DNA of 64,000 bases from positions 992,001 through 1,056,000 of the forward strand of contig NZ_CP031834.1 in assembly GCF_003590645.1 (NCBI RefSeq), written 5' to 3'. The position numbers and the translations under genes were made by a program. This document shows, piece by piece, positions 1-64,000 of the stretch. Below the pieces are notes generated by a model, which was not told where the DNA came from, did not search any database, and was given only the letters and a program-made list of their open reading frames with translations. Every line of letters starts with the position of its first letter. The first letter of the stretch is position 1. The DNA comes from Mesorhizobium sp. DCY119. GTDB taxonomy: Bacteria; Pseudomonadota; Alphaproteobacteria; Rhizobiales; Rhizobiaceae.

Positions 1-1
1 C

Positions 2-880
2 TTCCGCGCCATCAAGGGGCAGGACCCGAAGGGCGAGTTCGTGCCGAAATACGACCTCTCGAAATTCCGCACGCTGTTCCTTGCCGGCGAGCGCGCCGAC
101 CCCGAAACGATCAAATGGGCAGAGCGCAACCTCAACGTCCCCGTCATCGATCATTGGTGGCAGACCGAGACCGGAAGTCCGATCAGCCAGAACCCGGTCG
201 GGCTCGGGCAGCTGCCGGTCAAATACGGCTCGCCCGGCGTGCCGATGCCCGGATACGACGTGCAGATCCTTGACGATGCCGGCCACCCGGTGCCGCGCGG
301 CACGCTCGGCAATGTCGTGGTCAAGCTGCCGCTGCCGCCCGGCTGCCTGCCGACGCTGTGGAATGCCGGTGAGCGCTTTCGCGAGGCCTATCTCATCGAA
401 TTCCCCGGCTATTACAAAACCGCCGACGCCGGCTATATCGACGATGAGAACTACCTCTTCATCATGGCCCGCACCGACGACATCATCAATGTCGCCGGCC
501 ACCGGCTTTCCACCGGCGGCATGGAGGAGGTGCTGGCCGAGCATCCCGACGTTGCCGAATGCGCCGTCATCGGCATCGCCGACGCCATGAAGGGGCAGGT
601 GCCCTGCGGCTTCGTCGTGCTCAATGCCGGCGTTTCCCGCGACGCCGCCGACATCGAGAAGGAAGTGGTGGCGCTGGTGCGCGAGCGCATCGGCCCGGTC
701 GCCGCCTTCCGTATCGTGGTGGCAATCAAGCGCCTGCCCAAGACGCGGTCGGGAAAAATCCTGCGCGCCACCATGCAGAAGATCGCCGACCGCGAGGATT
801 GGAAGATGCCGGCCACGATCGACGATCCCGCCATCCTCGACGAGATCAAGGCGGCGCTCAATGCGCGGGGGATCGGCTAG
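2..880 (+). CDS. prpE: Propionate-CoA ligase, C-terminal part (5' end outside window)
   Basis: The frame is open from base 2, so this is the 3' part of a longer gene; about 290 residues are visible and the family is usually about 630. It belongs to the acyl-adenylate-forming synthetases, which activate propionate (or acetate) with ATP and CoA. Visible features are the WWQTETG motif of the adenylation core, the YYKTADAGYID stretch, the hinge DDIINVAGHRLSTG and the C-terminal KTRSGKILR with the catalytic lysine that is acetylated in this family. The LFLAGERADPETIKW wording favours PrpE over acetyl-CoA synthetase, but substrate is inferred. A four-base gap separates it from the next gene, so the two are probably co-transcribed. 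Confidence 0.9.
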   Translation, partial: FRAIKGQDPKGEFVPKYDLSKFRTLFLAGERADPETIKWAERNLNVPVIDHWWQTETGSPISQNPVGLGQLPVKYGSPGVPMPGYDVQILDDAGHPVPRGTLGNVVVKLPLPPGCLPTLWNAGERFREAYLIEFPGYYKTADAGYIDDENYLFIMARTDDIINVAGHRLSTGGMEEVLAEHPDVAECAVIGIADAMKGQVPCGFVVLNAGVSRDAADIEKEVVALVRERIGPVAAFRIVVAIKRLPKTRSGKILRATMQKIADREDWKMPATIDDPAILDEIKAALNARGIG

Positions 881-884
881 AACG

Positions 885-1355
885 ATGGGAAGAACCGACA
901 AGGCGTCTCGCATCGTCACGGCTTCGCCGGCTACTGTCTACAATGCCTTCGTCGATCCGGCTGCCCTGGTGGAGTGGCTGCCGCCCAAGGGAATGATTGC
1001 CAGGATCGAAACCTTCGAACCGAAGGCCGGCGGCCATTACCGAATGTCGTTGACGTATGATGCGCCCGATCCTTCGGTGCGTGGAAAGGCCTCCGAAGAC
1101 ACCGATATCGTGGAGGGACGCTTCGTCGAACTGGTGCCGAATGATCGCGTCGTGCAGATCGTGACGTTCGAATCGGACGACCCGGCTTTTGCAGGTGAAA
1201 TGAAGATGACCTGGAGTCTCAGGCCTGTGGCCGGCGGGACGGAAGTCAGCATCGTCTGCGAGAATGTGCCGGAAGGCATACGTGCGGAAGATCATGCGGC
1301 AGGACTTTCCTCCACGCTCGACAATCTAGCGGAATTTGTCCGGCAGCTTGTATAG
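885..1355 (+). CDS. SRPBCC / AHSA1-like domain protein
   Basis: A 156-residue protein of the AHSA1-like branch of the START/Bet v1 (SRPBCC) fold. It shows the usual order: an N-terminal VTASPATVYNAFVDPAALVEWLPP segment, a central G-G-Y-R-M strand, a VELVPNDRVVQIVTFE strand and a final helix with LSSTLDNLAEFV. These proteins bind hydrophobic ligands, and the ligand here is unknown. ATG 885 is four bases after the prpE stop; the longer open frame upstream is out-of-frame overlap with prpE. It is presumably expressed with prpE. Confidence 0.85.
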   Translation: MGRTDKASRIVTASPATVYNAFVDPAALVEWLPPKGMIARIETFEPKAGGHYRMSLTYDAPDPSVRGKASEDTDIVEGRFVELVPNDRVVQIVTFESDDPAFAGEMKMTWSLRPVAGGTEVSIVCENVPEGIRAEDHAAGLSSTLDNLAEFVRQLV

Positions 1356-1417
1356 CGGAAACCCTGTTCCGATCGCCTTCGCGTGGATATAAACCGGCCA
1401 AGCGAACGGAGAATTCC

Positions 1418-2206
1418 ATGGCCCTTACCGGCAAGACGGCGATCGTAACGGGTGCGGCGGGCGGCATCGGGCTGGCGATCGCCCAGCGTTTCCTGCATGA
1501 CGGCGCCCGCGTGATGATCGCCGATGTCGATCACGAAAAGGGCGAAAAGGCCGAACGCGATCTCGCCAAGCTCGGCAAGGTCCAGTTCGTCAAGGCCGAT
1601 GTCGGCAAGCGCCTCGACATCCACAATCTGGTCGCCGCCACCATCGATGCCTTCGGCGACATCGACATTCTCGTCAACAATGCCGGCATCGTCCACGGCG
1701 CCGATTTCCTGGAGCTCAAGGAAGAGGATTTCGACCGCGTGCTGCAGGTCAATCTGAAGGGTTCCTTCCTCGCCGGCCAGGCGGTCGCCCGCTTCATGGT
1801 CGAGAAAGTGGAGAAGGGTGGGTCTGCCGGCTCCATCATCAACATGTCCTCGATCAACGCCGTCGTGGCTCTCCCCGATCAGGTCGCCTATTCCGTCTCC
1901 AAGGGTGGCGTGAACCAGCTCACCAGGGCAATGGCACTGTCGCTGGCGCCTCATGGCGTTCGCGTCAACGCCATAGGCCCCGGCTCGATCATGACGGACA
2001 TGCTGGCCAGCGTGAACAGCGACGCGGCGGCGAAGACCCGCATCCTGTCGCGCACGCCGATGGGCCGTGTCGGCGAGCCGTCCGAGATTGCAGCGATTGC
2101 CGCCTTCCTTGCCTCCGACGATGCCAGCTACATCACCGGCCAGACCATCTACGCCGACGGCGGCCGCCTGCCGCTGAATTACACGGTGCCGGTGAAGGGG
2201 GCCTGA
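1418..2206 (+). CDS. SDR-family NAD(P)-dependent oxidoreductase
   Basis: A 262-residue classical short-chain dehydrogenase. The nucleotide-binding TGAAGGIG motif is at 11-18, NNAG at 87-90, and the catalytic Ser144/145, Tyr158 and Lys162 are all present, so it should be active. Asp36 after the second strand suggests NAD rather than NADP preference. The C-terminal ASYITGQTIYADGGR is typical of 3-oxoacyl-ACP reductase and glucose-dehydrogenase-like members. Substrate cannot be assigned. ATG 1418 follows a purine-rich GGAGAATTCC site. The 62-bp gap from the AHSA1 gene allows either co-transcription or its own promoter. Confidence 0.9.
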   Translation: MALTGKTAIVTGAAGGIGLAIAQRFLHDGARVMIADVDHEKGEKAERDLAKLGKVQFVKADVGKRLDIHNLVAATIDAFGDIDILVNNAGIVHGADFLELKEEDFDRVLQVNLKGSFLAGQAVARFMVEKVEKGGSAGSIINMSSINAVVALPDQVAYSVSKGGVNQLTRAMALSLAPHGVRVNAIGPGSIMTDMLASVNSDAAAKTRILSRTPMGRVGEPSEIAAIAAFLASDDASYITGQTIYADGGRLPLNYTVPVKGA

Positions 2207-2275
2207 GGACTCCTGCTGCTCAGGTGTCAGATACGCCACCGCAGTTCTGCGCCGATGGCGATGTTCTAACGTTCA

Positions 2276-2452
2276 GGCATGGATTCCCGACACTCTCCGC
2301 TCGTTCCTCGCTCACGAGGTCGAGAATGACGAATGCATTTAGGACGTTCGCTAATCTCCAAACCTTGGCGATCTGCGTAAGGGTCATAAGAAGCGTCATT
2401 CTCGACCTCGTGAGCGAGTGAAACGAGCGGAGAGGGTCGGGAATCCATGCCT
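2276..2452. repeat. Long inverted repeat (about 56-bp arms)
   Basis: The left arm 2276-2331 and right arm 2394-2452 are near-perfect reverse complements, both reading GGCATGGATTCCCGACACTC or its variant at the outer end and ...CGAGAATGACG at the inner end, around a loop of about 62 bp. A transcript would form a very long hairpin. The layout is that of the mobile palindromic repeats common in rhizobial intergenic regions. No protein is encoded. It accounts for much of the 398-bp gap 2207-2604. Confidence 0.85.
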
Positions 2453-2543
2453 CGCCGGAACATCACGTCAGAGCCGGTGCAGACATAGACGTCATGCATG
2501 AAAAGTCGAAGTGGTGCGGAATACTGCCATCCCCAAAACCCTC

Positions 2544-2561
2544 CTGACAGACTGCTGTCAG
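2544..2561. promoter_or_regulatory. Putative operator, copy 1 (CTGACA-N6-TGTCAG)
   Basis: The site reads CTGACA-GACTGC-TGTCAG, a perfect 6+6 palindrome preceded by CTC. The same palindrome with the same spacing occurs at 3390-3407 upstream of the MGMT-like gene. It is 43 bp before the start of the small gene at 2605. The obvious candidate binder is the WYL-domain regulator encoded at 3867, which would make the cassette autoregulated. The pairing with that protein is inferred. Confidence 0.6.
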
Positions 2562-2604
2562 TACGGGTGTGGGATAGTGTCTCCGTTAACGAAGGAGAGC
2601 TGTC

Positions 2605-2772
2605 ATGTTTACCACCGATATCTTCCGCACGCTCAAGCACTATGCCGGCAAGGTCCAGACCCTGCATGACGAGATCCGCACCGAGCGTTTCATCAATTCC
2701 CTTCCGCGCAGCATCCAGAAGGATATAGGCTGGCCGGATAATTACGCCGCCCGCCGCGCACGTCGCGGTTGA
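2605..2772 (+). CDS. Small conserved-type protein, 55 aa
   Basis: ATG 2605 follows a strong GAAGGAGAGCTGTC ribosome binding site. The 55-residue product starts MFTTDIFRTLKHYAGKVQ, is amphipathic and ends in a basic tail RRARRG. It looks like the small helical regulator-type proteins of the DUF1127 size class, but I do not recognise a named family. It lies between the operator at 2544 and the PfpI-like gene, 18 bp away, so it is probably the first gene of that cassette. Confidence 0.7.
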   Translation: MFTTDIFRTLKHYAGKVQTLHDEIRTERFINSLPRSIQKDIGWPDNYAARRARRG

Positions 2773-2790
2773 GCGGGGAAGGAGATGCTC

Positions 2791-3372
2791 ATGTCCGCCG
2801 GTAAAACGATCGGGTTCCTGTTCATCGAGGGTCTTGCCGACTGGGAATACGGCCTGCTTTCCGGCTCGGCGGTCGAATGGTTCAGCGCGCGCGCCGTGTC
2901 GCTGACCCCGACCGGCGAGCCGGTGACATCGATGAGCGGCTTTCGCCTTTCGCCCGATCGGGGCGCCGATCCCGCGGAAAACGCCGATCTTGACGCCATT
3001 GCCGTCATCGGCTCCGACGGCTGGGCCTCGAAAAAGGCGCCGGACGTCTCAGCACTTCTGCACACCGTCGAGGAACGCGGCGGGGTGGTCGGCGGCATCT
3101 GCGCCGGCACATTGGCGCTGGCGCGTGCCGGCCTGTTCAGGAAAGCAAAGCACACCAGCAACGGCCGCGACTGGATCCTCCACCACGAGCCAGACTATGC
3201 CGGGAGAGAAAACTACCAGGACGTGCCGCACGCAGTGGTTGACGGCCGCATCGTCTCGGCGCCCGGTCCGGCGTCCGGCACATTCGCGCTGGAATTCCTG
3301 CGCACGCTTTATCCCGAGCGGGCGGATGCGGTCAGCGAAATGCGCTCGCTCTTCGCGCGCGAATATTCCTGA
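2791..3372 (+). CDS. DJ-1/PfpI-family (type 1 glutamine amidotransferase-like) protein
   Basis: A 193-residue DJ-1/PfpI protein. The nucleophile-elbow cysteine is Cys104 in GGICAGTLALARAG, and the family acidic residue near the N-terminus is Glu13 (FIEGLADWE). Members act as chaperone/deglycase-like or glutathione-independent glyoxalase-like proteins; the activity here is unknown. ATG 2791 is preferred to ATG 2785 because AAGGAG lies seven bases upstream of the former and runs into the latter. It follows the 55-aa gene and precedes the second operator. Confidence 0.85.
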   Translation: MSAGKTIGFLFIEGLADWEYGLLSGSAVEWFSARAVSLTPTGEPVTSMSGFRLSPDRGADPAENADLDAIAVIGSDGWASKKAPDVSALLHTVEERGGVVGGICAGTLALARAGLFRKAKHTSNGRDWILHHEPDYAGRENYQDVPHAVVDGRIVSAPGPASGTFALEFLRTLYPERADAVSEMRSLFAREYS

Positions 3373-3389
3373 CTATCCCGACGAGGCTC

Positions 3390-3407
3390 CTGACATTATG
3401 CTGTCAG
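3390..3407. promoter_or_regulatory. Putative operator, copy 2 (CTGACA-N6-TGTCAG)
   Basis: The site reads CTGACA-TTATGC-TGTCAG. The palindrome extends to nine bases per arm (CTCCTGACA / TGTCAGGAG, 3387-3410). It matches copy 1 at 2544 in all twelve arm bases and in spacing. It sits 18 bp after the PfpI-like stop codon and 48 bp before the start of the MGMT-like gene. Binding by the adjacent WYL regulator is inferred. Confidence 0.65.
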
Positions 3408-3454
3408 GAGGATCATGCCATGTTGCCATTTCGGGATCGTGGAGGATGCTCGAC

Positions 3455-3862
3455 ATGAAAAGCTGGACCGACAGGCTCAACGCGCCGGCGAAAGTCGAGA
3501 TCAAGCCCGCGCCGGTGTCGATTGCCGGCATGCGCAAGGGCGAGGTCATGCTGGTGCCGACGCCGAAGCTGGTCGACGATTTCATTCGCGCCATCCCCTC
3601 GGGTCACCATGTCGACGTCGTGACGATGCGCAAGACGCTGGCCCGGGCCCACAAGGCCGAGGTTACCTGCCCGATCTATACAGGCTATCATCTGCGCACG
3701 GTGGCCGAGGCGGCACATGAGGCGCTGGAGCGCGGCGTGGGCCTCGACGACATCACGCCGTTCTGGCGGGTGCTCGATGCGAAGACGCCGACCACGAAGC
3801 GGCTGACCTTCGGCGCGGGCTTCGTTGCCGAGCAGCGGCAGCGCGAAGGATTGACGGGATAA
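3455..3862 (+). CDS. MGMT-like protein (alkyltransferase-like fold, no active-site cysteine motif)
   Basis: A 135-residue protein. The C-terminal half (HKAEVTCPIYTGYHL... then TPFWRVLDAKTPTTKRL) resembles the DNA-binding domain of O6-methylguanine methyltransferases and alkyltransferase-like proteins, with FWRVLDA where the active enzyme has PCHRV. The only cysteine is Cys72, so methyl transfer is unlikely; a DNA-lesion-binding or purely structural role is possible. ATG 3455 has GGAGG nine bases upstream; ATG 3446 is an alternative. It is followed after four bases by the WYL regulator gene, so the two form an operon. Confidence 0.65.
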   Translation: MKSWTDRLNAPAKVEIKPAPVSIAGMRKGEVMLVPTPKLVDDFIRAIPSGHHVDVVTMRKTLARAHKAEVTCPIYTGYHLRTVAEAAHEALERGVGLDDITPFWRVLDAKTPTTKRLTFGAGFVAEQRQREGLTG

Positions 3863-3866
3863 CACC

Positions 3867-4583
3867 ATGCGGCGCGCCGACAGGCTTTTTCAGATCGTTC
3901 AGCATTTCCGCGGCGGCCGGCTGGTCACCGCGCAGAAACTTGGCCAGTGGCTCGAAGTGTCGGAGCGCACGATCTATCGCGACATCGCCGACCTTCAGTC
4001 GACGGGCGTGCCGATCGATGGCGAGGCCGGCGTCGGCTACATAATGAGGGAGGGGTTCGACCTTCCGCCGCTCATGTTCACAAGAGATGAAATCGTAGCA
4101 CTCGTTGCCGGCGCGCGCATGGTCAGGGCCTTCGGTGGCGCCACCATGGCGCGGGCTGCCGACGAGGCGCTGGTCAAGATCGGCGCGGTGCTGCCCGACG
4201 CCGAAAAGGACCGCATCGCCCGCACGGAAATCCACACGCCGATGTGGGTGGTCAGCGACGCCGACCGCAAGGCGATCGACATCCTCGAGCGCTCCGTCGA
4301 AAAGCGGGACGTGCTGACGCTGGACTACCGCGACGAGGCCGGCCGCACCACCGCCCGCGACGTGCGCCCGCTCGGCCTGTGGTTCTGGGGCAAGGTCTGG
4401 ACGCTGGTTGCCTGGTGCGAAATGCGCGACGATTTCCGCGCCTTCCGCATAGACCGCATCAGCGCCATCACCCCCACCGGCCGCCCCTTCCGCCACGAAC
4501 GCGGCAAGCAACTAGCGGACTTTTATCGCCGGGTGGAAAGGAACGAGTATGACGGGAGCGGGGCAAGATCGGCGGGCGCGTGA
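3867..4583 (+). CDS. YafY/WYL-domain transcriptional regulator
   Basis: A 238-residue regulator. The N-terminal winged helix-turn-helix (about 1-60) contains VSERTIYRDIADLQSTGVPI, the DeoR/HTH_11 signature of the YafY family. A WYL-type ligand-sensing domain follows (about 140-225: LTLDYRDEAGRTTARDVRPLGLWFWGKVWTLVAWCE). WYL proteins sense nucleic acid or small ligands and usually control neighbouring genes. It is the last gene of the cassette, four bases after the MGMT-like gene, and is the best candidate to bind the two CTGACA-N6-TGTCAG sites. Confidence 0.9.
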   Translation: MRRADRLFQIVQHFRGGRLVTAQKLGQWLEVSERTIYRDIADLQSTGVPIDGEAGVGYIMREGFDLPPLMFTRDEIVALVAGARMVRAFGGATMARAADEALVKIGAVLPDAEKDRIARTEIHTPMWVVSDADRKAIDILERSVEKRDVLTLDYRDEAGRTTARDVRPLGLWFWGKVWTLVAWCEMRDDFRAFRIDRISAITPTGRPFRHERGKQLADFYRRVERNEYDGSGARSAGA

Positions 4584-4683
4584 GGCATCTAGGATGTCTG
4601 ACAAATTCCGCGGCATCATGACTAAATTCGCAGGTAAGTTCTTTTTTATCTGAGCGAGCGGGTGGTAGTAATTGCCGCTACCT

Positions 4684-5214
4684 CTAAGCAATCTCCGGCA
4701 GCGGCTTCGGCGTTTGAATTTCTTTGAGCTTGCGGTAGGCTGCCTTTGCTTTCTCAAGGCGCCCGTCGCTGGCTTTTTCGGGTTTACGGCGAGCGGTTTC
4801 CTCCCACGGGTCTCCACCGCCATCTCGGCCAAATCCTTCTTCATCAAAAAGAAAAGCTGCGGTGGCGGCTAACTCAAGCTCAATGGCTCCTACTTTCGCC
4901 GCAGCAGAAATAAATGCTATGCGCTCCGGATTAACGGCGTCTCTTTGTTTGACCGCCGTAAAAACTGAATACCAGCCGCCCCAATCAGTTTTACGCTCTT
5001 CTTCTGTTACCAGCTTAAGGTCCGTTGCTAACCGCATCGCATCTGCAAGTTCCTCGCTGAACGGACCGTAGTGACGATACTCGAATTCGAATTCATTCGA
5101 GAGCCCAGCTAGGTAGCAAAGATACGCGACTTTCTGAAGACGTGTCCGTCCAACTAACTCTCCTCCCGCATCTAAGACTAGGGATGCAGCTCGCTCATGG
5201 AGATCATAGGCCAT
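4684..5214 (-). CDS. YwgA / Panacea (SocA-like)-type protein
   Basis: A 176-residue protein whose N-terminal half reads GGELVGRTRLQKVAYLCYLAG...EYRHYGPFSEELADAMRLATDL. This is the GRTxLQKxxYL...YGPFSEEL pattern of the YwgA family and the related DUF4065/Panacea proteins, several of which serve as antitoxins. The C-terminus is charged (PWEETARRKPEKASDG...). Its ATG abuts the stop codon of the HD-hydrolase gene (TAAATG), which implies translational coupling. Codon use and base composition are AT-rich compared with the flanks, so the pair was probably acquired together. Family placement is by motif only. Confidence 0.65.
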   Translation of the reverse strand: MAYDLHERAASLVLDAGGELVGRTRLQKVAYLCYLAGLSNEFEFEYRHYGPFSEELADAMRLATDLKLVTEEERKTDWGGWYSVFTAVKQRDAVNPERIAFISAAAKVGAIELELAATAAFLFDEEGFGRDGGGDPWEETARRKPEKASDGRLEKAKAAYRKLKEIQTPKPLPEIA

Positions 5215-6714
5215 TTATTTCTCTCCCATTGAATTCTGTAGAACTTTCTCGACCATCGCTCTGCCGTCAGCATCGTCTTCGCTTATGTAAATGCGACTAA
5301 CTTCAAAAGATTCCGCTCCAGAAACCACAGATGAAAGATGAGCCATATCTTCAATAGAGCCTGCTTGTTTTATCAGTATTTGGTTTAACGGGGTCTGAGA
5401 GTCTTGAAATTTTTTGTATGGAGATCGCCTGTATTCATCAATTAGTATTTCATGACCATTATTCTTCTGACGATCTGACGCGTGCTCCTCTACTTCTTTG
5501 AGTATGGATTTGACCTTTATCGTAATTTTTGCTTCCCGCTCACGGCGATCATCTATTGTCATTCCGCGCCGCACCGGGACTTTTCCTTCGATTAATTGCC
5601 GTACGTCGAGGCATTTCAATAGTTGTCTGTTTTGAAGCCGCTTTGCGTATTCAGACACTAGATTGTCTTCTGAGTTGCACAGAAAATGTAAGCTCCCCCA
5701 GAAGACCGCGTCATCTAAAAGAAGAGCCTTTTCGATATTATCTGGATCAGAAAGAAACAAAGTTATTGGATGCTCATCTGGAAGGGCGTACGATTTTTTT
5801 TGGCCACTCTCGACAAGTTTGTGTATTCTCAAAATCAGAGATGAGAAAATCTTCTCGGCCCCGCGTGTAGTTTTGTGAAGATAGACATTTGGATAAAGTT
5901 GAAACAAAGAAAGAACATAATGTTCGGCAGCATGAAACGCTTTAGGGCCTAGAACAAGAGTTTTGACTTCGCCGGCAGCCTCTTCGTCGGCGTTTGTCGG
6001 AACCGTGCCAACTTCAAGATTGGCAAGAATCCAAGTGGCATCCACACCACTGCCTTGAACCCCTGTCATCAACCGATCACGTTGCATGTAGTCGAGTCGA
6101 TCCGCATCGAACTGGCTAGAAACAACGGCGTCGAATAAATTTCCGGGGTTCTTGTTCCGAATTACGTCCGCCACCTCGTCAGAGAAGCTTCGGCCCAGTT
6201 CTTTATTAAGGACTTCGCTAACTTCGGAACTACGGATCAAGGCATCACTCACGTTTTCATGAATGGCCATTGACAGATTGAGCTTCTTGCCAACGTCTTC
6301 GAATGCGTGACTGAACATTCCGTGCCCCAAATCATGCACAAGGGCAGCGACAAGTGCTACGTGTGATTGATGCGTCCGCTTAGCTGGATCCCTCTCAATT
6401 ATCGCCATAAGTTGGCGCGCAATGTGGAAGACGCCGACTGAGTGGGCAAATCGAGTATGAGTTGCACCAGGAAATACAAATTCAGAAAAACCGAGTTGGC
6501 GAATTCTTCTGAGGCGCTGAAACGGGCGCGTCTGAAGGACGCGCCACATTGTTTGCTCGAATTGCTCGCTGTCAAACTCGATTAAATTATGGAGCGGATC
6601 ACGAATCCGCTGCGATTTCGATTGACTAGCCATTTCCCAAAAAACCCGCGCCGCCCCTAGCGAATCATATTCGCTTGCATCCTCTTGAATAGGAAATGAT
6701 CGGCGCAAACGCAT
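5215..6714 (-). CDS. HD-domain phosphohydrolase (SAMHD1 / YwfO-like)
   Basis: A 499-residue protein with the metal-binding set of the HD superfamily: His91 (THTRFAHSVGV), His127-Asp128 (LVHDLGHGMFSHAFE) and an aspartate in SSQFDADRLDYMQRD (203/206). The layout DPLHNLI...RPFQRLRRIRQLG is that of SAMHD1 and the bacterial dNTP triphosphohydrolases such as YwfO, so hydrolysis of (d)NTPs is expected. ATG 6714 gives the longest frame; ATG 6633, 27 codons in, lies just before the conserved start and is a fair alternative. It is co-transcribed with the YwgA-like gene and sits in AT-rich DNA (24 of 60 bases G+C at 5341-5400, against 46 of 60 at 4141-4200). Confidence 0.85.
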   Translation of the reverse strand: MRLRRSFPIQEDASEYDSLGAARVFWEMASQSKSQRIRDPLHNLIEFDSEQFEQTMWRVLQTRPFQRLRRIRQLGFSEFVFPGATHTRFAHSVGVFHIARQLMAIIERDPAKRTHQSHVALVAALVHDLGHGMFSHAFEDVGKKLNLSMAIHENVSDALIRSSEVSEVLNKELGRSFSDEVADVIRNKNPGNLFDAVVSSQFDADRLDYMQRDRLMTGVQGSGVDATWILANLEVGTVPTNADEEAAGEVKTLVLGPKAFHAAEHYVLSLFQLYPNVYLHKTTRGAEKIFSSLILRIHKLVESGQKKSYALPDEHPITLFLSDPDNIEKALLLDDAVFWGSLHFLCNSEDNLVSEYAKRLQNRQLLKCLDVRQLIEGKVPVRRGMTIDDRREREAKITIKVKSILKEVEEHASDRQKNNGHEILIDEYRRSPYKKFQDSQTPLNQILIKQAGSIEDMAHLSSVVSGAESFEVSRIYISEDDADGRAMVEKVLQNSMGEK

Positions 6715-6761
6715 TCAAAATCTCTAAGCGTCTTAAATCTCGTAAATTAGTTACCGTCCAC

Positions 6762-6790
6762 AGTATAGCGTCTTGCGAACAAAAGGGGAA
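6762..6790 (-). promoter_or_regulatory. Possible promoter of the HD-hydrolase operon
   Basis: On the minus strand a TATACT hexamer (plus-strand AGTATA at 6762-6767) lies 17 bases downstream of TTCCCC. It is correctly oriented and about 48 bp before the ATG at 6714. The -35 match is weak, so this is tentative. Confidence 0.35.
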
Positions 6791-6833
6791 CATAATTTAT
6801 TGAGCAATACGCACTACTGCTGTCATCGACCCC

Positions 6834-7742
6834 TCACCGATACCCCGTAGCATCCGCCGGCTTCCCCGCATCCTGCACCTCCGGCACATAGCGCCAGGCA
6901 TCAGGCCTTGAGCCGTCGAGGTCTGTAAAACCGTAGACCTGCGCCAGGCCGCCGCTGGACAGCGACTGGCCGTTCCAGCGGGCGCGGTCGGGGTCGGTGG
7001 CTAGGGCTGCCACTGCGCGGCCGATGAAGCGCGGGGTTTCGGAGATGATGAAGTGCGGAATGTCTGCGGTGGCGTCGCGCCAGTTTTCTTCCTTCACGCC
7101 GAACGCTTCCAGCATCATTTCGGAGCGCAGCCAGCCGGGCGTGAGCGCAACGGACGTCGCGCCGTGCGGCGCAAGGTCCTTGGCATGCGCCCAGGCCATG
7201 CGCAGCACGGAGGCCTTGCAGAGGTCGTAGAAGGGCGACAGCCGGTAGTGCTCGGCATTGTACTCGGCGGTGCCGTCCGTCACCTCTACCAGCAGGCCGC
7301 CGGGCCGCTCGATCAGCAGGGGCAGGGCGTGGTGCGCGGTGATCAGATGGGTGTCGACGGCCAGCCGCAGCATGCGCAGGCCGTTTTCCAAATCGTGGTC
7401 CCACACCGGCTTGTTCCATTCGAACAGCTTTTCGCCGCCCCACACATCGTTGACGAGCACGTCGAGCCGGCCCTGCTCGGCGCGGATGCGCGCAACGAGA
7501 TCGCGGACTTCTTCGGAAACCAGATGGTCGACGCGCGCCGCGATGCCCTTGCCGCCGGCGGCGGTGACCAGTTCGGCGGTTTCCTCGATGGTTTCGGGCC
7601 GGGCATAGTCGGACTGCCGCTCGCGCGTCGTGCGCCCGGTGACATAGACGGTGGCGCCCGCCGCGCCCAGTTCCATCGCGATGCCCCGGCCCGCACCGCG
7701 CGTTGCACCCGCGACAAGGGCGACTTTCCCGACAAGCGTCAT
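6834..7742 (-). CDS. SDR-family oxidoreductase (atypical)
   Basis: A 302-residue short-chain dehydrogenase with the nucleotide motif AGATRGAGRGIA (11-22) and Arg37/Arg40 in TGRTTRER, which favours NADP. The usual NNAG is replaced by NDVWGG (98-103). Tyr172 and Lys176 of the YxxxK pair are present (FYDLCKAS), but the serine strand reads VEVTDGT, so catalysis may differ from the classical type. It is divergent from the TetR gene at 7833, and a palindrome lies in the shared 90-bp region. It is probably that regulator's target. Confidence 0.88.
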   Translation of the reverse strand: MTLVGKVALVAGATRGAGRGIAMELGAAGATVYVTGRTTRERQSDYARPETIEETAELVTAAGGKGIAARVDHLVSEEVRDLVARIRAEQGRLDVLVNDVWGGEKLFEWNKPVWDHDLENGLRMLRLAVDTHLITAHHALPLLIERPGGLLVEVTDGTAEYNAEHYRLSPFYDLCKASVLRMAWAHAKDLAPHGATSVALTPGWLRSEMMLEAFGVKEENWRDATADIPHFIISETPRFIGRAVAALATDPDRARWNGQSLSSGGLAQVYGFTDLDGSRPDAWRYVPEVQDAGKPADATGYR

Positions 7743-7794
7743 CGAACTCTCCTGTGATCAACCATCATCGGCACTGGCCTTTACGGTTGGAATT

Positions 7795-7822
7795 ATTTAT
7801 AAGTGAATATTCGTTTATAAAT
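7795..7822. promoter_or_regulatory. Putative TetR operator between SDR and TetR genes
   Basis: A 28-bp interrupted palindrome, ATTTATAA-gt-GAATATTC-gt-TTATAAAT. Both outer arms and the central GAATATTC are self-complementary. It is strikingly AT-rich and lies between the divergent SDR and TetR genes. TetR proteins normally bind such sites and repress both promoters. Confidence 0.65.
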
Positions 7823-7832
7823 GGAAGTCAAG

Positions 7833-8402
7833 ATGCCCCGCCGCAAGTTGCTGTCCGACGAGCAAGTGCTGGAAGCCGCGCTGAAAATCATCCACGAGCG
7901 CGGGCCGGAAGCGCTGACCTTCGACAGCCTCGGCCGCGCCTGCGGCCTGTCGCCGGCGACGCTGGTGCAGCGTTTTGGCAACAAGGCGGTGCTGAAGCAG
8001 AAGGCGCTGCTGCATGCCTGGGACGGGCTGGACGAGAAAACCGAGCGGCTCGCCGCCAGCGCACCGAAGACGCCCGACGGGGCGATTGCGCTGCTGGTCG
8101 GGCTGTCGCAGGATTATGGCGGCATCGAAACCTATGCCGAGGGCCTGCTGGTGCTGCGCGAAGACCTGCGCGATCCCGCACTACGGGCGCGCGGTGCGGC
8201 GTGGAAAGCGGCGCTTTCCGCAGCATTGGACGATTGCTTTGCCGGCCTTCCCGATGCGCCTTCCGGCATAGGTCTGCTGATGGCCTCGCAGTGGCAAGGC
8301 TCGCTGCTGTGGTGGGGGTTTGACCCCAAAGGCGACGTGGCGGCTTTCGTGGAGGAGGGGCTTAGGGGCTTTGTTAGGGCCATCGTCACCGCCAGTCGAT
8401 GA
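7833..8402 (+). CDS. TetR/AcrR-family transcriptional regulator
   Basis: A 189-residue regulator. The N-terminal helix-turn-helix (ALKIIHERGPEALTFDSLGRACGLSPATLVQRFGNKAVL, about 15-52) is of TetR type; the C-terminal ligand domain is unassigned. ATG 7821 would lie inside the palindrome at 7795-7822. ATG 7833 has GGAAG six bases upstream and starts MPRRKLLSDEQ, which fits the family, so it is preferred. It probably controls the divergent SDR gene and itself. Confidence 0.85.
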   Translation: MPRRKLLSDEQVLEAALKIIHERGPEALTFDSLGRACGLSPATLVQRFGNKAVLKQKALLHAWDGLDEKTERLAASAPKTPDGAIALLVGLSQDYGGIETYAEGLLVLREDLRDPALRARGAAWKAALSAALDDCFAGLPDAPSGIGLLMASQWQGSLLWWGFDPKGDVAAFVEEGLRGFVRAIVTASR

Positions 8403-8414
8403 CGATGGCAAGGG

Positions 8415-9107
8415 CTAGGCGTAGCCCACCCAGCCCCTGAAGCTCAGCCCGGCATAAAACAGGCTGACACCCGAAAACCCCGCCTCGCGCAGCATCGTTT
8501 CGTCCTCCTCGGGCGACAGGATGGACAGTTTGGTGCCGATCGCCCGCCGGGCGTTCTCTGCATTGGCAGGGTCGGTTCCGGCAAAAGCGATGTGGCGGTC
8601 GATCCATATCGACCGCTCGGGCTCGGCCTGCGGAAAGCTGATATGCGCGACGACGAAGGGCGCGCCCGGCAGCAGGCGGCGATGGATCTGCCTGAGGGTC
8701 TCGACGCGTTGCTCGCGAGGCACGAAATGGAGCGTCAGCAGGCAGGCGGCGCCGTCGAACGGCCCCTCTGGTGCTGCGTCGATGTAGCCTTCGTGAAGAC
8801 GCATGCGGGCAGTGTGCGGTCCCACGATCTGCTCGGCCACCCGCAGCATGTCGGCCGATGGGTCGACGCCATCGAACGTCCAGCCGGAATGATCGTCGGC
8901 GAGAGCCTTCAGCTCAAGCCCGCCGCCCGCCCCGAGAACCAGAACACGCCCATTGGTTGGGACGCGCTCCGAAAGCAGCATCGAGGTCATACGATGAAGG
9001 CCGGCGAAACCGGGCACCTGACGCGGCGGCCCTTCCGCATAGGAACGCGCATGGGCCGCATCGAAGGCGGCAGCAGCTCTTTGGGAAAAATCGTCGCTTC
9101 CATTCAT
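8415..9107 (-). CDS. Class I SAM-dependent methyltransferase
   Basis: A 230-residue Rossmann-fold methyltransferase. Motif I is VLVLGAGGGLELKAL (about 55-69), motif II has the acidic FDGVDPSADML, and motif IV reads FDGAACLLTLHFVP. Substrate is unknown. It is convergent with the TetR gene, with a 12-bp gap, and stands apart from the genes upstream. No partner suggests a pathway. Confidence 0.85.
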   Translation of the reverse strand: MNGSDDFSQRAAAAFDAAHARSYAEGPPRQVPGFAGLHRMTSMLLSERVPTNGRVLVLGAGGGLELKALADDHSGWTFDGVDPSADMLRVAEQIVGPHTARMRLHEGYIDAAPEGPFDGAACLLTLHFVPREQRVETLRQIHRRLLPGAPFVVAHISFPQAEPERSIWIDRHIAFAGTDPANAENARRAIGTKLSILSPEEDETMLREAGFSGVSLFYAGLSFRGWVGYA

Positions 9108-9352
9108 GTAACTTTTATTGTTACATTTCGCATCGCGATGTCAAGCCTCGCTACGGTGGTGGTAGGTTCGGGGCCTGGCTCAAACGGAAATCTGGGGCAG
9201 GAATGGGTGAAATCCCGAGCCGTCCTGAGACCCTGGCACCACACGCTCCAACACCGCAAATTTGATCGGTTCGTGATTGTCCCGGCCCCGTCTTCATCAC
9301 AGTTGAAGCACCATCGAGGCGCATCCTTTGCCTACATCAGGAGGTAAGGACT

Positions 9353-9649
9353 ATGCGTATGGCCTTGCTACTTTCACTGGGGCTGTTGTTGGCCCCGCTG
9401 GCGGGCTGCGTGACGGAAGACACCGGCTATTACGGACCGGGTTATGCCGCCTACGCGCCGCTGGGCTATTATGACGGCTATGACGGGTTCGCGTTCGACG
9501 GCGGAGGCCGTTGCGGTTGGCGCTGCCATCGCCTGCCACCGCCGCATCATCATGGCTCGGGGTTCCCCGGCCATCCGTTCCAGGCCTTTTCGGCGGGCGG
9601 CTTCCACAGCGTCGGCCGCATACCGATGCTGCCGGAGGCGCGCCGTTAG
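9353..9649 (+). CDS. Small Tyr/Gly-rich lipoprotein
   Basis: A 98-residue protein with a lipoprotein signal (MRMALLLSLGLLLAPLAGC), the lipobox being LAGC with Cys19. The mature part is rich in tyrosine, glycine and histidine (TGYYGPGYAAYAPLGYYDGYDG, then PPPHHHGSGF). It is therefore a likely membrane-anchored envelope protein of unknown role. The start has a perfect AGGAGGTAAGGACT ribosome binding site. No family is recognised. Confidence 0.8.
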   Translation: MRMALLLSLGLLLAPLAGCVTEDTGYYGPGYAAYAPLGYYDGYDGFAFDGGGRCGWRCHRLPPPHHHGSGFPGHPFQAFSAGGFHSVGRIPMLPEARR

Positions 9650-9765
9650 AACAGCGGACCGGAAGGTGCACGGCGGTCCATGCGATCGCCGCGCGGTTTT
9701 CGGAACGCGGCGAATCGGACATGCTGTGCCGACCCTGATGGAAATCGCGGATCGGCATGATCTGA

Positions 9766-10503
9766 ATGAAAAACTGGTTTAGAAACTTGCTCGGGCGTAC
9801 TCCGGTTGATCCCGAAACCCTGCGTGGGCAACAGAGTGACTGGATCAAGCAAAAGTTCGTGGAGTGGCAGGCGGCGTGGCACGATGCGTTCGACAAGGAT
9901 GCGGCGCTGCGTGCGGCCGGGGAATTTGAGCGTCCCGATCCGCTTCCGAGTGAGGTTCAGACAGACTACCGGCTGATTTTCGGCATCGCTCGGGCGCAGC
10001 CCGAGACGCGACGGGTTTGCTTTGCTCTCTTTCCGAACGGAGCGGAGATGTTGCGGCGCTTCGAGAGTTACCTTGCCGGCCCCTCCACGTCGCTCACAGA
10101 AGGAGCGGCCCGCGATCTGGTGGCCGAGATTGCAAGACATATCGACAAGGCCGATCCCAACGAACAGGTTGCTTGGTCAAAGATCGAAATTGTGGACACC
10201 AACGCTCCCCATGCTCAAGAGGTTCTGGCCCGGACCGAGGCGATATCTATTCTGTTCGAGGGAAACTTGCTGAACCCTGTTCCCGAGAAGGAACTGCCCG
10301 CCATTGCCGCCCAACTGTTTCTGACTGAACCGCTCTACAGTTCAGCAGGCAATTGCTATGAGCTGCGCGACTGGGTGACCGCTGCCATGTTCGATGCGCG
10401 CCGCGACAATATCTATGAGCTGACCTACCGGCTTTGGCATGCGGGCTGGCGGCTTCATCTCGCGGAAAATGGCGTCGTTCTGGCTTGTAACCGCACGGAT
10501 TGA
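9766..10503 (+). CDS. Hypothetical protein, 245 aa
   Basis: The frame encodes MKNWFRNLLGRTPVDPETL..., a soluble, acidic, helix-rich protein without signal peptide or membrane segments. The central part (AAQLFLTEPLYSSAGNCYELRDWVTAAMFDARRDNIYELTYRLWHAGW) looks globular and conserved-like. I recognise no family. The start has only a weak ribosome binding site, and codon use is ordinary for the region. A terminator hairpin lies 114 bp downstream. Confidence 0.7.
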   Translation: MKNWFRNLLGRTPVDPETLRGQQSDWIKQKFVEWQAAWHDAFDKDAALRAAGEFERPDPLPSEVQTDYRLIFGIARAQPETRRVCFALFPNGAEMLRRFESYLAGPSTSLTEGAARDLVAEIARHIDKADPNEQVAWSKIEIVDTNAPHAQEVLARTEAISILFEGNLLNPVPEKELPAIAAQLFLTEPLYSSAGNCYELRDWVTAAMFDARRDNIYELTYRLWHAGWRLHLAENGVVLACNRTD

Positions 10504-10613
10504 CGCCGTAGCTCTCCCGTTGAAAACGATGCTTTGCGTCTGATGCTGGCTGTGTTGCAAACCGGATTTTGCGACCATGGGTTTGGCCTGCCCGGTGTCC
10601 AAGTCAGGCCAAT

Positions 10614-10642
10614 AAAAAAAGCCCGCTCGAAGCGGGCTTTTA
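10614..10642. terminator. Bidirectional rho-independent terminator
   Basis: The hairpin AAAAGCCCGCT-CGA-AGCGGGCTTTT is flanked by an A-run on the left and T-run on the right. It can therefore stop both the 9766 gene on the plus strand and trcR on the minus strand. Confidence 0.85.
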
Positions 10643-10646
10643 AGGA

Positions 10647-11348
10647 TCAGGGACGGTCGTCTTCGTCCTCGTCGGGGGTCTTCGACTTCAGCGCCGAAAG
10701 CTTGGCGAAGACGGCGTTGGCGTCGAGTTCCTTGTCCTCGTCGGCCACGGCTTCGATCTTCGGCTCCAGCCTTTCGGTCATGGATGCCGGCAGCAGCGTG
10801 TCGCCGGACGGTGCGGCAGCCGGGCGTCCGCTCGAGGCGCGCTGCACTTCAATGTCGAGGTCGATCTGCGAGCACAGGCCCAGCGTCACCGGGTCCATCG
10901 GCTGCAGGCTGGCGGAGTTCCAGTGCTTGCGCTCGCGGATCTGCTCGATAGTCGCCTTGGTGGTGCCGACGAGGCGAGAGATCTGCGCGTCCTTCAGCTC
11001 GGGATGGTTGCGCACCAGCCACAAAATGGCGTTGGGGCGGTCCTGGCGCTTGGACAGCGGCGTGTAGCGCGGGCCCTTGCGCTTGCTCTCGGGCACCCGC
11101 ACCTTCGGCTCGGAAAGCTTCAGGCGATGGTTGCCGTCCTTCTCGCCGCGGGCGATTTCCTCGCGGGTGAGCTGGCCGGTCATGATCGGGTCCATGCCCT
11201 TGATGCCCTGCGCGGACTCGCCGTCGGCGATCGCCTTCACTTCCAGCGGGTGCAGGCCGCAGAACTGGGCGATCTGCTCGAAGGAAAGCGCTGTATTGTC
11301 GACCAGCCAGACTGCGGTCGCCTTGGGCATCAGAAGCGTGTTGGCCAT
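10647..11348 (-). CDS. trcR: Cell-cycle transcriptional regulator TrcR (DUF1013)
   Basis: A 233-residue DUF1013 protein, restricted to alphaproteobacteria. The N-terminal part (KATAVWLVDNTALSFEQIAQFCGLHPLEVKAIADGE) is a helix-turn-helix, and a second one follows (RPNAILWLVRNHPELKDAQISRLVGTTKATIEQIRERKHW). The C-terminus is acidic and disordered (KSKTPDEDEDDRP). Members interact with RNA polymerase and control cell-cycle genes. The gene ends at the bidirectional terminator and stands alone. Confidence 0.88.
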   Translation of the reverse strand: MANTLLMPKATAVWLVDNTALSFEQIAQFCGLHPLEVKAIADGESAQGIKGMDPIMTGQLTREEIARGEKDGNHRLKLSEPKVRVPESKRKGPRYTPLSKRQDRPNAILWLVRNHPELKDAQISRLVGTTKATIEQIRERKHWNSASLQPMDPVTLGLCSQIDLDIEVQRASSGRPAAAPSGDTLLPASMTERLEPKIEAVADEDKELDANAVFAKLSALKSKTPDEDEDDRP

Positions 11349-11576
11349 CAGATAATATCCTCTCGTTCGCCCGCGTCCCTTGTGCGCGGGCGGTGGTTCA
11401 GACCACCGGAATTGGGAAATTCGAGGCGTATATAACCTTGTTCGTGGCCGGGAGCAAGAAAACTTCGCATCGGGCCGCGATGACGGTTCGTTGTCATCGA
11501 ACTGTCACCTGTCCGTCATCGCAGTGAAATATCGATCGCCCAAAGCAGCATGGAACTCAGCAACCAGGAGAGGTTC

Positions 11577-13781
11577 ATGATGCCCCGTCACTCCCGCCTT
11601 TTGATACTCACAGCGGCCCTTGCCGCGTCGGTCGCGCTGCCGGCCCATGCCGACAGTTTCTTCAACCGCGTCGCATCCTTCCCGGTCGCCTCGAACCTGC
11701 CTTCCGACATTGACCAGAAGTCGCCGACCTCGTCCGAAATCATCAAGGCGAGCGAAGACGGCAAGACACTGGTCTATTCCGACAGCCCGCTCGGCGCGGT
11801 CGGTTTCATCGACATTTCCGACGCCAAGGCGCCGAAGGCCGGCGGCATCGTCAAGATCGAGGGTGAGCCGACCTCCGTCGTCTTTGCCGGCACGAAAGTA
11901 TTGGCCGGCGTCAACACGTCGGAGAGCAAGGCCAAGCCTTCGGGCAACCTCACCGTCATCGACGCCGCCACCAGGAAGATCGAAGCCACCTGCGATCTCG
12001 GCGGCCAGCCCGATTCCGTCGCCGTCAGCAAGGATGGCAAGTTCGCGGCCATCGCCATCGAGAACGAGCGCGACGAGGACCTGAATGACGGCGAGCTGCC
12101 GCAGCTTCCCGCAGGCTTCCTCAAGATCGTTTCGCTGAAGGACGGCACGCCCGACTGCGCCACCATCAAGACCGTCGAGATGACCGGCCTGTCGGAAATC
12201 GCCTCGGAAGACCCGGAGCCGGAATTCGTCGACTTCAACGACGCCAATGAAATCGCCGTCACGCTGCAGGAAAACAACCACATCGCCATCGTCAATGCCG
12301 AAACCGGCAAGGTCACGGCGCATTTCTCCGCCGGCTCGGTCGACCTCGAAGGCGTCGACACCAAGAACGACGGCGCGCTGAACTTCACCGGCAGCATGAA
12401 GGGCGTGGCCCGCGAGCCGGACGCGATCAAGTGGCTCGACAACGACCGTTTCGTCAGCGCCAATGAAGGCGACTACAAGGGCGGTTCGCGCTCCTTCACC
12501 ATCTTCGACAAGACCGGCAAGGTGCTCTACGAATCCGGCCCGTCGCTCGAAATGAAGATCGCCGCCGCCGGCCATTACCCGGAAAAGCGCAACAAGAAGG
12601 GCGTCGAGCTGGAAGGCGCTGAAGTCGCCAAGTTCGGCGACACACAGTACATCTTCATCGCCAGCGAACGCGCTTCGATGATCGCCGTCTACAAGGACAC
12701 CGGCGCCGAGCCGGAATTCGTCCAGCTGCTGCCCTCGGGCATCGGCCCGGAGGGTCTGGTCGCCATCCCCTCGCGCAACCTGCTCGTCACCGCCAACGAG
12801 ACCGACCTGGTCGAAGACGGCGGCGTGCGCTCGCATGTCATGGTCTATGAGATGGGCGAAGGCCCGGCCGCCTATCCGATGATCGTCTCCAACACTGCCG
12901 AAGACGGCAAGCCGATCGGCTGGGGCGCTCTCTCCGGCCTCGCCGCCGACCCCAAGGAAGCCGGCAAGCTCTATGCCGTGTCGGACTCGGTCTACCGCTC
13001 GCAGCCGTCGATCTTCACCATCGATGCCACCAAGACGCCTGCCGTCATCACCGGCAAGCTGGTCGTGACCCGCGACGGCGCGCCTGCCCAGAAGCTCGAC
13101 ATCGAAGGCATCGCTTCCGATGGCGACGACGGTTTCTGGCTGGCCTCCGAAGGCGACGCCGCCAAGCTGACGGCGAATGCCATCTACAAGGTCAACGCCA
13201 AGGGCGAGATCAAGCAGGAGATCCCGCTTCCGGCCGAACTCATCGGCAAGGATGGCCGCTTCGGTTATGAAGGCATCACCACCATCGGCGAAGGCGACGA
13301 CCTGACGCTGGTCATGGCCGTGCAGCGCGAATGGGCCGACGATCCGAAGGGTCAGGTCAAGCTGCTCGCCTATAAGCCGAAAGCCAAGGAATGGTCAGGC
13401 GTGCGCTATCCGCTCGAAAAGACCGAAAAAGGCTGGGTCGGCCTGTCGGAAATCACCGCCCATGACGGCAAGCTCTACATCATCGAGCGCGACAATCTCA
13501 TCGGCACCGAAGCCAAGCTGAAGAGCATCCAGTCCGTCTCGCTCGACGCCTTCAAGCCGGCGAAGCTCGACGGCGAACTGCCGCTGGTCGAAAAAACGCT
13601 GGTGCGCGACCTCGTGCCGGACCTGAAGGCCGCCACCAATGGCTATGTCGTCGACAAGGTCGAAGGCTTCACCATCGACGCCAATGGCGACGCCTATGTC
13701 GTCACCGACAATGACGGTGTCGACGACTCGTCGGGCGAAACCCTGTTCCTCCGCCTCGGCAACATCGCTGCCATCAACTGA
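11577..13781 (+). CDS. Secreted esterase-like / phytase-like protein
   Basis: A 734-residue exported protein with a Sec signal peptide (LLILTAALAASVALPAHA). The N-terminal part looks like a beta-propeller-type repeat region (LVYSDSPLGAVGFIDISD..., VAVSKDGKFAAIAIENERDEDLN). The C-terminal half matches the esterase-like activity of phytase family (PF13449): LSGLAADPKEAGKLYAVSDS, DIEGIASDGDDGFWLASEGD, FGYEGITTIGEGDDLTLVMAVQRE. It probably acts in the periplasm on phosphate or ester substrates. ATG 11577 follows CAGGAGAGGTTC; ATG 11550 lies upstream of that site. A terminator follows. Confidence 0.85.
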   Translation: MMPRHSRLLILTAALAASVALPAHADSFFNRVASFPVASNLPSDIDQKSPTSSEIIKASEDGKTLVYSDSPLGAVGFIDISDAKAPKAGGIVKIEGEPTSVVFAGTKVLAGVNTSESKAKPSGNLTVIDAATRKIEATCDLGGQPDSVAVSKDGKFAAIAIENERDEDLNDGELPQLPAGFLKIVSLKDGTPDCATIKTVEMTGLSEIASEDPEPEFVDFNDANEIAVTLQENNHIAIVNAETGKVTAHFSAGSVDLEGVDTKNDGALNFTGSMKGVAREPDAIKWLDNDRFVSANEGDYKGGSRSFTIFDKTGKVLYESGPSLEMKIAAAGHYPEKRNKKGVELEGAEVAKFGDTQYIFIASERASMIAVYKDTGAEPEFVQLLPSGIGPEGLVAIPSRNLLVTANETDLVEDGGVRSHVMVYEMGEGPAAYPMIVSNTAEDGKPIGWGALSGLAADPKEAGKLYAVSDSVYRSQPSIFTIDATKTPAVITGKLVVTRDGAPAQKLDIEGIASDGDDGFWLASEGDAAKLTANAIYKVNAKGEIKQEIPLPAELIGKDGRFGYEGITTIGEGDDLTLVMAVQREWADDPKGQVKLLAYKPKAKEWSGVRYPLEKTEKGWVGLSEITAHDGKLYIIERDNLIGTEAKLKSIQSVSLDAFKPAKLDGELPLVEKTLVRDLVPDLKAATNGYVVDKVEGFTIDANGDAYVVTDNDGVDDSSGETLFLRLGNIAAIN

Positions 13782-13805
13782 TCGCGCGGAAATTTAGCCG
13801 GTAAA

Positions 13806-13842
13806 CGAAACGGCCGTGGCGAAAGCTGCGGCCGTTTTGTTT
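13806..13842 (+). terminator. Rho-independent terminator
   Basis: The inverted repeat AACGGCCG...CGGCCGTT followed by TTGTTTTAG lies 25 bp after the phytase-like gene. A second weak inverted repeat (CCCGC...GCGGG) follows at about 13866-13888. Confidence 0.75.
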
Positions 13843-13944
13843 TAGATTGGCTCAAAACGACAAAACCCGCCGGACAAGGTCCAGCGGGCTCGGAACCGGC
13901 GGGATGAACTATCCCAAACTGGCCGGCTCTGCTTTCAATCGACT

Positions 13945-14085
13945 TTAGATCGAGGTGCGGGCGATGCTTGCGATGTTGCCGCGGTTGATGCCCAGGTCGC
14001 CAAGCTGGCGATCGGTGAGACGATTCAGTTCGCGGACGGTTTCGCTGTAGCGGCGCCAGTTACGGAAAGTGCGGATCGGGTTCAT
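13945..14085 (-). CDS. DUF1127 small protein, 46 aa
   Basis: The product MNPIRTFRNWRRYSETVRELNRLTDRQLGDLGINRGNIASIARTSI has the DUF1127 core (RELNRLTDRQLGDLGINRGNI). These short arginine-rich proteins occur in many copies in rhizobia, and some bind RNA and affect stress or phosphate responses. It has a GGAGGCTACC ribosome binding site. The 241-bp region upstream (14086-14326) is AT-rich for this genome and probably holds its promoter and that of the GGDEF gene. Confidence 0.85.
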   Translation of the reverse strand: MNPIRTFRNWRRYSETVRELNRLTDRQLGDLGINRGNIASIARTSI

Positions 14086-14326
14086 GGTAGCCTCCATTGT
14101 TTCGGTAACCTATAGATGGGAATGCCCTTATCCGACTTGAACAGACGCTTTTGCATGGCGGGAATGCATTTATTGCATTGCAACATAAATCTCTGGTAAC
14201 AGGTCCCGACCCTAAACTCGGTTGCGGCCATTTTTATTTGCCTTGCACCAAAGAAAGGGCGGATTAACCATTAATCGTCACAAAGAACAGTGGTTTGGAC
14301 GCTGACCGCGTCTTGAGTTTGGGTGG

Positions 14327-15628
14327 GTGGACGTGGCGAATAGTCTTTTGCTGCTGACTGAGGCAGTGCTTTATTTCGGTGTCATGGCCTGCCTGTTTCG
14401 CCTGCGGGCCCGCGTCGGCCTCGGCCTGTTCGTCTGCGCGCTCGGCGTCATGCATTTCCTCGAGACCTATCTCGCCAGCGTCTTCTACATCGAGCTGCCC
14501 TTCGGCATGGTTTCGCCCGGCTCCACGGTGATGTTTTCCGGCAAGCTGGTGATGATCCTGCTTCTCTACATGAAGGAAGACGCCGCCACCGTCAGGCAGC
14601 CGATCTACGGCCTTCTCGTCGGCAATTTCCTGATGGTCGGTCTCGGCCTCATCCTGCGCCAGCATCAGGTGGTCGATCTCCCCAACGGGCAGTCGCCCGA
14701 CATCGGTTTCCTCGACGAGATGGGCTGGCTGATGGTCTGGGGCACGACGCTGCTCTATATCGACGCCATCGCCATCATCCTTCTTTACGAGCGGCTCGGG
14801 CGCAGCCTCGGCCAGCATCTGTTCGCGCGCATCGCCGCCAGCGTCTGCCTCGTGCTCACCTTCGACCAGATCGGCTTCTATTCAGTGCTGCACATCGTCA
14901 CCGGCGCGCCGCCCTCGGTGCTGCTCGGCGGCTGGATCGCCAAGATGTGCGCCGGCCTCGTCTTCAGCGCCATGACGGTCGGCTATCTGCGCTGGTTCGA
15001 GCGGCCCAGCCTGCGGCCGCAGCGCGGCCTCACCGACGTCTTCGAGACGCTGACCTATCGCGAGCGCTACGAAAAGCTCGTCGAGTTCGCCGGCCGTGAC
15101 AGCCTCACCGGCCTTCTTCACCGCGGCCGCTTCGAGACCATGGGCGAGCAGGCGGTGACGGTAAGCGTCAAGACCGGTACGCCACTGACGCTGCTGATCG
15201 TCGATGTCGACCACTTCAAATCCATCAATGACCGCTTCGGCCATGCCGAGGGCGACCGCGTGCTGAAATGGATCGCCGAGAACCTGACGGTTGCGGTGCG
15301 CGCGCAGGATCATGTCTTCCGAATCGGCGGCGAGGAATTCGCCATCCTGTGCCCGCTGCCGCACAATGTCGCCCGTCTGCTCGGCGAAAACATCCGCCAG
15401 TCGATCCGCGCTGCGAGCGAAACAGGTCCCGTCAGCCTCACCGTCAGCATCGGGGTTGCCACGGTCGACGTTGCCAGGGCGAGCCTCGCCGAACTCTTCG
15501 CGGCAGCCGACAAGCGCCTCTACATGGCCAAGGATGCCGGCCGCGACCGGGTGATGGGCGATGTTGCCGAAGAGGCAGCGCCGTCTGGGGCGGCGCGTGC
15601 GCCTTCGGCCGGGTCTGCGGCGGGGTAG
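14327..15628 (+). CDS. Membrane-bound diguanylate cyclase (GGDEF)
   Basis: A 433-residue protein. The first 230 residues hold about seven hydrophobic segments with a LETYLASVFYIELPFGMVSPGSTVMFSGKLVMILLLY-type region reminiscent of VUT-type membrane domains. A GGDEF domain follows. The active site is GGEEF (334-338) and the inhibitory I-site RAQD lies five residues before it, so synthesis of c-di-GMP with product inhibition is expected. The C-terminal 20 residues are low-complexity. GTG 14327 is the proposed start; the next GTG, at 14333, is equally possible. Confidence 0.85.
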   Translation: MDVANSLLLLTEAVLYFGVMACLFRLRARVGLGLFVCALGVMHFLETYLASVFYIELPFGMVSPGSTVMFSGKLVMILLLYMKEDAATVRQPIYGLLVGNFLMVGLGLILRQHQVVDLPNGQSPDIGFLDEMGWLMVWGTTLLYIDAIAIILLYERLGRSLGQHLFARIAASVCLVLTFDQIGFYSVLHIVTGAPPSVLLGGWIAKMCAGLVFSAMTVGYLRWFERPSLRPQRGLTDVFETLTYRERYEKLVEFAGRDSLTGLLHRGRFETMGEQAVTVSVKTGTPLTLLIVDVDHFKSINDRFGHAEGDRVLKWIAENLTVAVRAQDHVFRIGGEEFAILCPLPHNVARLLGENIRQSIRAASETGPVSLTVSIGVATVDVARASLAELFAAADKRLYMAKDAGRDRVMGDVAEEAAPSGAARAPSAGSAAG

Positions 15629-15656
15629 GGGTGTCATTTTCGCGCTCTGCGCATAT

Positions 15657-15809
15657 CCCCCCTCTCCGTCGCGCTTCGCGCGCCACCTCTCCCCCATTTC
15701 ATGGGGGCGAGGAATCCAGGTCCTGAAGCGTCGTGGCCTAACAGAATCCAGGTTCCTCGCCCCATGAAATGGGGAGAGGTGGCTCGGCGAAGCCGAGACG
15801 GAGAGGGGG
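15657..15809. repeat. Palindromic repeat family A, copy 1
   Basis: A 153-bp inverted repeat whose outer arms read CCCCCTCTCCGTC and GACGGAGAGGGGG. Each arm carries a smaller hairpin (CCCCCATTTCATGGGGG on the left, CTCGGCGAAGCCGAG on the right). The same element recurs at 39607, at 53053 and, split by the IS110 insertion, at 54996/56175. It lies between the convergent GGDEF and IorB-like genes. It has no coding role. Confidence 0.9.
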
Positions 15810-15824
15810 CCTTAGTCCAAACCA

Positions 15825-15853
15825 AAACGGCCGCGATTTTCATCGCGGCCGTT
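15825..15853. terminator. Rho-independent terminator
   Basis: The hairpin AACGGCCGCGAT-TTTC-ATCGCGGCCGTT is flanked by AAAA and TTT. It lies 19 bp beyond the minus-strand IorB-like stop codon and can serve both strands. Confidence 0.8.
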
Positions 15854-15871
15854 TGCATGTCTTCTGCCGAT

Positions 15872-18076
15872 CTACGCCGACAGGTTCTTGATCAGCGGCA
15901 GCTTGCGGATGGTCTTGCCGGTGGCTGCGCGCAGCGCATTGCCGACGGCCGGGCCGATCGGCGGTACGCCGGGTTCGCCGACGCCGGTCGGCGGCTCAGT
16001 CGAGGGCACGATGTGCACCTCGATGCGCGGCATCTGGTCGATGCGCAGCGGCGTGTAGGTGTCGTAGTTCTCCTGGTCGACCACGCCACCCGTCAGCGTC
16101 AGCTCTTCCTGCAGGATCGCACCGAGCCCGAAGCCGATGCCGCCTTCCATCTGGGCGCGGATCTGGTCCGGGTTGATCGCGGTGCCGCAATCGACCGCGC
16201 AGACGACGCGGTCGACGGTGAAGTCGCTGCCGCCCTTGTAGGTGATCTCGACCACCTCGGCGACGAAGGTCGAGAAGCTTTCATGCAGCGCCACGCCACG
16301 GAAGCGGCCTTCCGGCAGTGGCTTGTCCCACTCGGCCTTCTCTGCCGCCAGCTTCAGCACGGCGGCATGGCGCGGATGATCGCCCAGCATCGACAGGCGG
16401 AACTCGACCGGGTCGCGGTTGGCGGCGGCGGCGAGTTCGTCGATGAAGGTTTCCATGACATAGGCCGTGTGGGTCGAGCCGACCGAACGCCACCACAGGA
16501 CGGGGATGTTCACGTCCGTCGTCGTCAGCTCGACCTTCATGTTCGGGATCGCGTAGGGCAGGTTCGATGCGCCCTCGACCGAGGTGGCGTCGACGCCGTC
16601 CTTGATCATCGCGGCCATGGGCGAGCCACCCAGGATCGACTGGCCGACGATGTGGTCCTGCAGGGCGACGATCTTGCCGTCCTTGTCGAGCCCGGCCTTG
16701 ATCGCATGGACATAGGCCGGACGATAGCGCCCGCCACGCATGTCGTTTTCGCGCGTCCACTGCACCTTCACCGGCTTGCCGGGGCCGAGCGCCTTTGCGG
16801 TTGCCACAGCCTCGACCACCAGGTCGGCGTCCGATACCGCGCGGCGGCCGAAGCTGCCACCGGTCTTCATCACATGCAGCTTCACCTTGTCGGGCGTCGT
16901 GCCGCCGACCTGCGCTGCGGCAGCCTGATAGATGTCGGGCATCTGGTGGCCGCCCCAGACATCGATGGTGCCGTCCTCGTTGACGCGGGCGACTGCGTTG
17001 AGCGGCTCGATCGAGGCATGGACGAGATAGGGGAACTCGTAATGCCCCTCGATCACCTTGGCTGCACTTGCCAATGCGCCTGCCGCGTCGCCGTCATTGC
17101 GGGCGGTGGCTTTTCCCGGGCCGTCGGCTGTCTTGTTGTACTCGGCCATGATCTCTGCGGTGCCGCGGTTCTCGGCCTTGGCCTCGTTCCACTTCACCTC
17201 GACCAGATCGCGGCCCTTCATCGCCGTCCACATATTGGTGCCGACCACGGCGATGCCGCGCGGCGTCTGCACCACATCAACAACGCCGTCGAGCGCCTTG
17301 GCCTTGGCGGCGTCGAAGCTCTCGACCTCGGCGCCGAATTTCGGCGGATGGATCATCACGGCCGTCACCAGCCCGTCCATCTTCAGGTCGATCGTGTAGG
17401 TCTGCGTGCCGTTGGTCTTGCCGTGCGAGTCGTAGCGCTTGAGGCTGTCGGAGCCGATCTGGGTCCATTTTTCACGCGGCTTCAGTTCGACGTTGTCCGG
17501 GACGGGCAAGGCGCTTGCTGCCTGCGCCAGTTCGCCGAAGGTGGCGCGCTTGTCGGTGCCATGCGAGACGACACCGCCGGCAACCGTGATTTCACCTGCC
17601 GGCACGCTCCAGTTCTTGGCGGCGGCAGCCACCAGCATGGTCCGCGCCGCAGCACCCGCCTTGCGGTAGCGCTCCCATGACGAGGTCATGGAGGTGGAGC
17701 CGCCGGTGCCCTGCATGAACCCGCCCCAGGCGAGGTTGCCGTAGAGCGCGGTATTGCCGGCGCCGCCGATGACATCGACCTGCGCCCAGTCACCGTCAAG
17801 CTCTTCCATCACCAGCGTGGCGATGCCGAAATAGGAGCCTTGCCCCATCTCGAACTGCGAGGAGTGGATGATGATCTTGTTGTCGGGCGTGACCTCGACA
17901 TAGGCCTGGAACGGGTTGGCCGCTGCTGCGGCAGGAGCCGATTGCGCGAGTGCAGGATCGGCAGCGATCAGCCGGTAGCCGACGGCGAGACCGGCGGCTG
18001 CCGCAGTGCCGATGAGGAACTGACGGCGTGTCGGCTGCACGGCTTCTTTCTTCATACGAAATTGCAACATGGTCAT
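15872..18076 (-). CDS. Xanthine dehydrogenase-family molybdopterin subunit (IorB-like), exported
   Basis: A 734-residue molybdenum-cofactor subunit of the xanthine oxidase family, closest in style to isoquinoline 1-oxidoreductase beta subunit. The twin-arginine signal ([18 protein letters not shown]) predicts Tat export of the folded, cofactor-loaded enzyme. Characteristic segments are [33 protein letters not shown] and [22 protein letters not shown]. It hydroxylates aldehydes or N-heterocycles. The ATG overlaps the stop codon of the 2Fe-2S subunit (ATGA), so the two are translationally coupled. Electron acceptor and maturation genes are not in the window. Confidence 0.88.
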
Positions 18077-18531
18077 GCCTCCAGCCGGTGCGCGGCTTCG
18101 TGGATCGCGGCGCGGATGCGGTGATAGGTGGCGCAACGGCAGAGATTGCCGCTCATCGCCGAATCGATGTCGTCGTCGGTGGGTTTCGGCGTCTCGGCCA
18201 GAAGGGCGGTTGCCGACATGATCTGGCCGGACTGGCAGTAGCCGCATTGGGGCACGTCCATCTCGGCCCACACGGCCTGCACCGTCTCGCCGACCTTGCC
18301 GGAAACGCCTTCGATCGTGGTGATCGAGGCGCCTTCGATGTCGCTGACGCTGGTCTGGCACGAGCGCGTCGCCGTACCGTCGATATGGACCGTGCAGGCG
18401 CCGCATTGGGCCATGCCGCAGCCGAATTTTGTTCCCGTCAGCCCGATGACGTCGCGGATCGCCCAGAGCAGAGGCATGTCCGGATCGACGTCGAGCGTTT
18501 TGGCCTCGCCATTGAGTGTGAAAGCGACCAT
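18073..18531 (-). CDS. 2Fe-2S subunit of aldehyde/heterocycle dehydrogenase (IorA-like)
   Basis: A 152-residue subunit carrying two [2Fe-2S] clusters. The plant-ferredoxin-type set is [23 protein letters not shown], and the C-terminal set is [12 protein letters not shown] plus [11 protein letters not shown]. It passes electrons from the molybdenum centre in the partner subunit. It has no signal of its own, so it is presumably co-exported with the Tat-targeted partner. ATG 18531 follows AAGGAG at eight bases; the longer frame is not supported. It is the first gene of the pair. Confidence 0.92.
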
Positions 18532-18734
18532 GGCTTGCTCTCCTTGTGTTCTGAGCTGGCTAGCGCGTCGCACCTACGCCGGCAGAAAACCGGGCGTTAT
18601 TCGAATTAGGCGCAACGCTCACATTATGACTGTGCCGGCATGGCAACAAGCGCCGAGCGCCCCAATCGCGAGATCGTGAAGCGAGGCGTCAAGGGACACG
18701 AAAAATGTGATCAGTGTTGGCCGGAGCCGGTGCG

Positions 18735-19334
18735 CTATTGCCCGTTCACCAGGCGCAGGATGAGCTGGTGGACATTGCCGCCATCGCTCATTTCGACGCG
18801 GTCGAAATCGCGGCTGTGCTGACGCTGCGCCTGTGAAGCCGCCGCCAGCAGCTTCGTCAGCTCGACCCTGATCTTCTTGCAGCCGGGGTCGTCGGGTGCG
18901 GAAAAACCGACGCTGAAGCCGACGATCTCCGTCACCATGTCCTTGATGCGCTGGCCATGCACCAGCTCGTGCCTGCGCAGGCCCTCGGCGAAGGCGTCCC
19001 AATGCTCCTTCATGGGGCTTACGAGCTTTGCGGCCGGTTTGGGCAAGGTGTAGGTGATCACGAGATTGGGCTGCGCCGAGGCGAGCATGCAGCTGCCGTC
19101 GCTTTGCGGGCGGTAATCCCGACGCCAGGTCAGCTTGAAATTGGTGAGGGCAATGGTGCGTCCGACGCTGACCTTCGGGCCGTTCTGGCCGATGGATTCA
19201 TAGAGCTCGGGCCCGGTCTTGCCCGTGACGGCGTAGGTCTGCACCTTTTCCACCGCCCGCCACTCCGCGTGGGCAACCACCGGCGCCGACAGGACGCAGG
19301 CCACCGACAGCCAGAACCGGACACTTGTCTTCAC
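18735..19334 (-). CDS. DUF922 secreted zinc-dependent protease-like protein
   Basis: A 199-residue exported protein with signal peptide (VRFWLSVACVLSAPVVAHA). The zinc-binding helix is HELVHGQRI, and the N-terminal strand region has KVQTYAVTGKTGPELYESI, both typical of DUF922. Family members are predicted zinc proteases, and activity is untested for most. It stands alone, 203 bp from the IorA gene. Confidence 0.85.
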   Translation of the reverse strand: MKTSVRFWLSVACVLSAPVVAHAEWRAVEKVQTYAVTGKTGPELYESIGQNGPKVSVGRTIALTNFKLTWRRDYRPQSDGSCMLASAQPNLVITYTLPKPAAKLVSPMKEHWDAFAEGLRRHELVHGQRIKDMVTEIVGFSVGFSAPDDPGCKKIRVELTKLLAAASQAQRQHSRDFDRVEMSDGGNVHQLILRLVNGQ

Positions 19335-19453
19335 GCGAATCCCCGCAGCCGAACTTCGTTGGCGTCAGGCCTAACATATTGGGAATTGCGGGCAACAGCC
19401 TCATTCCGGCCGGCAAGGTCGCGATGACAGCTTCGGCCGGCTGAGACGGAAGA

Positions 19454-19714
19454 CTATCTGAGATCGGCGGACGTCAATATATGCCGGTTCTTGCGATCGC
19501 GGGCATAGGCCTTCTGTGCGGCCTCATAAACGGAGGTGCGGGCCTCGTCGAAAGCCGCAAGAAGCTCTCTTTCGGTCGCCGCTGCCGTTGGCGGGAAAAA
19601 TGCGCCTGCTTCCATGAAAAAGGAAATCTCGGCCATGCCGTCATAGCCGCTGAAGCGGATGCGCCGGGCGGCGTCGTCATAGCTCCGGCTGCGGTTGGGG
19701 AATTGCAATGCCAT
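19454..19714 (-). CDS. DUF1488-family protein
   Basis: An 86-residue DUF1488 protein (MALQFPNRSRSYDDAARRIRFSGYDGMAEISFFMEAGAF, then RELLAAFDEARTSVYEAAQKAYARDRKN). The function of the family is unknown. It is the last of a run of small minus-strand genes from 20369 down to 19454. Confidence 0.75.
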   Translation of the reverse strand: MALQFPNRSRSYDDAARRIRFSGYDGMAEISFFMEAGAFFPPTAAATERELLAAFDEARTSVYEAAQKAYARDRKNRHILTSADLR

Positions 19715-19725
19715 GGCAATGAACC

Positions 19726-19932
19726 CTAAAGTAATCGGCTGTTTTCAACGAGCTGACGCATGCGCCGCAGCGTGCCGTCGCTGTCGGCTCTCTTGCGTCT
19801 GGCTGCCGCGTCCTTTTCGTAACGCTTCCACTGCTCGGCCGACATTCGCTGTCCCGCCTCCGGCAGTTTCGTCAGAAACCTCGTCTTCATGACGGGCATC
19901 TTCACGACAGGTATCGCGTTCACATCAGGCAT
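19726..19932 (-). CDS. Small basic protein, 68 aa
   Basis: The proposed start at 19932 gives MPDVNAIPVVKMPVMKTRFLTKLPEAGQRMSAEQWKRYEKDAAARRKRADSDG.... It is basic and helix-prone. No family is recognised. It lies 11 bp upstream of the DUF1488 gene and is probably co-transcribed with it. The longer frame to 19992 overlaps the upstream small gene and has no better ribosome binding site. Confidence 0.55.
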   Translation of the reverse strand: MPDVNAIPVVKMPVMKTRFLTKLPEAGQRMSAEQWKRYEKDAAARRKRADSDGTLRRMRQLVENSRLL

Positions 19933-19988
19933 CGTTGTCTTTCTTTCGTTAAGGCGAAGCAGTCGAAGGGATCGGACTTTCGCGAGGC

Positions 19989-20126
19989 TCACATCTTGTG
20001 CGGCTTGCGCATGAGATCGCTGGTGGCAGCCTTGACCTGTGAGCCGGGTGCCGTTTCCACCTTCGCCGTCACTTTTTCCTTCTTGGGCTTCCTGGCTTCG
20101 CGATTACTGCGTTGTTGTTTCGCCAT
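19989..20126 (-). CDS. Very small basic protein, 45 aa
   Basis: ATG 20126 has AAAGGAG eight bases upstream. The product MAKQQRSNREARKPKKEKVTAKVETAPGSQVKAATSDLMRKPHKM is almost entirely charged or small residues, disordered and nucleic-acid-binding in character. Similar short KKEK-rich proteins are common in rhizobia without known function. Confidence 0.65.
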   Translation of the reverse strand: MAKQQRSNREARKPKKEKVTAKVETAPGSQVKAATSDLMRKPHKM

Positions 20127-20141
20127 GGCGAAAATCTCCTT

Positions 20142-20369
20142 TCATTGCACGGGCTCCTGCGAAACCGGAGCGGCTTCGCATGCCTCGATGCTGTCTTCCG
20201 TCGTCACGCGCTCATAACGCTCTTCGTCGTTGCGAATGCGGTATTGAGGCGAATTGTTTCTCTCCGGCAGGGTGCCGGTGATGCGGTAGACTTCCTCGGT
20301 CGTCGGTGACAGGCCAAACCTGCCCTTGAGGCGGACCAACTGGTCGACGGCGAAACGATGGTCAGACAT
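20142..20369 (-). CDS. Small conserved-type protein, 75 aa
   Basis: The product begins MSDHRFAVDQLVRLKGRFGLSPTTEEVYRITGTLPERNNSPQYRIRNDEERYERVTTEDSI. The VGD/FAVDQLVRLKG...YRITGTLP...QYRIR...ERVTTE pattern suggests a small beta-barrel (SH3-like) with conserved strands. No named family is assigned. It is the first gene of the small-protein run that ends with DUF1488. Confidence 0.7.
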   Translation of the reverse strand: MSDHRFAVDQLVRLKGRFGLSPTTEEVYRITGTLPERNNSPQYRIRNDEERYERVTTEDSIEACEAAPVSQEPVQ

Positions 20370-21305
20370 GTCCGTGCCCGTTCTTTGTCAGCCGCATGCC
20401 AAGCGCATGCGGGGTAGCGAGCAGGTTTGTTCCTTGTCCTGGCGCAATGCAGCGTCGAATTCGCCGGGATCGATCGAAAGCCAAGCGGCCGGCCGAGGAT
20501 ATCGCCGGCTGACCCCGCAGCGCGAAAGGCGCCGAGAAGTGCACGATTGAATGCCTGGTGCGTGTCGAGGCCATTGGTCTGCCCTCGCAAAGAAAAACCC
20601 GCGCGGCGATCGTTATCGCCGGCTTACATCTATCGGAAATCTGGAAGAGATTGGCGCGCCGAAGATCTTTGCGCCCGCAAAAGCCGAACCTGGCCCAAAA
20701 AAACGATATAATTTTCTTAGTTGTCAATTGAGGTTTAATTGCGGCTTTACATGTTTGAATTTGATTTCGACTTTTTTGGATTTAAAAATATTTGTGAGTT
20801 TTCCATCAATATTTGACGGGAATATCACAAAACGAGCTTTTCGTCGGGTGGAAAAGTTTCCTGCGTTTCGGGGTGTTTTCGTTGATTTTTAGCCGACTGC
20901 GCCGGCCATCACTTTGAAAATGTTCCGGTTTCTTTGGGGCGTTTTGCCGGCTGGAAGAATCTTTTTCCCCACCCCAAACGACGCCCGCATAATCTTCGCG
21001 TCGCCCTCACGGGAACACGGGTCATGAACCGGATGAGCGTGGAGGGGACGGCGTCCGGGCTGGTGGCACTGCGGTGGTGCTGCTGGGTGATGAACCCCTA
21101 AGCCCGGGTCTTGAGCTACGGCTGGCCACGCGAATGTGGAGGCGACTGAGCGGGACAAGAGCGTCGGCGGGCGCATGGCAAGCGTCACATAAAACTAAAA
21201 AGACAGGCGCAAGCCATGCGTCCGCTTTCCCACTTCATCCCGGCCTCGTTCGAGGCGCGGGCGTGTTCAACCATGTCTGGAGTTTCCCAACGGAGGATTT
21301 TTCGC
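20370..21305. other. Long non-coding interval with an AT-rich core
   Basis: About 935 bp without a gene I can support. Bases 20695-20880 are strongly AT-rich for this genome, with several A/T runs (AAAAAAACGATATAATTTTC, TTTAAAAATATTTGTG). The rest is ordinary GC-rich sequence with no ribosome binding site linked to a plausible frame. It could hold a promoter region, a degraded insertion or a small RNA. No hairpin-plus-T-run is convincing. Confidence 0.5.
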
Positions 21306-21620
21306 ATGACCGAATTTCCCAACATGCATCGCCGCGCCGCGCGCAAGAGGGCCGAGACTCGTCCAGCCGTCATGATCGATGGCAAGCCAGCGCCGAAACC
21401 GCTGTCCGATGGGCTGGTGCTTGCCTGGAGCATTGCTGCTTCGCTGGAGGGTGCGCATTTCCGCTGCCAGCGGCGTGAGTGCCGCATCGCCGGGCGCTGC
21501 TGCTCGGCTTCAGGGGTGAGCAAGGGTGCGCTGTGCGATGTGCCTTTGCCGGCCAGCGCCGACAATCTGGTGATCGGTATGATCCTCTTCGCGCACAGGC
21601 TGGCGAGCGGGAAGCGGTGA
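21306..21620 (+). CDS. Cysteine-rich small protein, 104 aa
   Basis: ATG 21306 follows GGAGGATTTTTCGC. The product starts MTEFPNMHRRAARKRAETRP and has a cluster EGAHFRCQRRECRIAGRCC with five cysteines nearby in total, which could bind a metal. No family is recognised. A repeat of family B follows directly. Confidence 0.6.
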   Translation: MTEFPNMHRRAARKRAETRPAVMIDGKPAPKPLSDGLVLAWSIAASLEGAHFRCQRRECRIAGRCCSASGVSKGALCDVPLPASADNLVIGMILFAHRLASGKR

Positions 21621-21621
21621 G

Positions 21622-21845
21622 GAGCGCCGGCGTCTTCTCCCCCCTCGAGGGGGAGATGGCGCAAAGCGCCAGAGGGGGTCGTTCATGCAGCACTCGGCGC
21701 AAAGGAAGGTCGAGCACTGCCGCAGCGACCCCACCCGGCCCTACGCTTACGCTTCGGGCGTTCGTCGCTTCAATCGACAAATCGTTGTCGATTGATCGCC
21801 TTTGGCGACCGCTTCTCACCTCCTCAAGGGGGAGGGGACGCAGCG
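21622..21845. repeat. Palindromic repeat family B, copy 1
   Basis: It begins GAGCGCCGGCGTCTTCTCCC and ends CTCAAGGGGGAGGGG. The core carries TGGCGCAAAGCGCCA and GGGGTCGTTCATG. The reverse complement of 40676-40834 contains the same blocks in the same order, so the two are copies of one element. It lies between two convergent genes. Confidence 0.8.
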
Positions 21846-22856
21846 CTACCCCACATCCAGCACGATCTTGCCGATATGCTCGCCTTCCTCCATGCGCTCG
21901 TGAGCGCGCCAGGCGTCGGTCAGGGGGAATATCATGTCCATCACCGGGGCAACGCGGCGGCTGGCGAGAAGCGGCCAGACCTGCGCTTCCAGCCCGGCGG
22001 CGATCTGCGCCTTCACCTCGATCGGACGGGGCCGCATGGTCGAGCCGGTATGGGTAAGCCGCTTGACCATCAGCTTGGAGAAGTCGGTGCTTGCCACCGC
22101 ACCACCCTGCGTGGCGATCTGGACGATACGGCCTTCGATCGCCGCTGCACTGTAATTGCGGGCGACGTAATCGCCGCCGACCATGTCGAGGATGACGTTT
22201 GCGCCGCGCCCTTCGGTAGCTTCCTTGACCGCCTCAACGAAATCCTCCTCGCGGTAGTTCACCGCGCGGTCGGCGCCGAGCTTCAGGCAGGCTTCGCATT
22301 TCTCGGCACTGCCGGCGGTGGTGATGACATAGGCGCCGAAGGCCGAGGCAAGCTGGATCGCCGTCGTGCCGATGCCCGAGGAGCCGCCATGCACCAGCAG
22401 CGTCTCGCCGGCCTTCAGCCCGCCGCGCTCGAACACATTGTGCCAGACCGTGAAGAAGGTTTCGGGCAGGGCGGCTGCTTCCGAGAAGGTGAAGCCGGCC
22501 GGCACCGGCAGTGTGTTGGTTTCGTGAACCTTGGCGTATTCGGCATAGCCGCCGCCGGGCGTCAGCGCGCAGACCCTGTCGCCGACGCGCCAGCGCGTCA
22601 CGCCCTCGCCAAGGGCTGCCACTTCGCCCGCCACTTCGAGGCCGGGAAGGTCGGAGGCGCCGGGCGGCGGTGGATAGGCGCCCTTGCGCTGCTGCACGTC
22701 GGGCCGGTTGACGCCGGCGGCCTTGACGCGGATCAGGATCTCGCCGGCTTCCGGCTTGGGCACGTCGCGCCTTTCGGCCTTCAGCACCAGCGGGCCGCCG
22801 GGCGTCGAAATCGCCACTGCCGTCATCTTGTCCGGAATTGCCGCCTTGCTTGCCAT
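21846..22856 (-). CDS. NAD(P)H-quinone oxidoreductase (PIG3-like, MDR superfamily)
   Basis: A 336-residue medium-chain dehydrogenase/reductase without catalytic zinc ligands, of the quinone oxidoreductase/PIG3 group. Visible motifs are IRVKAAGVNRPDVQQRKGAYPPPPG near the N-terminus, the Rossmann loop VHGGSSGIGTTAIQLA, and the closing strand GKIVLDVG. It reduces quinones or enones with NADPH. ATG 22856 follows GGGAGATAAAA. It is divergent from the DUF1192 gene. Confidence 0.88.
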   Translation of the reverse strand: MASKAAIPDKMTAVAISTPGGPLVLKAERRDVPKPEAGEILIRVKAAGVNRPDVQQRKGAYPPPPGASDLPGLEVAGEVAALGEGVTRWRVGDRVCALTPGGGYAEYAKVHETNTLPVPAGFTFSEAAALPETFFTVWHNVFERGGLKAGETLLVHGGSSGIGTTAIQLASAFGAYVITTAGSAEKCEACLKLGADRAVNYREEDFVEAVKEATEGRGANVILDMVGGDYVARNYSAAAIEGRIVQIATQGGAVASTDFSKLMVKRLTHTGSTMRPRPIEVKAQIAAGLEAQVWPLLASRRVAPVMDMIFPLTDAWRAHERMEEGEHIGKIVLDVG

Positions 22857-23055
22857 TTTTATCTCCCTTCCCACTGGTGTGGTGTCGGCCTACGTTCTTG
22901 CCCGTCCTTATGGAGCGTGTCGCCGCGACAGGCAAACAGCGATCGGGCAGCGAAAGGCTTCCAATTCGTCACGACTGCCCTAAGCTCTTGTTCCGACGTC
23001 CTATCCCGCCGGCAAAATCCGGGCTTTCGGGATCGGACAACAAGGAGACGAGACC

Positions 23056-23250
23056 ATGGCGATCTTCGAGGACGAGCCGAAAATACCCGCAAGCGCCCAT
23101 GTCATCGGGCAGGATCTTTCGCTGCTGTCGGTGTCGGAACTGTCAGAGCGAATCAGTCTGCTCCAGGCCGAGATCGTGCGGCTGGAGGCCGAACTGAAGA
23201 CGAAGGACGCCACCAAGAATGCAGCGGAGGCGCTGTTTCGGCTGAAATAG
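23056..23250 (+). CDS. DUF1192-family protein
   Basis: A 64-residue DUF1192 protein: MAIFEDEPKIPASAHVIGQDLSLLSVSELSERISLLQAEIVRLEAELKTKDATKNAAEALFRLK. The second half is a coiled coil of the heptad type. It has an AAGGAGACGAGACC ribosome binding site. The function of the family is unknown. It is alphaproteobacterial in distribution and 81 bp upstream of the MFS gene. Confidence 0.85.
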   Translation: MAIFEDEPKIPASAHVIGQDLSLLSVSELSERISLLQAEIVRLEAELKTKDATKNAAEALFRLK

Positions 23251-23331
23251 TCGAAAGATGTCGTAAGCGCGCCGTCGAAAAACCCGATTATCGGTATTTT
23301 CAGGCAGCGGAAACCAAAGCCGGGGAGACGC

Positions 23332-24579
23332 ATGTTCGCAGCCTACAGACCGATTCTCTCGCTCCTGCGCGGCACGGCCTTTCTGCTGGCGGCCTCGGGA
23401 CTTCACGGTCTGCTCCTGCCATTGCGCGGGCAGGAAGAAGGTTTTTCGACCGCTGCCCTCGGCCTGATGGGCACTGCCTGGGCTGGCGGTTTCGTCGCCG
23501 GCTGCTTCTTTGCGCCGCGGCTTGTGCGGCGGGCCGGGCATGTGCGGGCCTTCGGGGCGTTCGCCGCTTCGGGCGCGATCGTTGCGCTGCTCACCGGGCT
23601 GATGATCGACGAATATATCTGGATCCTGCTGCGCGCCTTCACCGGCTTCACCATGGCCGGCGCCTTCATGGTCATCGAAAGCTGGCTCAACGAAAAAGCC
23701 ACCAACGAGAATCGCGGCACCGTCTTCGGCCTCTATATGATGGTCACCTACGCCTCGATCATGGCCGGCCAGATGATCGTCGCCTTTGGCGACGTCAAAT
23801 CGGCCTCGCTGTTCATGGTCGCCGGCATCTTCTTCTGCCTGTCGCTGATCCCGACCGCGGTCTCGACCGCCTCGACGCCGCTGCCCTTGCAGGACGTGTC
23901 GCTCGACCTGAAGGGACTTTACGCCAATTCGCCGGTGTCCTGCGTCGGCTGTTTTCTCACCGGCGTCGCCAACGGCGCCTGGGGTACGCTGGGTGCCGTC
24001 TATGGCGCGCGCATCGGCATTTCCACGCCCGAGATCGCGCTGATGATGAGCCTTGTCGTGGTTGCCGGGGCGGCCATGCAGCTGCCGATGGGCCGCATCT
24101 CCGACAGAACCGACCGCCGTTTCGTGCTGGCAGCAGCCGCATTCATTTCTGCGATCGTCGGCGTGCTGACCTTCCTCACCGGCCCCCGCACGGGCGTGCT
24201 GGTCATCACCATGACGGCCGCCTATGGCGCGTTTGCCTACACGCTCTATTCGCTGGCGGTCGCGCATGCCAACGACCACGCCCGCCCGGAGGATTTCGTA
24301 AAAGTGTCGGGCGGGCTTCTGCTGCTTTACGGCTTCGGCACGATGATCGGCCCGATCATCGGTGCGGCGCTGATGGGCTATCTCAGCCCGGAAAGCCTGT
24401 TCCTGGCCACAGCGCTCGCGCATTTCTCGCTCGCCGGCTACACGCTGCTGCGCATCAGCCGCCGCGCGCCGGTGCCGGTGGAGGATCGCGAGGCCTTCAA
24501 GACGCTGCCGTCCGAGCGCGGCGTGACCCCGGAAGCCGGCCGGCTCGACCCGCGCACGCCGCCAGAACCGGCGGAATAA
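23332..24579 (+). CDS. MFS transporter (YcaD-like)
   Basis: A 415-residue 12-segment major facilitator permease of the YcaD type. The A-motif-like loop is GCFFAPRLVRRAGHVRAFG, and the second half has GRISDRTDRRFVL. The conserved ESWLNEKATNENRGTVFGLYM stretch is typical of YcaD-type permeases. The substrate is unknown. It follows DUF1192 and precedes the ArsR gene by 43 bp, which could regulate it. Confidence 0.88.
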   Translation: MFAAYRPILSLLRGTAFLLAASGLHGLLLPLRGQEEGFSTAALGLMGTAWAGGFVAGCFFAPRLVRRAGHVRAFGAFAASGAIVALLTGLMIDEYIWILLRAFTGFTMAGAFMVIESWLNEKATNENRGTVFGLYMMVTYASIMAGQMIVAFGDVKSASLFMVAGIFFCLSLIPTAVSTASTPLPLQDVSLDLKGLYANSPVSCVGCFLTGVANGAWGTLGAVYGARIGISTPEIALMMSLVVVAGAAMQLPMGRISDRTDRRFVLAAAAFISAIVGVLTFLTGPRTGVLVITMTAAYGAFAYTLYSLAVAHANDHARPEDFVKVSGGLLLLYGFGTMIGPIIGAALMGYLSPESLFLATALAHFSLAGYTLLRISRRAPVPVEDREAFKTLPSERGVTPEAGRLDPRTPPEPAE

Positions 24580-24622
24580 CAAGGCGGTTGAGATTGGCGG
24601 CAGATTGCCGCACAAATAGGGA

Positions 24623-24886
24623 ATGATCCTTTCCGATGCGTTCCTGGCCATTGCGGATCCCAACCGGCGCCACCTCCTGGAGGAGTTGCGGCGCGGTCCC
24701 AAGACGGTCGGCGAACTGGCGTCCGGATTGCCCGTCTCCCGCCCCGCCGTCTCCCAGCATCTGAAGGTCCTGCTCGACGCCGGCCTGGTCAACGCAACGG
24801 CCGAAGGCACCAGGCGGGTCTATGCCGTCAGCGCCGGCGGCTTCCTCCAGCTTAATGTCTGGCTCGATCAGTTCTGGGAAGCCTGA
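24623..24886 (+). CDS. ArsR-type winged-helix regulator
   Basis: An 87-residue single-domain ArsR/SmtB-type protein: AIADPNRRHLLEELRRGPKTVGELASGLPVSRPAVSQHLKVLLDAGLVNATAEGTRRVY. It has no cysteine metal motif, so the inducer is probably not a thiophilic metal. This compact type often accompanies an AHSA1 gene; here the preceding gene is the MFS transporter. The 249 bp after it (24887-25135) show only a loose GC inverted repeat and no gene. Confidence 0.85.
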   Translation: MILSDAFLAIADPNRRHLLEELRRGPKTVGELASGLPVSRPAVSQHLKVLLDAGLVNATAEGTRRVYAVSAGGFLQLNVWLDQFWEA

Positions 24887-25135
24887 CCGGCAACGCCGTC
24901 GCGTCGGCCTGTGAATAACAGGTTGTGAATAGCGGGGAAATCTCAGCCTGAATCAGGATCGGACCGAATGCATGAAGCGGCTTTCGGAGGCTCCAAACAA
25001 ACAGAGCGGCCGTGCTTCCATCTGGTCGCAGGCCGCTCCGTATTTCTGACAGGGATAAAAAAACCTACTGACCCGGCGGCTAACCGCGCCGCCGGCGGAA
25101 GAACGCGCAAAGTGCGCGTCTATGCAAAACTGATT

Positions 25136-25315
25136 TTAGTGGGTGGTCGGGTTTGCCTTCAGTTTTTCAATCTCGTCCTTGAGTGCCAGCTTGCGCCGCT
25201 TCAGATTCACGATTTCGAGGTCGTCCACCGATGGATGGTTCAGCGCTGTGTCGATTTCGCGCTCGATGTCGCCGTGCTTCCGCTGCAACTCTTCAAGATG
25301 GTTGGCAAGAGACAT
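25136..25315 (-). CDS. DUF465 (YdcH-like) small protein, 59 aa
   Basis: The product MSLANHLEELQRKHGDIEREIDTALNHPSVDDLEIVNLKRRKLALKDEIEKLKANPTTH is a helical hairpin of the DUF465/YdcH type. The family function is unknown. It starts 237 bp from, and divergent to, a second DUF465 gene at 25552. The region between (25316-25551) is the shared upstream region. I see no clear operator in it. Confidence 0.85.
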   Translation of the reverse strand: MSLANHLEELQRKHGDIEREIDTALNHPSVDDLEIVNLKRRKLALKDEIEKLKANPTTH

Positions 25316-25551
25316 GATTGGAGCTCCCTTTCATGGTTTCCTCGATTGCGCGCCACAGACGGTTCCTCCGCAGGTCCCGTACTGTGACGGCACGATGACA
25401 GTCTGCCACCAGATGACCGGGATGTCGAATGTGGCGTGGTAGCATTTCCTGAAAGATTGAAATGTGGTATGGGCTTCGCGCCGGGGGGAATTCCACGTCC
25501 GGCCTTGCCTCTGGGTGCTTTCGGGCACCCGAAATTTTGCAGACGGTGGAC

Positions 25552-25755
25552 ATGTCAGATCAGGAACAGACCGAGATTCGTCTCGAGTTTGCAAAGCTAA
25601 AGCAGGAGCACGCCGATTTCGACGCGGCGATCAACGCGATGATTGCGATGGCTTGTGATCCGCTGCAAATTCAGCGCATGAAAAAGAAGAAGCTGCTGCT
25701 GAAAGACCGGCTGTCGAAGCTGGAAGATAAAATGATTCCGGACATCATCGCCTAG
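25552..25755 (+). CDS. DUF465 (YdcH-like) small protein, 67 aa
   Basis: ATG 25552 encodes MSDQEQTEIRLEFAKLKQEHADFDAAINAMIAMACDPLQIQRMKKKKLLLKDRLSKLEDKMIPDIIA. The order helix, short loop, KKKKLLLKDRLSKLED matches DUF465. It is a diverged paralogue of the gene at 25136 and lies about 115 bp upstream of purE. The frame is open further upstream but without a ribosome binding site. Confidence 0.85.
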   Translation: MSDQEQTEIRLEFAKLKQEHADFDAAINAMIAMACDPLQIQRMKKKKLLLKDRLSKLEDKMIPDIIA

Positions 25756-25869
25756 CGGCAGCGCAGCCGCTTCTCGTCGCAAGACTTCTTGCGGGACGCC
25801 GTTCATTTCGCTAATCGGCTGGCAGCAATTTCTATCGTGCCTGTTTCCAGCAAAGCAGAGGCCAGAGAT

Positions 25870-26367
25870 TTGAGCACAGCGCGCGCCGACGTCGCCATCA
25901 TCATGGGAAGCCAGTCCGACTGGGCGACAATGCGTCACGCCGCCGAGACGCTGGAAGCGCTCGGCATTGCGCATGACACGCGCATCGTGTCGGCGCATCG
26001 CACGCCGCAGCGGCTCTACGATTTCGCCAAGGGGGCTAAGGCCGAAGGGTTCAAGATCGTGATTGCAGGCGCTGGGGGTGCCGCGCATCTTCCCGGCATG
26101 ACCGCGGCTTTGACATCGCTGCCGGTGTTCGGCGTGCCGGTCGAATCGAAGGCTCTTTCAGGACAGGATTCGCTTCTGTCGATCGTGCAGATGCCGGCTG
26201 GCATACCGGTCGGAACCTTGGCCATCGGCAAGTCCGGCGCAGTCAATGCGGCCCTGCTGGCTGCTGCCGTGCTCGCACTTTTTGATGAAAAGCTCGCAGA
26301 GCGCCTGGATGCCTGGCGTGCCGAGCAGACCGCCAAGGTCGCGGACCATCCCATGGATGACGCATGA
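25870..26367 (+). CDS. purE: N5-carboxyaminoimidazole ribonucleotide mutase
   Basis: PurE catalyses the N5-CAIR to CAIR step of purine synthesis. The protein shows the N-terminal [14 protein letters not shown] (substrate phosphate loop with Ser and Asp), [11 protein letters not shown] and [13 protein letters not shown] propose the TTG at 25870, giving 165 residues, which is the family length; the frame is open to 25789, but the extra residues look unlike PurE. It overlaps purK by four bases (ATGA), so the two are coupled. Confidence 0.9.
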
Positions 26368-27440
26368 GCGGACCTCTCCCCGCCGGCTCGACGATCGGCA
26401 TCATCGGCGGCGGCCAGCTCGGTCGCATGCTGGCGATGGCTGCCGCCCGCCTCGGCTATCGCACGGTGATCCTTGAGCCGCAGGCCGATTGTCCGGCATC
26501 GCAGGTGGCCAACAGCCAGATCGTTGCTGCCTATGACGATAGTGCCGCCCTTGCCGAACTTGCACGCGCAAGTGCGGTCGTGACCTATGAGTTCGAAAAC
26601 GTGCCGGTGTCCGCCGCCGAGCTTCTTGCGCGTTCGGTGCCGGTCTATCCGCCGGCCCGCGCCCTCGAGGTCTCGCAGGACCGTGTGGTGGAAAAAAGCT
26701 TTCTCAACGGCATCGGCATTCCAACCGCCGATTTTCGCGCCGTCGACAGTGACGAAGACCTTGGCGCGGCGCTCGAAGCCTTCGGCGGTGCCGGCGTGCT
26801 GAAGACCCGCCGCATGGGTTATGACGGCAAGGGCCAGCGCCTGTTCCGCAACACCCCGCCGGATGGCGCCGACGGCGCTTATACCGCCATGGGCGGCGTG
26901 CCGCTGGTCCTGGAAGCCTTCGTGAGTTTCGACCGCGAGATTTCCGTTATCGCCGCGCGCGGCCGTGACGGGGCGCTTTCGGCCTATGACCCCGCCGAGA
27001 ACGTCCACAGCAGCGGCATCCTGCACAGCTCGACCGTGCCGGCGACGATCTCTTCGCAGACCGCCCGGAGTGCCACCGAAGCCGCTTTCGCCATTCTTGA
27101 GGCGCTCGACTATGTCGGGGTCATCGGCGTCGAATTCTTCGTGCTTCCCAATGGCTCGCTGCTCGTCAACGAGATCGCGCCGCGCGTCCACAATTCGGGC
27201 CACTGGACGGAAGCTGCCTGCGCCAACTCGCAGTTCGAGCAGCATATCCGTGCGATCGCCGGGCTGCCGCTCGGCGCGGCCGCGCGACATTCGGATTGCG
27301 TGATGGAAAATCTCATCGGCGACGAGGTCGAGCGCGCTGAGAGCCTGCTCGCCGAGCCGGAAGTGGTTCTGCATCTCTACGGCAAGGCGGAAGCCCGCCC
27401 TGGCCGGAAGATGGGTCATTTCACCCGGCTGAAGCGCTAA
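26364..27440 (+). CDS. purK: N5-carboxyaminoimidazole ribonucleotide synthase
   Basis: A 358-residue ATP-grasp enzyme that carboxylates AIR with bicarbonate and ATP, feeding PurE. Motifs include [15 protein letters not shown] at the N-terminus, the ATP-grasp [12 protein letters not shown] and the metal-binding [14 protein letters not shown]. The start ATG overlaps the purE stop. A terminator lies about 70 bp downstream. Confidence 0.93.
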
Positions 27441-27510
27441 TTTGACGGACAAGTGGCTGCCGGAGGTTGACATCGGCAAACACTCTCGTCTAAGAGCCAG
27501 CTACAAATTT

Positions 27511-27536
27511 GAGGCGCGCTGTTGGCGCGCTTTTTG
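27511..27536 (+). terminator. Terminator after purEK
   Basis: The GC stem GGCGCGC-TGTT-GGCGCGC is followed by TTTTTG and ends the purEK unit. The rpmJ gene starts 36 bp later. Confidence 0.65.
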
Positions 27537-27571
27537 ATTAGGCCTTCGGGCCGCATTCGACAGGCAAGACC

Positions 27572-27697
27572 ATGAAGATCAAGAACTCGCTCAAGGCCCT
27601 GAAAGGCCGCCATCGCGACAACCAGTTGGTTCGCCGCAAGGGCCGCATCTACATCATCAACAAGACTGCCCCGCGCTACAAGGCTCGCCAGGGCTGA
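27572..27697 (+). CDS. rpmJ: Ribosomal protein L36, zinc-free type
   Basis: The 41-residue product [41 protein letters not shown] is L36 of the YkgO (C-) type. It has no cysteines, whereas zinc-binding L36 has three cysteines and a histidine. Zinc-free forms allow ribosome assembly when zinc is scarce. It stands alone after the purEK terminator. It is a short gene but unmistakable. Confidence 0.95.
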
Positions 27698-27804
27698 GTG
27701 ACCGACCCCGAAAGCAAAGCTTCTCGGGGATGACCGGTTCACGGCCTAGGCCTTCACGCGAAATTCAGTTTGACGTTCCGATGCGAGGGGATAGATTCTC
27801 TCGC

Positions 27805-28395
27805 ATGCGGAACGTTTTTGCGTTTTTTCTCACCTTTGCTTTGGCCGGCGCTTTCGTGCCGGCGGTTTACGCACAGCAGACCGGACCGGCGACAAGCACG
27901 CAGGTGGTCGCCAAGCCCGATCGGCTCGACGCGCTCTTTGGCGACCTGAAGCGCGAGCGCAACGAGCGGGCGGCCCAGCGTATCGCCCAGCGCATCCGCG
28001 AGGAATGGAACAGGTCCGGCAGCGCCTCCATCGACCTGATGATGCAGTGGTCGCAAAAGGCGATGGGAGATCAGAAGTTCGATGTCGCGCTCGATTTCCT
28101 CGATCAGGTCGTGACGCTCGATCCCTCTTACGCCGAGGGCTGGAACCGCCGCGCGACCGTGCATTTCATGATGCAGAACTTCGGCAAGTCGATGTCGGAT
28201 ATCAACCAGACCCTGCGGCTGGAGCCACGCCATTTCGGGGCGCTGGCCGGCATGGCGCAGATCATGAAGGAGAGGGGCAACAAGCAGCTGGCGCTCAATG
28301 CCTGGCAGCGCGTGCTCGATATCTATCCGATGATGCGCAGCGCCCAGAACGAGGTTTCCACGCTTTCGGAAGAGCTAGCCGGTGAAGGCATCTGA
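27805..28395 (+). CDS. Exported TPR-repeat protein
   Basis: A 196-residue protein with a signal peptide (MRNVFAFFLTFALAGAFVPAVYA). The mature part has three or so tetratricopeptide-like repeats: KFDVALDFLDQVVTLDPSYAEGWNRRATVHFMMQNFGKSMSDINQTLRLEPRHFGALAGMAQIMKERGNKQLALNAWQRVLDIYP. TPR proteins serve as interaction scaffolds in the periplasm. ATG 27805 is chosen because it opens on the signal peptide; ATG 27781 is an alternative. It is followed after 70 bp by the alpha/beta hydrolase. Confidence 0.8.
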   Translation: MRNVFAFFLTFALAGAFVPAVYAQQTGPATSTQVVAKPDRLDALFGDLKRERNERAAQRIAQRIREEWNRSGSASIDLMMQWSQKAMGDQKFDVALDFLDQVVTLDPSYAEGWNRRATVHFMMQNFGKSMSDINQTLRLEPRHFGALAGMAQIMKERGNKQLALNAWQRVLDIYPMMRSAQNEVSTLSEELAGEGI

Positions 28396-28465
28396 TGCAT
28401 CGGCCCGCCGGCGATGCTGATTTTATGGTGCCCGTTTTCCACGCCGCCCGTCGACCGTCCCTGAA

Positions 28466-29530
28466 ATGAACCTGCTCTACGCCGCCGCTGCCTTTCTGCT
28501 GGCGCTTCTTTTGGTAATGGTCGGCGTGACGCGCGTGGGCTCGTGGCTGATCGAGCGCCGCAACCCGCCGGTCGGAAGTTTCATCGATATCGATGGCGCG
28601 CGCATCCACTATGTTCACGTCCCGCCGGGTGCGAATGCCGATCTTCCGCCGATCGTGTTCATCCATGGCGCCAGCGCCAATCTGAACGATCAGATGGTGC
28701 CGCTGCGGCCGCTGCTCGAAGGCCGTGCCGAGATGCTATTCTTCGACCGGCCCGGCCATGGCTGGTCAAGCCGAGGGCCGGGAAACAACGAGAACCCTAG
28801 CGCGCAGGCTGCCACGATCGCAAAGCTGATGGACCGGCTCGGCATCAGGCAAGCGATCATCGTCGGCCATTCCTTCGGCGGTGCAGCCACCACGGCACTC
28901 GGCCTCGAACATCCTGAAAAAACGCGCGGCCTGGTATTCCTTTCGGCGGCTACCCATCCGTGGCCGGGCGGGGCGACGTCCTGGTATTACAGCCTGACGT
29001 CGGTTCCGGTGATCGGCCGGCTGTTTGCCGAAACCGTCACCACGCCCGCCGGGTTGATGCAGCTTGATGGTGCCACGACCTGCGTCTTTGCGCCCAACAA
29101 GGTGCCGGACGATTATGCGAAGAGGGCGTCGATCCCGCTGGTGCTGCGTCCGAGCGCCTTCCGCGCCAATGCCATCGATGTCGAGGGCCTCTATCGCTAC
29201 GCCCTGGCGACCGCACCGCTCTATCGCGAGATCAAAGCGCCGACTGTCGTGGTCTCGGGGGACCGCGATACGGTGGTTTACGAGGAAATCCATTCCGTCG
29301 GGCTGGCCCGCGATATTCCGAACTCGGAACTCTTATGGGTCCATAATCTCGGCCACAAGCCGGACTGGATCGCGCCGGACCTTGTCGTCGCGGCTATCGA
29401 AAAACTTGCCGGGAAACCTGTCGATCTGCAGGCCACCGCGCGGACTGTGGAGGCGCGCATCGCCGGTGACGCCTATGGCGCGGGCTGCATCGACGAGACG
29501 GTTATGGACGGTGAACTCGCGCCGGAATGA
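28466..29530 (+). CDS. Alpha/beta-fold hydrolase, membrane-anchored
   Basis: A 354-residue hydrolase with an N-terminal hydrophobic anchor (AAAAFLLALLLVMVGV). The nucleophile elbow is GHSFGG (Ser), the acid is probably in SGDRDTVV, and the histidine is in HNLGHKPDW. An HG oxyanion loop (FIHGASANLND) is visible. It probably hydrolyses an ester, epoxide or similar bond at the membrane face. It is 70 bp from the TPR gene and may be co-transcribed. Confidence 0.85.
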   Translation: MNLLYAAAAFLLALLLVMVGVTRVGSWLIERRNPPVGSFIDIDGARIHYVHVPPGANADLPPIVFIHGASANLNDQMVPLRPLLEGRAEMLFFDRPGHGWSSRGPGNNENPSAQAATIAKLMDRLGIRQAIIVGHSFGGAATTALGLEHPEKTRGLVFLSAATHPWPGGATSWYYSLTSVPVIGRLFAETVTTPAGLMQLDGATTCVFAPNKVPDDYAKRASIPLVLRPSAFRANAIDVEGLYRYALATAPLYREIKAPTVVVSGDRDTVVYEEIHSVGLARDIPNSELLWVHNLGHKPDWIAPDLVVAAIEKLAGKPVDLQATARTVEARIAGDAYGAGCIDETVMDGELAPE

Positions 29531-29591
29531 AAAGCTGGCTGACAACTCGCCCTGCCGATCCGAATGGCCGGCAGGGCGGAGTTAGCGGGCC

Positions 29592-31028
29592 TCAAGCGCC
29601 GCCGCGGCCTTCCGCGCCGATATAGGCGATGCGCAGCATGTTGGTGGCGCCCGGCGTACGCAGCGGCACGCCTGCCGTGATGATGACGCGGTCACCCGGT
29701 CTGCCGAAATTTTCCTCGAAGGCGATGCGGCAGGCGCGATCGACCATGTCGTCGAGGTCGAAGGCATCTTCGGTGACGACGCAATGCGTGCCCCACACCA
29801 GCGAAAGCCGGCGCGCGGTTTCGACGACCGGCGAGAGCGCGATGATCGGCACTTGCGGCCGTTCACGCGCGGCGCGCAGGCCGGTCGTTCCGGAAGCCGT
29901 GTAGGTGATGATTGCCGAAAGCTTCAGCGTTTCCGCGATCTGGCGCGAAGCCAGCGAAATGGCGTCGGCGCCGGTCGCTTCGGGCTCGGAACGCTGCGCA
30001 TTGATGATGCCGGGATAGGTGGGGTCCTGCTCGACCCGCTCGGCGATGCGGTTCATCATCGACACGGCTTCAACCGGATATTCGCCCGCCGCAGATTCGG
30101 CCGACAGCATGATCGCATCTGCGCCTTCGAATACGGCGATCGACACGTCGGAGACTTCGGCGCGAGTTGGCACCGGGGCTGAGATCATCGATTCCAGCAT
30201 CTGCGTGGCGACAACCACGGGCTTGCCGGCGCGGCGCGCGGCGCGCGTGATCTGCTTCTGGATGCCGGGAACGGATTCGAGCGGCATTTCCACGCCGAGG
30301 TCGCCACGCGCCACCATCAGCGCGTCGGAGAGTTCGATGATCTCGGCGAGCCTCGCCACGGCCTGCGGCTTTTCGATCTTCGACATCAGGAGCGCGCGGC
30401 CGCGAGCGATCTTGCGCGCCTCGGCAAGATCCTCGGGCCGCTGGATAAAGGACAGTGCTACCCAGTCGACGCCGGTCGCCAGGACGGCGTCGAGATCGGC
30501 GCGGTCCTTCTCGGTCAGCGCGCCGACCGGCAGTTCGGTGTCGGGCAGGCTGACGCCCTTGCGGTCCGAGATGCCTTTGCCGGCAATCACCGTGCATACG
30601 ATGGATTTTCCATCGCATTTGACTGCCTTCAGTTCCAGCTTGCCGTCGTCGATCAGCAGGCGATGTCCGGGCTGGACCGAGGCAAGGATTTCAGGATGCG
30701 GCAGGTGGACGCGCTTGGCGTCGCCCGGTGCCGGGCTGTCGTCGAGCGTGAATTCCTGGCCGAGCTCAAGCGCTTCCTTGCCGTTGGCGAATTTGCCGAC
30801 GCGCAGCTTCGGGCCCTGCAGGTCGGCCAGAATGCCGATCGGCCGGCCAAGTTCGGTCTCTACCGCGCGAATGCGGCGGACGAGTTCGCGCATGAGCGGG
30901 TGGTCGGTGTGGCTCATATTGATGCGGAAGACATCCGCGCCAGCCTCGAAAAGCTTTCGGATCATCTCCTCGGAAGAGGAGGCCGGTCCGATCGTTGCGA
31001 GGATTTTTACCTTGCGGCTACGTCTCAT
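29592..31028 (-). CDS. pyk: Pyruvate kinase
   Basis: A 478-residue glycolytic enzyme converting PEP and ADP to pyruvate and ATP. The N-terminal KILATIGPASSS, the active-site segment DALMVARGDLGVEMPLESVPGIQKQI and the C-terminal ITYTASGTTGLRAARERP are all present. The DUF1036 gene upstream ends inside the pyk start (31025-31028, ATGA), so the two are coupled. Confidence 0.95.
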   Translation of the reverse strand: MRRSRKVKILATIGPASSSEEMIRKLFEAGADVFRINMSHTDHPLMRELVRRIRAVETELGRPIGILADLQGPKLRVGKFANGKEALELGQEFTLDDSPAPGDAKRVHLPHPEILASVQPGHRLLIDDGKLELKAVKCDGKSIVCTVIAGKGISDRKGVSLPDTELPVGALTEKDRADLDAVLATGVDWVALSFIQRPEDLAEARKIARGRALLMSKIEKPQAVARLAEIIELSDALMVARGDLGVEMPLESVPGIQKQITRAARRAGKPVVVATQMLESMISAPVPTRAEVSDVSIAVFEGADAIMLSAESAAGEYPVEAVSMMNRIAERVEQDPTYPGIINAQRSEPEATGADAISLASRQIAETLKLSAIITYTASGTTGLRAARERPQVPIIALSPVVETARRLSLVWGTHCVVTEDAFDLDDMVDRACRIAFEENFGRPGDRVIITAGVPLRTPGATNMLRIAYIGAEGRGGA

Positions 31029-31513
31029 GGAGAATTCGTTCCCGTGACGGCTGCTGCGCCGCCCGTTGCGGGCTCGTCGGTCAGCTGGACCATCCAGCTT
31101 GCCTGCTCGCCCGTGTCATATTCCTGGAAGCCCGCGCGCTGGAACCCGCGGGCGACGCAATCGGTCACGCCCGCAATCTTGAATTCCTTTTCAGCGACGC
31201 ACATGTTGATCGGACCGTCCCAGCGCCCACCGCGCTCGGCGTCTTCTGCATAAAGATAGTAAAACCGTGATGACAGAGGACCCTCGATCAGGGTCTTGCA
31301 GGTCGAACCTTCGATATGCCACCAGCCTTCGGTGACCCATCCGGCCTTGGCGCGATAGCCGATGCCCACGCCGATCAGGCTCTGCGTGGCGTTGCAGACT
31401 CGGAAATCGGCGTGCGCATCGCTTGCGGTGGCAATTGAAAAAATAGGAATTGCGAGGAAAAGAAGCAGCGCCGTCCATGCAGAACGCATGCGCGATGCCC
31501 CGGCGAAATCCAT
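31025..31513 (-). CDS. DUF1036-family exported protein
   Basis: A 162-residue protein with a signal peptide (LLLFLAIPIFSIATASDAHA). The mature domain is DUF1036: DFRVCNATQSLIGVGIGYRAKAGWVTEGWWHIEGSTCKTLIEGPL...YYLYAEDAE. The family is exported and of unknown function. ATG 31513 follows AGAGGGGTTCGAGG; the frame runs further upstream without support. It is directly coupled to pyk. Confidence 0.85.
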   Translation of the reverse strand: MDFAGASRMRSAWTALLLFLAIPIFSIATASDAHADFRVCNATQSLIGVGIGYRAKAGWVTEGWWHIEGSTCKTLIEGPLSSRFYYLYAEDAERGGRWDGPINMCVAEKEFKIAGVTDCVARGFQRAGFQEYDTGEQASWMVQLTDEPATGGAAAVTGTNSP

Positions 31514-31758
31514 CCTCGAACCCCTCTTGTCTGCTGTCAGCATTGTCGGATGCCCCTTTTCGGAAAAGTCCGTGCGCATGTCAACGCGCCCAAGCACGTC
31601 AATCCAATCGATTTAAGTGGCTTCATGTCGCATCCTTGATCGCTCTCGCATGATTTCTGCCAGAACATTGACCAAACAACGACATTGCACCCAGCCTAAC
31701 TTCATGAAATGACGGGCCTATCCCCATCAACACCGGCAGACGGGACGTTTGCAAGCCC

Positions 31759-32556
31759 ATGACGCGATCCGCAGTTTTTGCCCCCTATGAAATCATCGAG
31801 GGAGACCGCAAACGCGGCGTCGTCCTGCTTGGCGACCATGCAAAACGTGCTTTGCCCGACGAATATGGCGATCTTGGCCTGCCGCCTGCCGAATTCCAGC
31901 GTCATATCGCCTATGACATCGGCGTCGAGCAGGTCACGCGCAAGCTGGCGGCCCTTCTCAGCGCGCCGGCGGTGCTGGCAAACTTCTCGCGTCTGCTGAT
32001 CGATCCCAATCGCGGCGAGGACGACCCGACACTGATTCGCCAGCTCTATGACGGCACCGTCGTGCCCGGAAACTATCCGATGACGCCGGAGGAGCGGGAA
32101 CGCCGGCTCGATAATTATTATCGGCCCTATCATGACGCGGTCGGCGCCATGGTTTCCTCCGTCGCGCGGGAATCCGGCAAAGCGCCCTTCCTGTTTTCGG
32201 TGCATTCCTTCACGCCGGTAATGCAGGGCTATGTCCGGCCCTGGCATATCGGCCTCTTGTGGGACAGCGACGACCGGGCCATTCGTCCGTTGATCGAGCT
32301 TCTTGCCGAGGACGGCACCCTGACTGTCGGCGACAATGAGCCTTATGACGGCGCGCTCCGCGGCGATACCATGTTCAAGCATGCCATCGTCAACGGCTAT
32401 GCCCATGCGCTGATCGAGATCCGCCAGGACCTGATCGCGGACGATGCCACCGCCGAAGATTGGGCAATCCGGCTCGCGCCGATCGTTGACGCGGTCAATG
32501 CGCGCGCCGATATACATGAGGTCAAGCTATTCGGCTCGCGCACGGGGCCAGTATGA
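31759..32556 (+). CDS. N-formylglutamate amidohydrolase-like protein
   Basis: A 265-residue member of the N-formylglutamate amidohydrolase family (HutG-like), which deformylates N-formylglutamate in histidine degradation. Motifs include LLGDHAKRALPDEYG, RHIAYDIGVEQVTRKLA, FSRLLIDPNRGEDDP, LFSVHSFTPVMQG and VGDNEPYDG. No other hut genes are seen, so it may act on related amides. It overlaps the next frame by four bases but is better read as adjacent. Confidence 0.88.
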   Translation: MTRSAVFAPYEIIEGDRKRGVVLLGDHAKRALPDEYGDLGLPPAEFQRHIAYDIGVEQVTRKLAALLSAPAVLANFSRLLIDPNRGEDDPTLIRQLYDGTVVPGNYPMTPEERERRLDNYYRPYHDAVGAMVSSVARESGKAPFLFSVHSFTPVMQGYVRPWHIGLLWDSDDRAIRPLIELLAEDGTLTVGDNEPYDGALRGDTMFKHAIVNGYAHALIEIRQDLIADDATAEDWAIRLAPIVDAVNARADIHEVKLFGSRTGPV

Positions 32557-32567
32557 AGGAGCCTTCC

Positions 32568-32876
32568 ATGACCGATCTCAGCGAAGACCAGAAACGCGAT
32601 TTCGAAGCCGCCGCCTTTCGCCGGTTGGTTGAGCATCTGCGCGAGCGCGGCGACGTCCAGAACATCGACCTGATGAACCTGGCCGGCTTCTGCCGCAACT
32701 GCCTGTCCAACTGGTATCGCGAGGCGGCCGAGGCGGAAGGGGTAGCCCTCTCCAAGGACGCATCGCGCGAAATCGTCTATGGCATGCCCTATGCCGAATG
32801 GCAGGCGCTGCACCAGACCGAAGCGTCGGAAGCCAAGAAGGCCGAATTCGAAGCGCGCCGGCCGAAAGACCACTAG
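32568..32876 (+). CDS. DUF1244-family protein
   Basis: A 102-residue DUF1244 protein: DLSEDQKRDFEAAAFRRLVEHLRERGDVQNIDLMNLAGFCRNCLSNWYREAAEAEG. It is conserved in proteobacteria and of unknown function. The NLAGFCRNCLSNW block with paired cysteines is characteristic. ATG 32568 has AAGGAG at six bases; ATG 32553 overlaps the upstream stop. It is followed by a short hairpin at 32882-32903 (CGTGCGTCC-ATTC-GGACGCACG) that could act as a terminator. Confidence 0.85.
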   Translation: MTDLSEDQKRDFEAAAFRRLVEHLRERGDVQNIDLMNLAGFCRNCLSNWYREAAEAEGVALSKDASREIVYGMPYAEWQALHQTEASEAKKAEFEARRPKDH

Positions 32877-32928
32877 ATCGCCGTGCGTCCATTCGGACGC
32901 ACGAAGGACGATCCAGCACTTGTAGTGA

Positions 32929-32974
32929 GCATCGGAATATTCCGAAAACCGGATTCCGCTTTTCGGTCCGATGC
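32929..32974. repeat. Short palindromic repeat
   Basis: The outer arms GCATCGGA / TCCGATGC enclose an inner pair CCGAAAA / TTTTCGG. It lies in the 228-bp gap between DUF1244 and gapR. It looks like one of the dispersed 40-50-bp repeats of this lineage. Confidence 0.65.
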
Positions 32975-33104
32975 TGTGACGTTCAACTTTGGCAACAGCG
33001 ACGATACGCTGCTTTTTCCGCCCTTGACCCCTCAGGCTGGGTAAGGCAATCGAACGCGACCCATCCGCGGCCCGAGTCGCCGCCTTTCATTCGGAGCAGG
33101 AAAA

Positions 33105-33365
33105 ATGGCCGACGACATCACCGAAACCAGCCAGACCGTTGCCGCAGGCCAGTTGCGCGCCTTCATCGAGCGCGTCGAGCGTCTCGAGGAAGAGAAACAG
33201 ACCATCGCCGACGACATCAAGGACGTCTTTGCCGAAATGAAGGGCACCGGTTTCGACACCAAGGCCGTGCGCACCATCATCCGCCTGCGCAAGAAGGACC
33301 AGGCCGAGCGGCAGGAAGAGGAAGCGATCCTCGATCTCTACAAGGCCGCCCTCGGCATGGAGTGA
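33105..33365 (+). CDS. gapR: DUF2312 / GapR-type nucleoid-associated protein
   Basis: An 86-residue GapR homologue: [74 protein letters not shown]. GapR forms a clamp on overtwisted DNA ahead of replication and transcription. The N-terminal coiled coil and the basic middle ([10 protein letters not shown]) are as expected. It has an AGGAAAA ribosome binding site. Confidence 0.93.
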
Positions 33366-33402
33366 GCCATATCGCCGCCCGGCTCAGCGGTGAAACGCAG
33401 CC

Positions 33403-33496
33403 GGGAGCGGGACGATGGATGAATTTGACTTCAGCCGCCTCCGGGCGGCTGAATTTCGACATCGGGTCCGGATGCGGAACCCGCTTGATAAAACTT
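33403..33496 (+). pseudogene. Duplicated start of the 34433 gene (27-codon remnant)
   Basis: ATG 33415 reads MDEFDFSRLRAAEFRHR and then ends after 27 codons. Its bases, including the upstream GGGAGCGG, match the start of the gene at 34433 (MEEFDFGPRRAAEFRHR) over about 65 bp. The core CAGCCGCC-TCC-GGGCGGCTG is a hairpin, so this may be a dispersed palindrome instead of a broken gene. It lies between gapR and the L,D-transpeptidase. Confidence 0.5.
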
Positions 33497-33564
33497 GAGG
33501 GCGCTCGAGCGGGAAATTGTGAAACCCGGCTTTGCTTCCATCCTGAACATGGGTAGAAAGTTGC

Positions 33565-34320
33565 ATGCCGAAATTCAACCGCCGCAAGATACTGGTAATG
33601 GCTGCGACGAGCGCCGCGTCGACCGCGCTGGCCGCTTGCACGAGTGGTCCTCCACGCCAGGCGGGATCGTTCGTCCAAACCGCAGAACCCGCGCCGCTGC
33701 CACAGCCCGTCGTCAGTCCCAGCTTCGGCGATCCTCGCATGATGTATGCCGCCATGTCCGACGACGGTCATGACATTCCTGCCGTGCCTTTCGAAAAGAT
33801 TAACCCGAAGTTCTATCGACAGGTCGTGCCGGACCCGACCGGAGAGCAGCCGGGAACCGTGGTCGTCGACACGGCAAACCATTTCCTCTTTCTCGTCGGC
33901 AACATGGGGCAAGCAATCCGATATGGTGTTGGTCTTGGCCGCCAGGGTTTTGAGTGGTCGGGCCAGGGGGTGATCCAGTGGAAGCAGAAATGGCCACGCT
34001 GGTTCCCGCCCAACGAAATGATCGATCGCCAACCCGAGCTGGAAAAATATCGAGCCCGGCAGATACCGCGGACTAACGATTGGGAGGGCGGCATGGAGGG
34101 CGGTGTCAGCAATCCGCTCGGCGCCCGCGCGCTCTACATCTTCCAGGACGGCAAGGATACGCTCTATCGCCTCCACGGCTCTCCGGAATGGTCGTCGATC
34201 GGCAAGTCGGTCTCGTCGGGATGCGTACGGCTTATGCACCAGGACATCATCGATCTTTATGACCGGGTTCCCGATGGCACGCCTATTGTTGTCACCGGCG
34301 GGTTGTCGTCGGCAGTCTAG
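33565..34320 (+). CDS. L,D-transpeptidase (YkuD), lipoprotein-like
   Basis: A 251-residue peptidoglycan cross-linking or anchoring enzyme. The signal (ILVMAATSAASTALAACTSG) has a lipobox LAAC. The YkuD motif is HGSPEWSSIGKSVSSGCVRLMHQDI, with the catalytic cysteine in SSGCVR and histidine upstream. The N-terminal PFEKINPKFYRQVV...PGTVVVDTANHFLFLV is typical. It acts in the periplasm on meso-DAP-containing stem peptides. Confidence 0.9.
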   Translation: MPKFNRRKILVMAATSAASTALAACTSGPPRQAGSFVQTAEPAPLPQPVVSPSFGDPRMMYAAMSDDGHDIPAVPFEKINPKFYRQVVPDPTGEQPGTVVVDTANHFLFLVGNMGQAIRYGVGLGRQGFEWSGQGVIQWKQKWPRWFPPNEMIDRQPELEKYRARQIPRTNDWEGGMEGGVSNPLGARALYIFQDGKDTLYRLHGSPEWSSIGKSVSSGCVRLMHQDIIDLYDRVPDGTPIVVTGGLSSAV

Positions 34321-34432
34321 AACGGTCAGTTCTTAACAGAACGCCAAACCGCTCTAACTGTCCTTGATCCTGTGCTTCGATCGGGCCAGCGCGCCACACC
34401 TGGCCTTGCAGGCGTTGAGGGAGCGGCGAGCG

Positions 34433-34873
34433 ATGGAAGAATTCGACTTCGGCCCCCGCCGGGCGGCTGAATTCCGGCATCGTGCCTTCTGGGCGCTGTT
34501 CGAGGAGCGGCACCCCGAGGAAAAGTCTCGCCGGGCGCGGCACGGACCGTGGTTCTGGCAGCGCGGGCTGGCTGAATTCGGCCTCGTCATCACGATGTAT
34601 GTGGCGCCGGAACCCAATCTCGTTGGCGTTTTCTTCGGCCGCAACGAGAAGCTTGGCGCGGTCGATGCCCAAGCGCGGCTGAAGCCTTTCCAGGCCATTA
34701 TCGAGAAGCGGCTGAAGATCAGGCCCGAGCAGCGCTTCGATGGCACAAGCCTCGGCTGCACATGGCGGGTGAACTGCTTTGCCGAGGACAACTGGCCGGC
34801 CATGGCCGACTGGCTGGTGACCGAGGCCTCGCGCTTCGAGCGTGTCGTGACCGAACTGCTCAGCGAGCGCTAA
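34433..34873 (+). CDS. Hypothetical protein, 146 aa
   Basis: ATG 34433 follows GAGGGAGCGGCGAGCG. The product begins MEEFDFGPRRAAEFRHRAFWALFEERHPEE and continues HGPWFWQRGLAEFGLVITMYVAPEPNLVGVFFGRNEKLGAV. It is soluble and has alternating beta and helical segments. I recognise no named family; the middle is reminiscent of DUF4268-type domains. Its first 65 bases are duplicated at 33403. Confidence 0.65.
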   Translation: MEEFDFGPRRAAEFRHRAFWALFEERHPEEKSRRARHGPWFWQRGLAEFGLVITMYVAPEPNLVGVFFGRNEKLGAVDAQARLKPFQAIIEKRLKIRPEQRFDGTSLGCTWRVNCFAEDNWPAMADWLVTEASRFERVVTELLSER

Positions 34874-34876
34874 ACC

Positions 34877-35242
34877 TCAACCAAACAGCACTTCACGCAG
34901 CACAACGGCATCATTGTGCGTTTCGTCGCGGGCGGAATAGACCAGCGTCACCATGCCGGTCTTAGCCAATTCGCGCAGATGCTCGAGTTGCTCTTGATGC
35001 GTTTCGAGTTCCGCAATGTATCGCCGGCGGAATTCCTGCCACTTTGCCGGATCGTGCCCGAACCATTTTCGTAGCTCGGTGCTGGGTGCGATCTCCTTCA
35101 TCCACTGGTCCAGCTTCGCGTCCGCCTTGCTTACGCCGCGAGGCCAGAGCCGGTCGACCAGGATGCGGATGCCGTCATCGGCGGACGGCGGCTCGTAGGC
35201 CCGCTTGAGCCTGATCCTGTCCGCCGCGATCTTGCTGGCCAT
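34877..35242 (-). CDS. DUF488-family protein
   Basis: A 121-residue DUF488 protein: RAYEPPSADDGIRILVDRLWPRGVSKADAKLDQWMKEIAPSTELRKWFGHDPAKWQEFRRRYIAEL. The family is widespread and of unknown function. It is adjacent to msrB and on the same strand, with a three-base gap, so the two are co-transcribed. It is convergent with the 34433 gene. Confidence 0.85.
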   Translation of the reverse strand: MASKIAADRIRLKRAYEPPSADDGIRILVDRLWPRGVSKADAKLDQWMKEIAPSTELRKWFGHDPAKWQEFRRRYIAELETHQEQLEHLRELAKTGMVTLVYSARDETHNDAVVLREVLFG

Positions 35243-35245
35243 GCC

Positions 35246-35647
35246 TCAAGCAGGCTGGAAGTTCAGCGCGACGCCGTTGATGCAATAGCGCAGGCCAGTC
35301 GGCGGCGGGCCGTCCTCGAAGACATGGCCGAGATGGCTGCCGCAACGCGCGCAGTGGCATTCGGTGCGCACCATGCCGTAGCTGCGGTCGACGGTTGTTT
35401 CCACCGAACCCTCGACCGGGTCGTTGAAGCTCGGCCAGCCGGTGCCGCTCTCGAATTTCAGCTTCGATTCAAACAGGGGCTGGTCGCAGCCGGCGCAGGT
35501 AAAAGTGCCGGCGCGCTTCTCGTAAAGCAGGGCGCAGCTTCCCGGCCGCTCGGTGCCGTGACCGCGCATGACCGCATATTGTTCGGGTGTCAGCAGCGCG
35601 CGCCATTCTGCGTCGGTGCGGGTGACGGGATAAGTGTGGGTGTCCAT
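35246..35647 (-). CDS. msrB: Peptide methionine (R)-S-oxide reductase
   Basis: A 133-residue MsrB, which reduces methionine-R-sulfoxide in proteins. It has both structural zinc pairs (CAGC and CARC) and the catalytic cysteine in RYCINGVALNF. ESGTGWPSF with the conserved tryptophan is present. There is no signal peptide, so it acts in the cytoplasm. It is operonic with the DUF488 gene. Confidence 0.94.
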   Translation of the reverse strand: MDTHTYPVTRTDAEWRALLTPEQYAVMRGHGTERPGSCALLYEKRAGTFTCAGCDQPLFESKLKFESGTGWPSFNDPVEGSVETTVDRSYGMVRTECHCARCGSHLGHVFEDGPPPTGLRYCINGVALNFQPA

Positions 35648-35717
35648 GAGGCCGCCTCCAGGGAAGTTTTGTTCCGGCCGAATGTAAGACCGAAAGTCGG
35701 GTTTACCAAGTGCATCC

Positions 35718-36908
35718 TCAATGCTTCCTCGACAGCTCCCTGGTTGCGCTTTCGAGGCCGGAGAGCGTCAGCGGATACATACGACCGGAAAAAATGTCGC
35801 CGATCATCTTGATAGAATGGGTGTAGCTCCAGTGCTTTTCGCGCGTCGGGTTGATCCAGATGGCGTTCGGCCATTGCGCGATGACGCGCTGCAGCCAGAG
35901 TGCGCCGGGCTCGGGGTTCCAGTGCTCGACGGAACCGCCGGCATAGGCGATCTCGTAGGGGCTCATCGAGGCGTCGCCGACGAAGATGACCTTGTAGTCG
36001 TGGCCATATTTGTGGAGCACGTCGTGGGTCGGGATGACTTCGGAATGGCGGCGGCGATTGTCCTTCCAGACGCCCTCATAGAGGCAGTTGTGGAAGTAAA
36101 AATATTCGAGCTGGCGGAATTCGGCGCGCGAGGCTGAAAACAGCTCCTCCACCACCTTGATGTGGTCGTCCATCGAGCCGCCGACATCGAAGAACATCAA
36201 GAGCTTGACCGCGTTGCGCCGTTCCGGCCGGGTCTGGACGTCGAGATAACCGTGCTCGGCGGTGGCGTGGATGGTGCCGGGCAGATCGAATTCCTCGTCC
36301 GCACCTTCGCGCACCCAGCGCCGCAGGCGCTTCAGCGCAACCTTGATGTTGCGGGTGCCGAGCTCGACGGAATCGTCGAAGTTCTTGAACTCGCGTTTGT
36401 CCCACACTTTCACCGCGCGGCGGTGGCGGCTTTCGTTCTGGCCGATGCGTACGCCTTCGGGGTTGTAGCCATAGGCGCCGAAGGGCGAGGTGCCGGCGGT
36501 GCCGATCCATTTCGAGCCGCCCTGATGCCGGCCCTTCTGCTCTTCCAGGCGCTTCTTCAGCGTCTCCATCAGCTTTTCGAAGCCGCCCAGCGCCTCGACC
36601 AGCTTTTTCTCGTCGTCGCTCAGGTGCTTTTCGGCAAGCCGCCGCAGCCATTCCTCGGGCAGGTTCTCGACATCGATTGCGCCTTCGCCGGCCAATGCCT
36701 CGATGCCCTTGAAGACATGGGCAAAGACCTGGTCGAAGCGGTCGATATGGCGCTCGTCCTTCACCAGTGCTGCGCGGGCGAGATAGTAAAAGCCTTCGAC
36801 GTCGTAGTCGACCAGTCCCGCTTCCAGCCCTTCGAGCAGGGACAGATATTCCCGCAGGGACACAGGGACTTTGGCGGCTTTGAGTTCGAGAAAGAAGGGA
36901 ATGAACAT
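35718..36908 (-). CDS. VWA-domain (CoxE-like) protein
   Basis: A 396-residue protein. The N-terminal half begins MFIPFFLELKAAKVPVSLREYLSLLEGL and has a KKRLEEQKGRHQGGSKWIGTAGTSPFGAYGYNPEG segment. The C-terminal half is a von Willebrand A-type domain with a MIDAS-like LLMFFDVGGSMDDHIK. Members work with a MoxR AAA+ ATPase; a MoxR-type gene lies at 39763-40602 on the same strand, about 2.9 kb away with five genes between. ATG 36908 is chosen by analogy with the family start; ATG 36920 is a few codons upstream. Confidence 0.85.
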   Translation of the reverse strand: MFIPFFLELKAAKVPVSLREYLSLLEGLEAGLVDYDVEGFYYLARAALVKDERHIDRFDQVFAHVFKGIEALAGEGAIDVENLPEEWLRRLAEKHLSDDEKKLVEALGGFEKLMETLKKRLEEQKGRHQGGSKWIGTAGTSPFGAYGYNPEGVRIGQNESRHRRAVKVWDKREFKNFDDSVELGTRNIKVALKRLRRWVREGADEEFDLPGTIHATAEHGYLDVQTRPERRNAVKLLMFFDVGGSMDDHIKVVEELFSASRAEFRQLEYFYFHNCLYEGVWKDNRRRHSEVIPTHDVLHKYGHDYKVIFVGDASMSPYEIAYAGGSVEHWNPEPGALWLQRVIAQWPNAIWINPTREKHWSYTHSIKMIGDIFSGRMYPLTLSGLESATRELSRKH

Positions 36909-36916
36909 AGCTTGCT

Positions 36917-37348
36917 TCATGCCTCCTTCAGGGGCGATCGGGCAAGGGTCAACATGCGGGCAGCCCATAGGCCCGCGAACATTGCGGGCAGGAATACCAG
37001 CGCTCCGGGTGCGGCCAGACCAAGTGCCGTCAGCGCCGGCCCCGGACAGAAACCTCCAAGCCCCCAGCCAACGCCAAAGATCGCAGCGCCGGCAAGCAGG
37101 CGCGCATCCACATCCTTCGCCGTGGGCAGCCGGAATGCATTCGCCAGCAGCGGGCGGTCACGCTTCAGCACGACGCGATAGCCGAGGAACGCGACAAGCA
37201 CCGCGCCTATCATCACGAAGGCGAGCGACGGGTCCCATGTTCCGGTGAGATCAAGGAAATTGAGCACCTTGGCGGGGTTCGACATGCCCGAGACGACGAG
37301 GCCGATGCCGAAGAGCAGGCCGAGCAGCAAATTGACGACGAATGTCAT
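36917..37348 (-). CDS. YeeE/YedE-type (DUF6691) membrane protein, second half
   Basis: A 143-residue protein with four hydrophobic segments: FVVNLLLGLLFGIGLVVSGMSNPAKVLNFLDLTGTWDPSLAFVM and GAAIFGVGWGLGGFCPGPALTALGL. This is the DUF6691 half of the split YeeE/YedE sulfur-transport family, with a cysteine in GGFCPGP. It follows the other half at 37353 with a four-base gap. The pair presumably takes up thiosulfate or other reduced sulfur. Confidence 0.85.
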   Translation of the reverse strand: MTFVVNLLLGLLFGIGLVVSGMSNPAKVLNFLDLTGTWDPSLAFVMIGAVLVAFLGYRVVLKRDRPLLANAFRLPTAKDVDARLLAGAAIFGVGWGLGGFCPGPALTALGLAAPGALVFLPAMFAGLWAARMLTLARSPLKEA

Positions 37349-37352
37349 AGGC

Positions 37353-37784
37353 TCAGCCTCCAACCATGTGACGCACGACGAAGACCGTGATGAAGGCGGT
37401 GGCCATGAAGGTGACCGTAGCGACGATCGAGCGTGTCGAGAGACGCGATATGCCGCAGACGGCGTGCCCGCTGGTGCAGCCGCCGCCGAGGTTCGCGCCG
37501 AAGCCGACCAGCAAGCCGGCGATGGCCATGAGGGGCAGGTTCGATGAAACCGTCTGCAGGACGGGCTGGCCAGTCACGGCCATCACGACGAAGGGTGCAC
37601 AGACGAGGCCCGCCACGAAAGCGAGCGCCGACAGGGTGCCTGTGCCATCCCGATAGGGCGGCAGCAGGCGCGCGGCTATGCCGCTGATCCCGGCGATACG
37701 GCCGTCCAGAGCCATCAGCAGCACGGCGGAAAGGCCGATGAGGGCACCGCCGATCAATGAAGCGAACGGCGTGAATTCAGTCAT
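37353..37784 (-). CDS. YeeE/YedE-family membrane protein, first half
   Basis: A 143-residue membrane protein with the signature GANLGGGCTSGHAVCGISRLSTRS, whose cysteines are conserved in the thiosulfate transporters. ATG 37784 follows CGGAGGTATCC. It is the upstream partner of the DUF6691 gene. No rhodanese or sulfide regulator gene is adjacent, though an ETHE1-like MBL protein is encoded elsewhere in the window at 52144. Confidence 0.88.
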   Translation of the reverse strand: MTEFTPFASLIGGALIGLSAVLLMALDGRIAGISGIAARLLPPYRDGTGTLSALAFVAGLVCAPFVVMAVTGQPVLQTVSSNLPLMAIAGLLVGFGANLGGGCTSGHAVCGISRLSTRSIVATVTFMATAFITVFVVRHMVGG

Positions 37785-38016
37785 GGATACCTCCGATGGA
37801 GCCGATGGGCTTGCGTGGCCACGCGGCGGTCGATGCTACAGCAAATCGCATCCAATGAAATCGCCGGTATGCATGCGAGCATCAGTGTCTTTCGAGTTGT
37901 CGTGGTTAACGGGGGGATTCAACCTTTCTTGGTAATTTGTCGTTAGGAATTTCCGTCAGTGGGGTTCGATGGCGTTTTCCCTGGCTGTCGACGTGTTTGT
38001 TTGCGTGCGGGTGTCT

Positions 38017-39081
38017 ATGCGTTTCTCAGGAGTTTCAGCAATCCTCTTCGCCTGCATGGCTTTTGCCGGCTGCACATCCAGTTCGGGCGTGGGCGACATC
38101 TTGGCGCAGCCGTCGCTTGAAACGACAAGTTCCGTCGTCAGGCCAAGCGGCCCGGTGCCGGCGGCTAGCGTGGGTGCGGTCATTGCCGATTCTCAGCAAA
38201 CGCTGCCGCACCAGGCATTGGCGGCGGCTGCCCCGGTTCCGCCGGCTGCGGTGGCGCTTGCGGTCGAGTCCAAGTCGGCAGGAATGCCGGTGCCCGAGTT
38301 GAAGCCGGTCGCGCTGATGGTGCCTGCCAACCCATCGGCCGGTATGGTGCCGCTTGAGCGCAGCCGCATCTACAGCCGCCAGTTCCGCGACGCCAAGCCG
38401 ATCAATTTCGGCAAGGCCTCGCCCAGGGCGCTGGCTGTGCACGGTGTCGATGTTTCGCGCTGGCAGGGCGAGATCGACTGGCAGAGACTGCGCAGCCAGG
38501 GCGCGAACTTCGCCTATATCAAGGCTACCGACGGCGGCGACCATCTCGACCCGATGTTCCGGAAAAACTGGCGCGGCGCCCAGGAGGCCGGGCTGAAACG
38601 CGGCGCCTATCACTTCTTCTACTGGTGCCGCACCGCCGGTGAGCAGGCCGACTGGTTCATCCGCAACGTGCCGAAGGTGGAAGGCGCGCTGCCGCCGGTC
38701 ATCGACGTCGAATACAATGGCGAGTCGAAATGCCAGCGCCGCCTGTCGCGCGCCAAGGTGCTGGAGAAGATGCAGGTCTTCATGGACAAGCTGGAACGGC
38801 ACTACGGCCAGCGTCCGATCATCTACACCGCGCCGGATTTCTACCGCGACAATCTCAGGGGCGAATTCCAGGATTATCCGTTCTGGCTCCGCGCCGTCGC
38901 CCAGCACCCGTCCAAGGTCTATCCCGGCCGCAAGTGGGTGTTCTGGCAGTATTCGGGGTCCGGGCTGTCGCATGGCGTTGCCGGGAAGATCGACCTCAAC
39001 GTCTTCCACGGCAGCGAGAGCGACTGGCACCGCTGGGTGTCGAACCAGACCGCGGTGCTTACAGCAGATCGTACTCAATGA
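38017..39081 (+). CDS. GH25-family lysozyme, lipoprotein
   Basis: A 354-residue glycoside hydrolase family 25 (Chalaropsis-type lysozyme) protein. The N-terminus is a lipoprotein signal (SAILFACMAFAGC), then a low-complexity Ala/Val/Pro linker, then the catalytic domain: HGVDVSRWQGEIDWQRLRSQGANFAYIKATDGG, PPVIDVEYNG with catalytic acidic residues, and FWQYSGSGLS...IDLNVFHGS. It cleaves peptidoglycan. ATG 38017 is used because it opens on the signal; ATG 37969 has no signal-like start. Its last 23 bp overlap the convergent GNAT gene. Confidence 0.88.
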   Translation: MRFSGVSAILFACMAFAGCTSSSGVGDILAQPSLETTSSVVRPSGPVPAASVGAVIADSQQTLPHQALAAAAPVPPAAVALAVESKSAGMPVPELKPVALMVPANPSAGMVPLERSRIYSRQFRDAKPINFGKASPRALAVHGVDVSRWQGEIDWQRLRSQGANFAYIKATDGGDHLDPMFRKNWRGAQEAGLKRGAYHFFYWCRTAGEQADWFIRNVPKVEGALPPVIDVEYNGESKCQRRLSRAKVLEKMQVFMDKLERHYGQRPIIYTAPDFYRDNLRGEFQDYPFWLRAVAQHPSKVYPGRKWVFWQYSGSGLSHGVAGKIDLNVFHGSESDWHRWVSNQTAVLTADRTQ

Positions 39082-39505
39082 AGCCGGTGCGCCGCGCGAC
39101 GTAGTCGTAGAGCTTGCGCGCGGTGGTGTTGGTCTCGTGCGTCATCCAGTAGACATTGGCGACGCCGATCTTGGCGGCTTCCTGCTTGACCGACTCGATG
39201 AGCGCCGCACCGACGCCCTTGCCGCGCACGTCAGGGTCGGCGAACAGATCCTGAAGGTAGCAGTTGTTGACCACCGACCAGCATGAGCGGTGGTACATAT
39301 AGTGCGTCAGGCCGACCGGCTTGCCGTCGAGCAGCGCGATGAAACCCTTGGGCTCGTACTCGCCTTCGGTAAACAGCCGCTTCCATGTGGTCTGGTAGAC
39401 TTCCTCCGGCACGGTTGCCTTGTAGAAGATCAGATAGTCGGTCCAGAGACGGCGCCATTCGGCATGGTCGGACTGTTCAAGCGGGCGGATGGTGACTTCG
39501 GTCAT
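39059..39505 (-). CDS. GNAT-family N-acetyltransferase
   Basis: A 148-residue acetyltransferase. The acetyl-CoA loop is LFADPDVRGKGVGAALIESV, and the preceding strand is FIALLDGKPVGLTHYMYH. It ends in a GFIEYDLL strand. The substrate is unknown. ATG 39505 is chosen (MTEVTIRPLEQSDHAEW). It is convergent with the lysozyme gene. Confidence 0.85.
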   Translation of the reverse strand: MTEVTIRPLEQSDHAEWRRLWTDYLIFYKATVPEEVYQTTWKRLFTEGEYEPKGFIALLDGKPVGLTHYMYHRSCWSVVNNCYLQDLFADPDVRGKGVGAALIESVKQEAAKIGVANVYWMTHETNTTARKLYDYVARRTGFIEYDLL

Positions 39506-39606
39506 TGGCTGTCGCTTTCTATCGTCGTTGCTGGCGGTGAGCCTGCCCGAGTGCGAAGCTGTTACCAACGGTCCAGAGATGAAAAAGCGTTGTCCGCGCT
39601 TCAGCG

Positions 39607-39757
39607 CCCCCTCTCCGTCTCGCTACGCGAGCCACCTCTCCCCCATTTCATGGGGGCGAGGAACCCAAGTTCTGTAAAGCCGCAACCTCAATGGGTGCCG
39701 GTTCCTCGCCCCGCTTGCGGGGCGAGGTGGCTCGGCGAAGCCGAGAGGGAGAGGGGG
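39607..39757. repeat. Palindromic repeat family A, copy 2
   Basis: A 151-bp inverted repeat with the same outer arms (CCCCCTCTCCGTCTCG / CCGAGAGGGAGAGGGGG) and inner hairpins as the copy at 15657. It lies between the GNAT start and the MoxR stop. Confidence 0.9.
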
Positions 39758-39762
39758 ACTTG

Positions 39763-40602
39763 CTACCCCTGCCGCCGCGCCATGAACGCCAGCCGTTCGA
39801 ACAGGTGAACGTCCTGCTCGTTCTTGAGAAGCGCGCCGTGCAGTTTGGGCAGGGCGTTCTTCGGGTCGGCGCGCAGGTCGGCAGGGTCGATGTCGTCGGC
39901 GACCAGCAGCCTGATCCAGTCGAGCGCCTCGGAGGTCGACGGCTTCTTCTTCAGGCCGGCCACGTCGCGGATTTCGTAGAACTGGGTGAGGGCGGCGCGC
40001 ACGAGGTTCTGCTTGATGCCGGGATAGTGGACCTCGACGATCTTGGTCAGCGTGTCGGCATCGGGGAAGCGGATGTAGTGGAAGAAGCAGCGGCGCAGGA
40101 AGGCGTCGGGCAGTTCCTTCTCGTTGTTGGAGGTGATGATGACGATGGGGCGCACATCCGCCCGGATCGTCTCGCCGGTCTCGTAGACGAAGAACTCCAT
40201 CTTATCGAGTTCCTGCAGCAGGTCGTTGGGGAATTCGATGTCGGCCTTGTCGATCTCGTCGATCAGAAGCACGACCTTCCGGCCGGCGGCGAAGGCTTCC
40301 CACAATTTGCCGCGCTTGATGTAGTTCTTGATGTCGTTGAAGCGGTCGTCGCCGAGCTGGCTGTCGCGCAGGCGCGACACGGCGTCATATTCGTAGAGGC
40401 CCTGCTGGGCGCGGGTGGTCGATTTGATGTGCCATTCGATCAGGTCGAGGCCAAGGGCGGATGCCACCTGCTTGGCAAGCTCGGTCTTGCCGGTGCCGGG
40501 CTCGCCCTTGACCAGCAAGGGCCGCTCCAGCGCGATCGCCGCATTGACCGCGACCATCAGATCCTTTTCGGCAACATAGGCCGAGGTGCCTTCAAAACGC
40601 AT
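39763..40602 (-). CDS. MoxR-type AAA+ ATPase
   Basis: A 279-residue MoxR-family AAA+ ATPase. Walker A is KGEPGTGKT (32-40) and Walker B is VVLLIDEIDKAD (about 110-121). IVIITSNNEKELPDAFLRRCFFHYIRFPD is the sensor/arginine-finger region. MoxR ATPases work as chaperones with VWA proteins, here most likely the one at 35718. The frame runs on upstream into repeat B, but ATG 40602 with GGAGTTAGGA is the real start. Confidence 0.9.
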   Translation of the reverse strand: MRFEGTSAYVAEKDLMVAVNAAIALERPLLVKGEPGTGKTELAKQVASALGLDLIEWHIKSTTRAQQGLYEYDAVSRLRDSQLGDDRFNDIKNYIKRGKLWEAFAAGRKVVLLIDEIDKADIEFPNDLLQELDKMEFFVYETGETIRADVRPIVIITSNNEKELPDAFLRRCFFHYIRFPDADTLTKIVEVHYPGIKQNLVRAALTQFYEIRDVAGLKKKPSTSEALDWIRLLVADDIDPADLRADPKNALPKLHGALLKNEQDVHLFERLAFMARRQG

Positions 40603-40675
40603 TCCTAACTCCAGATTGGTGTTGGCCGAGACAGTAGGGGCGGGATGGTGACGGGGCAAGGGTTGTGCCCGCGTT

Positions 40676-40834
40676 TCCCTACCCCTTGAGGGGAGGGTGG
40701 CGGCGAAGCCGCAGGGTGGGGTCGCTGCGGCAGTGCTCGACGTTCTTTTTGCGTTGCGCTCGGCATGAACGACCCCCTCTGGCGCTGCGCGCCATCTCCC
40801 CCTCAAGGGGGGAGAAAACGCCGGCGCTTTCATC
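40676..40834. repeat. Palindromic repeat family B, copy 2
   Basis: This is the reverse-complement copy of 21622-21845, about 160 bp. It shares ACCCCTTGAGGGGAGGGTGG and, on the other side, CGACCCCCTCTGGCGCTGCG and CATCTCCCCCTCAAGG. It lies upstream of the MoxR start, in the gap that also holds 6S RNA. Confidence 0.8.
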
Positions 40835-40885
40835 TAAATTTTTTTCCAAGCCGGCAATTCTCTGGCGTGCACCCTCGATGCGTCC

Positions 40886-40891
40886 TATATT
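40886..40891 (+). promoter_or_regulatory. Probable -10 box of 6S RNA
   Basis: A TATATT hexamer (40886-40891) lies seven bases before the likely 5' end of the 6S RNA. The -35 region is not obvious. Confidence 0.4.
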
Positions 40892-40897
40892 CAGCGA

Positions 40898-41053
40898 CGA
40901 CGGTCTGTGCTTCCCGGCAGGAGAACATTTTCCCCGGGGCCTTAACGATCCTTAGGGAGCTGTCCCTGGGAAGACCCGTGGGTCTTTTCATACGGCGCCC
41001 ACCTACTTTGTAGGTTCCCGGGATCGCTCTCTCCACCGGTTGTGTGGATCGTC
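40898..41053 (+). ncRNA. ssrS: 6S RNA
   Basis: About 155 nt directly upstream of ygfA, as in many proteobacteria. The 3' half contains GGCGCCCACCTACTTTGTAG followed by GTTCCCGGGATCGCTCTCTC, and the 5' half TCTGTGCTTCCCGGCAGGAG. These pair into a long interrupted stem closed near GACGG and GATCGTC, the alphaproteobacterial 6S shape. 6S RNA mimics an open promoter and sequesters sigma70 RNA polymerase. The exact ends are approximate. Confidence 0.75.
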
Positions 41054-41149
41054 ACTTCCCCCAATTTCGTTGCGCTTTTCAAAAACGTCGCTTCCGCGAT
41101 GGCATCCTCGAACTGGCATTTTTTATCCTGCCCCGGCATAAGGGGCGCG

Positions 41150-41728
41150 ATGATGGAAAAAGCACTCAAGAAACAACTGCGCCTGGAAGCGCTGGCGCGC
41201 CGCGACGCGCTGCCGGTGGTGTGGCGCATCGAGGCGTCGCTGCAGATGGCGGATATGGCAGCTGCGATCCCGGTCGAGCCGGGGCAGATCGTCTCGGCTT
41301 TCTGGCCGATGCGCTCCGAGGTCGATATCAGGCCGCTGATGTTTTCCCTGCGCGAAAAGGGTGCGCGGCTCTGCCTGCCGGCGATCCTCGACAAGACGAC
41401 GATCGTCTTTCGCGAACTGGTGCGCGGCGCCGAGCTTGTCGAGATGAGTTTTGGCACCGCAGGGCCGCCCGAGGATGCGGAAGTGCTCGATCCGTCGCTG
41501 ATGCTGATACCGCTGGCCGCCTTCGACGCGCGCGGCCATCGCATCGGCTATGGCGCCGGCTACTACGACCGGGCGATTTCACGCCTGCGCGACAAGGGCC
41601 TGGACCCGCGCATGATCGGCATCGCCTTCGATTGCCAGGAGGTGCCGCTGGTGCCCGACGAGCCGCATGACGTGATCATCCCGGAAATCCTGACCGAAAG
41701 CGGCCTGCGCCGGTTTGGCGACGCTTGA
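41150..41728 (+). CDS. ygfA: 5-formyltetrahydrofolate cyclo-ligase
   Basis: A 192-residue enzyme that converts 5-formyl-THF to 5,10-methenyl-THF using ATP. The C-terminal ATP/Mg motif reads AAFDARGHRIGYGAGYYDR, and KKQLRLEALARRD begins the protein. ATG 41150 (or 41153) follows AAGGGG. Lying next to 6S RNA, it is a conserved pair. After its stop comes the brnT remnant. Confidence 0.9.
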   Translation: MMEKALKKQLRLEALARRDALPVVWRIEASLQMADMAAAIPVEPGQIVSAFWPMRSEVDIRPLMFSLREKGARLCLPAILDKTTIVFRELVRGAELVEMSFGTAGPPEDAEVLDPSLMLIPLAAFDARGHRIGYGAGYYDRAISRLRDKGLDPRMIGIAFDCQEVPLVPDEPHDVIIPEILTESGLRRFGDA

Positions 41729-41734
41729 CCACCG

Positions 41735-41800
41735 GACAGAACAACGGTGGTTTACACGGAGCGCGGTGAGCGAATAAGACTGATTTCCAACGCGCCGTGA
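41735..41800 (+). pseudogene. brnT: Remnant of a BrnT-type toxin gene
   Basis: In the frame ending at TGA 41798-41800 the sequence reads TTVVYTERGERIRLISNAP. This matches the C-terminal strand of BrnT toxins (VVYTxRGxxIRIIS). An in-frame stop lies just upstream, so about 80% of the gene, including the catalytic part, is missing. The stop overlaps the GTG of the next gene (GTGA), as in intact toxin-antitoxin operons. Confidence 0.6.
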
Positions 41801-42153
41801 ACAAAGAACATATGATCAGGAACGCCAAGGCTGAAATGAAGAGCGGTTGGGACCGGCTGCGGTCCATGGGCTTTGCCGAGGTGGCGGCTGCCCTCGACGA
41901 CGCAGACACTATGCTGCTGGACGAAGCGCCGTTGAACACGCCTGGCCGTGTGCCGCGCGTGAAGATCATCAGGCGCGCGCTACATCTGTCACAGGAAGAA
42001 TTTGCCAGCCGCTATCTGATCCCGCTGGGGACGTTGCGGGATTGGGAGCAGGGCAGGACGGAACCGGATCAGGCCGCGCGCGCCTATCTTCGCGTTATCG
42101 CCAAGGAGCCGGAAACCGTATCGCGCGCGCTCGGAACACGGGACGCTGCATGA
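41797..42153 (+). CDS. HTH antitoxin-type regulator, orphaned
   Basis: A 118-residue protein. Its C-terminal half is a helix-turn-helix: RVKIIRRALHLSQEEFASRYLIPLGTLRDWEQGRTEPDQAARAYL. HTH antitoxins of this shape commonly partner BrnT toxins. GTG 41797 is the preferred start because it overlaps the toxin remnant's stop; ATG 41812 is also possible. It overlaps the next gene by four bases (ATGA). Confidence 0.8.
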   Translation: MNKEHMIRNAKAEMKSGWDRLRSMGFAEVAAALDDADTMLLDEAPLNTPGRVPRVKIIRRALHLSQEEFASRYLIPLGTLRDWEQGRTEPDQAARAYLRVIAKEPETVSRALGTRDAA

Positions 42154-42974
42154 GACTTCTTTTTCTCGGGGACATGGTGGGTAAATCCGGCCGCACGGCG
42201 GTGTGGCAAAAGCTGCCGGGGCTGATTTCCGACTTCAAGCTGGATTTCGTCATCGTCAATGGCGAGAACGCCGCCGGCGGCTTCGGCATAACCGAGGAAA
42301 TCTTTCGCGAGACGCTGAATGCCGGGGCCGATGTCGTGACCACCGGCAACCATGTCTGGGACCAGCGCGAGGCGCTGACATTCGCACCGCGCGAGGACCG
42401 CTTCCTGCGCCCGGTGAATTTTCCGAAAGGCACGCCGGGGCGCGGTTCGGGCGTCTATATCGCCAGGAACGGCGCACGGGTGTTCGTCTCCAACATCATG
42501 GGCCGGGTGTTCATGCATCCCGAGCTGGACGATCCGTTCCAGGCGGTTGAGCGCGAGCTTGCCGCCTGCCCGCTCGGCGAGCAGGCGGATGCTGTGGTGA
42601 TCGACTTCCATGCCGAGGCGACGAGCGAAAAAATGTGCTTTGCGCATTTCGTCGACGGGCGTGCCAGCCTCGTCGTCGGCACGCATACGCACCAGCCGAC
42701 CGCCGACCACCAGATCCTCAACGGTGGCACCGCCTACCTGACCGACGCCGGCATGTGCGGCGATTATGATTCCTCGCTCGGCATGGACAAGGAAGAGCCG
42801 CTGAACCGGTTTCTTTCGAAAGTGCCGAAGGGACGTTTCGAGGCCGCGAACGGCCCTGCGACGATTTGCGGGCTCGGCGCCGATATATCCGACCGCACCG
42901 GGCTTGCCGAGAGGGTTGCGCCGTTGCGGCTCGGGCCACGCCTGGAAGAAACAATGCCTTCTTTCTGGTCTTGA
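42150..42974 (+). CDS. YmdB-like metallophosphoesterase (TIGR00282)
   Basis: A 274-residue calcineurin-like phosphodiesterase. Metal ligands are visible in FLGDMVGKSGR, VNGENAAGG, TTGNHVWDQ, DFHAEATSEK and VGTHTHQPTAD. The family hydrolyses 2',3'-cyclic nucleotides or cAMP-like substrates. ATG 42150 overlaps the antitoxin stop, so they may be co-transcribed. Confidence 0.9.
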   Translation: MRLLFLGDMVGKSGRTAVWQKLPGLISDFKLDFVIVNGENAAGGFGITEEIFRETLNAGADVVTTGNHVWDQREALTFAPREDRFLRPVNFPKGTPGRGSGVYIARNGARVFVSNIMGRVFMHPELDDPFQAVERELAACPLGEQADAVVIDFHAEATSEKMCFAHFVDGRASLVVGTHTHQPTADHQILNGGTAYLTDAGMCGDYDSSLGMDKEEPLNRFLSKVPKGRFEAANGPATICGLGADISDRTGLAERVAPLRLGPRLEETMPSFWS

Positions 42975-43049
42975 CGTTGAAGTAAGCCTGTAGCCTACCT
43001 ACTTCTGCCGGAATATTTTTCTTTCAGATTGTCAGGGGACATTCAGCAG

Positions 43050-43814
43050 ATGCCGATCATCGACTTTCTGGCGCCGCACTTCGCCTTCGTGAACGATCCG
43101 ACGGCGTGGGTCGCGCTTGTGACCCTTGTGGTCATGGAGATCGTTCTCGGCATCGACAATCTGATCTTCATCTCGATCCTGACCAACAAGCTGCCGCCCG
43201 AGCAGCAATCGCGGGCGCGCAAGCTCGGCATTGGTGCTGCGCTCATCATGCGGCTGGTACTGCTGGCGACGATCTCCTTCATCGTGCAGCTGACAACGCC
43301 GGTATTCACCGCACTTGGCCACGGCTTCTCCTGGCGCGACATCATCCTCATCGCGGGCGGCCTGTTCCTGGTGTGGAAGGCGACCAAGGAAATCCATCAC
43401 ACGGTCGACCCGACCGACCATAAGGACGATATCGTCGGCAAGACGGTGAACCTGACCATGGGCGCGGCGATCTTCCAGATTCTCGTTCTCGACCTGGTCT
43501 TCTCGGTCGACTCGATCATCACCGCCGTCGGCATGACCGACGAGATCGTCATCATGTATATCGCCGTCATCGCGGCGGTGACGGTGATGCTGGTGGCAGC
43601 CGATCCGCTGGCGAAATTCATTGCCAAGAACCCGACCATCGTCATGCTGGCGCTGGGCTTCCTCTTGATGATCGGCATGACGCTGATCGCCGACGGCATG
43701 GGCTACCATGTGCCCAAGGGCTACATCTACGCCGCCATGGGCTTCTCGGCGCTGGTCGAGGGGCTCAACATGCTGGCGAGGAAGCGCAAGGCGAAAAGCG
43801 GCGGCGGGCACTGA
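43050..43814 (+). CDS. TerC-family membrane protein
   Basis: A 254-residue integral membrane protein with about seven segments. The conserved acidic motifs are [18 protein letters not shown] and [19 protein letters not shown]. TerC proteins transport or protect against metal ions such as manganese and tellurite. ATG 43050 follows AGGGGA; a TTG at 43029 is upstream. The short gap after the YmdB-like gene leaves no room for a riboswitch. Confidence 0.88.
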
Positions 43815-43821
43815 GCATTGC

Positions 43822-44628
43822 TCAAATCCCCTCCAGCACGACAATCGTCGGCTGGCGCGGCAGGGTTTTCAGCGAGACCGTGAACGAGGGACTGTCGCGG
43901 AAGTCGACGGCGAAGCCTTCGCCCACGCGGCGGAGGAATTCATCCAGCGGCGTCGCGTGACGGTGCATGGGCAGTACGACTGACGAATAAAGCCGCGTCG
44001 TGATCTCGCTGATAGAGCCGATCGACTGGGTCAGGCCGCCGTCGATCGGCACCATGACGATGTCGAGGCGGCCGATCTGGCCATATTGCTGGTCGCTGAG
44101 GCGCGTATGCAGATGGCCGAGATGGCCGATGCACAGGTCTGCCACCTCGAAGATGAAGATCGAATTGCCGTCGCGTTCGAGCTCGCCGCCCCAGCTGCGG
44201 ATGTCGGTCGGGACGTTGCGGATATAGACATCGTCGACGACGATCCTGTGCTTCGCCGGCCCGCCTTCAGGGTTCCAGCCGCGCAGCACGTGCTCGATGC
44301 CGGGGTCGGGCGCGTTGGTGTAGTGCGTGCGGTGTGCCTTGTTCATGGTGACGACGCGCGGCAGCGGATCGCTGCCATAGATGCCGCTGAAGTCGGTGGC
44401 AATGCGCACGCCGGCGGGGCTTTCGATGACGTAGGTGGAATGGCCGGCATAGGTGATCTTCACCTCGCCGCTGGTCTTGGCCTGCGCCGGCGTGAAATTC
44501 GCATAGGTGACGCCGGGCAGCGCCTGCGCGATGGCGATGCAGCGGCTCGGCACCGGGTCTTCCTGCGCGAATGCGGCCAATGGCCAGAGCAGGAAGGCGA
44601 GCAGAAAGGCAAGGCGAAAAGCTGGCAT
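43822..44628 (-). CDS. Exported MBL-fold (UlaG-like) hydrolase
   Basis: A 268-residue metallo-beta-lactamase-fold protein with a signal peptide (FRLAFLLAFLLWPLAAFAQ). The active-site strand is KITYAGHSTYVIESPAGVRIATDFSG, typical of the UlaG/lactamase_B_3 group, and further ligands are spread through HYTNAPDPGIEHVL and LCIGHLGHLH. ATG 44628 follows GGGAGCC. It is convergent with TerC. Confidence 0.85.
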   Translation of the reverse strand: MPAFRLAFLLAFLLWPLAAFAQEDPVPSRCIAIAQALPGVTYANFTPAQAKTSGEVKITYAGHSTYVIESPAGVRIATDFSGIYGSDPLPRVVTMNKAHRTHYTNAPDPGIEHVLRGWNPEGGPAKHRIVVDDVYIRNVPTDIRSWGGELERDGNSIFIFEVADLCIGHLGHLHTRLSDQQYGQIGRLDIVMVPIDGGLTQSIGSISEITTRLYSSVVLPMHRHATPLDEFLRRVGEGFAVDFRDSPSFTVSLKTLPRQPTIVVLEGI

Positions 44629-44810
44629 TCCAAGGCTCCCGTCGCAGGCGGCGATGAATGATGCGGCAATGCAATATGACCGGCTACGGGGCATTATCGG
44701 GAGTCACGTTTTCGCGAGGGCGGCAAACGCCGGTACTTCTGGACGTTCACCGTCATTCTGGTTTATAAGCCGGCCCATTCCAGATAGCCGAGTAAAGACT
44801 AAGGGGTCCC

Positions 44811-45560
44811 ATGGCCGGCCATTCACAATTCAAGAACATCATGCACCGCAAGGGCCGTCAGGACGCGGTGCGCTCGAAAATGTTTTCCAAGCTGGCGCGC
44901 GAAATCACCGTCGCCGCCAAGGTCGGCGTGCCCGACCCGGCGATGAACCCGCGTTTGCGGCTGGCCGTGCAGAACGCCAAGGCCGTGTCGATGCCGAAGG
45001 ACAATATCCAGCGCGCCATCAACAAGGCGTCGGCGGGCGATGCGGAAAACTATGACGAAGTGCGCTACGAGGGCTACGGCCCCGGCGGCGTTGCCGTAAT
45101 CGTCGAGGTGCTGACCGACAATCGCAACCGCTCGGCGTCCAATGTGCGCGCGGCCTTCACCAAGTCCGGCGGGGCGCTCGGCGAAACCGGCTCGGTGTCC
45201 TTCATGTGGGACCGCGTCGGCGAGATTTTCTATCCGGTCTCGGCCGGCAGCGCCGACAAGCTGATGGATGCCGCGATCGAGGCGGGCGCCGACGATGTGC
45301 AGTCGGACGAGGACGGCCACACCATCCTCTGCGTTTTCGAGAATCTCGGTGAGGTTTCCAAGGCGCTCGAAGCCTCGCTCGGCGAAGCCGAATCGGTGAA
45401 GGCGATCTGGAAGCCGCAGAACAACATTCCGGTCGACGAGGATCGCGCCCAGTCGATCCTGAAGCTCGTCGCCACCCTCGAGGACGATGACGACGTGCAG
45501 AACGTCTACGCCAATTTCGAGGTCGACGAAGAGACGATGGCGAAGCTCAGCGCGGCATGA
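44811..45560 (+). CDS. YebC/PmpR-family protein
   Basis: A 249-residue YebC-family protein: [38 protein letters not shown], then [38 protein letters not shown]. YebC homologues act in transcription regulation or relieve ribosome stalling on proline tracts. An efp gene is also present in the window at 62958. It overlaps the Rdx gene by four bases. Confidence 0.93.
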
Positions 45561-45847
45561 CCGAAGCCGCGCCAAAAGCCCGCGTAGCAATCACCTACTG
45601 CACCCAGTGCATGTGGCTGCTGCGCGCGGCGTGGCTGGGGCAGGAGCTTCTTTCCACCTTCGGCACCGAGCTTGGCGAGGTCGCGTTGGTGCCGGGCACC
45701 GGCGGCGTCTTCGAGATCACCTGCAATGGCGCGTTGATCTGGGAGCGCAAGCGCGACGAGGGTTTTCCCGAGGCCAAGGTGCTGAAGCAGCGCGTGCGCG
45801 ATATCATTGATCCCGAACGCGATCTCGGCCATTCGGACCGCAAGTAG
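45557..45847 (+). CDS. SelT/SelW/SelH-family (Rdx) protein
   Basis: A 96-residue thioredoxin-like protein with the redox pair CTQC (Cys15, Cys18) replacing the CxxU of selenoproteins. It also has [24 protein letters not shown]. It is coupled to the YebC gene by an ATGA overlap. The role is probably thiol redox. Confidence 0.88.
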
Positions 45848-45859
45848 CGGCCCGCTCGA

Positions 45860-46021
45860 TCATTTGCCGCCACGCGGACCAAGTGCTGCGCCAAGGCCGG
45901 CGCCGATGGCTATGCCCATGCCGATGCCCATCGCCAGATCATCGAAGGCGATTCCCAGGGCTGTGCCCATACCAACGCCCAGGGCAATGCCGACTGCCAT
46001 GTTGGAATAGGGGTCTTTCAT
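45860..46021 (-). CDS. Small glycine-zipper protein, 53 aa
   Basis: The product MKDPYSNMAVGIALGVGMGTALGIAFDDLAMGIGMGIAIGAGLGAALGPRGGK consists mainly of two G/A-rich, zipper-type segments. It is probably a small inner-membrane or pore-like protein. No family is named. It has a GGAAATTCGCG-type weak ribosome binding site. It is convergent with the Rdx gene. Confidence 0.75.
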   Translation of the reverse strand: MKDPYSNMAVGIALGVGMGTALGIAFDDLAMGIGMGIAIGAGLGAALGPRGGK

Positions 46022-46185
46022 CGCGAATTTCCTTTCGAGTGCCTTGAAACGACGGCGCCGAAGCAGTCTACCATATCGGCAACCCGTCACCTGATCCCGC
46101 ACCGCCACAGAAAAGCGCATATAGGCTTTCATTCGATATGCGCCCCTGATTCTGGGGCGGCAATTCATCGTGAGGGGAACCAGGA

Positions 46186-47262
46186 ATGACATCCAGACCA
46201 CGCATCGCCATTCTCTTTGGCGGCCGCTCGGCCGAGCATGAGGTTTCAATCCTTTCTGCGAGCAACGTGGTCAAGGCGATAGACACCGCCAGATACGAGA
46301 TCGTGCCGATCGGCATCGGCCGCGACGGCCGCTGGTTCCTGGCTTCGCTCGATGGCGACGGCGCGTTGCCTTCCTCGGTGCCCGAAACCGGCGCCGAGGT
46401 GAGCCTCCTGCCGGGCGGCAAGGGACGCCTGGTTGCCGTTCCCCATGCTGCTGCGCCTTTCGAACTGCCGAAGATCGACGTCCTTTTCCCGGTGCTGCAT
46501 GGGCCGTTCGGCGAGGACGGCGCGGTGCAGGGCCTGGCCGAGACCGCGAATGTTCCTTACGTCGGTTGCGGCGTTCTGGGGTCGGCCAATGCCATGGACA
46601 AGGACGCGGCCAAGCGGCTGCTGAAGGCGGCGGGGGTGCCCGTGGCGCGTGGCGTGACCGTTCATGCCGGCGAGCGGCCTTCGTTCGAAGCGGTCAAGGC
46701 CGAACTCGGCCTGCCGGTTTTCGTCAAGCCGGCGCGCCAGGGCTCTTCGGTAGGCGTGAGCAAGGCCGAAACGGCTGCCGAGCTGGACAAGGCGCTGGAC
46801 GAGGCTTTCAGGCATGACCGCAAGGTGCTGATCGAGGAATTCGTGGCGGGGCGCGAAGTCGAATTCGCAGTGCTCGAGCAGGCCGATGGGACGTTCATCG
46901 TTTCAGTGCCGGGCGAGATCGAGCCGGCTGCAAGCCACGGCTTCTACACCTATGAGGCCAAATATGTGGATGCCGATGGCGCTGCACTGCGCGTTCCCGC
47001 CGATCTGCCGGAAGCGACAACGACCGCGCTGCAGGAGATCGCCCGCAAGGCATTTTTGGCGCTCGGCTGCGAGGGCATGGCGCGCGTCGACTTCTTCGTG
47101 CGCACCGATGGCAGCTCACTCGTCAACGAGCTCAACACCATCCCCGGCTTCACCAATATCAGCATGTATCCGAAGACGATGGCCGCCAGCGGTATCGCCT
47201 ATCCCGACCTCGTCGGCCGGCTGATCGATCATGCGGTGGCGCGCTGGCAGCGGCAGGGCTGA
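46186..47262 (+). CDS. ddl: D-alanine--D-alanine ligase
   Basis: A 358-residue ATP-grasp ligase that makes the D-Ala-D-Ala dipeptide for peptidoglycan. Motifs include [51 protein letters not shown] and [20 protein letters not shown] 46186 follows GAGGGGAACCAGGA. It stands apart from the mra/mur cluster usual for ddlB, so it is a ddlA-type orphan copy. Confidence 0.93.
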
Positions 47263-47284
47263 CACGGCCCGCCGCAGCCTCCTT

Positions 47285-47764
47285 CTACCGCAGCGCCATG
47301 ATGAAGCAGGCGAGCGAGGCTATGCCGCTGACCGTGCGAACATGGTTCCACGGCAGCCATTCGGCAAGGTAACGGGTCCACAGGCTGGCGCCTTCGCTGG
47401 TTTCCGGGCCGGCGGCAGCCAGCGCGTCGTTGAGCGGGACGTTGAAGATCATCGTCACCAGAAGAATGCCGACGATGTAGAGCAGGCTGCCGGCAAGCAG
47501 CCAGGCTGAGCCGGGTTCGCTCCAGCCGATGATCGCCTTGACGGCGAGGATCGCGCAGATCAGCGCCGTTCCCATGAAGGCTGTCAGGAACAGCGGGTTG
47601 AGGATGACGACGTTGATCGCGTTCATTGCCGCTGCGCCATCGCCTGCGGGCAGGCGCGCAAGGGCCGCCATGATGGTGGTCGAGAAGACGAAGAACAGGC
47701 CCGCCATGATGCCGCTGCCCAGCGCGGCGGCGAAGGTGAGGGCGATGAAGAGTGGCGCGATCAT
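47285..47764 (-). CDS. DUF1772 (anthrone oxygenase-like) membrane protein
   Basis: A 159-residue membrane protein with four segments of the DUF1772 type: FIALTFAAALGSGIMAGLFFVFSTTIMAALARLPAGDGAAAMNAINVVILNP. The family includes fungal anthrone oxygenases; the bacterial role is unknown. It overlaps the NmrA gene by four bases (47761-47764), so the two are coupled. Confidence 0.85.
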   Translation of the reverse strand: MIAPLFIALTFAAALGSGIMAGLFFVFSTTIMAALARLPAGDGAAAMNAINVVILNPLFLTAFMGTALICAILAVKAIIGWSEPGSAWLLAGSLLYIVGILLVTMIFNVPLNDALAAAGPETSEGASLWTRYLAEWLPWNHVRTVSGIASLACFIMALR

Positions 47765-48606
47765 TTTTTCTCCTCCCAGATGCCGGTGGCGGCGGTGTCG
47801 CGAGCATAATCGGAAAAATCCTTCGGTGCGCGGCCGAGAATGCGCTGTGCGCCGTCGGAGACATGGGCGTTCCGGCCATCGAGCACTTCGGTAAACAGTT
47901 CCGTCATCAGGCCGAAGAACTCCGACGGTATGCCAGCCTGCTGCAGCGTCTCGAAGAAGACTTCGTGGGAAATCCGCTCATAGTGGATCTCCCTCCCGCT
48001 CGCCTTGCCGATTTCAGCGGCGGCCTCGGCGAAGGTCAGCAGGCGCGGGCCGGTCATCTCGTAGAGCTGTCCGACATGCCCGGGCTCGGTGAGAGCGACG
48101 ACGGCAGCATCGGCGATGTCGTCAGCATCGATGAAGGGCTCCTTCACGTCGCCGACCGGTAGCGCGATCTCGCCGGCCAGGACAGGATCGATCAGGAAGC
48201 TCTCGCTGAAATTCTGTGCGAACCATGCGCAGCGCAGGATGGTCCAGTCGGCGCCGGAGGCCTTGAGTTCCTCTTCGGCGCGCTGTGCCTCCGGCTCGCC
48301 ACGGCCGGAAAGCAGCACCAGCCGCTTCACGCCGTTTTCCACCGCCAGCCGCGCAAAGGCGCCGACAGCCTCGGTGGCACCCGGTACGGCGATGTCCGGA
48401 TAATAGGTGATGTAGACGGCGCCAACTCCTTCAAGCACTGCCTTCCAGGTCTTGTCGTCGTTCCAGTCGAAGGGCGGCTGGCCGGAGCGCGAGCCGATGC
48501 GCACCGGCAGGCCGCGTGCGGTGAGGCGTTGGGCGACGCGGCTTCCGGTCTTGCCGGTGCCGCCGAGAATGAGGGTCGGTTTGGTGGTCTGGTTGATCGT
48601 GTTCAT
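47761..48606 (-). CDS. NmrA-like NAD(P)-binding protein
   Basis: A 281-residue atypical SDR: TLILGGTGKTGSRVAQRLTARGLPVRIGSRSG, then RLVLLSGRGEPEAQRAEEELKASGADWTILR. It is of the NmrA/HSCARG type, probably a redox sensor or NADPH-dependent reductase. ATG 48606 has GGAGGAAGTG. It is divergent from the TetR gene. Confidence 0.88.
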   Translation of the reverse strand: MNTINQTTKPTLILGGTGKTGSRVAQRLTARGLPVRIGSRSGQPPFDWNDDKTWKAVLEGVGAVYITYYPDIAVPGATEAVGAFARLAVENGVKRLVLLSGRGEPEAQRAEEELKASGADWTILRCAWFAQNFSESFLIDPVLAGEIALPVGDVKEPFIDADDIADAAVVALTEPGHVGQLYEMTGPRLLTFAEAAAEIGKASGREIHYERISHEVFFETLQQAGIPSEFFGLMTELFTEVLDGRNAHVSDGAQRILGRAPKDFSDYARDTAATGIWEEKK

Positions 48607-48618
48607 CACTTCCTCCAT

Positions 48619-48664
48619 AATGTGAGTAATCCTCATATTTGCAAATGTGATAAACCCTCATATT
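48619..48664. promoter_or_regulatory. Two direct 21-bp repeats (putative TetR operators)
   Basis: Two near-identical copies at 48619-48639 and 48644-48664 share AATGTGA at the left and CCTCATATT or CTCATATT at the right. They are 25 bp apart, each itself an imperfect palindrome. They lie in the 91-bp region between the divergent NmrA and TetR genes. Two turns of helix apart, they would let two TetR dimers bind. Confidence 0.65.
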
Positions 48665-48697
48665 ATAGCTGTCAACCGGAATTGCATCGAGGACACT

Positions 48698-49333
48698 ATG
48701 GAGCCGAGCCCAGCCCCTGCCGAAGACACGCCGACCATGCCGCGCCGCGCCCCGACGCAGCAGCGCAGCCGTGAGCGGGTGGAGCGCATATTGGAAGTCG
48801 CCTCCGCGCTGATCGCAACAACCGGCAGCGATGCCATGCGCATGAGCGAAGTGGCTGAAAATGCTGGGATTTCGATCGGTTCGCTGTACCAGTATTTCCC
48901 CGACAAGGGCGCGATCCTGCGCATGCTGGCCGAGCGCTACAACGCGCAAGGGCGCGAATGCATCGAGGCCGAGCTTGCCGATGTGCGCGATATGGCGGGG
49001 CTGCGTGTGGCCTTCGACCGGCTCATCGACATCTATTACGGGCTGTTCCTGGCCGAGCCGGTGATCCGCGACATCTGGTTCGGCACGCAGGCCGACAAGG
49101 GTTTGCGCGATGTCGAACTGGAAAGCGGCCGGCTCAACGGCGCGCTGCTTTCTGCCGTGCTGAAGCGGCTGCGGCCCGAGGCGGAGGAAGCGGAGCTTGA
49201 TCGCTCGGCGTTTCTCATCATGTCGCTGGGCGAATCGACGATGCGGCTGGCGATCTCGGTCGAGCGTGAGGAGGGCGACGCGCTGGTGGAGAATTACAAG
49301 CGCATGGTGCTGCGGGAGATGGAGGCGGGGTGA
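48698..49333 (+). CDS. TetR/AcrR-family transcriptional regulator
   Basis: A 211-residue regulator with TRRAPTQQRSRERVERILEVASALIATTGSDAMRMSEVAENAGISIGSLYQYFPDKGAILRML-type N-terminus (helix-turn-helix about 28-68). It is divergent from the NmrA/DUF1772 operon and presumably represses it through the paired repeats. The 323 bp after it (49334-49656) hold repeat C and a terminator. Confidence 0.9.
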   Translation: MEPSPAPAEDTPTMPRRAPTQQRSRERVERILEVASALIATTGSDAMRMSEVAENAGISIGSLYQYFPDKGAILRMLAERYNAQGRECIEAELADVRDMAGLRVAFDRLIDIYYGLFLAEPVIRDIWFGTQADKGLRDVELESGRLNGALLSAVLKRLRPEAEEAELDRSAFLIMSLGESTMRLAISVEREEGDALVENYKRMVLREMEAG

Positions 49334-49364
49334 GGGGAAAGGAGGCTTCTTCCGTTACGCCGGT

Positions 49365-49541
49365 GCTGCCCCTCATCCGCCTGCCGGCACCTTCTCCCCG
49401 TATAGTGACGGGGAGAAGAAGGCTGTCATTGCCGCTGGTGCAAATATTCTCAACGTTGATGATTATGCTAGCCGTAGCGGAAGTCCCCTTCTCCCCGTCA
49501 CTATACGGGGAGAAGGTCGCGGCAGCGGGATGAGGGGCAGC
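49365..49541. repeat. Palindromic repeat family C
   Basis: A 177-bp inverted repeat with outer arms GCTGCCCCTCATCC / ...GGATGAGGGGCAGC. Each arm has its own hairpin (CTTCTCCCCGTATAGTGACG..., CTTCTCCCCGTCACTATACG...). It has the same architecture as families A and B but unrelated sequence. It is the only copy in the window. Confidence 0.85.
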
Positions 49542-49602
49542 GCCTACCTTTGCGAGTTGGTCCTTCTTGACCAGATCGCTGTTGCTGTGACCTGGGGTCC
49601 AA

Positions 49603-49636
49603 AACAAAAAACCCGCCTCGAAGGCGGGTTTTTCAA
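49603..49636. terminator. Terminator of rpmE
   Basis: AAAAAACCCGCCT-CGA-AGGCGGGTTTTT is a strong hairpin with T/A runs on both sides. It lies 21 bp beyond the rpmE stop on the minus strand. Confidence 0.85.
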
Positions 49637-49656
49637 TCTCGATCCGAAGATCCAGC

Positions 49657-49878
49657 TTACATGCCGAGGCCTTCGTAGCGCTTCTTGAACTTCGAGAGAC
49701 GGCCGCCGCGGTCGAGCAGGGTCTGCTGGCCGCCGGTCCATGCCGGGTGGGTCGAAGGGTCGATGTCGAGGTTCATCGTGTCGCCTTCCTTGCCCCAGGT
49801 AGACTTGGTCTGGTACTCGGTGCCGTCGGTCATGACGACCTTGATGGTGTGGTAGTCGGGATGGATATCGGTCTTCAT
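49657..49878 (-). CDS. rpmE: Ribosomal protein L31, zinc-free
   Basis: The 73-residue product [73 protein letters not shown] is L31 without any cysteine. Zinc-type L31 has a CxxC. The alphaproteobacterial form usually lacks it. ATG 49878 follows AGGAACAG. Confidence 0.94.
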
Positions 49879-50073
49879 CGGTCTGTTCCTGGCTGTCGCG
49901 CTGCGGCTCACGGCTTGCGCCTGCGGCGATGCGCCTCTTTTGAAAACTCGAAGCCGCAGCTATTGAAGAGCCACGGCTTCTAAAACGGTCGCGGTGCCTA
50001 TACATCAGGCGAAAATGAATCACAAGGCCGCACTCGGCGCTTTTGCCAGATGCGGCTGCACAGGGATGGCAAC

Positions 50074-51876
50074 ATGGCTGAGACAGGGCGCAGCGCGGAG
50101 GAAGATCGCCGGCGTTCGCTTCAGCCGCTGCGACGGCTTTCCCCTTATATCATGCGTTATCGCGGCATGGTGGTCGGCGCCTGTATTTCACTGGCGACCG
50201 CTGCCGGTGTGACGCTGGCGCTGCCGATTGCCGTGCGCCGGATGATCGACCACGGCTTTTCGACCTCCGATTCCGGCTTCATCGCCAATTATTTCTCGAT
50301 GCTGGTGGTGATGGCGGCGCTGCTCGCGCTCGCCTCGGCCTGCCGCTACTATTTCGTCATCACGCTGGGCGAGCGGGTGGTGGCGGATGTGCGCCGCGAC
50401 GTTTTTTCCCATGTGACCAAGCTTTCGCCGTCCTTCTTCGACACGGCGCAGTCGGGCGAGATCATCTCGCGGCTGACGGCGGACACGACGCAGGTGAAGT
50501 CGGCAGTCGGGGCAACCGCTTCGATGGCGCTGCGCAACGTCATTCTCGGCCTCGGCGCGGTCGGCATGATGGTGGTGACCAGCCCCAAGCTTTCCGGCCT
50601 CGTGCTGGTCGCCATTCCCGTCATCGTGCTGCCGCTGGTCGCCTTCGGGCGTTCGGTGCGGCGCAAGTCGCGCGCGGCGCAGGACACGCTTGCAGAAGCG
50701 ACCGCCTATGCCAGCGAGCAGATCGGCGCGATGCGCATCCTGCAGGCTTTCACCAACGAGAAGCTGGTGACCGGGCGATTTGCGAAGGCCGTGGATACGG
50801 CTTTCGAGGCGGCGCGCTCGTCCGTCTTTGCGCGGTCGTTCCTGACCTTCTTCGCCATCTTCACCATCTTCGCCTCGGTCGTGGCGGTGCTGTGGTTCGG
50901 CTCGCGTGATGTGCTCTCGGGCACGCTGTCGGCCGGCACGCTCGGCCAGTTCCTGCTCTATTCGGTGTTCGCCGCCGGTGCGCTCGGCGCGCTGTCGGAA
51001 GTCTGGGGCGAACTGGCGCAGGCGGCAGGCGCGGCTGAGCGGCTGACCGAGATCCTGGCCGAGGAGCCCGCGATCGCAGCTCCTGCGAACCCGCTGCCGC
51101 TGCCAAGCCCGGCGCGGGGTCTCGTCGAATTCCGCGACGTTTCCTTCGCCTACCCGGCGCGGCCGGACCGGCCGACGCTGCACGGCGTCAGCTTCACCAT
51201 CAATCCGGGCGAGACGGTTGCCATTGTCGGGCCATCGGGAGCCGGCAAGAGCACGATCTTCGCGCTGCTGCTGCGCTTCTACGATCCCGTTTCCGGCTCC
51301 ATCCTGATCGACGGCGTCGATATCGCCAAGGCCGATCCGCAGGCCGTGCGCAACCGCACGGCGATCGTGCCGCAGGACGTCACCATCTTTGCAGCGACGG
51401 CGGGTGAGAATATCGGCTTCGGCCGGCCCGGTGCCGCGCAGGCCGAGATCGAGGTGGCGGCCAAGGACGCGCTGGCCGACGAGTTCATCGAAAAGCTGGC
51501 GCAGGGCTACAACACGCAGGTGGGCGAGCGCGGCGTCATGCTGTCGGGCGGTCAGCGCCAGCGCGTGGCGATCGCCCGCGCCATCCTGCGCGATGCGCCG
51601 ATCCTGCTGCTCGACGAGGCAACCTCGGCGCTCGACGCACAGAGCGAGACGCTGGTGCAGACCGCGCTCGAACGGCTGATGAAAGGCCGCACGACCATCG
51701 TCGTCGCGCACCGGCTGGCGACCGTGCTGAAGGCCGACCGTATCCTGGTGATGGATGGCGGGCGCATCGTCGAAGAAGGCACCCATCGCAGCCTGGTGCG
51801 CAAGGGCGGCGTCTATGCCGGTCTTGCCAAGCTGCAGTTCGAGACGGGGGCGACCGCGTTTCAGGCGGCGGAATAG
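50074..51876 (+). CDS. ABC transporter, fused permease and ATPase (half-exporter)
   Basis: A 600-residue half-transporter of the MsbA/LmrA type. The first 330 residues carry the six-segment exporter domain. The ATPase has Walker A GPSGAGKST, signature LSGGQRQRVAIARA, Walker B ILLLDEATSALD and the H-loop VAHRLATV. Homodimers export lipids, drugs or peptides. ATG 50074 follows CAGGGATGGCAAC. It is separated from rpmE by a 195-bp region. Confidence 0.9.
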   Translation: MAETGRSAEEDRRRSLQPLRRLSPYIMRYRGMVVGACISLATAAGVTLALPIAVRRMIDHGFSTSDSGFIANYFSMLVVMAALLALASACRYYFVITLGERVVADVRRDVFSHVTKLSPSFFDTAQSGEIISRLTADTTQVKSAVGATASMALRNVILGLGAVGMMVVTSPKLSGLVLVAIPVIVLPLVAFGRSVRRKSRAAQDTLAEATAYASEQIGAMRILQAFTNEKLVTGRFAKAVDTAFEAARSSVFARSFLTFFAIFTIFASVVAVLWFGSRDVLSGTLSAGTLGQFLLYSVFAAGALGALSEVWGELAQAAGAAERLTEILAEEPAIAAPANPLPLPSPARGLVEFRDVSFAYPARPDRPTLHGVSFTINPGETVAIVGPSGAGKSTIFALLLRFYDPVSGSILIDGVDIAKADPQAVRNRTAIVPQDVTIFAATAGENIGFGRPGAAQAEIEVAAKDALADEFIEKLAQGYNTQVGERGVMLSGGQRQRVAIARAILRDAPILLLDEATSALDAQSETLVQTALERLMKGRTTIVVAHRLATVLKADRILVMDGGRIVEEGTHRSLVRKGGVYAGLAKLQFETGATAFQAAE

Positions 51877-52143
51877 GATGCGCTGATATTCAGGCCATGA
51901 CGGCCTGCAAATGGCGGCTTTCTGCGCTTCCGGTACTCACGTACCCAAACGTACGCTCCGTTCCGGTTCTCGAAATCCACCATTTTCGCCTCGTCCTGAC
52001 CTGAATCTCAACGCATCCTGGGCGCATCCTAAACCTACGCCTTCAAGACGACCCTGCGTCGATCGTGGCGATTGCCTTTTCCATGGCCGGTATGCTTCAT
52101 TCCGGGGAAAAATTGGCATGGCTTTGCATTTCAGGAAAGATTC

Positions 52144-53022
52144 GTGGAAAATAATCCTCTTGTTTCGGCGTTTTTCGATGAACGCACGTTTTCGGTCCAG
52201 TATGTCGTGGCCGATCCCGCGACGCGCAAATGCGCGATCATCGACCCGGTGCTGGATTTCGATGAAAAGTCCGGCGCGACCGGCACCGGCAATGCCGACC
52301 GGCTGCTCGACCATATCGCTACGGAAAAGCTGGAACTGGAGTGGATTCTCGACACCCATCCCCATGCCGACCATTTTTCCGCAGCTGCCTATCTGAAGCA
52401 AAAGACCGGCGCACCCATGGCGATCGGGGAGCGGATCGTTGAGGTGCAGAAGCTTTGGCGCGATATCTATAATTGGCCGGAACTGGCGGTTGATGGTTCG
52501 CAATGGGACCGGCTTTTCGCTGACGGCGAGCGGTTCAGGATCGGCAATCTCGACGTTTCCGTCATGCATTCGCCGGGGCACACGCTGGCCTCGATCACCT
52601 ATGTCGTCGGCAATGCCGCCTTCATCCACGACACGCTGTTCATGCCCGACAGCGGTTCGGCGCGGGCGGATTTTCCGGGCGGCAGCGCGAGCCGGCTGTG
52701 GCGGTCGATCCAGGCCATTCTGGCGTTGCCGGAGGATACGCGGCTGTTCACCGGTCATGATTATCAGCCCAGCGGGCGCGAGCCGCGCTGGGAAAGCACG
52801 GTGGCGGAGCAGAAGCGGGAGAACGCGCACCTGACGCAGAATAGGACCGAGGCCGAGTTCGTCACCGTGCGCGAGGCGCGCGACAGGACGCTGCCGATGC
52901 CCAAGCTCATTCTTCATGCGCTGCAGGTCAACATCAACGGCGCGCGCCTGCCGGAGCCGGAGGCGAACGGCAAGCGCTATCTGAAGTTTCCGCTGGACGC
53001 GCTGGATGGGGCGGTTTGGTGA
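52144..53022 (+). CDS. ETHE1-like / MBL-fold hydrolase
   Basis: A 292-residue MBL-fold protein close to ETHE1 persulfide dioxygenases: VQYVVADPATRKCAIIDPVLDFDEKSG, the metal site DTHPHADHFSAAAYL, HSPGHTLASITY, HDTLFMPDSGSARADFPGG and LFTGHDYQP. It may process sulfide or persulfide, which fits the YeeE/YedE pair at 36917-37784. GTG 52144 with AGGAAAG is preferred over ATG 52072, which gives an unlikely leader. Confidence 0.8.
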   Translation: MENNPLVSAFFDERTFSVQYVVADPATRKCAIIDPVLDFDEKSGATGTGNADRLLDHIATEKLELEWILDTHPHADHFSAAAYLKQKTGAPMAIGERIVEVQKLWRDIYNWPELAVDGSQWDRLFADGERFRIGNLDVSVMHSPGHTLASITYVVGNAAFIHDTLFMPDSGSARADFPGGSASRLWRSIQAILALPEDTRLFTGHDYQPSGREPRWESTVAEQKRENAHLTQNRTEAEFVTVREARDRTLPMPKLILHALQVNINGARLPEPEANGKRYLKFPLDALDGAVW

Positions 53023-53052
53023 GGGAGCGGCCGGGCGGGTAGCGTCTAGGTT

Positions 53053-53205
53053 CCCCCTCTCCGTCTCGGCTTTGCCGAGCCACCTCTCCCCCGCTTTGCG
53101 GGGGCGAGGAACCTAGGTTCTGCGAGGTTGCGACATTTCAGGACTTGAGTTCCTCGCCCCATGAAATGGGGAGAGGTGGCTCGGCGAAGCCGAGACGGAG
53201 AGGGG
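53053..53205. repeat. Palindromic repeat family A, copy 3
   Basis: A 153-bp copy with intact arms (CCCCCTCTCCGTCTCGG / CGAGACGGAGAGGGG). It lies between the convergent MBL and FAD dehydrogenase genes. Its CCACCTCTCCCC stretch is the same site that the IS110 element has split in copy 4. Confidence 0.9.
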
Positions 53206-53218
53206 CCTTTGTGCCCCG

Positions 53219-54871
53219 CTACCGCCCCGCATGCCTCCCGGCATTCCTGCCCGAAAATATGCAGCCGCCCAGAAAAGTCCCCTCCAGCGCGTTGTAGCCG
53301 TGATAGCCGCCGCCGCCGAAGCCGGCGACTTCGCCGGCTGCGTAGAGACCGGGGATCGGCTCGCCATTCTTGTCCAGCACCTGTGAGTCGAGGTTGGTGT
53401 GCAGGCCGCCCAGCGTCTTGCGGGTCAGCACGTTGAGCCGCACGGCGATCAGCGGGCCGTTGGCCGGGTCGAGGATTTTGTGCGGCTTGGCCGTGCGGAT
53501 CAGCTTATCGCCGAGATAGGTGCGCGCGCCGTTGATGGCGGTGATCTGCGCGTCCTTGGCGAAGGGGTTGTCGATCTCGCGGTCGCGCGCTTCGATCTGC
53601 ATCAGCAGATGGTCTTGGTCGATGAGTCTCTCGCCGGTCAGGGTGTTCATGGCCTCGACCAGATCGCTGAGATTGTCCCTGACGATGAAATCCTCGCCAT
53701 GCTGCTTAAAGGCTTCGACCGGCGGCGGCGCGCCCTTGGCCCGGCGGCTTTTCAGCACGGCGCGCCAGCTTTTCGAGGTGAAATCCGGGTTCTGCTCGGA
53801 GCCGGAAAGGGCGAATTCCTTCTTGATTATCTTCTGCGTCAGCACGAACCAGGAATAGTCGTAGCCGGTCGAAAGGATGTGCTTCAGCGTGCCCAGCGTG
53901 TCGAAGCCGGGCAGGTAGGGCGCAGGCAGGCGATTGCCGGTGGCATCGAGCCACAGCGAGGATGGCCCGGGCAGGATGCGAATGCCGTGGTTCGGCCAGA
54001 TCGGCGCCCAGTTCTTGACGCCCTCGGTGTAGTGCCACATGCGATCGCCATTGATGACCGCGCCGCCGGCCTTTTGCGTGATCGCCACCATGCGGCCGTC
54101 GACATGATGCGGCACCCCGGCAATCATGTTTTTCGGCGGTGGGCCAAGGCGATCCTTCGGCCAGTTCTTCCTGACCAGATCGAAATTGCCGCCAATGCCG
54201 CCGGAAGTGACGATGACGGCATTGGCATTCAGCTCGAACTCGCCGATCACGCTACGCCCGGATTGCTGGCCGCGCTCGACTGTCGATGGCTCGAGTATTT
54301 CGCCGGCAACACCGGTGACCGCGCCCCGGGTCTTGATCAGCCGGCTTGCCTGATGGCGGAATTTGAGTTCGATGCGGCCAGTGGAAACATGCTCGCGTAC
54401 GCGGCGGACGAAAGGCTCCAGAACGCCGGGCCCGGTGCCCCAGGTGATGTGGAAGCGCGGTACGGAATTGCCGTGGCCATGCGCCAGCGCGCCGCCGCGC
54501 TCGGCCCAGCCGACGACCGGAAACCAGCGCATGCCCTGCGCATGAAGCCATGGCCGCATCTCGCCGGCGGCGAAATCGACAAAGGCTTCCGCGACTTTTC
54601 GCGGCCAGAAATCCTCGGCGCGGTCGAATTGCGCCGAGCCGAGCCAGTCCTGCAGCGCGAGGTCGCGGCTGTCCCTGATGCGCAACCGCCGCTGCTCGGG
54701 ACTGTCTACGAAGAACAATCCGCCGAGCGACCAGAAGGCCTGCCCGCCAAGAGAGTTCTCGCCTTCCTGCTCGAGGATGATGACGCGCTTGCCGGCATCG
54801 GCAAGCTCAGCCGCCGCCACCAACCCTGCCAGCCCGCTGCCGACAATGATCGCATCTGCCTGTTCTGCCAT
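53219..54871 (-). CDS. FAD-binding dehydrogenase (KstD / fumarate-reductase type)
   Basis: A 550-residue flavoprotein. The FAD-binding N-terminus is AIIVGSGLAGLVAAAELADAGKRVIILEQE, and the C-terminal GLYAAGEVAGFGGGGYHGYNALEGTFLGGCIFSGRNAGRHA closes the FAD site. These enzymes reduce or dehydrogenate enone-type substrates such as steroids or fumarate analogues. The substrate is unknown. It is flanked by repeat A copies 3 and 4. Confidence 0.88.
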   Translation of the reverse strand: MAEQADAIIVGSGLAGLVAAAELADAGKRVIILEQEGENSLGGQAFWSLGGLFFVDSPEQRRLRIRDSRDLALQDWLGSAQFDRAEDFWPRKVAEAFVDFAAGEMRPWLHAQGMRWFPVVGWAERGGALAHGHGNSVPRFHITWGTGPGVLEPFVRRVREHVSTGRIELKFRHQASRLIKTRGAVTGVAGEILEPSTVERGQQSGRSVIGEFELNANAVIVTSGGIGGNFDLVRKNWPKDRLGPPPKNMIAGVPHHVDGRMVAITQKAGGAVINGDRMWHYTEGVKNWAPIWPNHGIRILPGPSSLWLDATGNRLPAPYLPGFDTLGTLKHILSTGYDYSWFVLTQKIIKKEFALSGSEQNPDFTSKSWRAVLKSRRAKGAPPPVEAFKQHGEDFIVRDNLSDLVEAMNTLTGERLIDQDHLLMQIEARDREIDNPFAKDAQITAINGARTYLGDKLIRTAKPHKILDPANGPLIAVRLNVLTRKTLGGLHTNLDSQVLDKNGEPIPGLYAAGEVAGFGGGGYHGYNALEGTFLGGCIFSGRNAGRHAGR

Positions 54872-55055
54872 CTTGCTCCCCTCCCAAGGCGGCTTGGTGC
54901 CGCGAGCAGTTTGGGGGAATGGGTTTTGAGATCAAGCGGGAAATTCTGGGAGAGGGGGTGACGGTGGGGAAGGGGCGTGCAGAAAGAAAGGGGCGCCTCT
55001 CCGTCTCGCTGCGCGAGCCACCTCTTGGATGTTTGAGTTGCGGTATAGACTGGAT

Positions 55056-55200
55056 TGCCGGGTGGGTAGCAGCCCACCCGGCATCCGGTTGTCGGATCGT
55101 CCATCTCGAAGTCTTTTGGACTGCGGGGAGCAAGATCGCGACCGGTTCTTCATCAGGCCCGCATGGTTGCGTGAACGCTTCGGTTCGAATCCAAGACAGG
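55056..55200 (+). ncRNA. Putative IS110 bridge RNA
   Basis: It begins with a perfect 11-bp stem (TGCCGGGTGGG-TAGCAG-CCCACCCGGCA, 55056-55083). A target loop follows: CCATCTC (55101-55107) equals the target's left side CCACCTC except one base that still pairs as G-U, and GCGGGGAG (55123-55130) is complementary to its right side CTCCCCGC. A donor loop comes next: CATGGTTGC (55162-55170) equals the element's right end (56165-56173), and ATCCAAG (55189-55195) is complementary to CTTGGAT at its left end (55024-55030). The ends of the RNA are estimated. Confidence 0.75.
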
Positions 55201-55210
55201 GACGAGGAAG

Positions 55211-56158
55211 ATGGTAGAGATTAGCATGATCTGCGCCGGATGCGATGTGTCCAAGACGAAGCTGGACATTGCGCTCTATCCCGGCACTGCGTTCCTGAGC
55301 GTGGCCTATGACGCGGCCGGGCTCAAACAGCTCGATGCCTTCCTGAAGAAGCATCGTGTCGCCCGTGTCGGCTTCGAGGCGTCTGGTGGTTATGAATGGC
55401 GGCTTTTGGCGCATTTGCGCCGTGGGCCGGTTGCGGCGGCGCGCTTCCAGCTCGGCCAGATCAGGCATTTCGCCAAGAGCCGGCTGCAATGGGCCAAGAA
55501 CGACCGCCTCGACGCGGCGCTGATCGCCGCCTTCACGGCGAGTATCGAGGAACTGCCGCCGCTGCCGGATGCGCGCTTCGACGAGCTCAATGCCGAGATG
55601 ACCTATCTTGAGCAATTGGAGGCGCGGATCGCCGTCTTGAAGACGATGGCGGAGACGACAATCCTCGCTCGGCTCAAGCGCCTGCACGAACACGACATCG
55701 CCCGCCTTGAGACGCGTCGCAAGGCCCGGATCGCGCTGATCGCCAGGCAAGCGGCCCAGGACGCCACGCTGGCGCATCGCCTCGACTTGCTCGTCTCCAT
55801 CAAGGGCATCGGCCTGCGCACCGCACTGTCGCTCGCTATCCGCCTGCCCGAACTCGGCAGCATCGGCCGGGGCCAGATCGCCGCTCTCATCGGCGTGGCG
55901 CCCTACGACGACGACAGCGGTGGCAGGCGCGGCCGTCGACATATTCGCGCCGGACGCACACGGCTGCGCAAGAGCCTGTTCATGAGCGCGTTCACCGCAT
56001 CCCAACATAATCCAGATCTCCGGGCCCACTATCAGCGCATGCGCGCCGCCGGCAAACATCACCTCCTGGCAATCGTCGCAGTAACCCGAAAACTCGCCAT
56101 TCTGGCCAATGCCGTCATCGCAAGGGGAACACCTTGGACACCAGTCCATACGCGATGA
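55211..56158 (+). CDS. IS110-family transposase (DEDD-serine recombinase)
   Basis: A 315-residue IS110 transposase. The N-terminal RuvC-like DEDD residues are Asp12 (CDVSKTKLDIA), Glu56 (VGFEASGGYEW) and Asp98/Asp101 (KNDRLDAALIAAF). The C-terminal domain has VSIKGIGLRTA and the active serine 236 in APYDDDSGGRRGRRHIRAGR. Both catalytic parts are intact, so the element may still be mobile. ATG 55211 directly follows GAGGAAG; ATG 55226 is a possible alternative. Confidence 0.93.
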   Translation: MVEISMICAGCDVSKTKLDIALYPGTAFLSVAYDAAGLKQLDAFLKKHRVARVGFEASGGYEWRLLAHLRRGPVAAARFQLGQIRHFAKSRLQWAKNDRLDAALIAAFTASIEELPPLPDARFDELNAEMTYLEQLEARIAVLKTMAETTILARLKRLHEHDIARLETRRKARIALIARQAAQDATLAHRLDLLVSIKGIGLRTALSLAIRLPELGSIGRGQIAALIGVAPYDDDSGGRRGRRHIRAGRTRLRKSLFMSAFTASQHNPDLRAHYQRMRAAGKHHLLAIVAVTRKLAILANAVIARGTPWTPVHTR

Positions 56159-56324
56159 TGCAAACATGGTTGCTCCCCGCGAGCGGGGCGAGGAACCCAA
56201 GTTCTGAAATGACTCGGCCCCGCAGAATCTAGGTTCCTCGCCCCATGAAATGGGGAGAGGTGGCTCGGCGAAGCCGAGACGGAGAGGGGCAACTCCAGCG
56301 AGACGCCAGCGCCCGCCGTCTACC

Positions 56325-57809
56325 TCACCTCCCATACCGCTCCTTCAAATGGCTCGTGAAATACGCCGCATTCAGCTTTTCGCCAGTGGCGTGCTCCATG
56401 ATTTCCGGCGTCGAAAAGCGCGATGCCTGCGACCAGATGTTTTGCCGCCGCCAGTCGGTAACGGCGTCGAACTTGCCCTTGGCGACATCGTCGTTGATGG
56501 AGGGATGCTGCTTTTCAAGTGCAGCCCATTGCTGCGCGGCCATCATGGCGCCGAGCGTGTAGGAGGGGAAATAGCCGAAGGCGCCGCCTGGCCAGTGCAC
56601 GTCCTGCATCGGCCCATCCTGCGGCGTGTCGATGGTGGAAAGGCCGAGATAGTCGCGCATCTTTGCGTCCCACGCTTCCGGCAGGTCGACGGCGTTGAGC
56701 TTGCCGGAAACAAGATCCTGCTCCAGTTCGAAGCGCAGGATGACGTGCAGGGGATAGGTCACCTCGTCGGCGTCGACGCGGATCAGGCCGGGCTTGACCA
56801 GATGGACATGGGGAAGGATGTCGGCCTTGCTCCAGTGTTCGCCGAGGTGCTGCTCGACCAGCGGCAGCGCCCAGTCCCAGAAGGCCGGGTTGCGGCCGAG
56901 CTGCTTTTCGACGAACAGGCTCTGGCTTTCATGCATGGCCATGCCGCGCGCCTTGCCCAGCGGCCAGTGCGACCATTGCTTGGGCAAGTTCTGCTCATAC
57001 ATGGCGTGGCCGGTCTCGTGCAGCACGCCCATCAGCGACGACAGGAACTCGGTCGTCTTGTAGCGCGTGGTGATGCGCACATCGCTCGGCACGCCGCCGC
57101 AGAAGGGGTGATGCGAGACGGAAAGGCTGCCATGGGTGAGGTCGAAGCCGACCGCCGCCATCATGGCAAGGCCAAGCTCGCGCTGGCGCTCAATGGCATA
57201 GACGCCGGACAGTGGGCGAAGGGGTGTCTTGGCCAGCCGCTCGTCCTGGACGGCAAGGGCTTCGGGCACGAAGCCCTTCAGGAAGGTCTTGAGCTCGGAA
57301 AACACCGGCGTGATGTCGCCGGCGCGATGGCCGGGATCGTATTGCTCCATCAGCGCGTCATAGGGGGCGAGGCCGAGCGCTTCGGCACGCATGGCGGCCT
57401 CTTCGCGCACCAGCGCGATGACGCCTTCCAGTGCGGGCAGGAAGCCCGCCCAATCATTCTTGGCGCGCAGGTCGCGCCAGAGCTGCTCGCAGCGCATGCG
57501 CGCGGTGGTCTGGCGCTCGACGAACTCGGTCGGCAGGCAGGTCATGTTGGTGTATTGCCGCCTGAATTCGCGCAAAGCCGTCTGCTGTTCCTCGCTCAGC
57601 GTTTCGCCCTCGGCCGCTTCGATCCAGTCGGCTATTTCCGGCGCTGTCGCCTGGCGATGATGCATGCCGGCAAGGGCTGCCATCGCCTCGGCCCGCTTCT
57701 CGCCGCCGCCGACAGCCATGTGCGTGGCCTCGTCCGCACCGAGAATGGCAAGCGCATGCTCCAGCGCTTCGAGCTTGTGGCCGAGTTGGTCGAGTTTGGC
57801 GAAAGACAT
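56325..57809 (-). CDS. M32-family carboxypeptidase (thermostable carboxypeptidase 1 type)
   Basis: A 494-residue metallocarboxypeptidase. The zinc site is GVLHETGHAMYEQNLP (HExxH), and the M32 signature segments RITTRY and HESQSLFVEKQLGR (third ligand Glu) follow. It removes C-terminal residues from peptides in the cytoplasm. ATG 57809 follows GGAGCAGCC; the frame upstream is not supported. Confidence 0.92.
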   Translation of the reverse strand: MSFAKLDQLGHKLEALEHALAILGADEATHMAVGGGEKRAEAMAALAGMHHRQATAPEIADWIEAAEGETLSEEQQTALREFRRQYTNMTCLPTEFVERQTTARMRCEQLWRDLRAKNDWAGFLPALEGVIALVREEAAMRAEALGLAPYDALMEQYDPGHRAGDITPVFSELKTFLKGFVPEALAVQDERLAKTPLRPLSGVYAIERQRELGLAMMAAVGFDLTHGSLSVSHHPFCGGVPSDVRITTRYKTTEFLSSLMGVLHETGHAMYEQNLPKQWSHWPLGKARGMAMHESQSLFVEKQLGRNPAFWDWALPLVEQHLGEHWSKADILPHVHLVKPGLIRVDADEVTYPLHVILRFELEQDLVSGKLNAVDLPEAWDAKMRDYLGLSTIDTPQDGPMQDVHWPGGAFGYFPSYTLGAMMAAQQWAALEKQHPSINDDVAKGKFDAVTDWRRQNIWSQASRFSTPEIMEHATGEKLNAAYFTSHLKERYGR

Positions 57810-57985
57810 GGCTGCTCCGGATTTTTTGGAAGGCGGGAGAGGACACCAAGTCGGGGACGATCGCAAGCATCAAGCTTTCTCGTGTGATGCACCAGCTCTC
57901 CGCTGGGTCTTGCCGAACCGCTATCCTGCGTGATCATGATGGTGCTGGCGGGACTTGCCGCATGTCGCGAGGGGGAGACAAACGA

Positions 57986-58339
57986 ATGATCGCCAATATT
58001 CTGATCGCGCTGGTGGCGGCGCTGCATCTTTATTTCATGTATCTGGAGATGGTTGCGTGGGACACGCCGGCGGGGCGCAAGGCGTTCAACCTGACGCCGG
58101 AGTTTGCCACCGCATCGAAAGTGCTGGCGGCCAATCAGGGGCTTTATAACGGGTTTCTCGCAGCCGGGCTGATCTGGGGGCTGTGGCTTGGGGAAGCCGG
58201 CTTTGCGGTGAAGACGTTCTTTCTGATCTGCGTCGTCGTTGCCGGCCTGTTCGGAGCGGCGACCGTCAGCCGCAAGATCCTTTTCATTCAGGCGGCACCG
58301 GCGGCGCTTGCGCTGGTGGCGCTGTTTGCCGGCTGGTGA
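57986..58339 (+). CDS. DUF1304 membrane protein
   Basis: A 117-residue protein with four segments: IANILIALVAALHLYFMYLEMVAWDTPAGRKAF, then LAANQGLYNGFLAAGLIWGLWLG. This is DUF1304, a small inner-membrane family of unknown function. ATG 57986 follows GGGGGAGACAAACGA. A terminator follows. Confidence 0.88.
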   Translation: MIANILIALVAALHLYFMYLEMVAWDTPAGRKAFNLTPEFATASKVLAANQGLYNGFLAAGLIWGLWLGEAGFAVKTFFLICVVVAGLFGAATVSRKILFIQAAPAALALVALFAGW

Positions 58340-58354
58340 TTTCTGGCCGGCATT

Positions 58355-58394
58355 GCGGGCCGCTCCCCGCCAACTGGGAGCGGCCCGCCGTTTT
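58355..58394 (+). terminator. Rho-independent terminator
   Basis: The long stem GCGGGCCGCTCCC / GGGAGCGGCCCGC is followed by CGTTTTGTATTT, 16 bp after the DUF1304 stop. Confidence 0.8.
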
Positions 58395-58454
58395 GTATTT
58401 GCGCAATTCCGGACGGAAAACCGCTGCACACTTTTCCTGGAATTGCTTTAGCCG

Positions 58455-58937
58455 TCAGGCGTTGGCGACATCCCGGTGGATGGTGCGGTTAAGGTTTGCG
58501 ATGCGGGTCTGCAGCCTGTCGAACCGGGCTTCAGGCAGGGCGCCGCGATGGTTTTCGGCAACCATCTGTGCGTCGGTGCGGATCATCCTCGAACGGTTTT
58601 CCAGGTTACGCGCCTCGGCGTTGTTCAGATATCCATCCCGCCGATCGAGCATGATGCGGTGGTTGACCCTGCTGATCTCGCGATCGATCCTGGCGAGCCG
58701 ATCGTGATGGACCGCAGCCGTGGCTTGCGGGGCAGGCATGACCTGCGTTCCCAGGGCAGCGTCGGTTTGTGAGGCGATCGAATCCGGAGTGGATGGGTCG
58801 TCCCCGCTGCTGAATCGATCACCATCGAAGTTGTGTTCATGTCCATGGCCGCCGGAGTGATCTGCTGCGTAGGCCCCGGCAAAGGAGGTTGAAGCGAGGG
58901 CTGCGGCGAGTGCCGCCTTGATGAGAAAAGAGCGCAT
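58455..58937 (-). CDS. Exported histidine-containing protein, unknown
   Basis: A 160-residue exported protein. The signal peptide is LIKAALAAALASTSFAGAYA. The mature N-terminus is histidine-rich (DHSGGHGHEHNFDGD), and the rest is a helical region with repeated DRL/RI segments (HHDRLARIDREISRVNHRIMLDRRDGYLNNAEARNLENRSRMI). It could bind metal through the His cluster, but no family is recognised. ATG 58937 is chosen to begin at the signal peptide. Confidence 0.75.
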   Translation of the reverse strand: MRSFLIKAALAAALASTSFAGAYAADHSGGHGHEHNFDGDRFSSGDDPSTPDSIASQTDAALGTQVMPAPQATAAVHHDRLARIDREISRVNHRIMLDRRDGYLNNAEARNLENRSRMIRTDAQMVAENHRGALPEARFDRLQTRIANLNRTIHRDVANA

Positions 58938-59172
58938 GATTTGCGTCCTCTGTTCTGCGCGGGCGGGCAATGTCGCCCGCAAGTCAGGCCGTCCGGTTCT
59001 GTCGCGTCGCGAATGGGAGTATCGCCGGCAGTTCCCGACCTGTGCGGCGAAGCTACGCCCGGCCTCCCATCACGCGCAAATTACAAAAAGATAATTCGCG
59101 TTTGATGGGAAATGCCGCATTTGCGAACATATTTGAGCGAATATGGCATGAATTCGGCGTTGTTTTCCTGCT

Positions 59173-60201
59173 TTAGCGCTCTGTCAGCTTCAGCTCGATG
59201 CGGCGGTTCTTGTTGCGCGCATCGTCCGTATCAGCGGTGTCGAGGGGCTGGAATTCGCCGAAGCCAGCGGCCACCAGCCGGTTGGCCGGCACGCCGTTTT
59301 CGATCAGGAATTTCACCACCGAGGTGGCGCGGGCGGAAGAAAGCTCCCAGTTGTCGCGATAGCGGCCGGTGCCGGAAAGCGGGCGGTTGTCGGTGTGGCC
59401 GTCGACGCGCAGCACCCAGTTGATCTCCGGCGGAATTTCCTTCTGCAGTTCGATGATGGCGTCGGCGAGCTTCTTCATCTCACCGCGGCCGGCGTCGTTG
59501 ATGACCTCCGAGCCGACCGGGAACAGCACTTCCGACTGGAAAACGAAGCGGTCGCCGACGATGCGGATGTTTTCGCGGTCGGACAGGATTTCGCGCAGGC
59601 GGCCGAAGAAATCGGAGCGGTAGCGGTTCAGTTCCTGCACGCGCTGGGCAAGCGCGACATTCAGCCGTTTGCCGAGATCGGCAATCTTGACGTTGGATTC
59701 GCGATCCTTGGCTTCGGAAGCGCCGAGTGCGTCCTCCAGCGCGCCGATCTGCTTGCGCAGGGCTGCGATCTGCTGGTTGAGGAGTTCGACCTGGCTCAGC
59801 GCGCGCTGGCTGACCTGGCGTTCATTGTCGAGCTGGCCCGACAAGGTGCCGATCTGGGCAGTGGCGGCAGCACCCGCGCCGGCACCTTGTGACAGGAGCT
59901 GTTCGAGCCGGCTCTTCTCGGCTTCGGCGGCTGACAGGGAGGCTTGCAGATTGGCGAGCGAATCCTGCGCGTCCTGGGTGCTGGATTTCTCCAGCGCCAG
60001 AAGCTGCGTCAGCTCGTTGATCTGCGAGTTGAGGCGGTTCAGCACGGCGTCCTTGCCGGTGATTTCGCGGCTGAGCAGGAACTGCGCCAGCACGAACACC
60101 GATAGCAGGAACATGATGGCCAGAAGCAGCGTCGACAGTGCGTCGACGAAGCCCGGCCAGTAGTCGATGCGGCGGTCGGTGCGCCTACGACCAAGCGCCA
60201 T
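59173..60201 (-). CDS. OmpA/MotB-like peptidoglycan-binding protein
   Basis: A 342-residue protein. One N-terminal membrane segment (FVDALSTLLLAIMFLLSVFVLAQFLL) is followed by a long coiled coil (about 50-180) and a C-terminal OmpA domain (WVLRVDGHTDNRPLSG...LSSARATSVVKFLIENGVPANRLVAAGFGEFQPL). The layout is that of MotB/TolR-like stators. It overlaps the MotA-like gene by ATGA, so the pair is coupled. No flagellar genes are nearby, so it is probably a non-flagellar motor pair. Confidence 0.9.
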   Translation of the reverse strand: MALGRRRTDRRIDYWPGFVDALSTLLLAIMFLLSVFVLAQFLLSREITGKDAVLNRLNSQINELTQLLALEKSSTQDAQDSLANLQASLSAAEAEKSRLEQLLSQGAGAGAAATAQIGTLSGQLDNERQVSQRALSQVELLNQQIAALRKQIGALEDALGASEAKDRESNVKIADLGKRLNVALAQRVQELNRYRSDFFGRLREILSDRENIRIVGDRFVFQSEVLFPVGSEVINDAGRGEMKKLADAIIELQKEIPPEINWVLRVDGHTDNRPLSGTGRYRDNWELSSARATSVVKFLIENGVPANRLVAAGFGEFQPLDTADTDDARNKNRRIELKLTER

Positions 60202-61223
60202 CAGTTATGTTCCCGCTTCTTGAGCGCGTCGGCGATTTTCTCGAGCGTGTTGCGCATCGCCTTTTGTTCCTGCGACTGCGCCTCGACCCAGTCGCGCATG
60301 ATCTGCTGCTCGGAACGCATGTTCTTGACCAGGCCGGAAATGCCGTCGGCGAGATTTGCCATGGCGGTGGCGACGCGCGGGCTGGAGCCGCCGGTTTCCT
60401 GCATGTTGCGCAGCTTCTCCGACAAAGCCCGGATTTCATCCGCCGAGCCGCTGCCGGTGGGCGCGACCACCTGGATGTCGGAGGAAAGGTCGGTGACGGA
60501 GGAGAGCCAGTTTTCCAGCTCGGTGTAGAAGCGCGTTTGAGCCCGGCCTGCCTGCAGATCGAGGAAGCCGAGCACCAGTGAGCCGGCAAGGCCGAAGAGC
60601 GAGGACGAGAACGCCGTGCCCATGCCGGCCAGGGGGGCGGAGAGACCGGCCTTCAGGGAGTCCAGCACGGCGGCGGTGTCCCCGGTGCCGGGGTCGAGCG
60701 ACTGGATCGTTTCGCCGATCGAGCCGATCGTCTGCAGCAGGCCCCAGAAGGTGCCGAGCAGGCCGAGGAACACAAGCAGGCCGATGAGATAGCGCGAGAT
60801 GTCGCGCGTCTCGTCGAGGCGGGTGGCGATGGAATCCAGCATGGTGCGCATCGAACTGGTCGAGAAAGCCATCGACGACGAGCGGCTGAGCAGCGCCTTC
60901 ATCGGCGCCAGCAGCACCGGTTCTGCCTCCTCGGAGCCGGCGCGGAAGGTGTTTACCCAGCGCACTTCGCGGAACAGCCGCGTCACCTGCAGGAAGGCGA
61001 GCAGGATGCCGATGAGAAGTACGCCGAGGATGAGGCCGTTGAGACCGGGATTGGTGGTGAAGGCCGACGAAATCTGCCGCGTCAGGATCGCCGCGATGAA
61101 GGCGACGATGGCCAGGAACACCACCATGGAGAGAAGGAAGACCTGCGGGCTCGACAGCTTGTAGGGATCGTAGCCTTCGGCATCGGAGGCTTCGCCTATC
61201 CCGAAAATTCTCATGAATGCCAT
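60201..61223 (-). CDS. MotA/TolQ/ExbB-type proton channel protein
   Basis: A 340-residue membrane protein. The channel domain has VFLLSMVVFLAIVAFIAAIL, GLNGLILGVLLIGILLAFLQV and LIGLLVFLGLLGTFWGLLQTIGSIGETIQSL, then LAGMGTAFSSSLFGLAGSLVLGFLDLQ. It forms a proton-driven stator with the OmpA-like partner. The C-terminal region is hydrophilic and probably cytoplasmic. Confidence 0.88.
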   Translation of the reverse strand: MAFMRIFGIGEASDAEGYDPYKLSSPQVFLLSMVVFLAIVAFIAAILTRQISSAFTTNPGLNGLILGVLLIGILLAFLQVTRLFREVRWVNTFRAGSEEAEPVLLAPMKALLSRSSSMAFSTSSMRTMLDSIATRLDETRDISRYLIGLLVFLGLLGTFWGLLQTIGSIGETIQSLDPGTGDTAAVLDSLKAGLSAPLAGMGTAFSSSLFGLAGSLVLGFLDLQAGRAQTRFYTELENWLSSVTDLSSDIQVVAPTGSGSADEIRALSEKLRNMQETGGSSPRVATAMANLADGISGLVKNMRSEQQIMRDWVEAQSQEQKAMRNTLEKIADALKKREHN

Positions 61224-61329
61224 TGCCGCTCCGATTCCGTGCCCGCAATCAACTTGCCCGCGACTCTAAACGGAAATGTGACGAAATTGAAAGACGCAAG
61301 GCGCAGCTTGTCGCAAGCGAAGCGCGATA

Positions 61330-62034
61330 TCAGAGCCGATTGACGACCAGAACATCCAATACGGCGGCGAAATGCAGCCCGGCGCCGGTCACCACGAAGC
61401 CGTGCCAGACGGCGTTCTGGAAACGCAGGCCCCGCCACGCGAAGAAGACCACGCCGCAGGAATAGACGATGCCGCCTGCCAGCAGCAGCATGAGCGTTGC
61501 GGGCGGCAGCGTATGCAGCAGGGGCTGAAGCACCACGACACCGCTCCAGCCGATGGCGAGATAGAAGCCGACGGCGATACGGTCGAAGCGGCCGGGGAAA
61601 AGCATCTTGAGGGCGATGCCGAGGGCTGCCGCCGACCAGACGAGAATGAGCATCCGGCGCGTCAGCGCGGTGTCGTTCAACTGGGCCAGGAACGGCGTGT
61701 AGGTCGCGGCGATGAGAAGATAGATGGCTGCGTGGTCGAAGCGCCGGAGGATCCATTTCGCCGGCGATATCGGCCACAGATTGTAGGCGAGCGAGATCGA
61801 CAGGACCGTGAGCAGCGACACGACGTAGAAGACCGCGGCGATATATTCGCCCGGACCGGCGTGGAAGGCAGAGATTGCGAGAAGTGCGGAGCCGGCAGCG
61901 ATGGCGAGCACGATACCGACCGCATGGACGATGCCGTCGGCGATCAGTTCGGCGCGCGAATAATGAAAGCGCCCGGGGAGAGGGAGGGCGCTTTCTGCAT
62001 TCCGATCAGTGTTCGGTTGCGCGGCTTTCGTCAT
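61330..62034 (-). CDS. Hemolysin III-family (YqfA-like) membrane protein
   Basis: A 234-residue seven-segment protein of the hemolysin III/PAQR family. HAVGIVLAIAAGSALLAISAF, the LRRFDHAAIYLLIAATYTPFLA segment and GGIVYSCGVVFFAWRGLRFQNAVWHGFVV with conserved His residues are typical. The bacterial role is unknown despite the name. It is 106 bp from the MotA-like gene. Confidence 0.88.
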   Translation of the reverse strand: MTKAAQPNTDRNAESALPLPGRFHYSRAELIADGIVHAVGIVLAIAAGSALLAISAFHAGPGEYIAAVFYVVSLLTVLSISLAYNLWPISPAKWILRRFDHAAIYLLIAATYTPFLAQLNDTALTRRMLILVWSAAALGIALKMLFPGRFDRIAVGFYLAIGWSGVVVLQPLLHTLPPATLMLLLAGGIVYSCGVVFFAWRGLRFQNAVWHGFVVTGAGLHFAAVLDVLVVNRL

Positions 62035-62133
62035 ACCCGACGATATGAACGACTGAGGCAGGCTTTTTCAAGACGCCAATTGGGAGAAGACGGGGCGACG
62101 GTTTGCGCCTTCCGGCGGAGACATGCCGACGTT

Positions 62134-62934
62134 TCAGCGCGCCGCTACCGGCTTCTTCAGCGTCTTGAGCAGGGCACGATGGATCGTTTCGTTGCCGGCG
62201 ACGATCGCGCCGGTGTCGAACATATCATTGCCGCCATTCTTGTCGGAGACGAAGCCACCGGCCTCGCGCACCATCAGGATGCCGGCTGCGACGTCCCAGG
62301 GCGACAGCGATTCTTCCCAGAAGCCGTCCATGCGGCCCGCGGCGACATAGGCGAGATCGAGCGCTGCCGAGCCAAGGCGGCGGATGCCGGAGACTTCGCC
62401 CATGACGTTGCGCAGTTCCACCAGGAAATTGCCGTGGTGACCGCGGCCGAGATGCGGCACGCCGGTGCCGATAACGCAGTCGGTGAGCTTGGTGCGACCG
62501 GCGACCCGCAGGCGGCGATCGTTCATGAAGGCGCCGCCACCGCGCTCGGCGGTGTAGAGCTCGTCCATTGCCGGGTTGTAGATGACGCCGGCGACGATCT
62601 GGCCCTGACGCTCCAGCGCGATCGAGATCGAGAAGATCGGGATGCCGTGCAGGAAGTTGGTGGTGCCGTCCAGCGGATCGACGATCCAGCGGTGCTGGTC
62701 GTCCTCGCCTGCCACCACGCCACGCTCTTCCATCAGGAAAGCGTAACCCGGCCGTCCCTTGGCCAGTTCGGCGTGGATGATCTCTTCGGCCTTGCGATCG
62801 GCCTGCGAGACATAGTCGCCGGGGCCTTTCATCGAGACCTGAAGGTTCTGGACCTCGCCGAAGTCGCGCGACAGCGAGCGGCCGGCCTTCATAGCGGCCT
62901 GGACCATGACATTGAGGATCGCCGAACGCGCCAT
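62134..62934 (-). CDS. suhB: Inositol-1-monophosphatase family protein
   Basis: A 266-residue Mg-dependent phosphatase. The metal-binding motif is WIVDPLDGTTNFLHG, and the second is SPWDVAAGILMVREAGG. In bacteria SuhB hydrolyses myo-inositol phosphate and related sugars, and in E. coli it also joins rRNA antitermination. It is 23 bp from efp and may be co-transcribed. Confidence 0.9.
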   Translation of the reverse strand: MARSAILNVMVQAAMKAGRSLSRDFGEVQNLQVSMKGPGDYVSQADRKAEEIIHAELAKGRPGYAFLMEERGVVAGEDDQHRWIVDPLDGTTNFLHGIPIFSISIALERQGQIVAGVIYNPAMDELYTAERGGGAFMNDRRLRVAGRTKLTDCVIGTGVPHLGRGHHGNFLVELRNVMGEVSGIRRLGSAALDLAYVAAGRMDGFWEESLSPWDVAAGILMVREAGGFVSDKNGGNDMFDTGAIVAGNETIHRALLKTLKKPVAAR

Positions 62935-62957
62935 CTGCAGGACTCCGAACGCTGCGC

Positions 62958-63524
62958 TTAGTCGGCGCGGCGGATATAGGTGATTTCGTTGGTGTCGACG
63001 ACGATGCGTTCGCCCGAGCCGATGAAGGGCGGAACCAGAACGCGCACGCCGTTTTCCAGCACTGCCGGCTTGTAGGACGATGCAGCCGTCTGGCCTTTCA
63101 CGACCGGGTCGGCTTCGGTGATCGTCAGCGTCACCTGGTCGGGCAGCGCGATGCCGATCGGGCGCTCTTCGTAGAGCTCGACGGTGACCATCATGCCGTC
63201 CTGGAGGAAGGCAGCGCGATCGCCGACGAAGTCCTTCAGGAGCTCGAGCTGCTCGTAGCTCTGGGTGTCCATGAACACCAGGGATTCACCCTGCTCGTAG
63301 AGGAACGAAAAGTCCTTCTGCTCGAGCCGCACCTTCTCGACGGTCTCAGCCGAGCGGAAGCGCTCGTTGAGCTTGGTGCCGTTGATGAGGTTCTTCAGCT
63401 CGACCTGGTTGTATGCGCCGCCCTTGCCGGGCTTGACGTGATTGGTCCTGACCGCCACCCAGAGGCCGCCATCGTGCTCGATGACGTTGCCGGGACGGAT
63501 TTCGTTGCCGTTGATCTTGGCCAT
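62958..63524 (-). CDS. efp: Elongation factor P
   Basis: A 188-residue EF-P that rescues ribosomes stalled at polyproline. The modification loop is [10 protein letters not shown], with Lys34 as the site that receives beta-lysine or a similar group. The three-domain layout is complete, ending in [25 protein letters not shown] 63524 is chosen ([19 protein letters not shown]). Confidence 0.94.
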
Positions 63525-63651
63525 TGTTGTAAAGTTCCGGAGAGGTTTATCCGTCTGATCGACGGTTTCGGCGCTTCCAAGACCACAATTTGCGTGGAGA
63601 GGCAAGAGAGAGGCCTGAAAACGCGGTGTTTACGGCCTGAAACCGCCTGTG

Positions 63652-64000
63652 TCAGCGCAAACGGTTGGCCCGCTGCAGCGCCGTTTTCATCTCCTCGTCG
63701 GTCAGGCCGTCGAGAAAATCGTCCATCGCCGCATCCTTCAGCCCGGCCCGGCGGGCGAGCATGTACCATGCGGCGGCGCTGATGGAATCGGGATCGGTGC
63801 CCAGGCCCTGCATGTAAAATTTGGCGAGGCGGTTCTGTGCGGCGACGTTGCCGTCGAGCGCGGCGATCCGCATCCAGTTGAAACCGGCCTTGCGGTCGCG
63901 GTCGCCGCCGCGCCCGTCCATAAGCCATGTGCCGAGGTCGAGCTGGGCGGTGTCGTAGCCCTGGATGGCGGCGCGCAGCAGCCAGCGCCGTGCTTCGACG
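63652..64000 (-). CDS. Sel1-like repeat protein (5' end outside window)
   Basis: The frame is open to base 64000, so the start lies beyond the window. About 116 residues are visible. Sel1-type repeats are seen as VEARRWLLRAAIQGYDTAQLDLGTWLMDGRGGDRDRKAGFNWMRIAALDGNVAAQNRLAKFYMQGLGTDPDSISAAAWYMLARRAG. These helical repeats form scaffolds, often in the periplasm. It is followed by efp, after a 127-bp gap. Confidence 0.85.
   Translation of the reverse strand, partial: VEARRWLLRAAIQGYDTAQLDLGTWLMDGRGGDRDRKAGFNWMRIAALDGNVAAQNRLAKFYMQGLGTDPDSISAAAWYMLARRAGLKDAAMDDFLDGLTDEEMKTALQRANRLR

What the first reader, a model, noticed from the sequence alone, without database searches (positions are those of the whole stretch)
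55026..56174. A readable IS110 bridge RNA in an element caught inside its target
The IS110 element at 55026-56174 interrupts a repeat whose uninterrupted sequence is visible three more times in this window, so its empty target is known. In the left end, two separated segments match the two sides of that target around the CT core (CCATCTC for CCACCTC with one G-U pair; GCGGGGAG against CTCCCCGC). A second loop matches the two element ends (CATGGTTGC exact; ATCCAAG against CTTGGAT). This is the arrangement established for IS621-type bridge RNAs, here resolved without alignment. Match lengths of 7-9 in four segments of the right order and orientation are hard to explain by chance, although no statistics were run.
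Basis: partly seen in the sequence, partly recalled or inferred. Interest (0 to 1): 0.88.

Follow-up and report, generated by a model that had tools for sequence, protein, structure and literature searches.

The report
Bridge-RNA IS110 element in a repeat
A small bacterial jumping gene carries an RNA that spells out both its landing site and its own ends; the landing site it spells is a repeat of its host genus, and relatives whose RNA spells something else sit at correspondingly different sites, so this is a well-documented new member of a known kind of RNA-guided mobile element.

Summary
The 1,149-bp element (55026-56174) has an intact 315-aa IS110 recombinase, and its left end folds into a 5' hairpin, a target loop and a donor loop. 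The target-loop guides match the two sides of the CT insertion point and the donor-loop guides match the element's own ends (0 of 3,000 shuffles). The empty site exists in a sister species at the same place, reading GCCACCT-CT-CCCC. The element has no second copy, so I tested its relatives: across 26 guide classes from 55 insertions, guides fit their own targets far better than swapped ones (LTG 7.0/8 against 4.6; RTG 6.6/8 against 4.6; 0 of 20,000 permutations each). The target repeat has 64 exact sites in this genome and 75 in its sister but 0-1 elsewhere; the nearest relative's guide instead fits a repeat common in its own genome (46 sites). This is a new member of the IS621-type bridge-RNA IS110 group, related to ISRm19. 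Expression and activity are untested.

The parts
55026..56174 (+). IS110-group insertion element, 1,149 bp counting one copy of the CT core (56173-56174); the other CT is at 55024-55025
   Evidence: sequence; boundaries confirmed by the empty orthologous site in a sister species
55211..56158 (+). IS110 recombinase, 315 aa: RuvC-like DEDD domain and Tnp domain with a DSG..RG serine motif
   Evidence: Pfam PF01548 4.8e-11 and PF02371 8.6e-16; NCBIfam NF033542 1.8e-39, 135.8 bits against a cut-off of 140; PDB ISCro4 5.6e-16 and IS621 7e-14
55056..55083 (+). 5' stem-loop of the bridge RNA
   Evidence: 11-bp perfect inverted repeat; forms in the fold
55085..55145 (+). target-binding stem-loop (TBL)
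   Evidence: fold; covariation on 9 and 33 distinct sequences
55101..55107 (+). left target guide CCAUCUC, pairs with the bottom strand at t2-t8 (one rU:dG at t5)
55123..55130 (+). right target guide GCGGGGAG, pairs with the top strand CTCCCCGC (t15-t8)
55131..55132 (+). TBL handshake guide CA, complementary to donor d7 G and d6 T, not to target t7 T and t6 C; gives an 11-bp match GCGGGGAGCAA / TTGCTCCCCGC to the right junction
   Evidence: pair I23
55146..55210 (+). donor-binding stem-loop (DBL)
55162..55170 (+). left donor guide CAUGGUUGC, matches the right end CATGGTTGC
55189..55195 (+). right donor guide AUCCAAG, pairs with the left end CTTGGAT
55196..55197 (+). DBL handshake guide AC; A pairs with target t7 T, C does not pair with t6 C
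55044..55049 (+). -10-like TATAGA; the -35-like TTGCTT, 17 bp upstream, exists only when the right end (56170-56174) is joined to the left end in the circle
55029..55035 (+). left subterminal inverted repeat ATGTTTG
56161..56167 (+). right subterminal inverted repeat CAAACAT, in a mirror position about the core
54991..55025 (+). left part of the interrupted palindromic repeat, with the left target GCCACCT-CT
56173..56290 (+). right part of the interrupted repeat, starting with the right target CT-CCCCGC
15660..15800 (.). uninterrupted copy of the target repeat (two inverted arms)
39605..39760 (.). uninterrupted copy of the target repeat
53055..53215 (.). uninterrupted copy of the target repeat

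Best explanation
It is an IS110-group element of the IS621 type. After excision, the joined ends form a promoter that transcribes a bridge RNA of about 155 nt from the left end. The recombinase binds this RNA. The target loop pairs with both strands of GCCACCT-CT-CCCCGC in a palindromic repeat of the host genus, and the donor loop pairs with the element's own joined ends around CT. Strands are exchanged at CT, helped by handshake bases that pair with the incoming DNA, and the element is inserted without loss or gain apart from the core. Shown by sequence here: the anatomy, the empty site, guide-target and guide-donor matching across the family, the covarying structure, the handshake matches and the split promoter. 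Inferred from IS621: transcription, RNP formation, catalysis and the order of steps.
For: Chance test 0/3,000 and 0/2,075. Guide-target fit over 26 classes: LTG 7.02/8 against 4.56 (sd 0.21) shuffled, RTG 6.63/8 against 4.62 (sd 0.23) in 23 classes, 0/20,000 each; without core positions 6.09/7 against 3.85 and 4.63/6 against 2.62. Element ends were placed with the donor guides and core, not the target guides, so the target test is independent. Structure: 12 pairs with two-sided changes on an unfitted alignment, 0/500 shuffles. First TBL handshake base pairs with d7 in 22 of 23 classes and with its own target in 0; DBL handshake base pairs with t7 in 19 of 26 and with its own donor in 0. Junction promoter at a fixed 17-bp spacing across most of the family. 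Empty site in a sister genome. Homology to IS621 and ISCro4, whose structures are solved.
Against: One copy only, so present activity is unproven. LTG fits its target over 7 nt with one wobble and a mismatch at t1. The second DBL handshake base does not pair. The isolated fold lets the two target guides pair partly with each other, and the whole 185-nt left end folds differently. NCBIfam score is just below its cut-off. No expression data. The classes are related, so the permutation figure is not a strict probability.
Confidence: 0.93

Rival explanations
1. The element recognises the folded shape of the palindromic repeat through the protein, and the guide matches are a by-product of the element having evolved beside that repeat.
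For: Many IS110 elements sit in REP-like palindromes, here and in Tobes and Pareja 2006 (PMC1525189); the target here is such a palindrome.
Against: Two relatives use different CTs, three bases apart, in the same kind of palindrome (GCCGGCAC-CT-TCTCCCC for the Sinorhizobium type, GGCACCTT-CT-CCCC for the Rhizobium type), each with its guide in the matching register. One Sinorhizobium copy lies in what reads as ordinary coding sequence, GTCGGCAC-CT-TCTCCTGG, matching its guides with one mismatch on each side.
Confidence: 0.03
2. The matches are a chance reading of a GC-rich non-coding end.
For: Guides are short, and the target is C-rich and the guide G-rich.
Against: 0/3,000 shuffles, 0/2,075 other 185-mers and 0/20,000 class permutations.
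Confidence: 0.01
3. It is a correctly built bridge-RNA element that no longer moves (a recent immigrant now stuck, or inactive in this host).
For: Single copy with 64-77 matching sites available.
Against: Recombinase frame, both ends, guides, structure and junction promoter are all intact; absent from the sister species, so the insertion looks recent.
Confidence: 0.25

Closest known systems
IS621 (IS110 group, Escherichia coli) and its bridge RNA (Durrant 2024, PMC11208160; Hiraizumi 2024, PMC11208158)
   Same: RNA in the left end; 5' stem, target loop then donor loop; LTG/RTG/LDG/RDG order and strands; CT core; target in extragenic palindromes; handshake guides; promoter across the circle junction; DEDD plus serine recombinase
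   Different: Recombinase only distantly similar (7e-14); target guides read a different repeat; RDG pairs continuously over 7 nt, whereas in IS621 it is interrupted; RTG about 7 nt against 4 in IS621; 7-bp subterminal inverted repeat against the 2-3 bp reported for the group
ISRm19 (IS110 family, Sinorhizobium meliloti; that the pSymB copies found here are ISRm19 is inferred from family, REP insertion and copy number)
   Same: 45% identical recombinase; same bridge-RNA architecture found by the same model; inserts in palindromic repeats (4 of 4 in PMC1525189)
   Different: Different target guides and a different CT within its repeat; two extra bases (GCG before CT) between the LDG-matching sequence and the core
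ISEc21 and IS1111-type elements with seekRNA (Siddiquee 2024, PMC11187229)
   Same: Non-coding RNA with matches to both target strands; natural reprogramming described
   Different: IS1111 types carry the RNA downstream of the gene and have longer subterminal inverted repeats; this element has it upstream

Membership tests
IS110 group, IS621-type bridge-RNA element | DEDD RuvC-like plus Transposase_20 recombinase of about 300-460 aa | tested here: met
   315 aa; PF01548 and PF02371 above their cut-offs; NCBIfam IS110 equivalog 135.8 bits against 140, just below
IS110 group, IS621-type bridge-RNA element | long non-coding left end upstream of the gene, short right end | tested here: met
   left end 185 bp, right end 16 bp
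IS110 group, IS621-type bridge-RNA element | RNA with 5' stem and two stem-loops with internal loops | tested here: met
IS110 group, IS621-type bridge-RNA element | target loop matches bottom strand left of the core and top strand right of it, covarying with target | tested here: met
IS110 group, IS621-type bridge-RNA element | donor loop matches the element's own ends | tested here: met
   LDG 8/8 and RDG 7/7 for the window
IS110 group, IS621-type bridge-RNA element | CT core and insertion without target duplication beyond the core | tested here: met
   empty site in sister genome
IS110 group, IS621-type bridge-RNA element | handshake guides pair with the non-cognate DNA | tested here: met
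   3 of 4 bases in the window; first TBL base in 22/23 classes
IS110 group, IS621-type bridge-RNA element | promoter reconstituted at the circle junction | tested here: met
   TTGCTT-17-TATAGA, by sequence only
IS110 group, IS621-type bridge-RNA element | RNA is transcribed, bound by the recombinase and needed for recombination | not testable with these tools
   needs small-RNA sequencing and recombination assays
IS1111 group | bridge RNA in the right end and subterminal inverted repeats of 7-17 bp | tested here: not met
   RNA is in the left end; an inverted repeat of 7 bp exists, at the lower limit, but the right end is only 16 bp
Rfam families | match to a curated RNA family | tested here: not met
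   nothing near a gathering score

The most novel reading that the evidence does not exclude
Bridge-RNA guides of this lineage have evolved to follow host-specific palindromic repeats: a few changes in the target loop separate this element, which reads GCCACCT-CT-CCCC (abundant only in the window's genus among the genomes tested), from its Rhizobium relatives, which read GGCACCTT-CT-CCCC, while other relatives read another register of the same kind of palindrome. The family would then be a natural experiment in guide retargeting, including a branch whose donor guide stops two bases short of the core.
Probability: 0.5. Interest if true: 0.5.

Novelty: new member of a known kind. Interest (0 to 1): 0.4.

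Why it matters
It shows that a bridge RNA can be read, end to end, from one raw sequence and then verified independently by comparison. It adds a distant group of bridge recombinases with known natural targets and an independent check of handshake pairing on 26 guide classes. The link between guide and host-specific repeat makes the natural retargeting of these elements directly testable.

Tried and rejected
Other copies in the same genome: none. Viral contigs: no relatives. Rfam: only chance-level matches. Folding the whole 185-nt left end gives a misleading topology because the first 30 nt are probably not transcribed. First automatic end-finding misplaced several right ends and some Bradyrhizobium left ends; I then required the CT core, gave left-end motifs by hand for ten loci, left out three loci whose ends were unresolved, and allowed a guide register shift of 0 or +1, given equally to swapped pairs. 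Considered and rejected: an IS1111 element; structure-only targeting; the tRNA-like GGTTCGAATCC at 55182-55192, which is the donor-loop apical stem plus RDG and varies in relatives. S. meliloti small-RNA papers were searched for IS110 without a useful hit.

Full report
Observation. The element runs from 55026 to 56174 with CT at both junctions. Its flanks rejoin to GAGCCACCT-CT-CCCCGCGAGCGGGG. The uninterrupted repeat is present three more times in the window, each with two inverted arms. A same-genus genome has both flanking genes, 92% identical, with only the repeat between them, and the pattern GCCACCTCTCCCC spans the insertion point. The boundary and the core are therefore established by a real empty site as well as by reconstruction.

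Protein. The 315-aa frame matches both IS110 Pfam domains and, among solved structures, only ISCro4 and IS621. The NCBIfam IS110 model scores 135.8 bits against a cut-off of 140, so the element is a divergent member.

RNA. A combined score for each loop is not reached in 3,000 dinucleotide shuffles of the left end or in 2,075 other 185-mers of the window. Nine relatives aligned without reference to structure give a two-stem-loop consensus with two-sided changes in 12 pairs against 3.2 in shuffles. A covariance model from them finds the same RNA in other genomes of the family and order. On 33 distinct sequences 24 of 27 pairs show two-sided changes, although that alignment was fitted to the model. 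Folded from the predicted start, the window RNA forms the 5' stem and both loops.

Guides follow targets. For 55 insertions in 26 guide classes, element ends were placed with the donor guides and the core (ten left ends by a motif given by hand), and the target guides were then scored against the flanks. Own targets score 7.02 of 8 (LTG) and 6.63 of 8 (RTG, 23 classes); swapped ones 4.56 and 4.62, and no permutation of 20,000 reached the real value. The classes are related, so this is not a strict probability, but closest relatives show the same. The window guide fits its own target 6.5 of 8, and by hand count from the sequences it fits that of its Rhizobium relatives 3.5 of 8; the reverse is 7 against 4.5. 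Sinorhizobium-type and Rhizobium-type elements use different CTs of the same kind of palindrome, with guides shifted to match. One Sinorhizobium-type copy (L045) lies in what reads as coding sequence, with one mismatch on each side.

Handshake bases and promoter. In IS621 the bases after the right guides pair with the other DNA during strand exchange (PMC11208158). Here the base after the RTG pairs with donor d7 in 22 of 23 classes and never with its own target; the base after the RDG pairs with target t7 in 19 of 26 and never with its own donor. The window's CA fits donor G and T, giving an 11-bp match to the right junction. For the DBL base the excess over shuffled classes is weak (620 of 20,000 shuffles reach it), because t7 is nearly always C or T. 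Across the joined ends lies TTGCTT, 17 bp, TATAGA; the same spacing carries the best -10 in most relatives, and in the integrated state the -35 is replaced by host sequence.

Host repeats. GCCACCTCTCCCC occurs 64 times in this genome and 75 in its sister, but 0 or 1 times in five other genomes of the order. GCACCTTCTCCCC, which fits the Rhizobium-type guide, occurs 46 times in the genome of that relative, 22 in the Sinorhizobium-type genome and 19 and 14 in the window's genus. The guide thus fits a repeat that is abundant in its own host. Which direction the change took was not tested.

What is known. IS621 bridge RNAs (PMC11208160, PMC11208158) and seekRNAs (PMC11187229) establish the mechanism, and REP targeting by IS110 elements, including ISRm19 of S. 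meliloti with 4 of 4 copies in REP sequences, was reported in 2006 (PMC1525189). Natural reprogramming has been described for ISEc11 and ISXne4. The present element is a new member of that kind. Its transcription and activity remain inferred.

Noticed in passing
L038, L041-L046 (S. meliloti and S. kummerowiae megaplasmids): All ISRm19-like copies with a readable right end have GCG before the CT core, so the sequence matched by the left donor guide stops two bases short of the core, unlike in the window element; the elements have nevertheless spread.
   Followed up: partly
window 54991-55025 plus 56175-56290, 15660-15800, 39605-39760, 53055-53215: A palindromic repeat with 64-75 exact GCCACCTCTCCCC sites per genome in this genus and almost none in other genomes tested; resembles the mosaic palindromic repeats known from rhizobia.
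   Followed up: partly
L028-L031 (genome G446): Four copies of a related element; one (L028, scored as L067) sits at a target that fits its guides poorly (LTG 5.5/8, RTG 5.5/8), a possible off-target insertion.
   Followed up: no
L045, left junction of the element (within about 1-360): An ISRm19-like copy interrupts a frame that reads like a SulP-type transporter (MIMVSVGT-FSWRSILDLRRNPLP), apparently outside any palindromic repeat.
   Followed up: partly
window 55029-55035 and 56161-56167: A 7-bp inverted repeat in mirror position about the core, longer than the 2-3 bp reported for the IS110 group; relatives L067 and L040 have 6 bp at the same place.
   Followed up: partly
L070, L076, L078, L080-L083 (genome G747): Seven copies of a distant relative, at sites of the form (C/T)CATC-CT-TCGAGAC that fit its guides; a good multi-copy test case.
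   Followed up: partly
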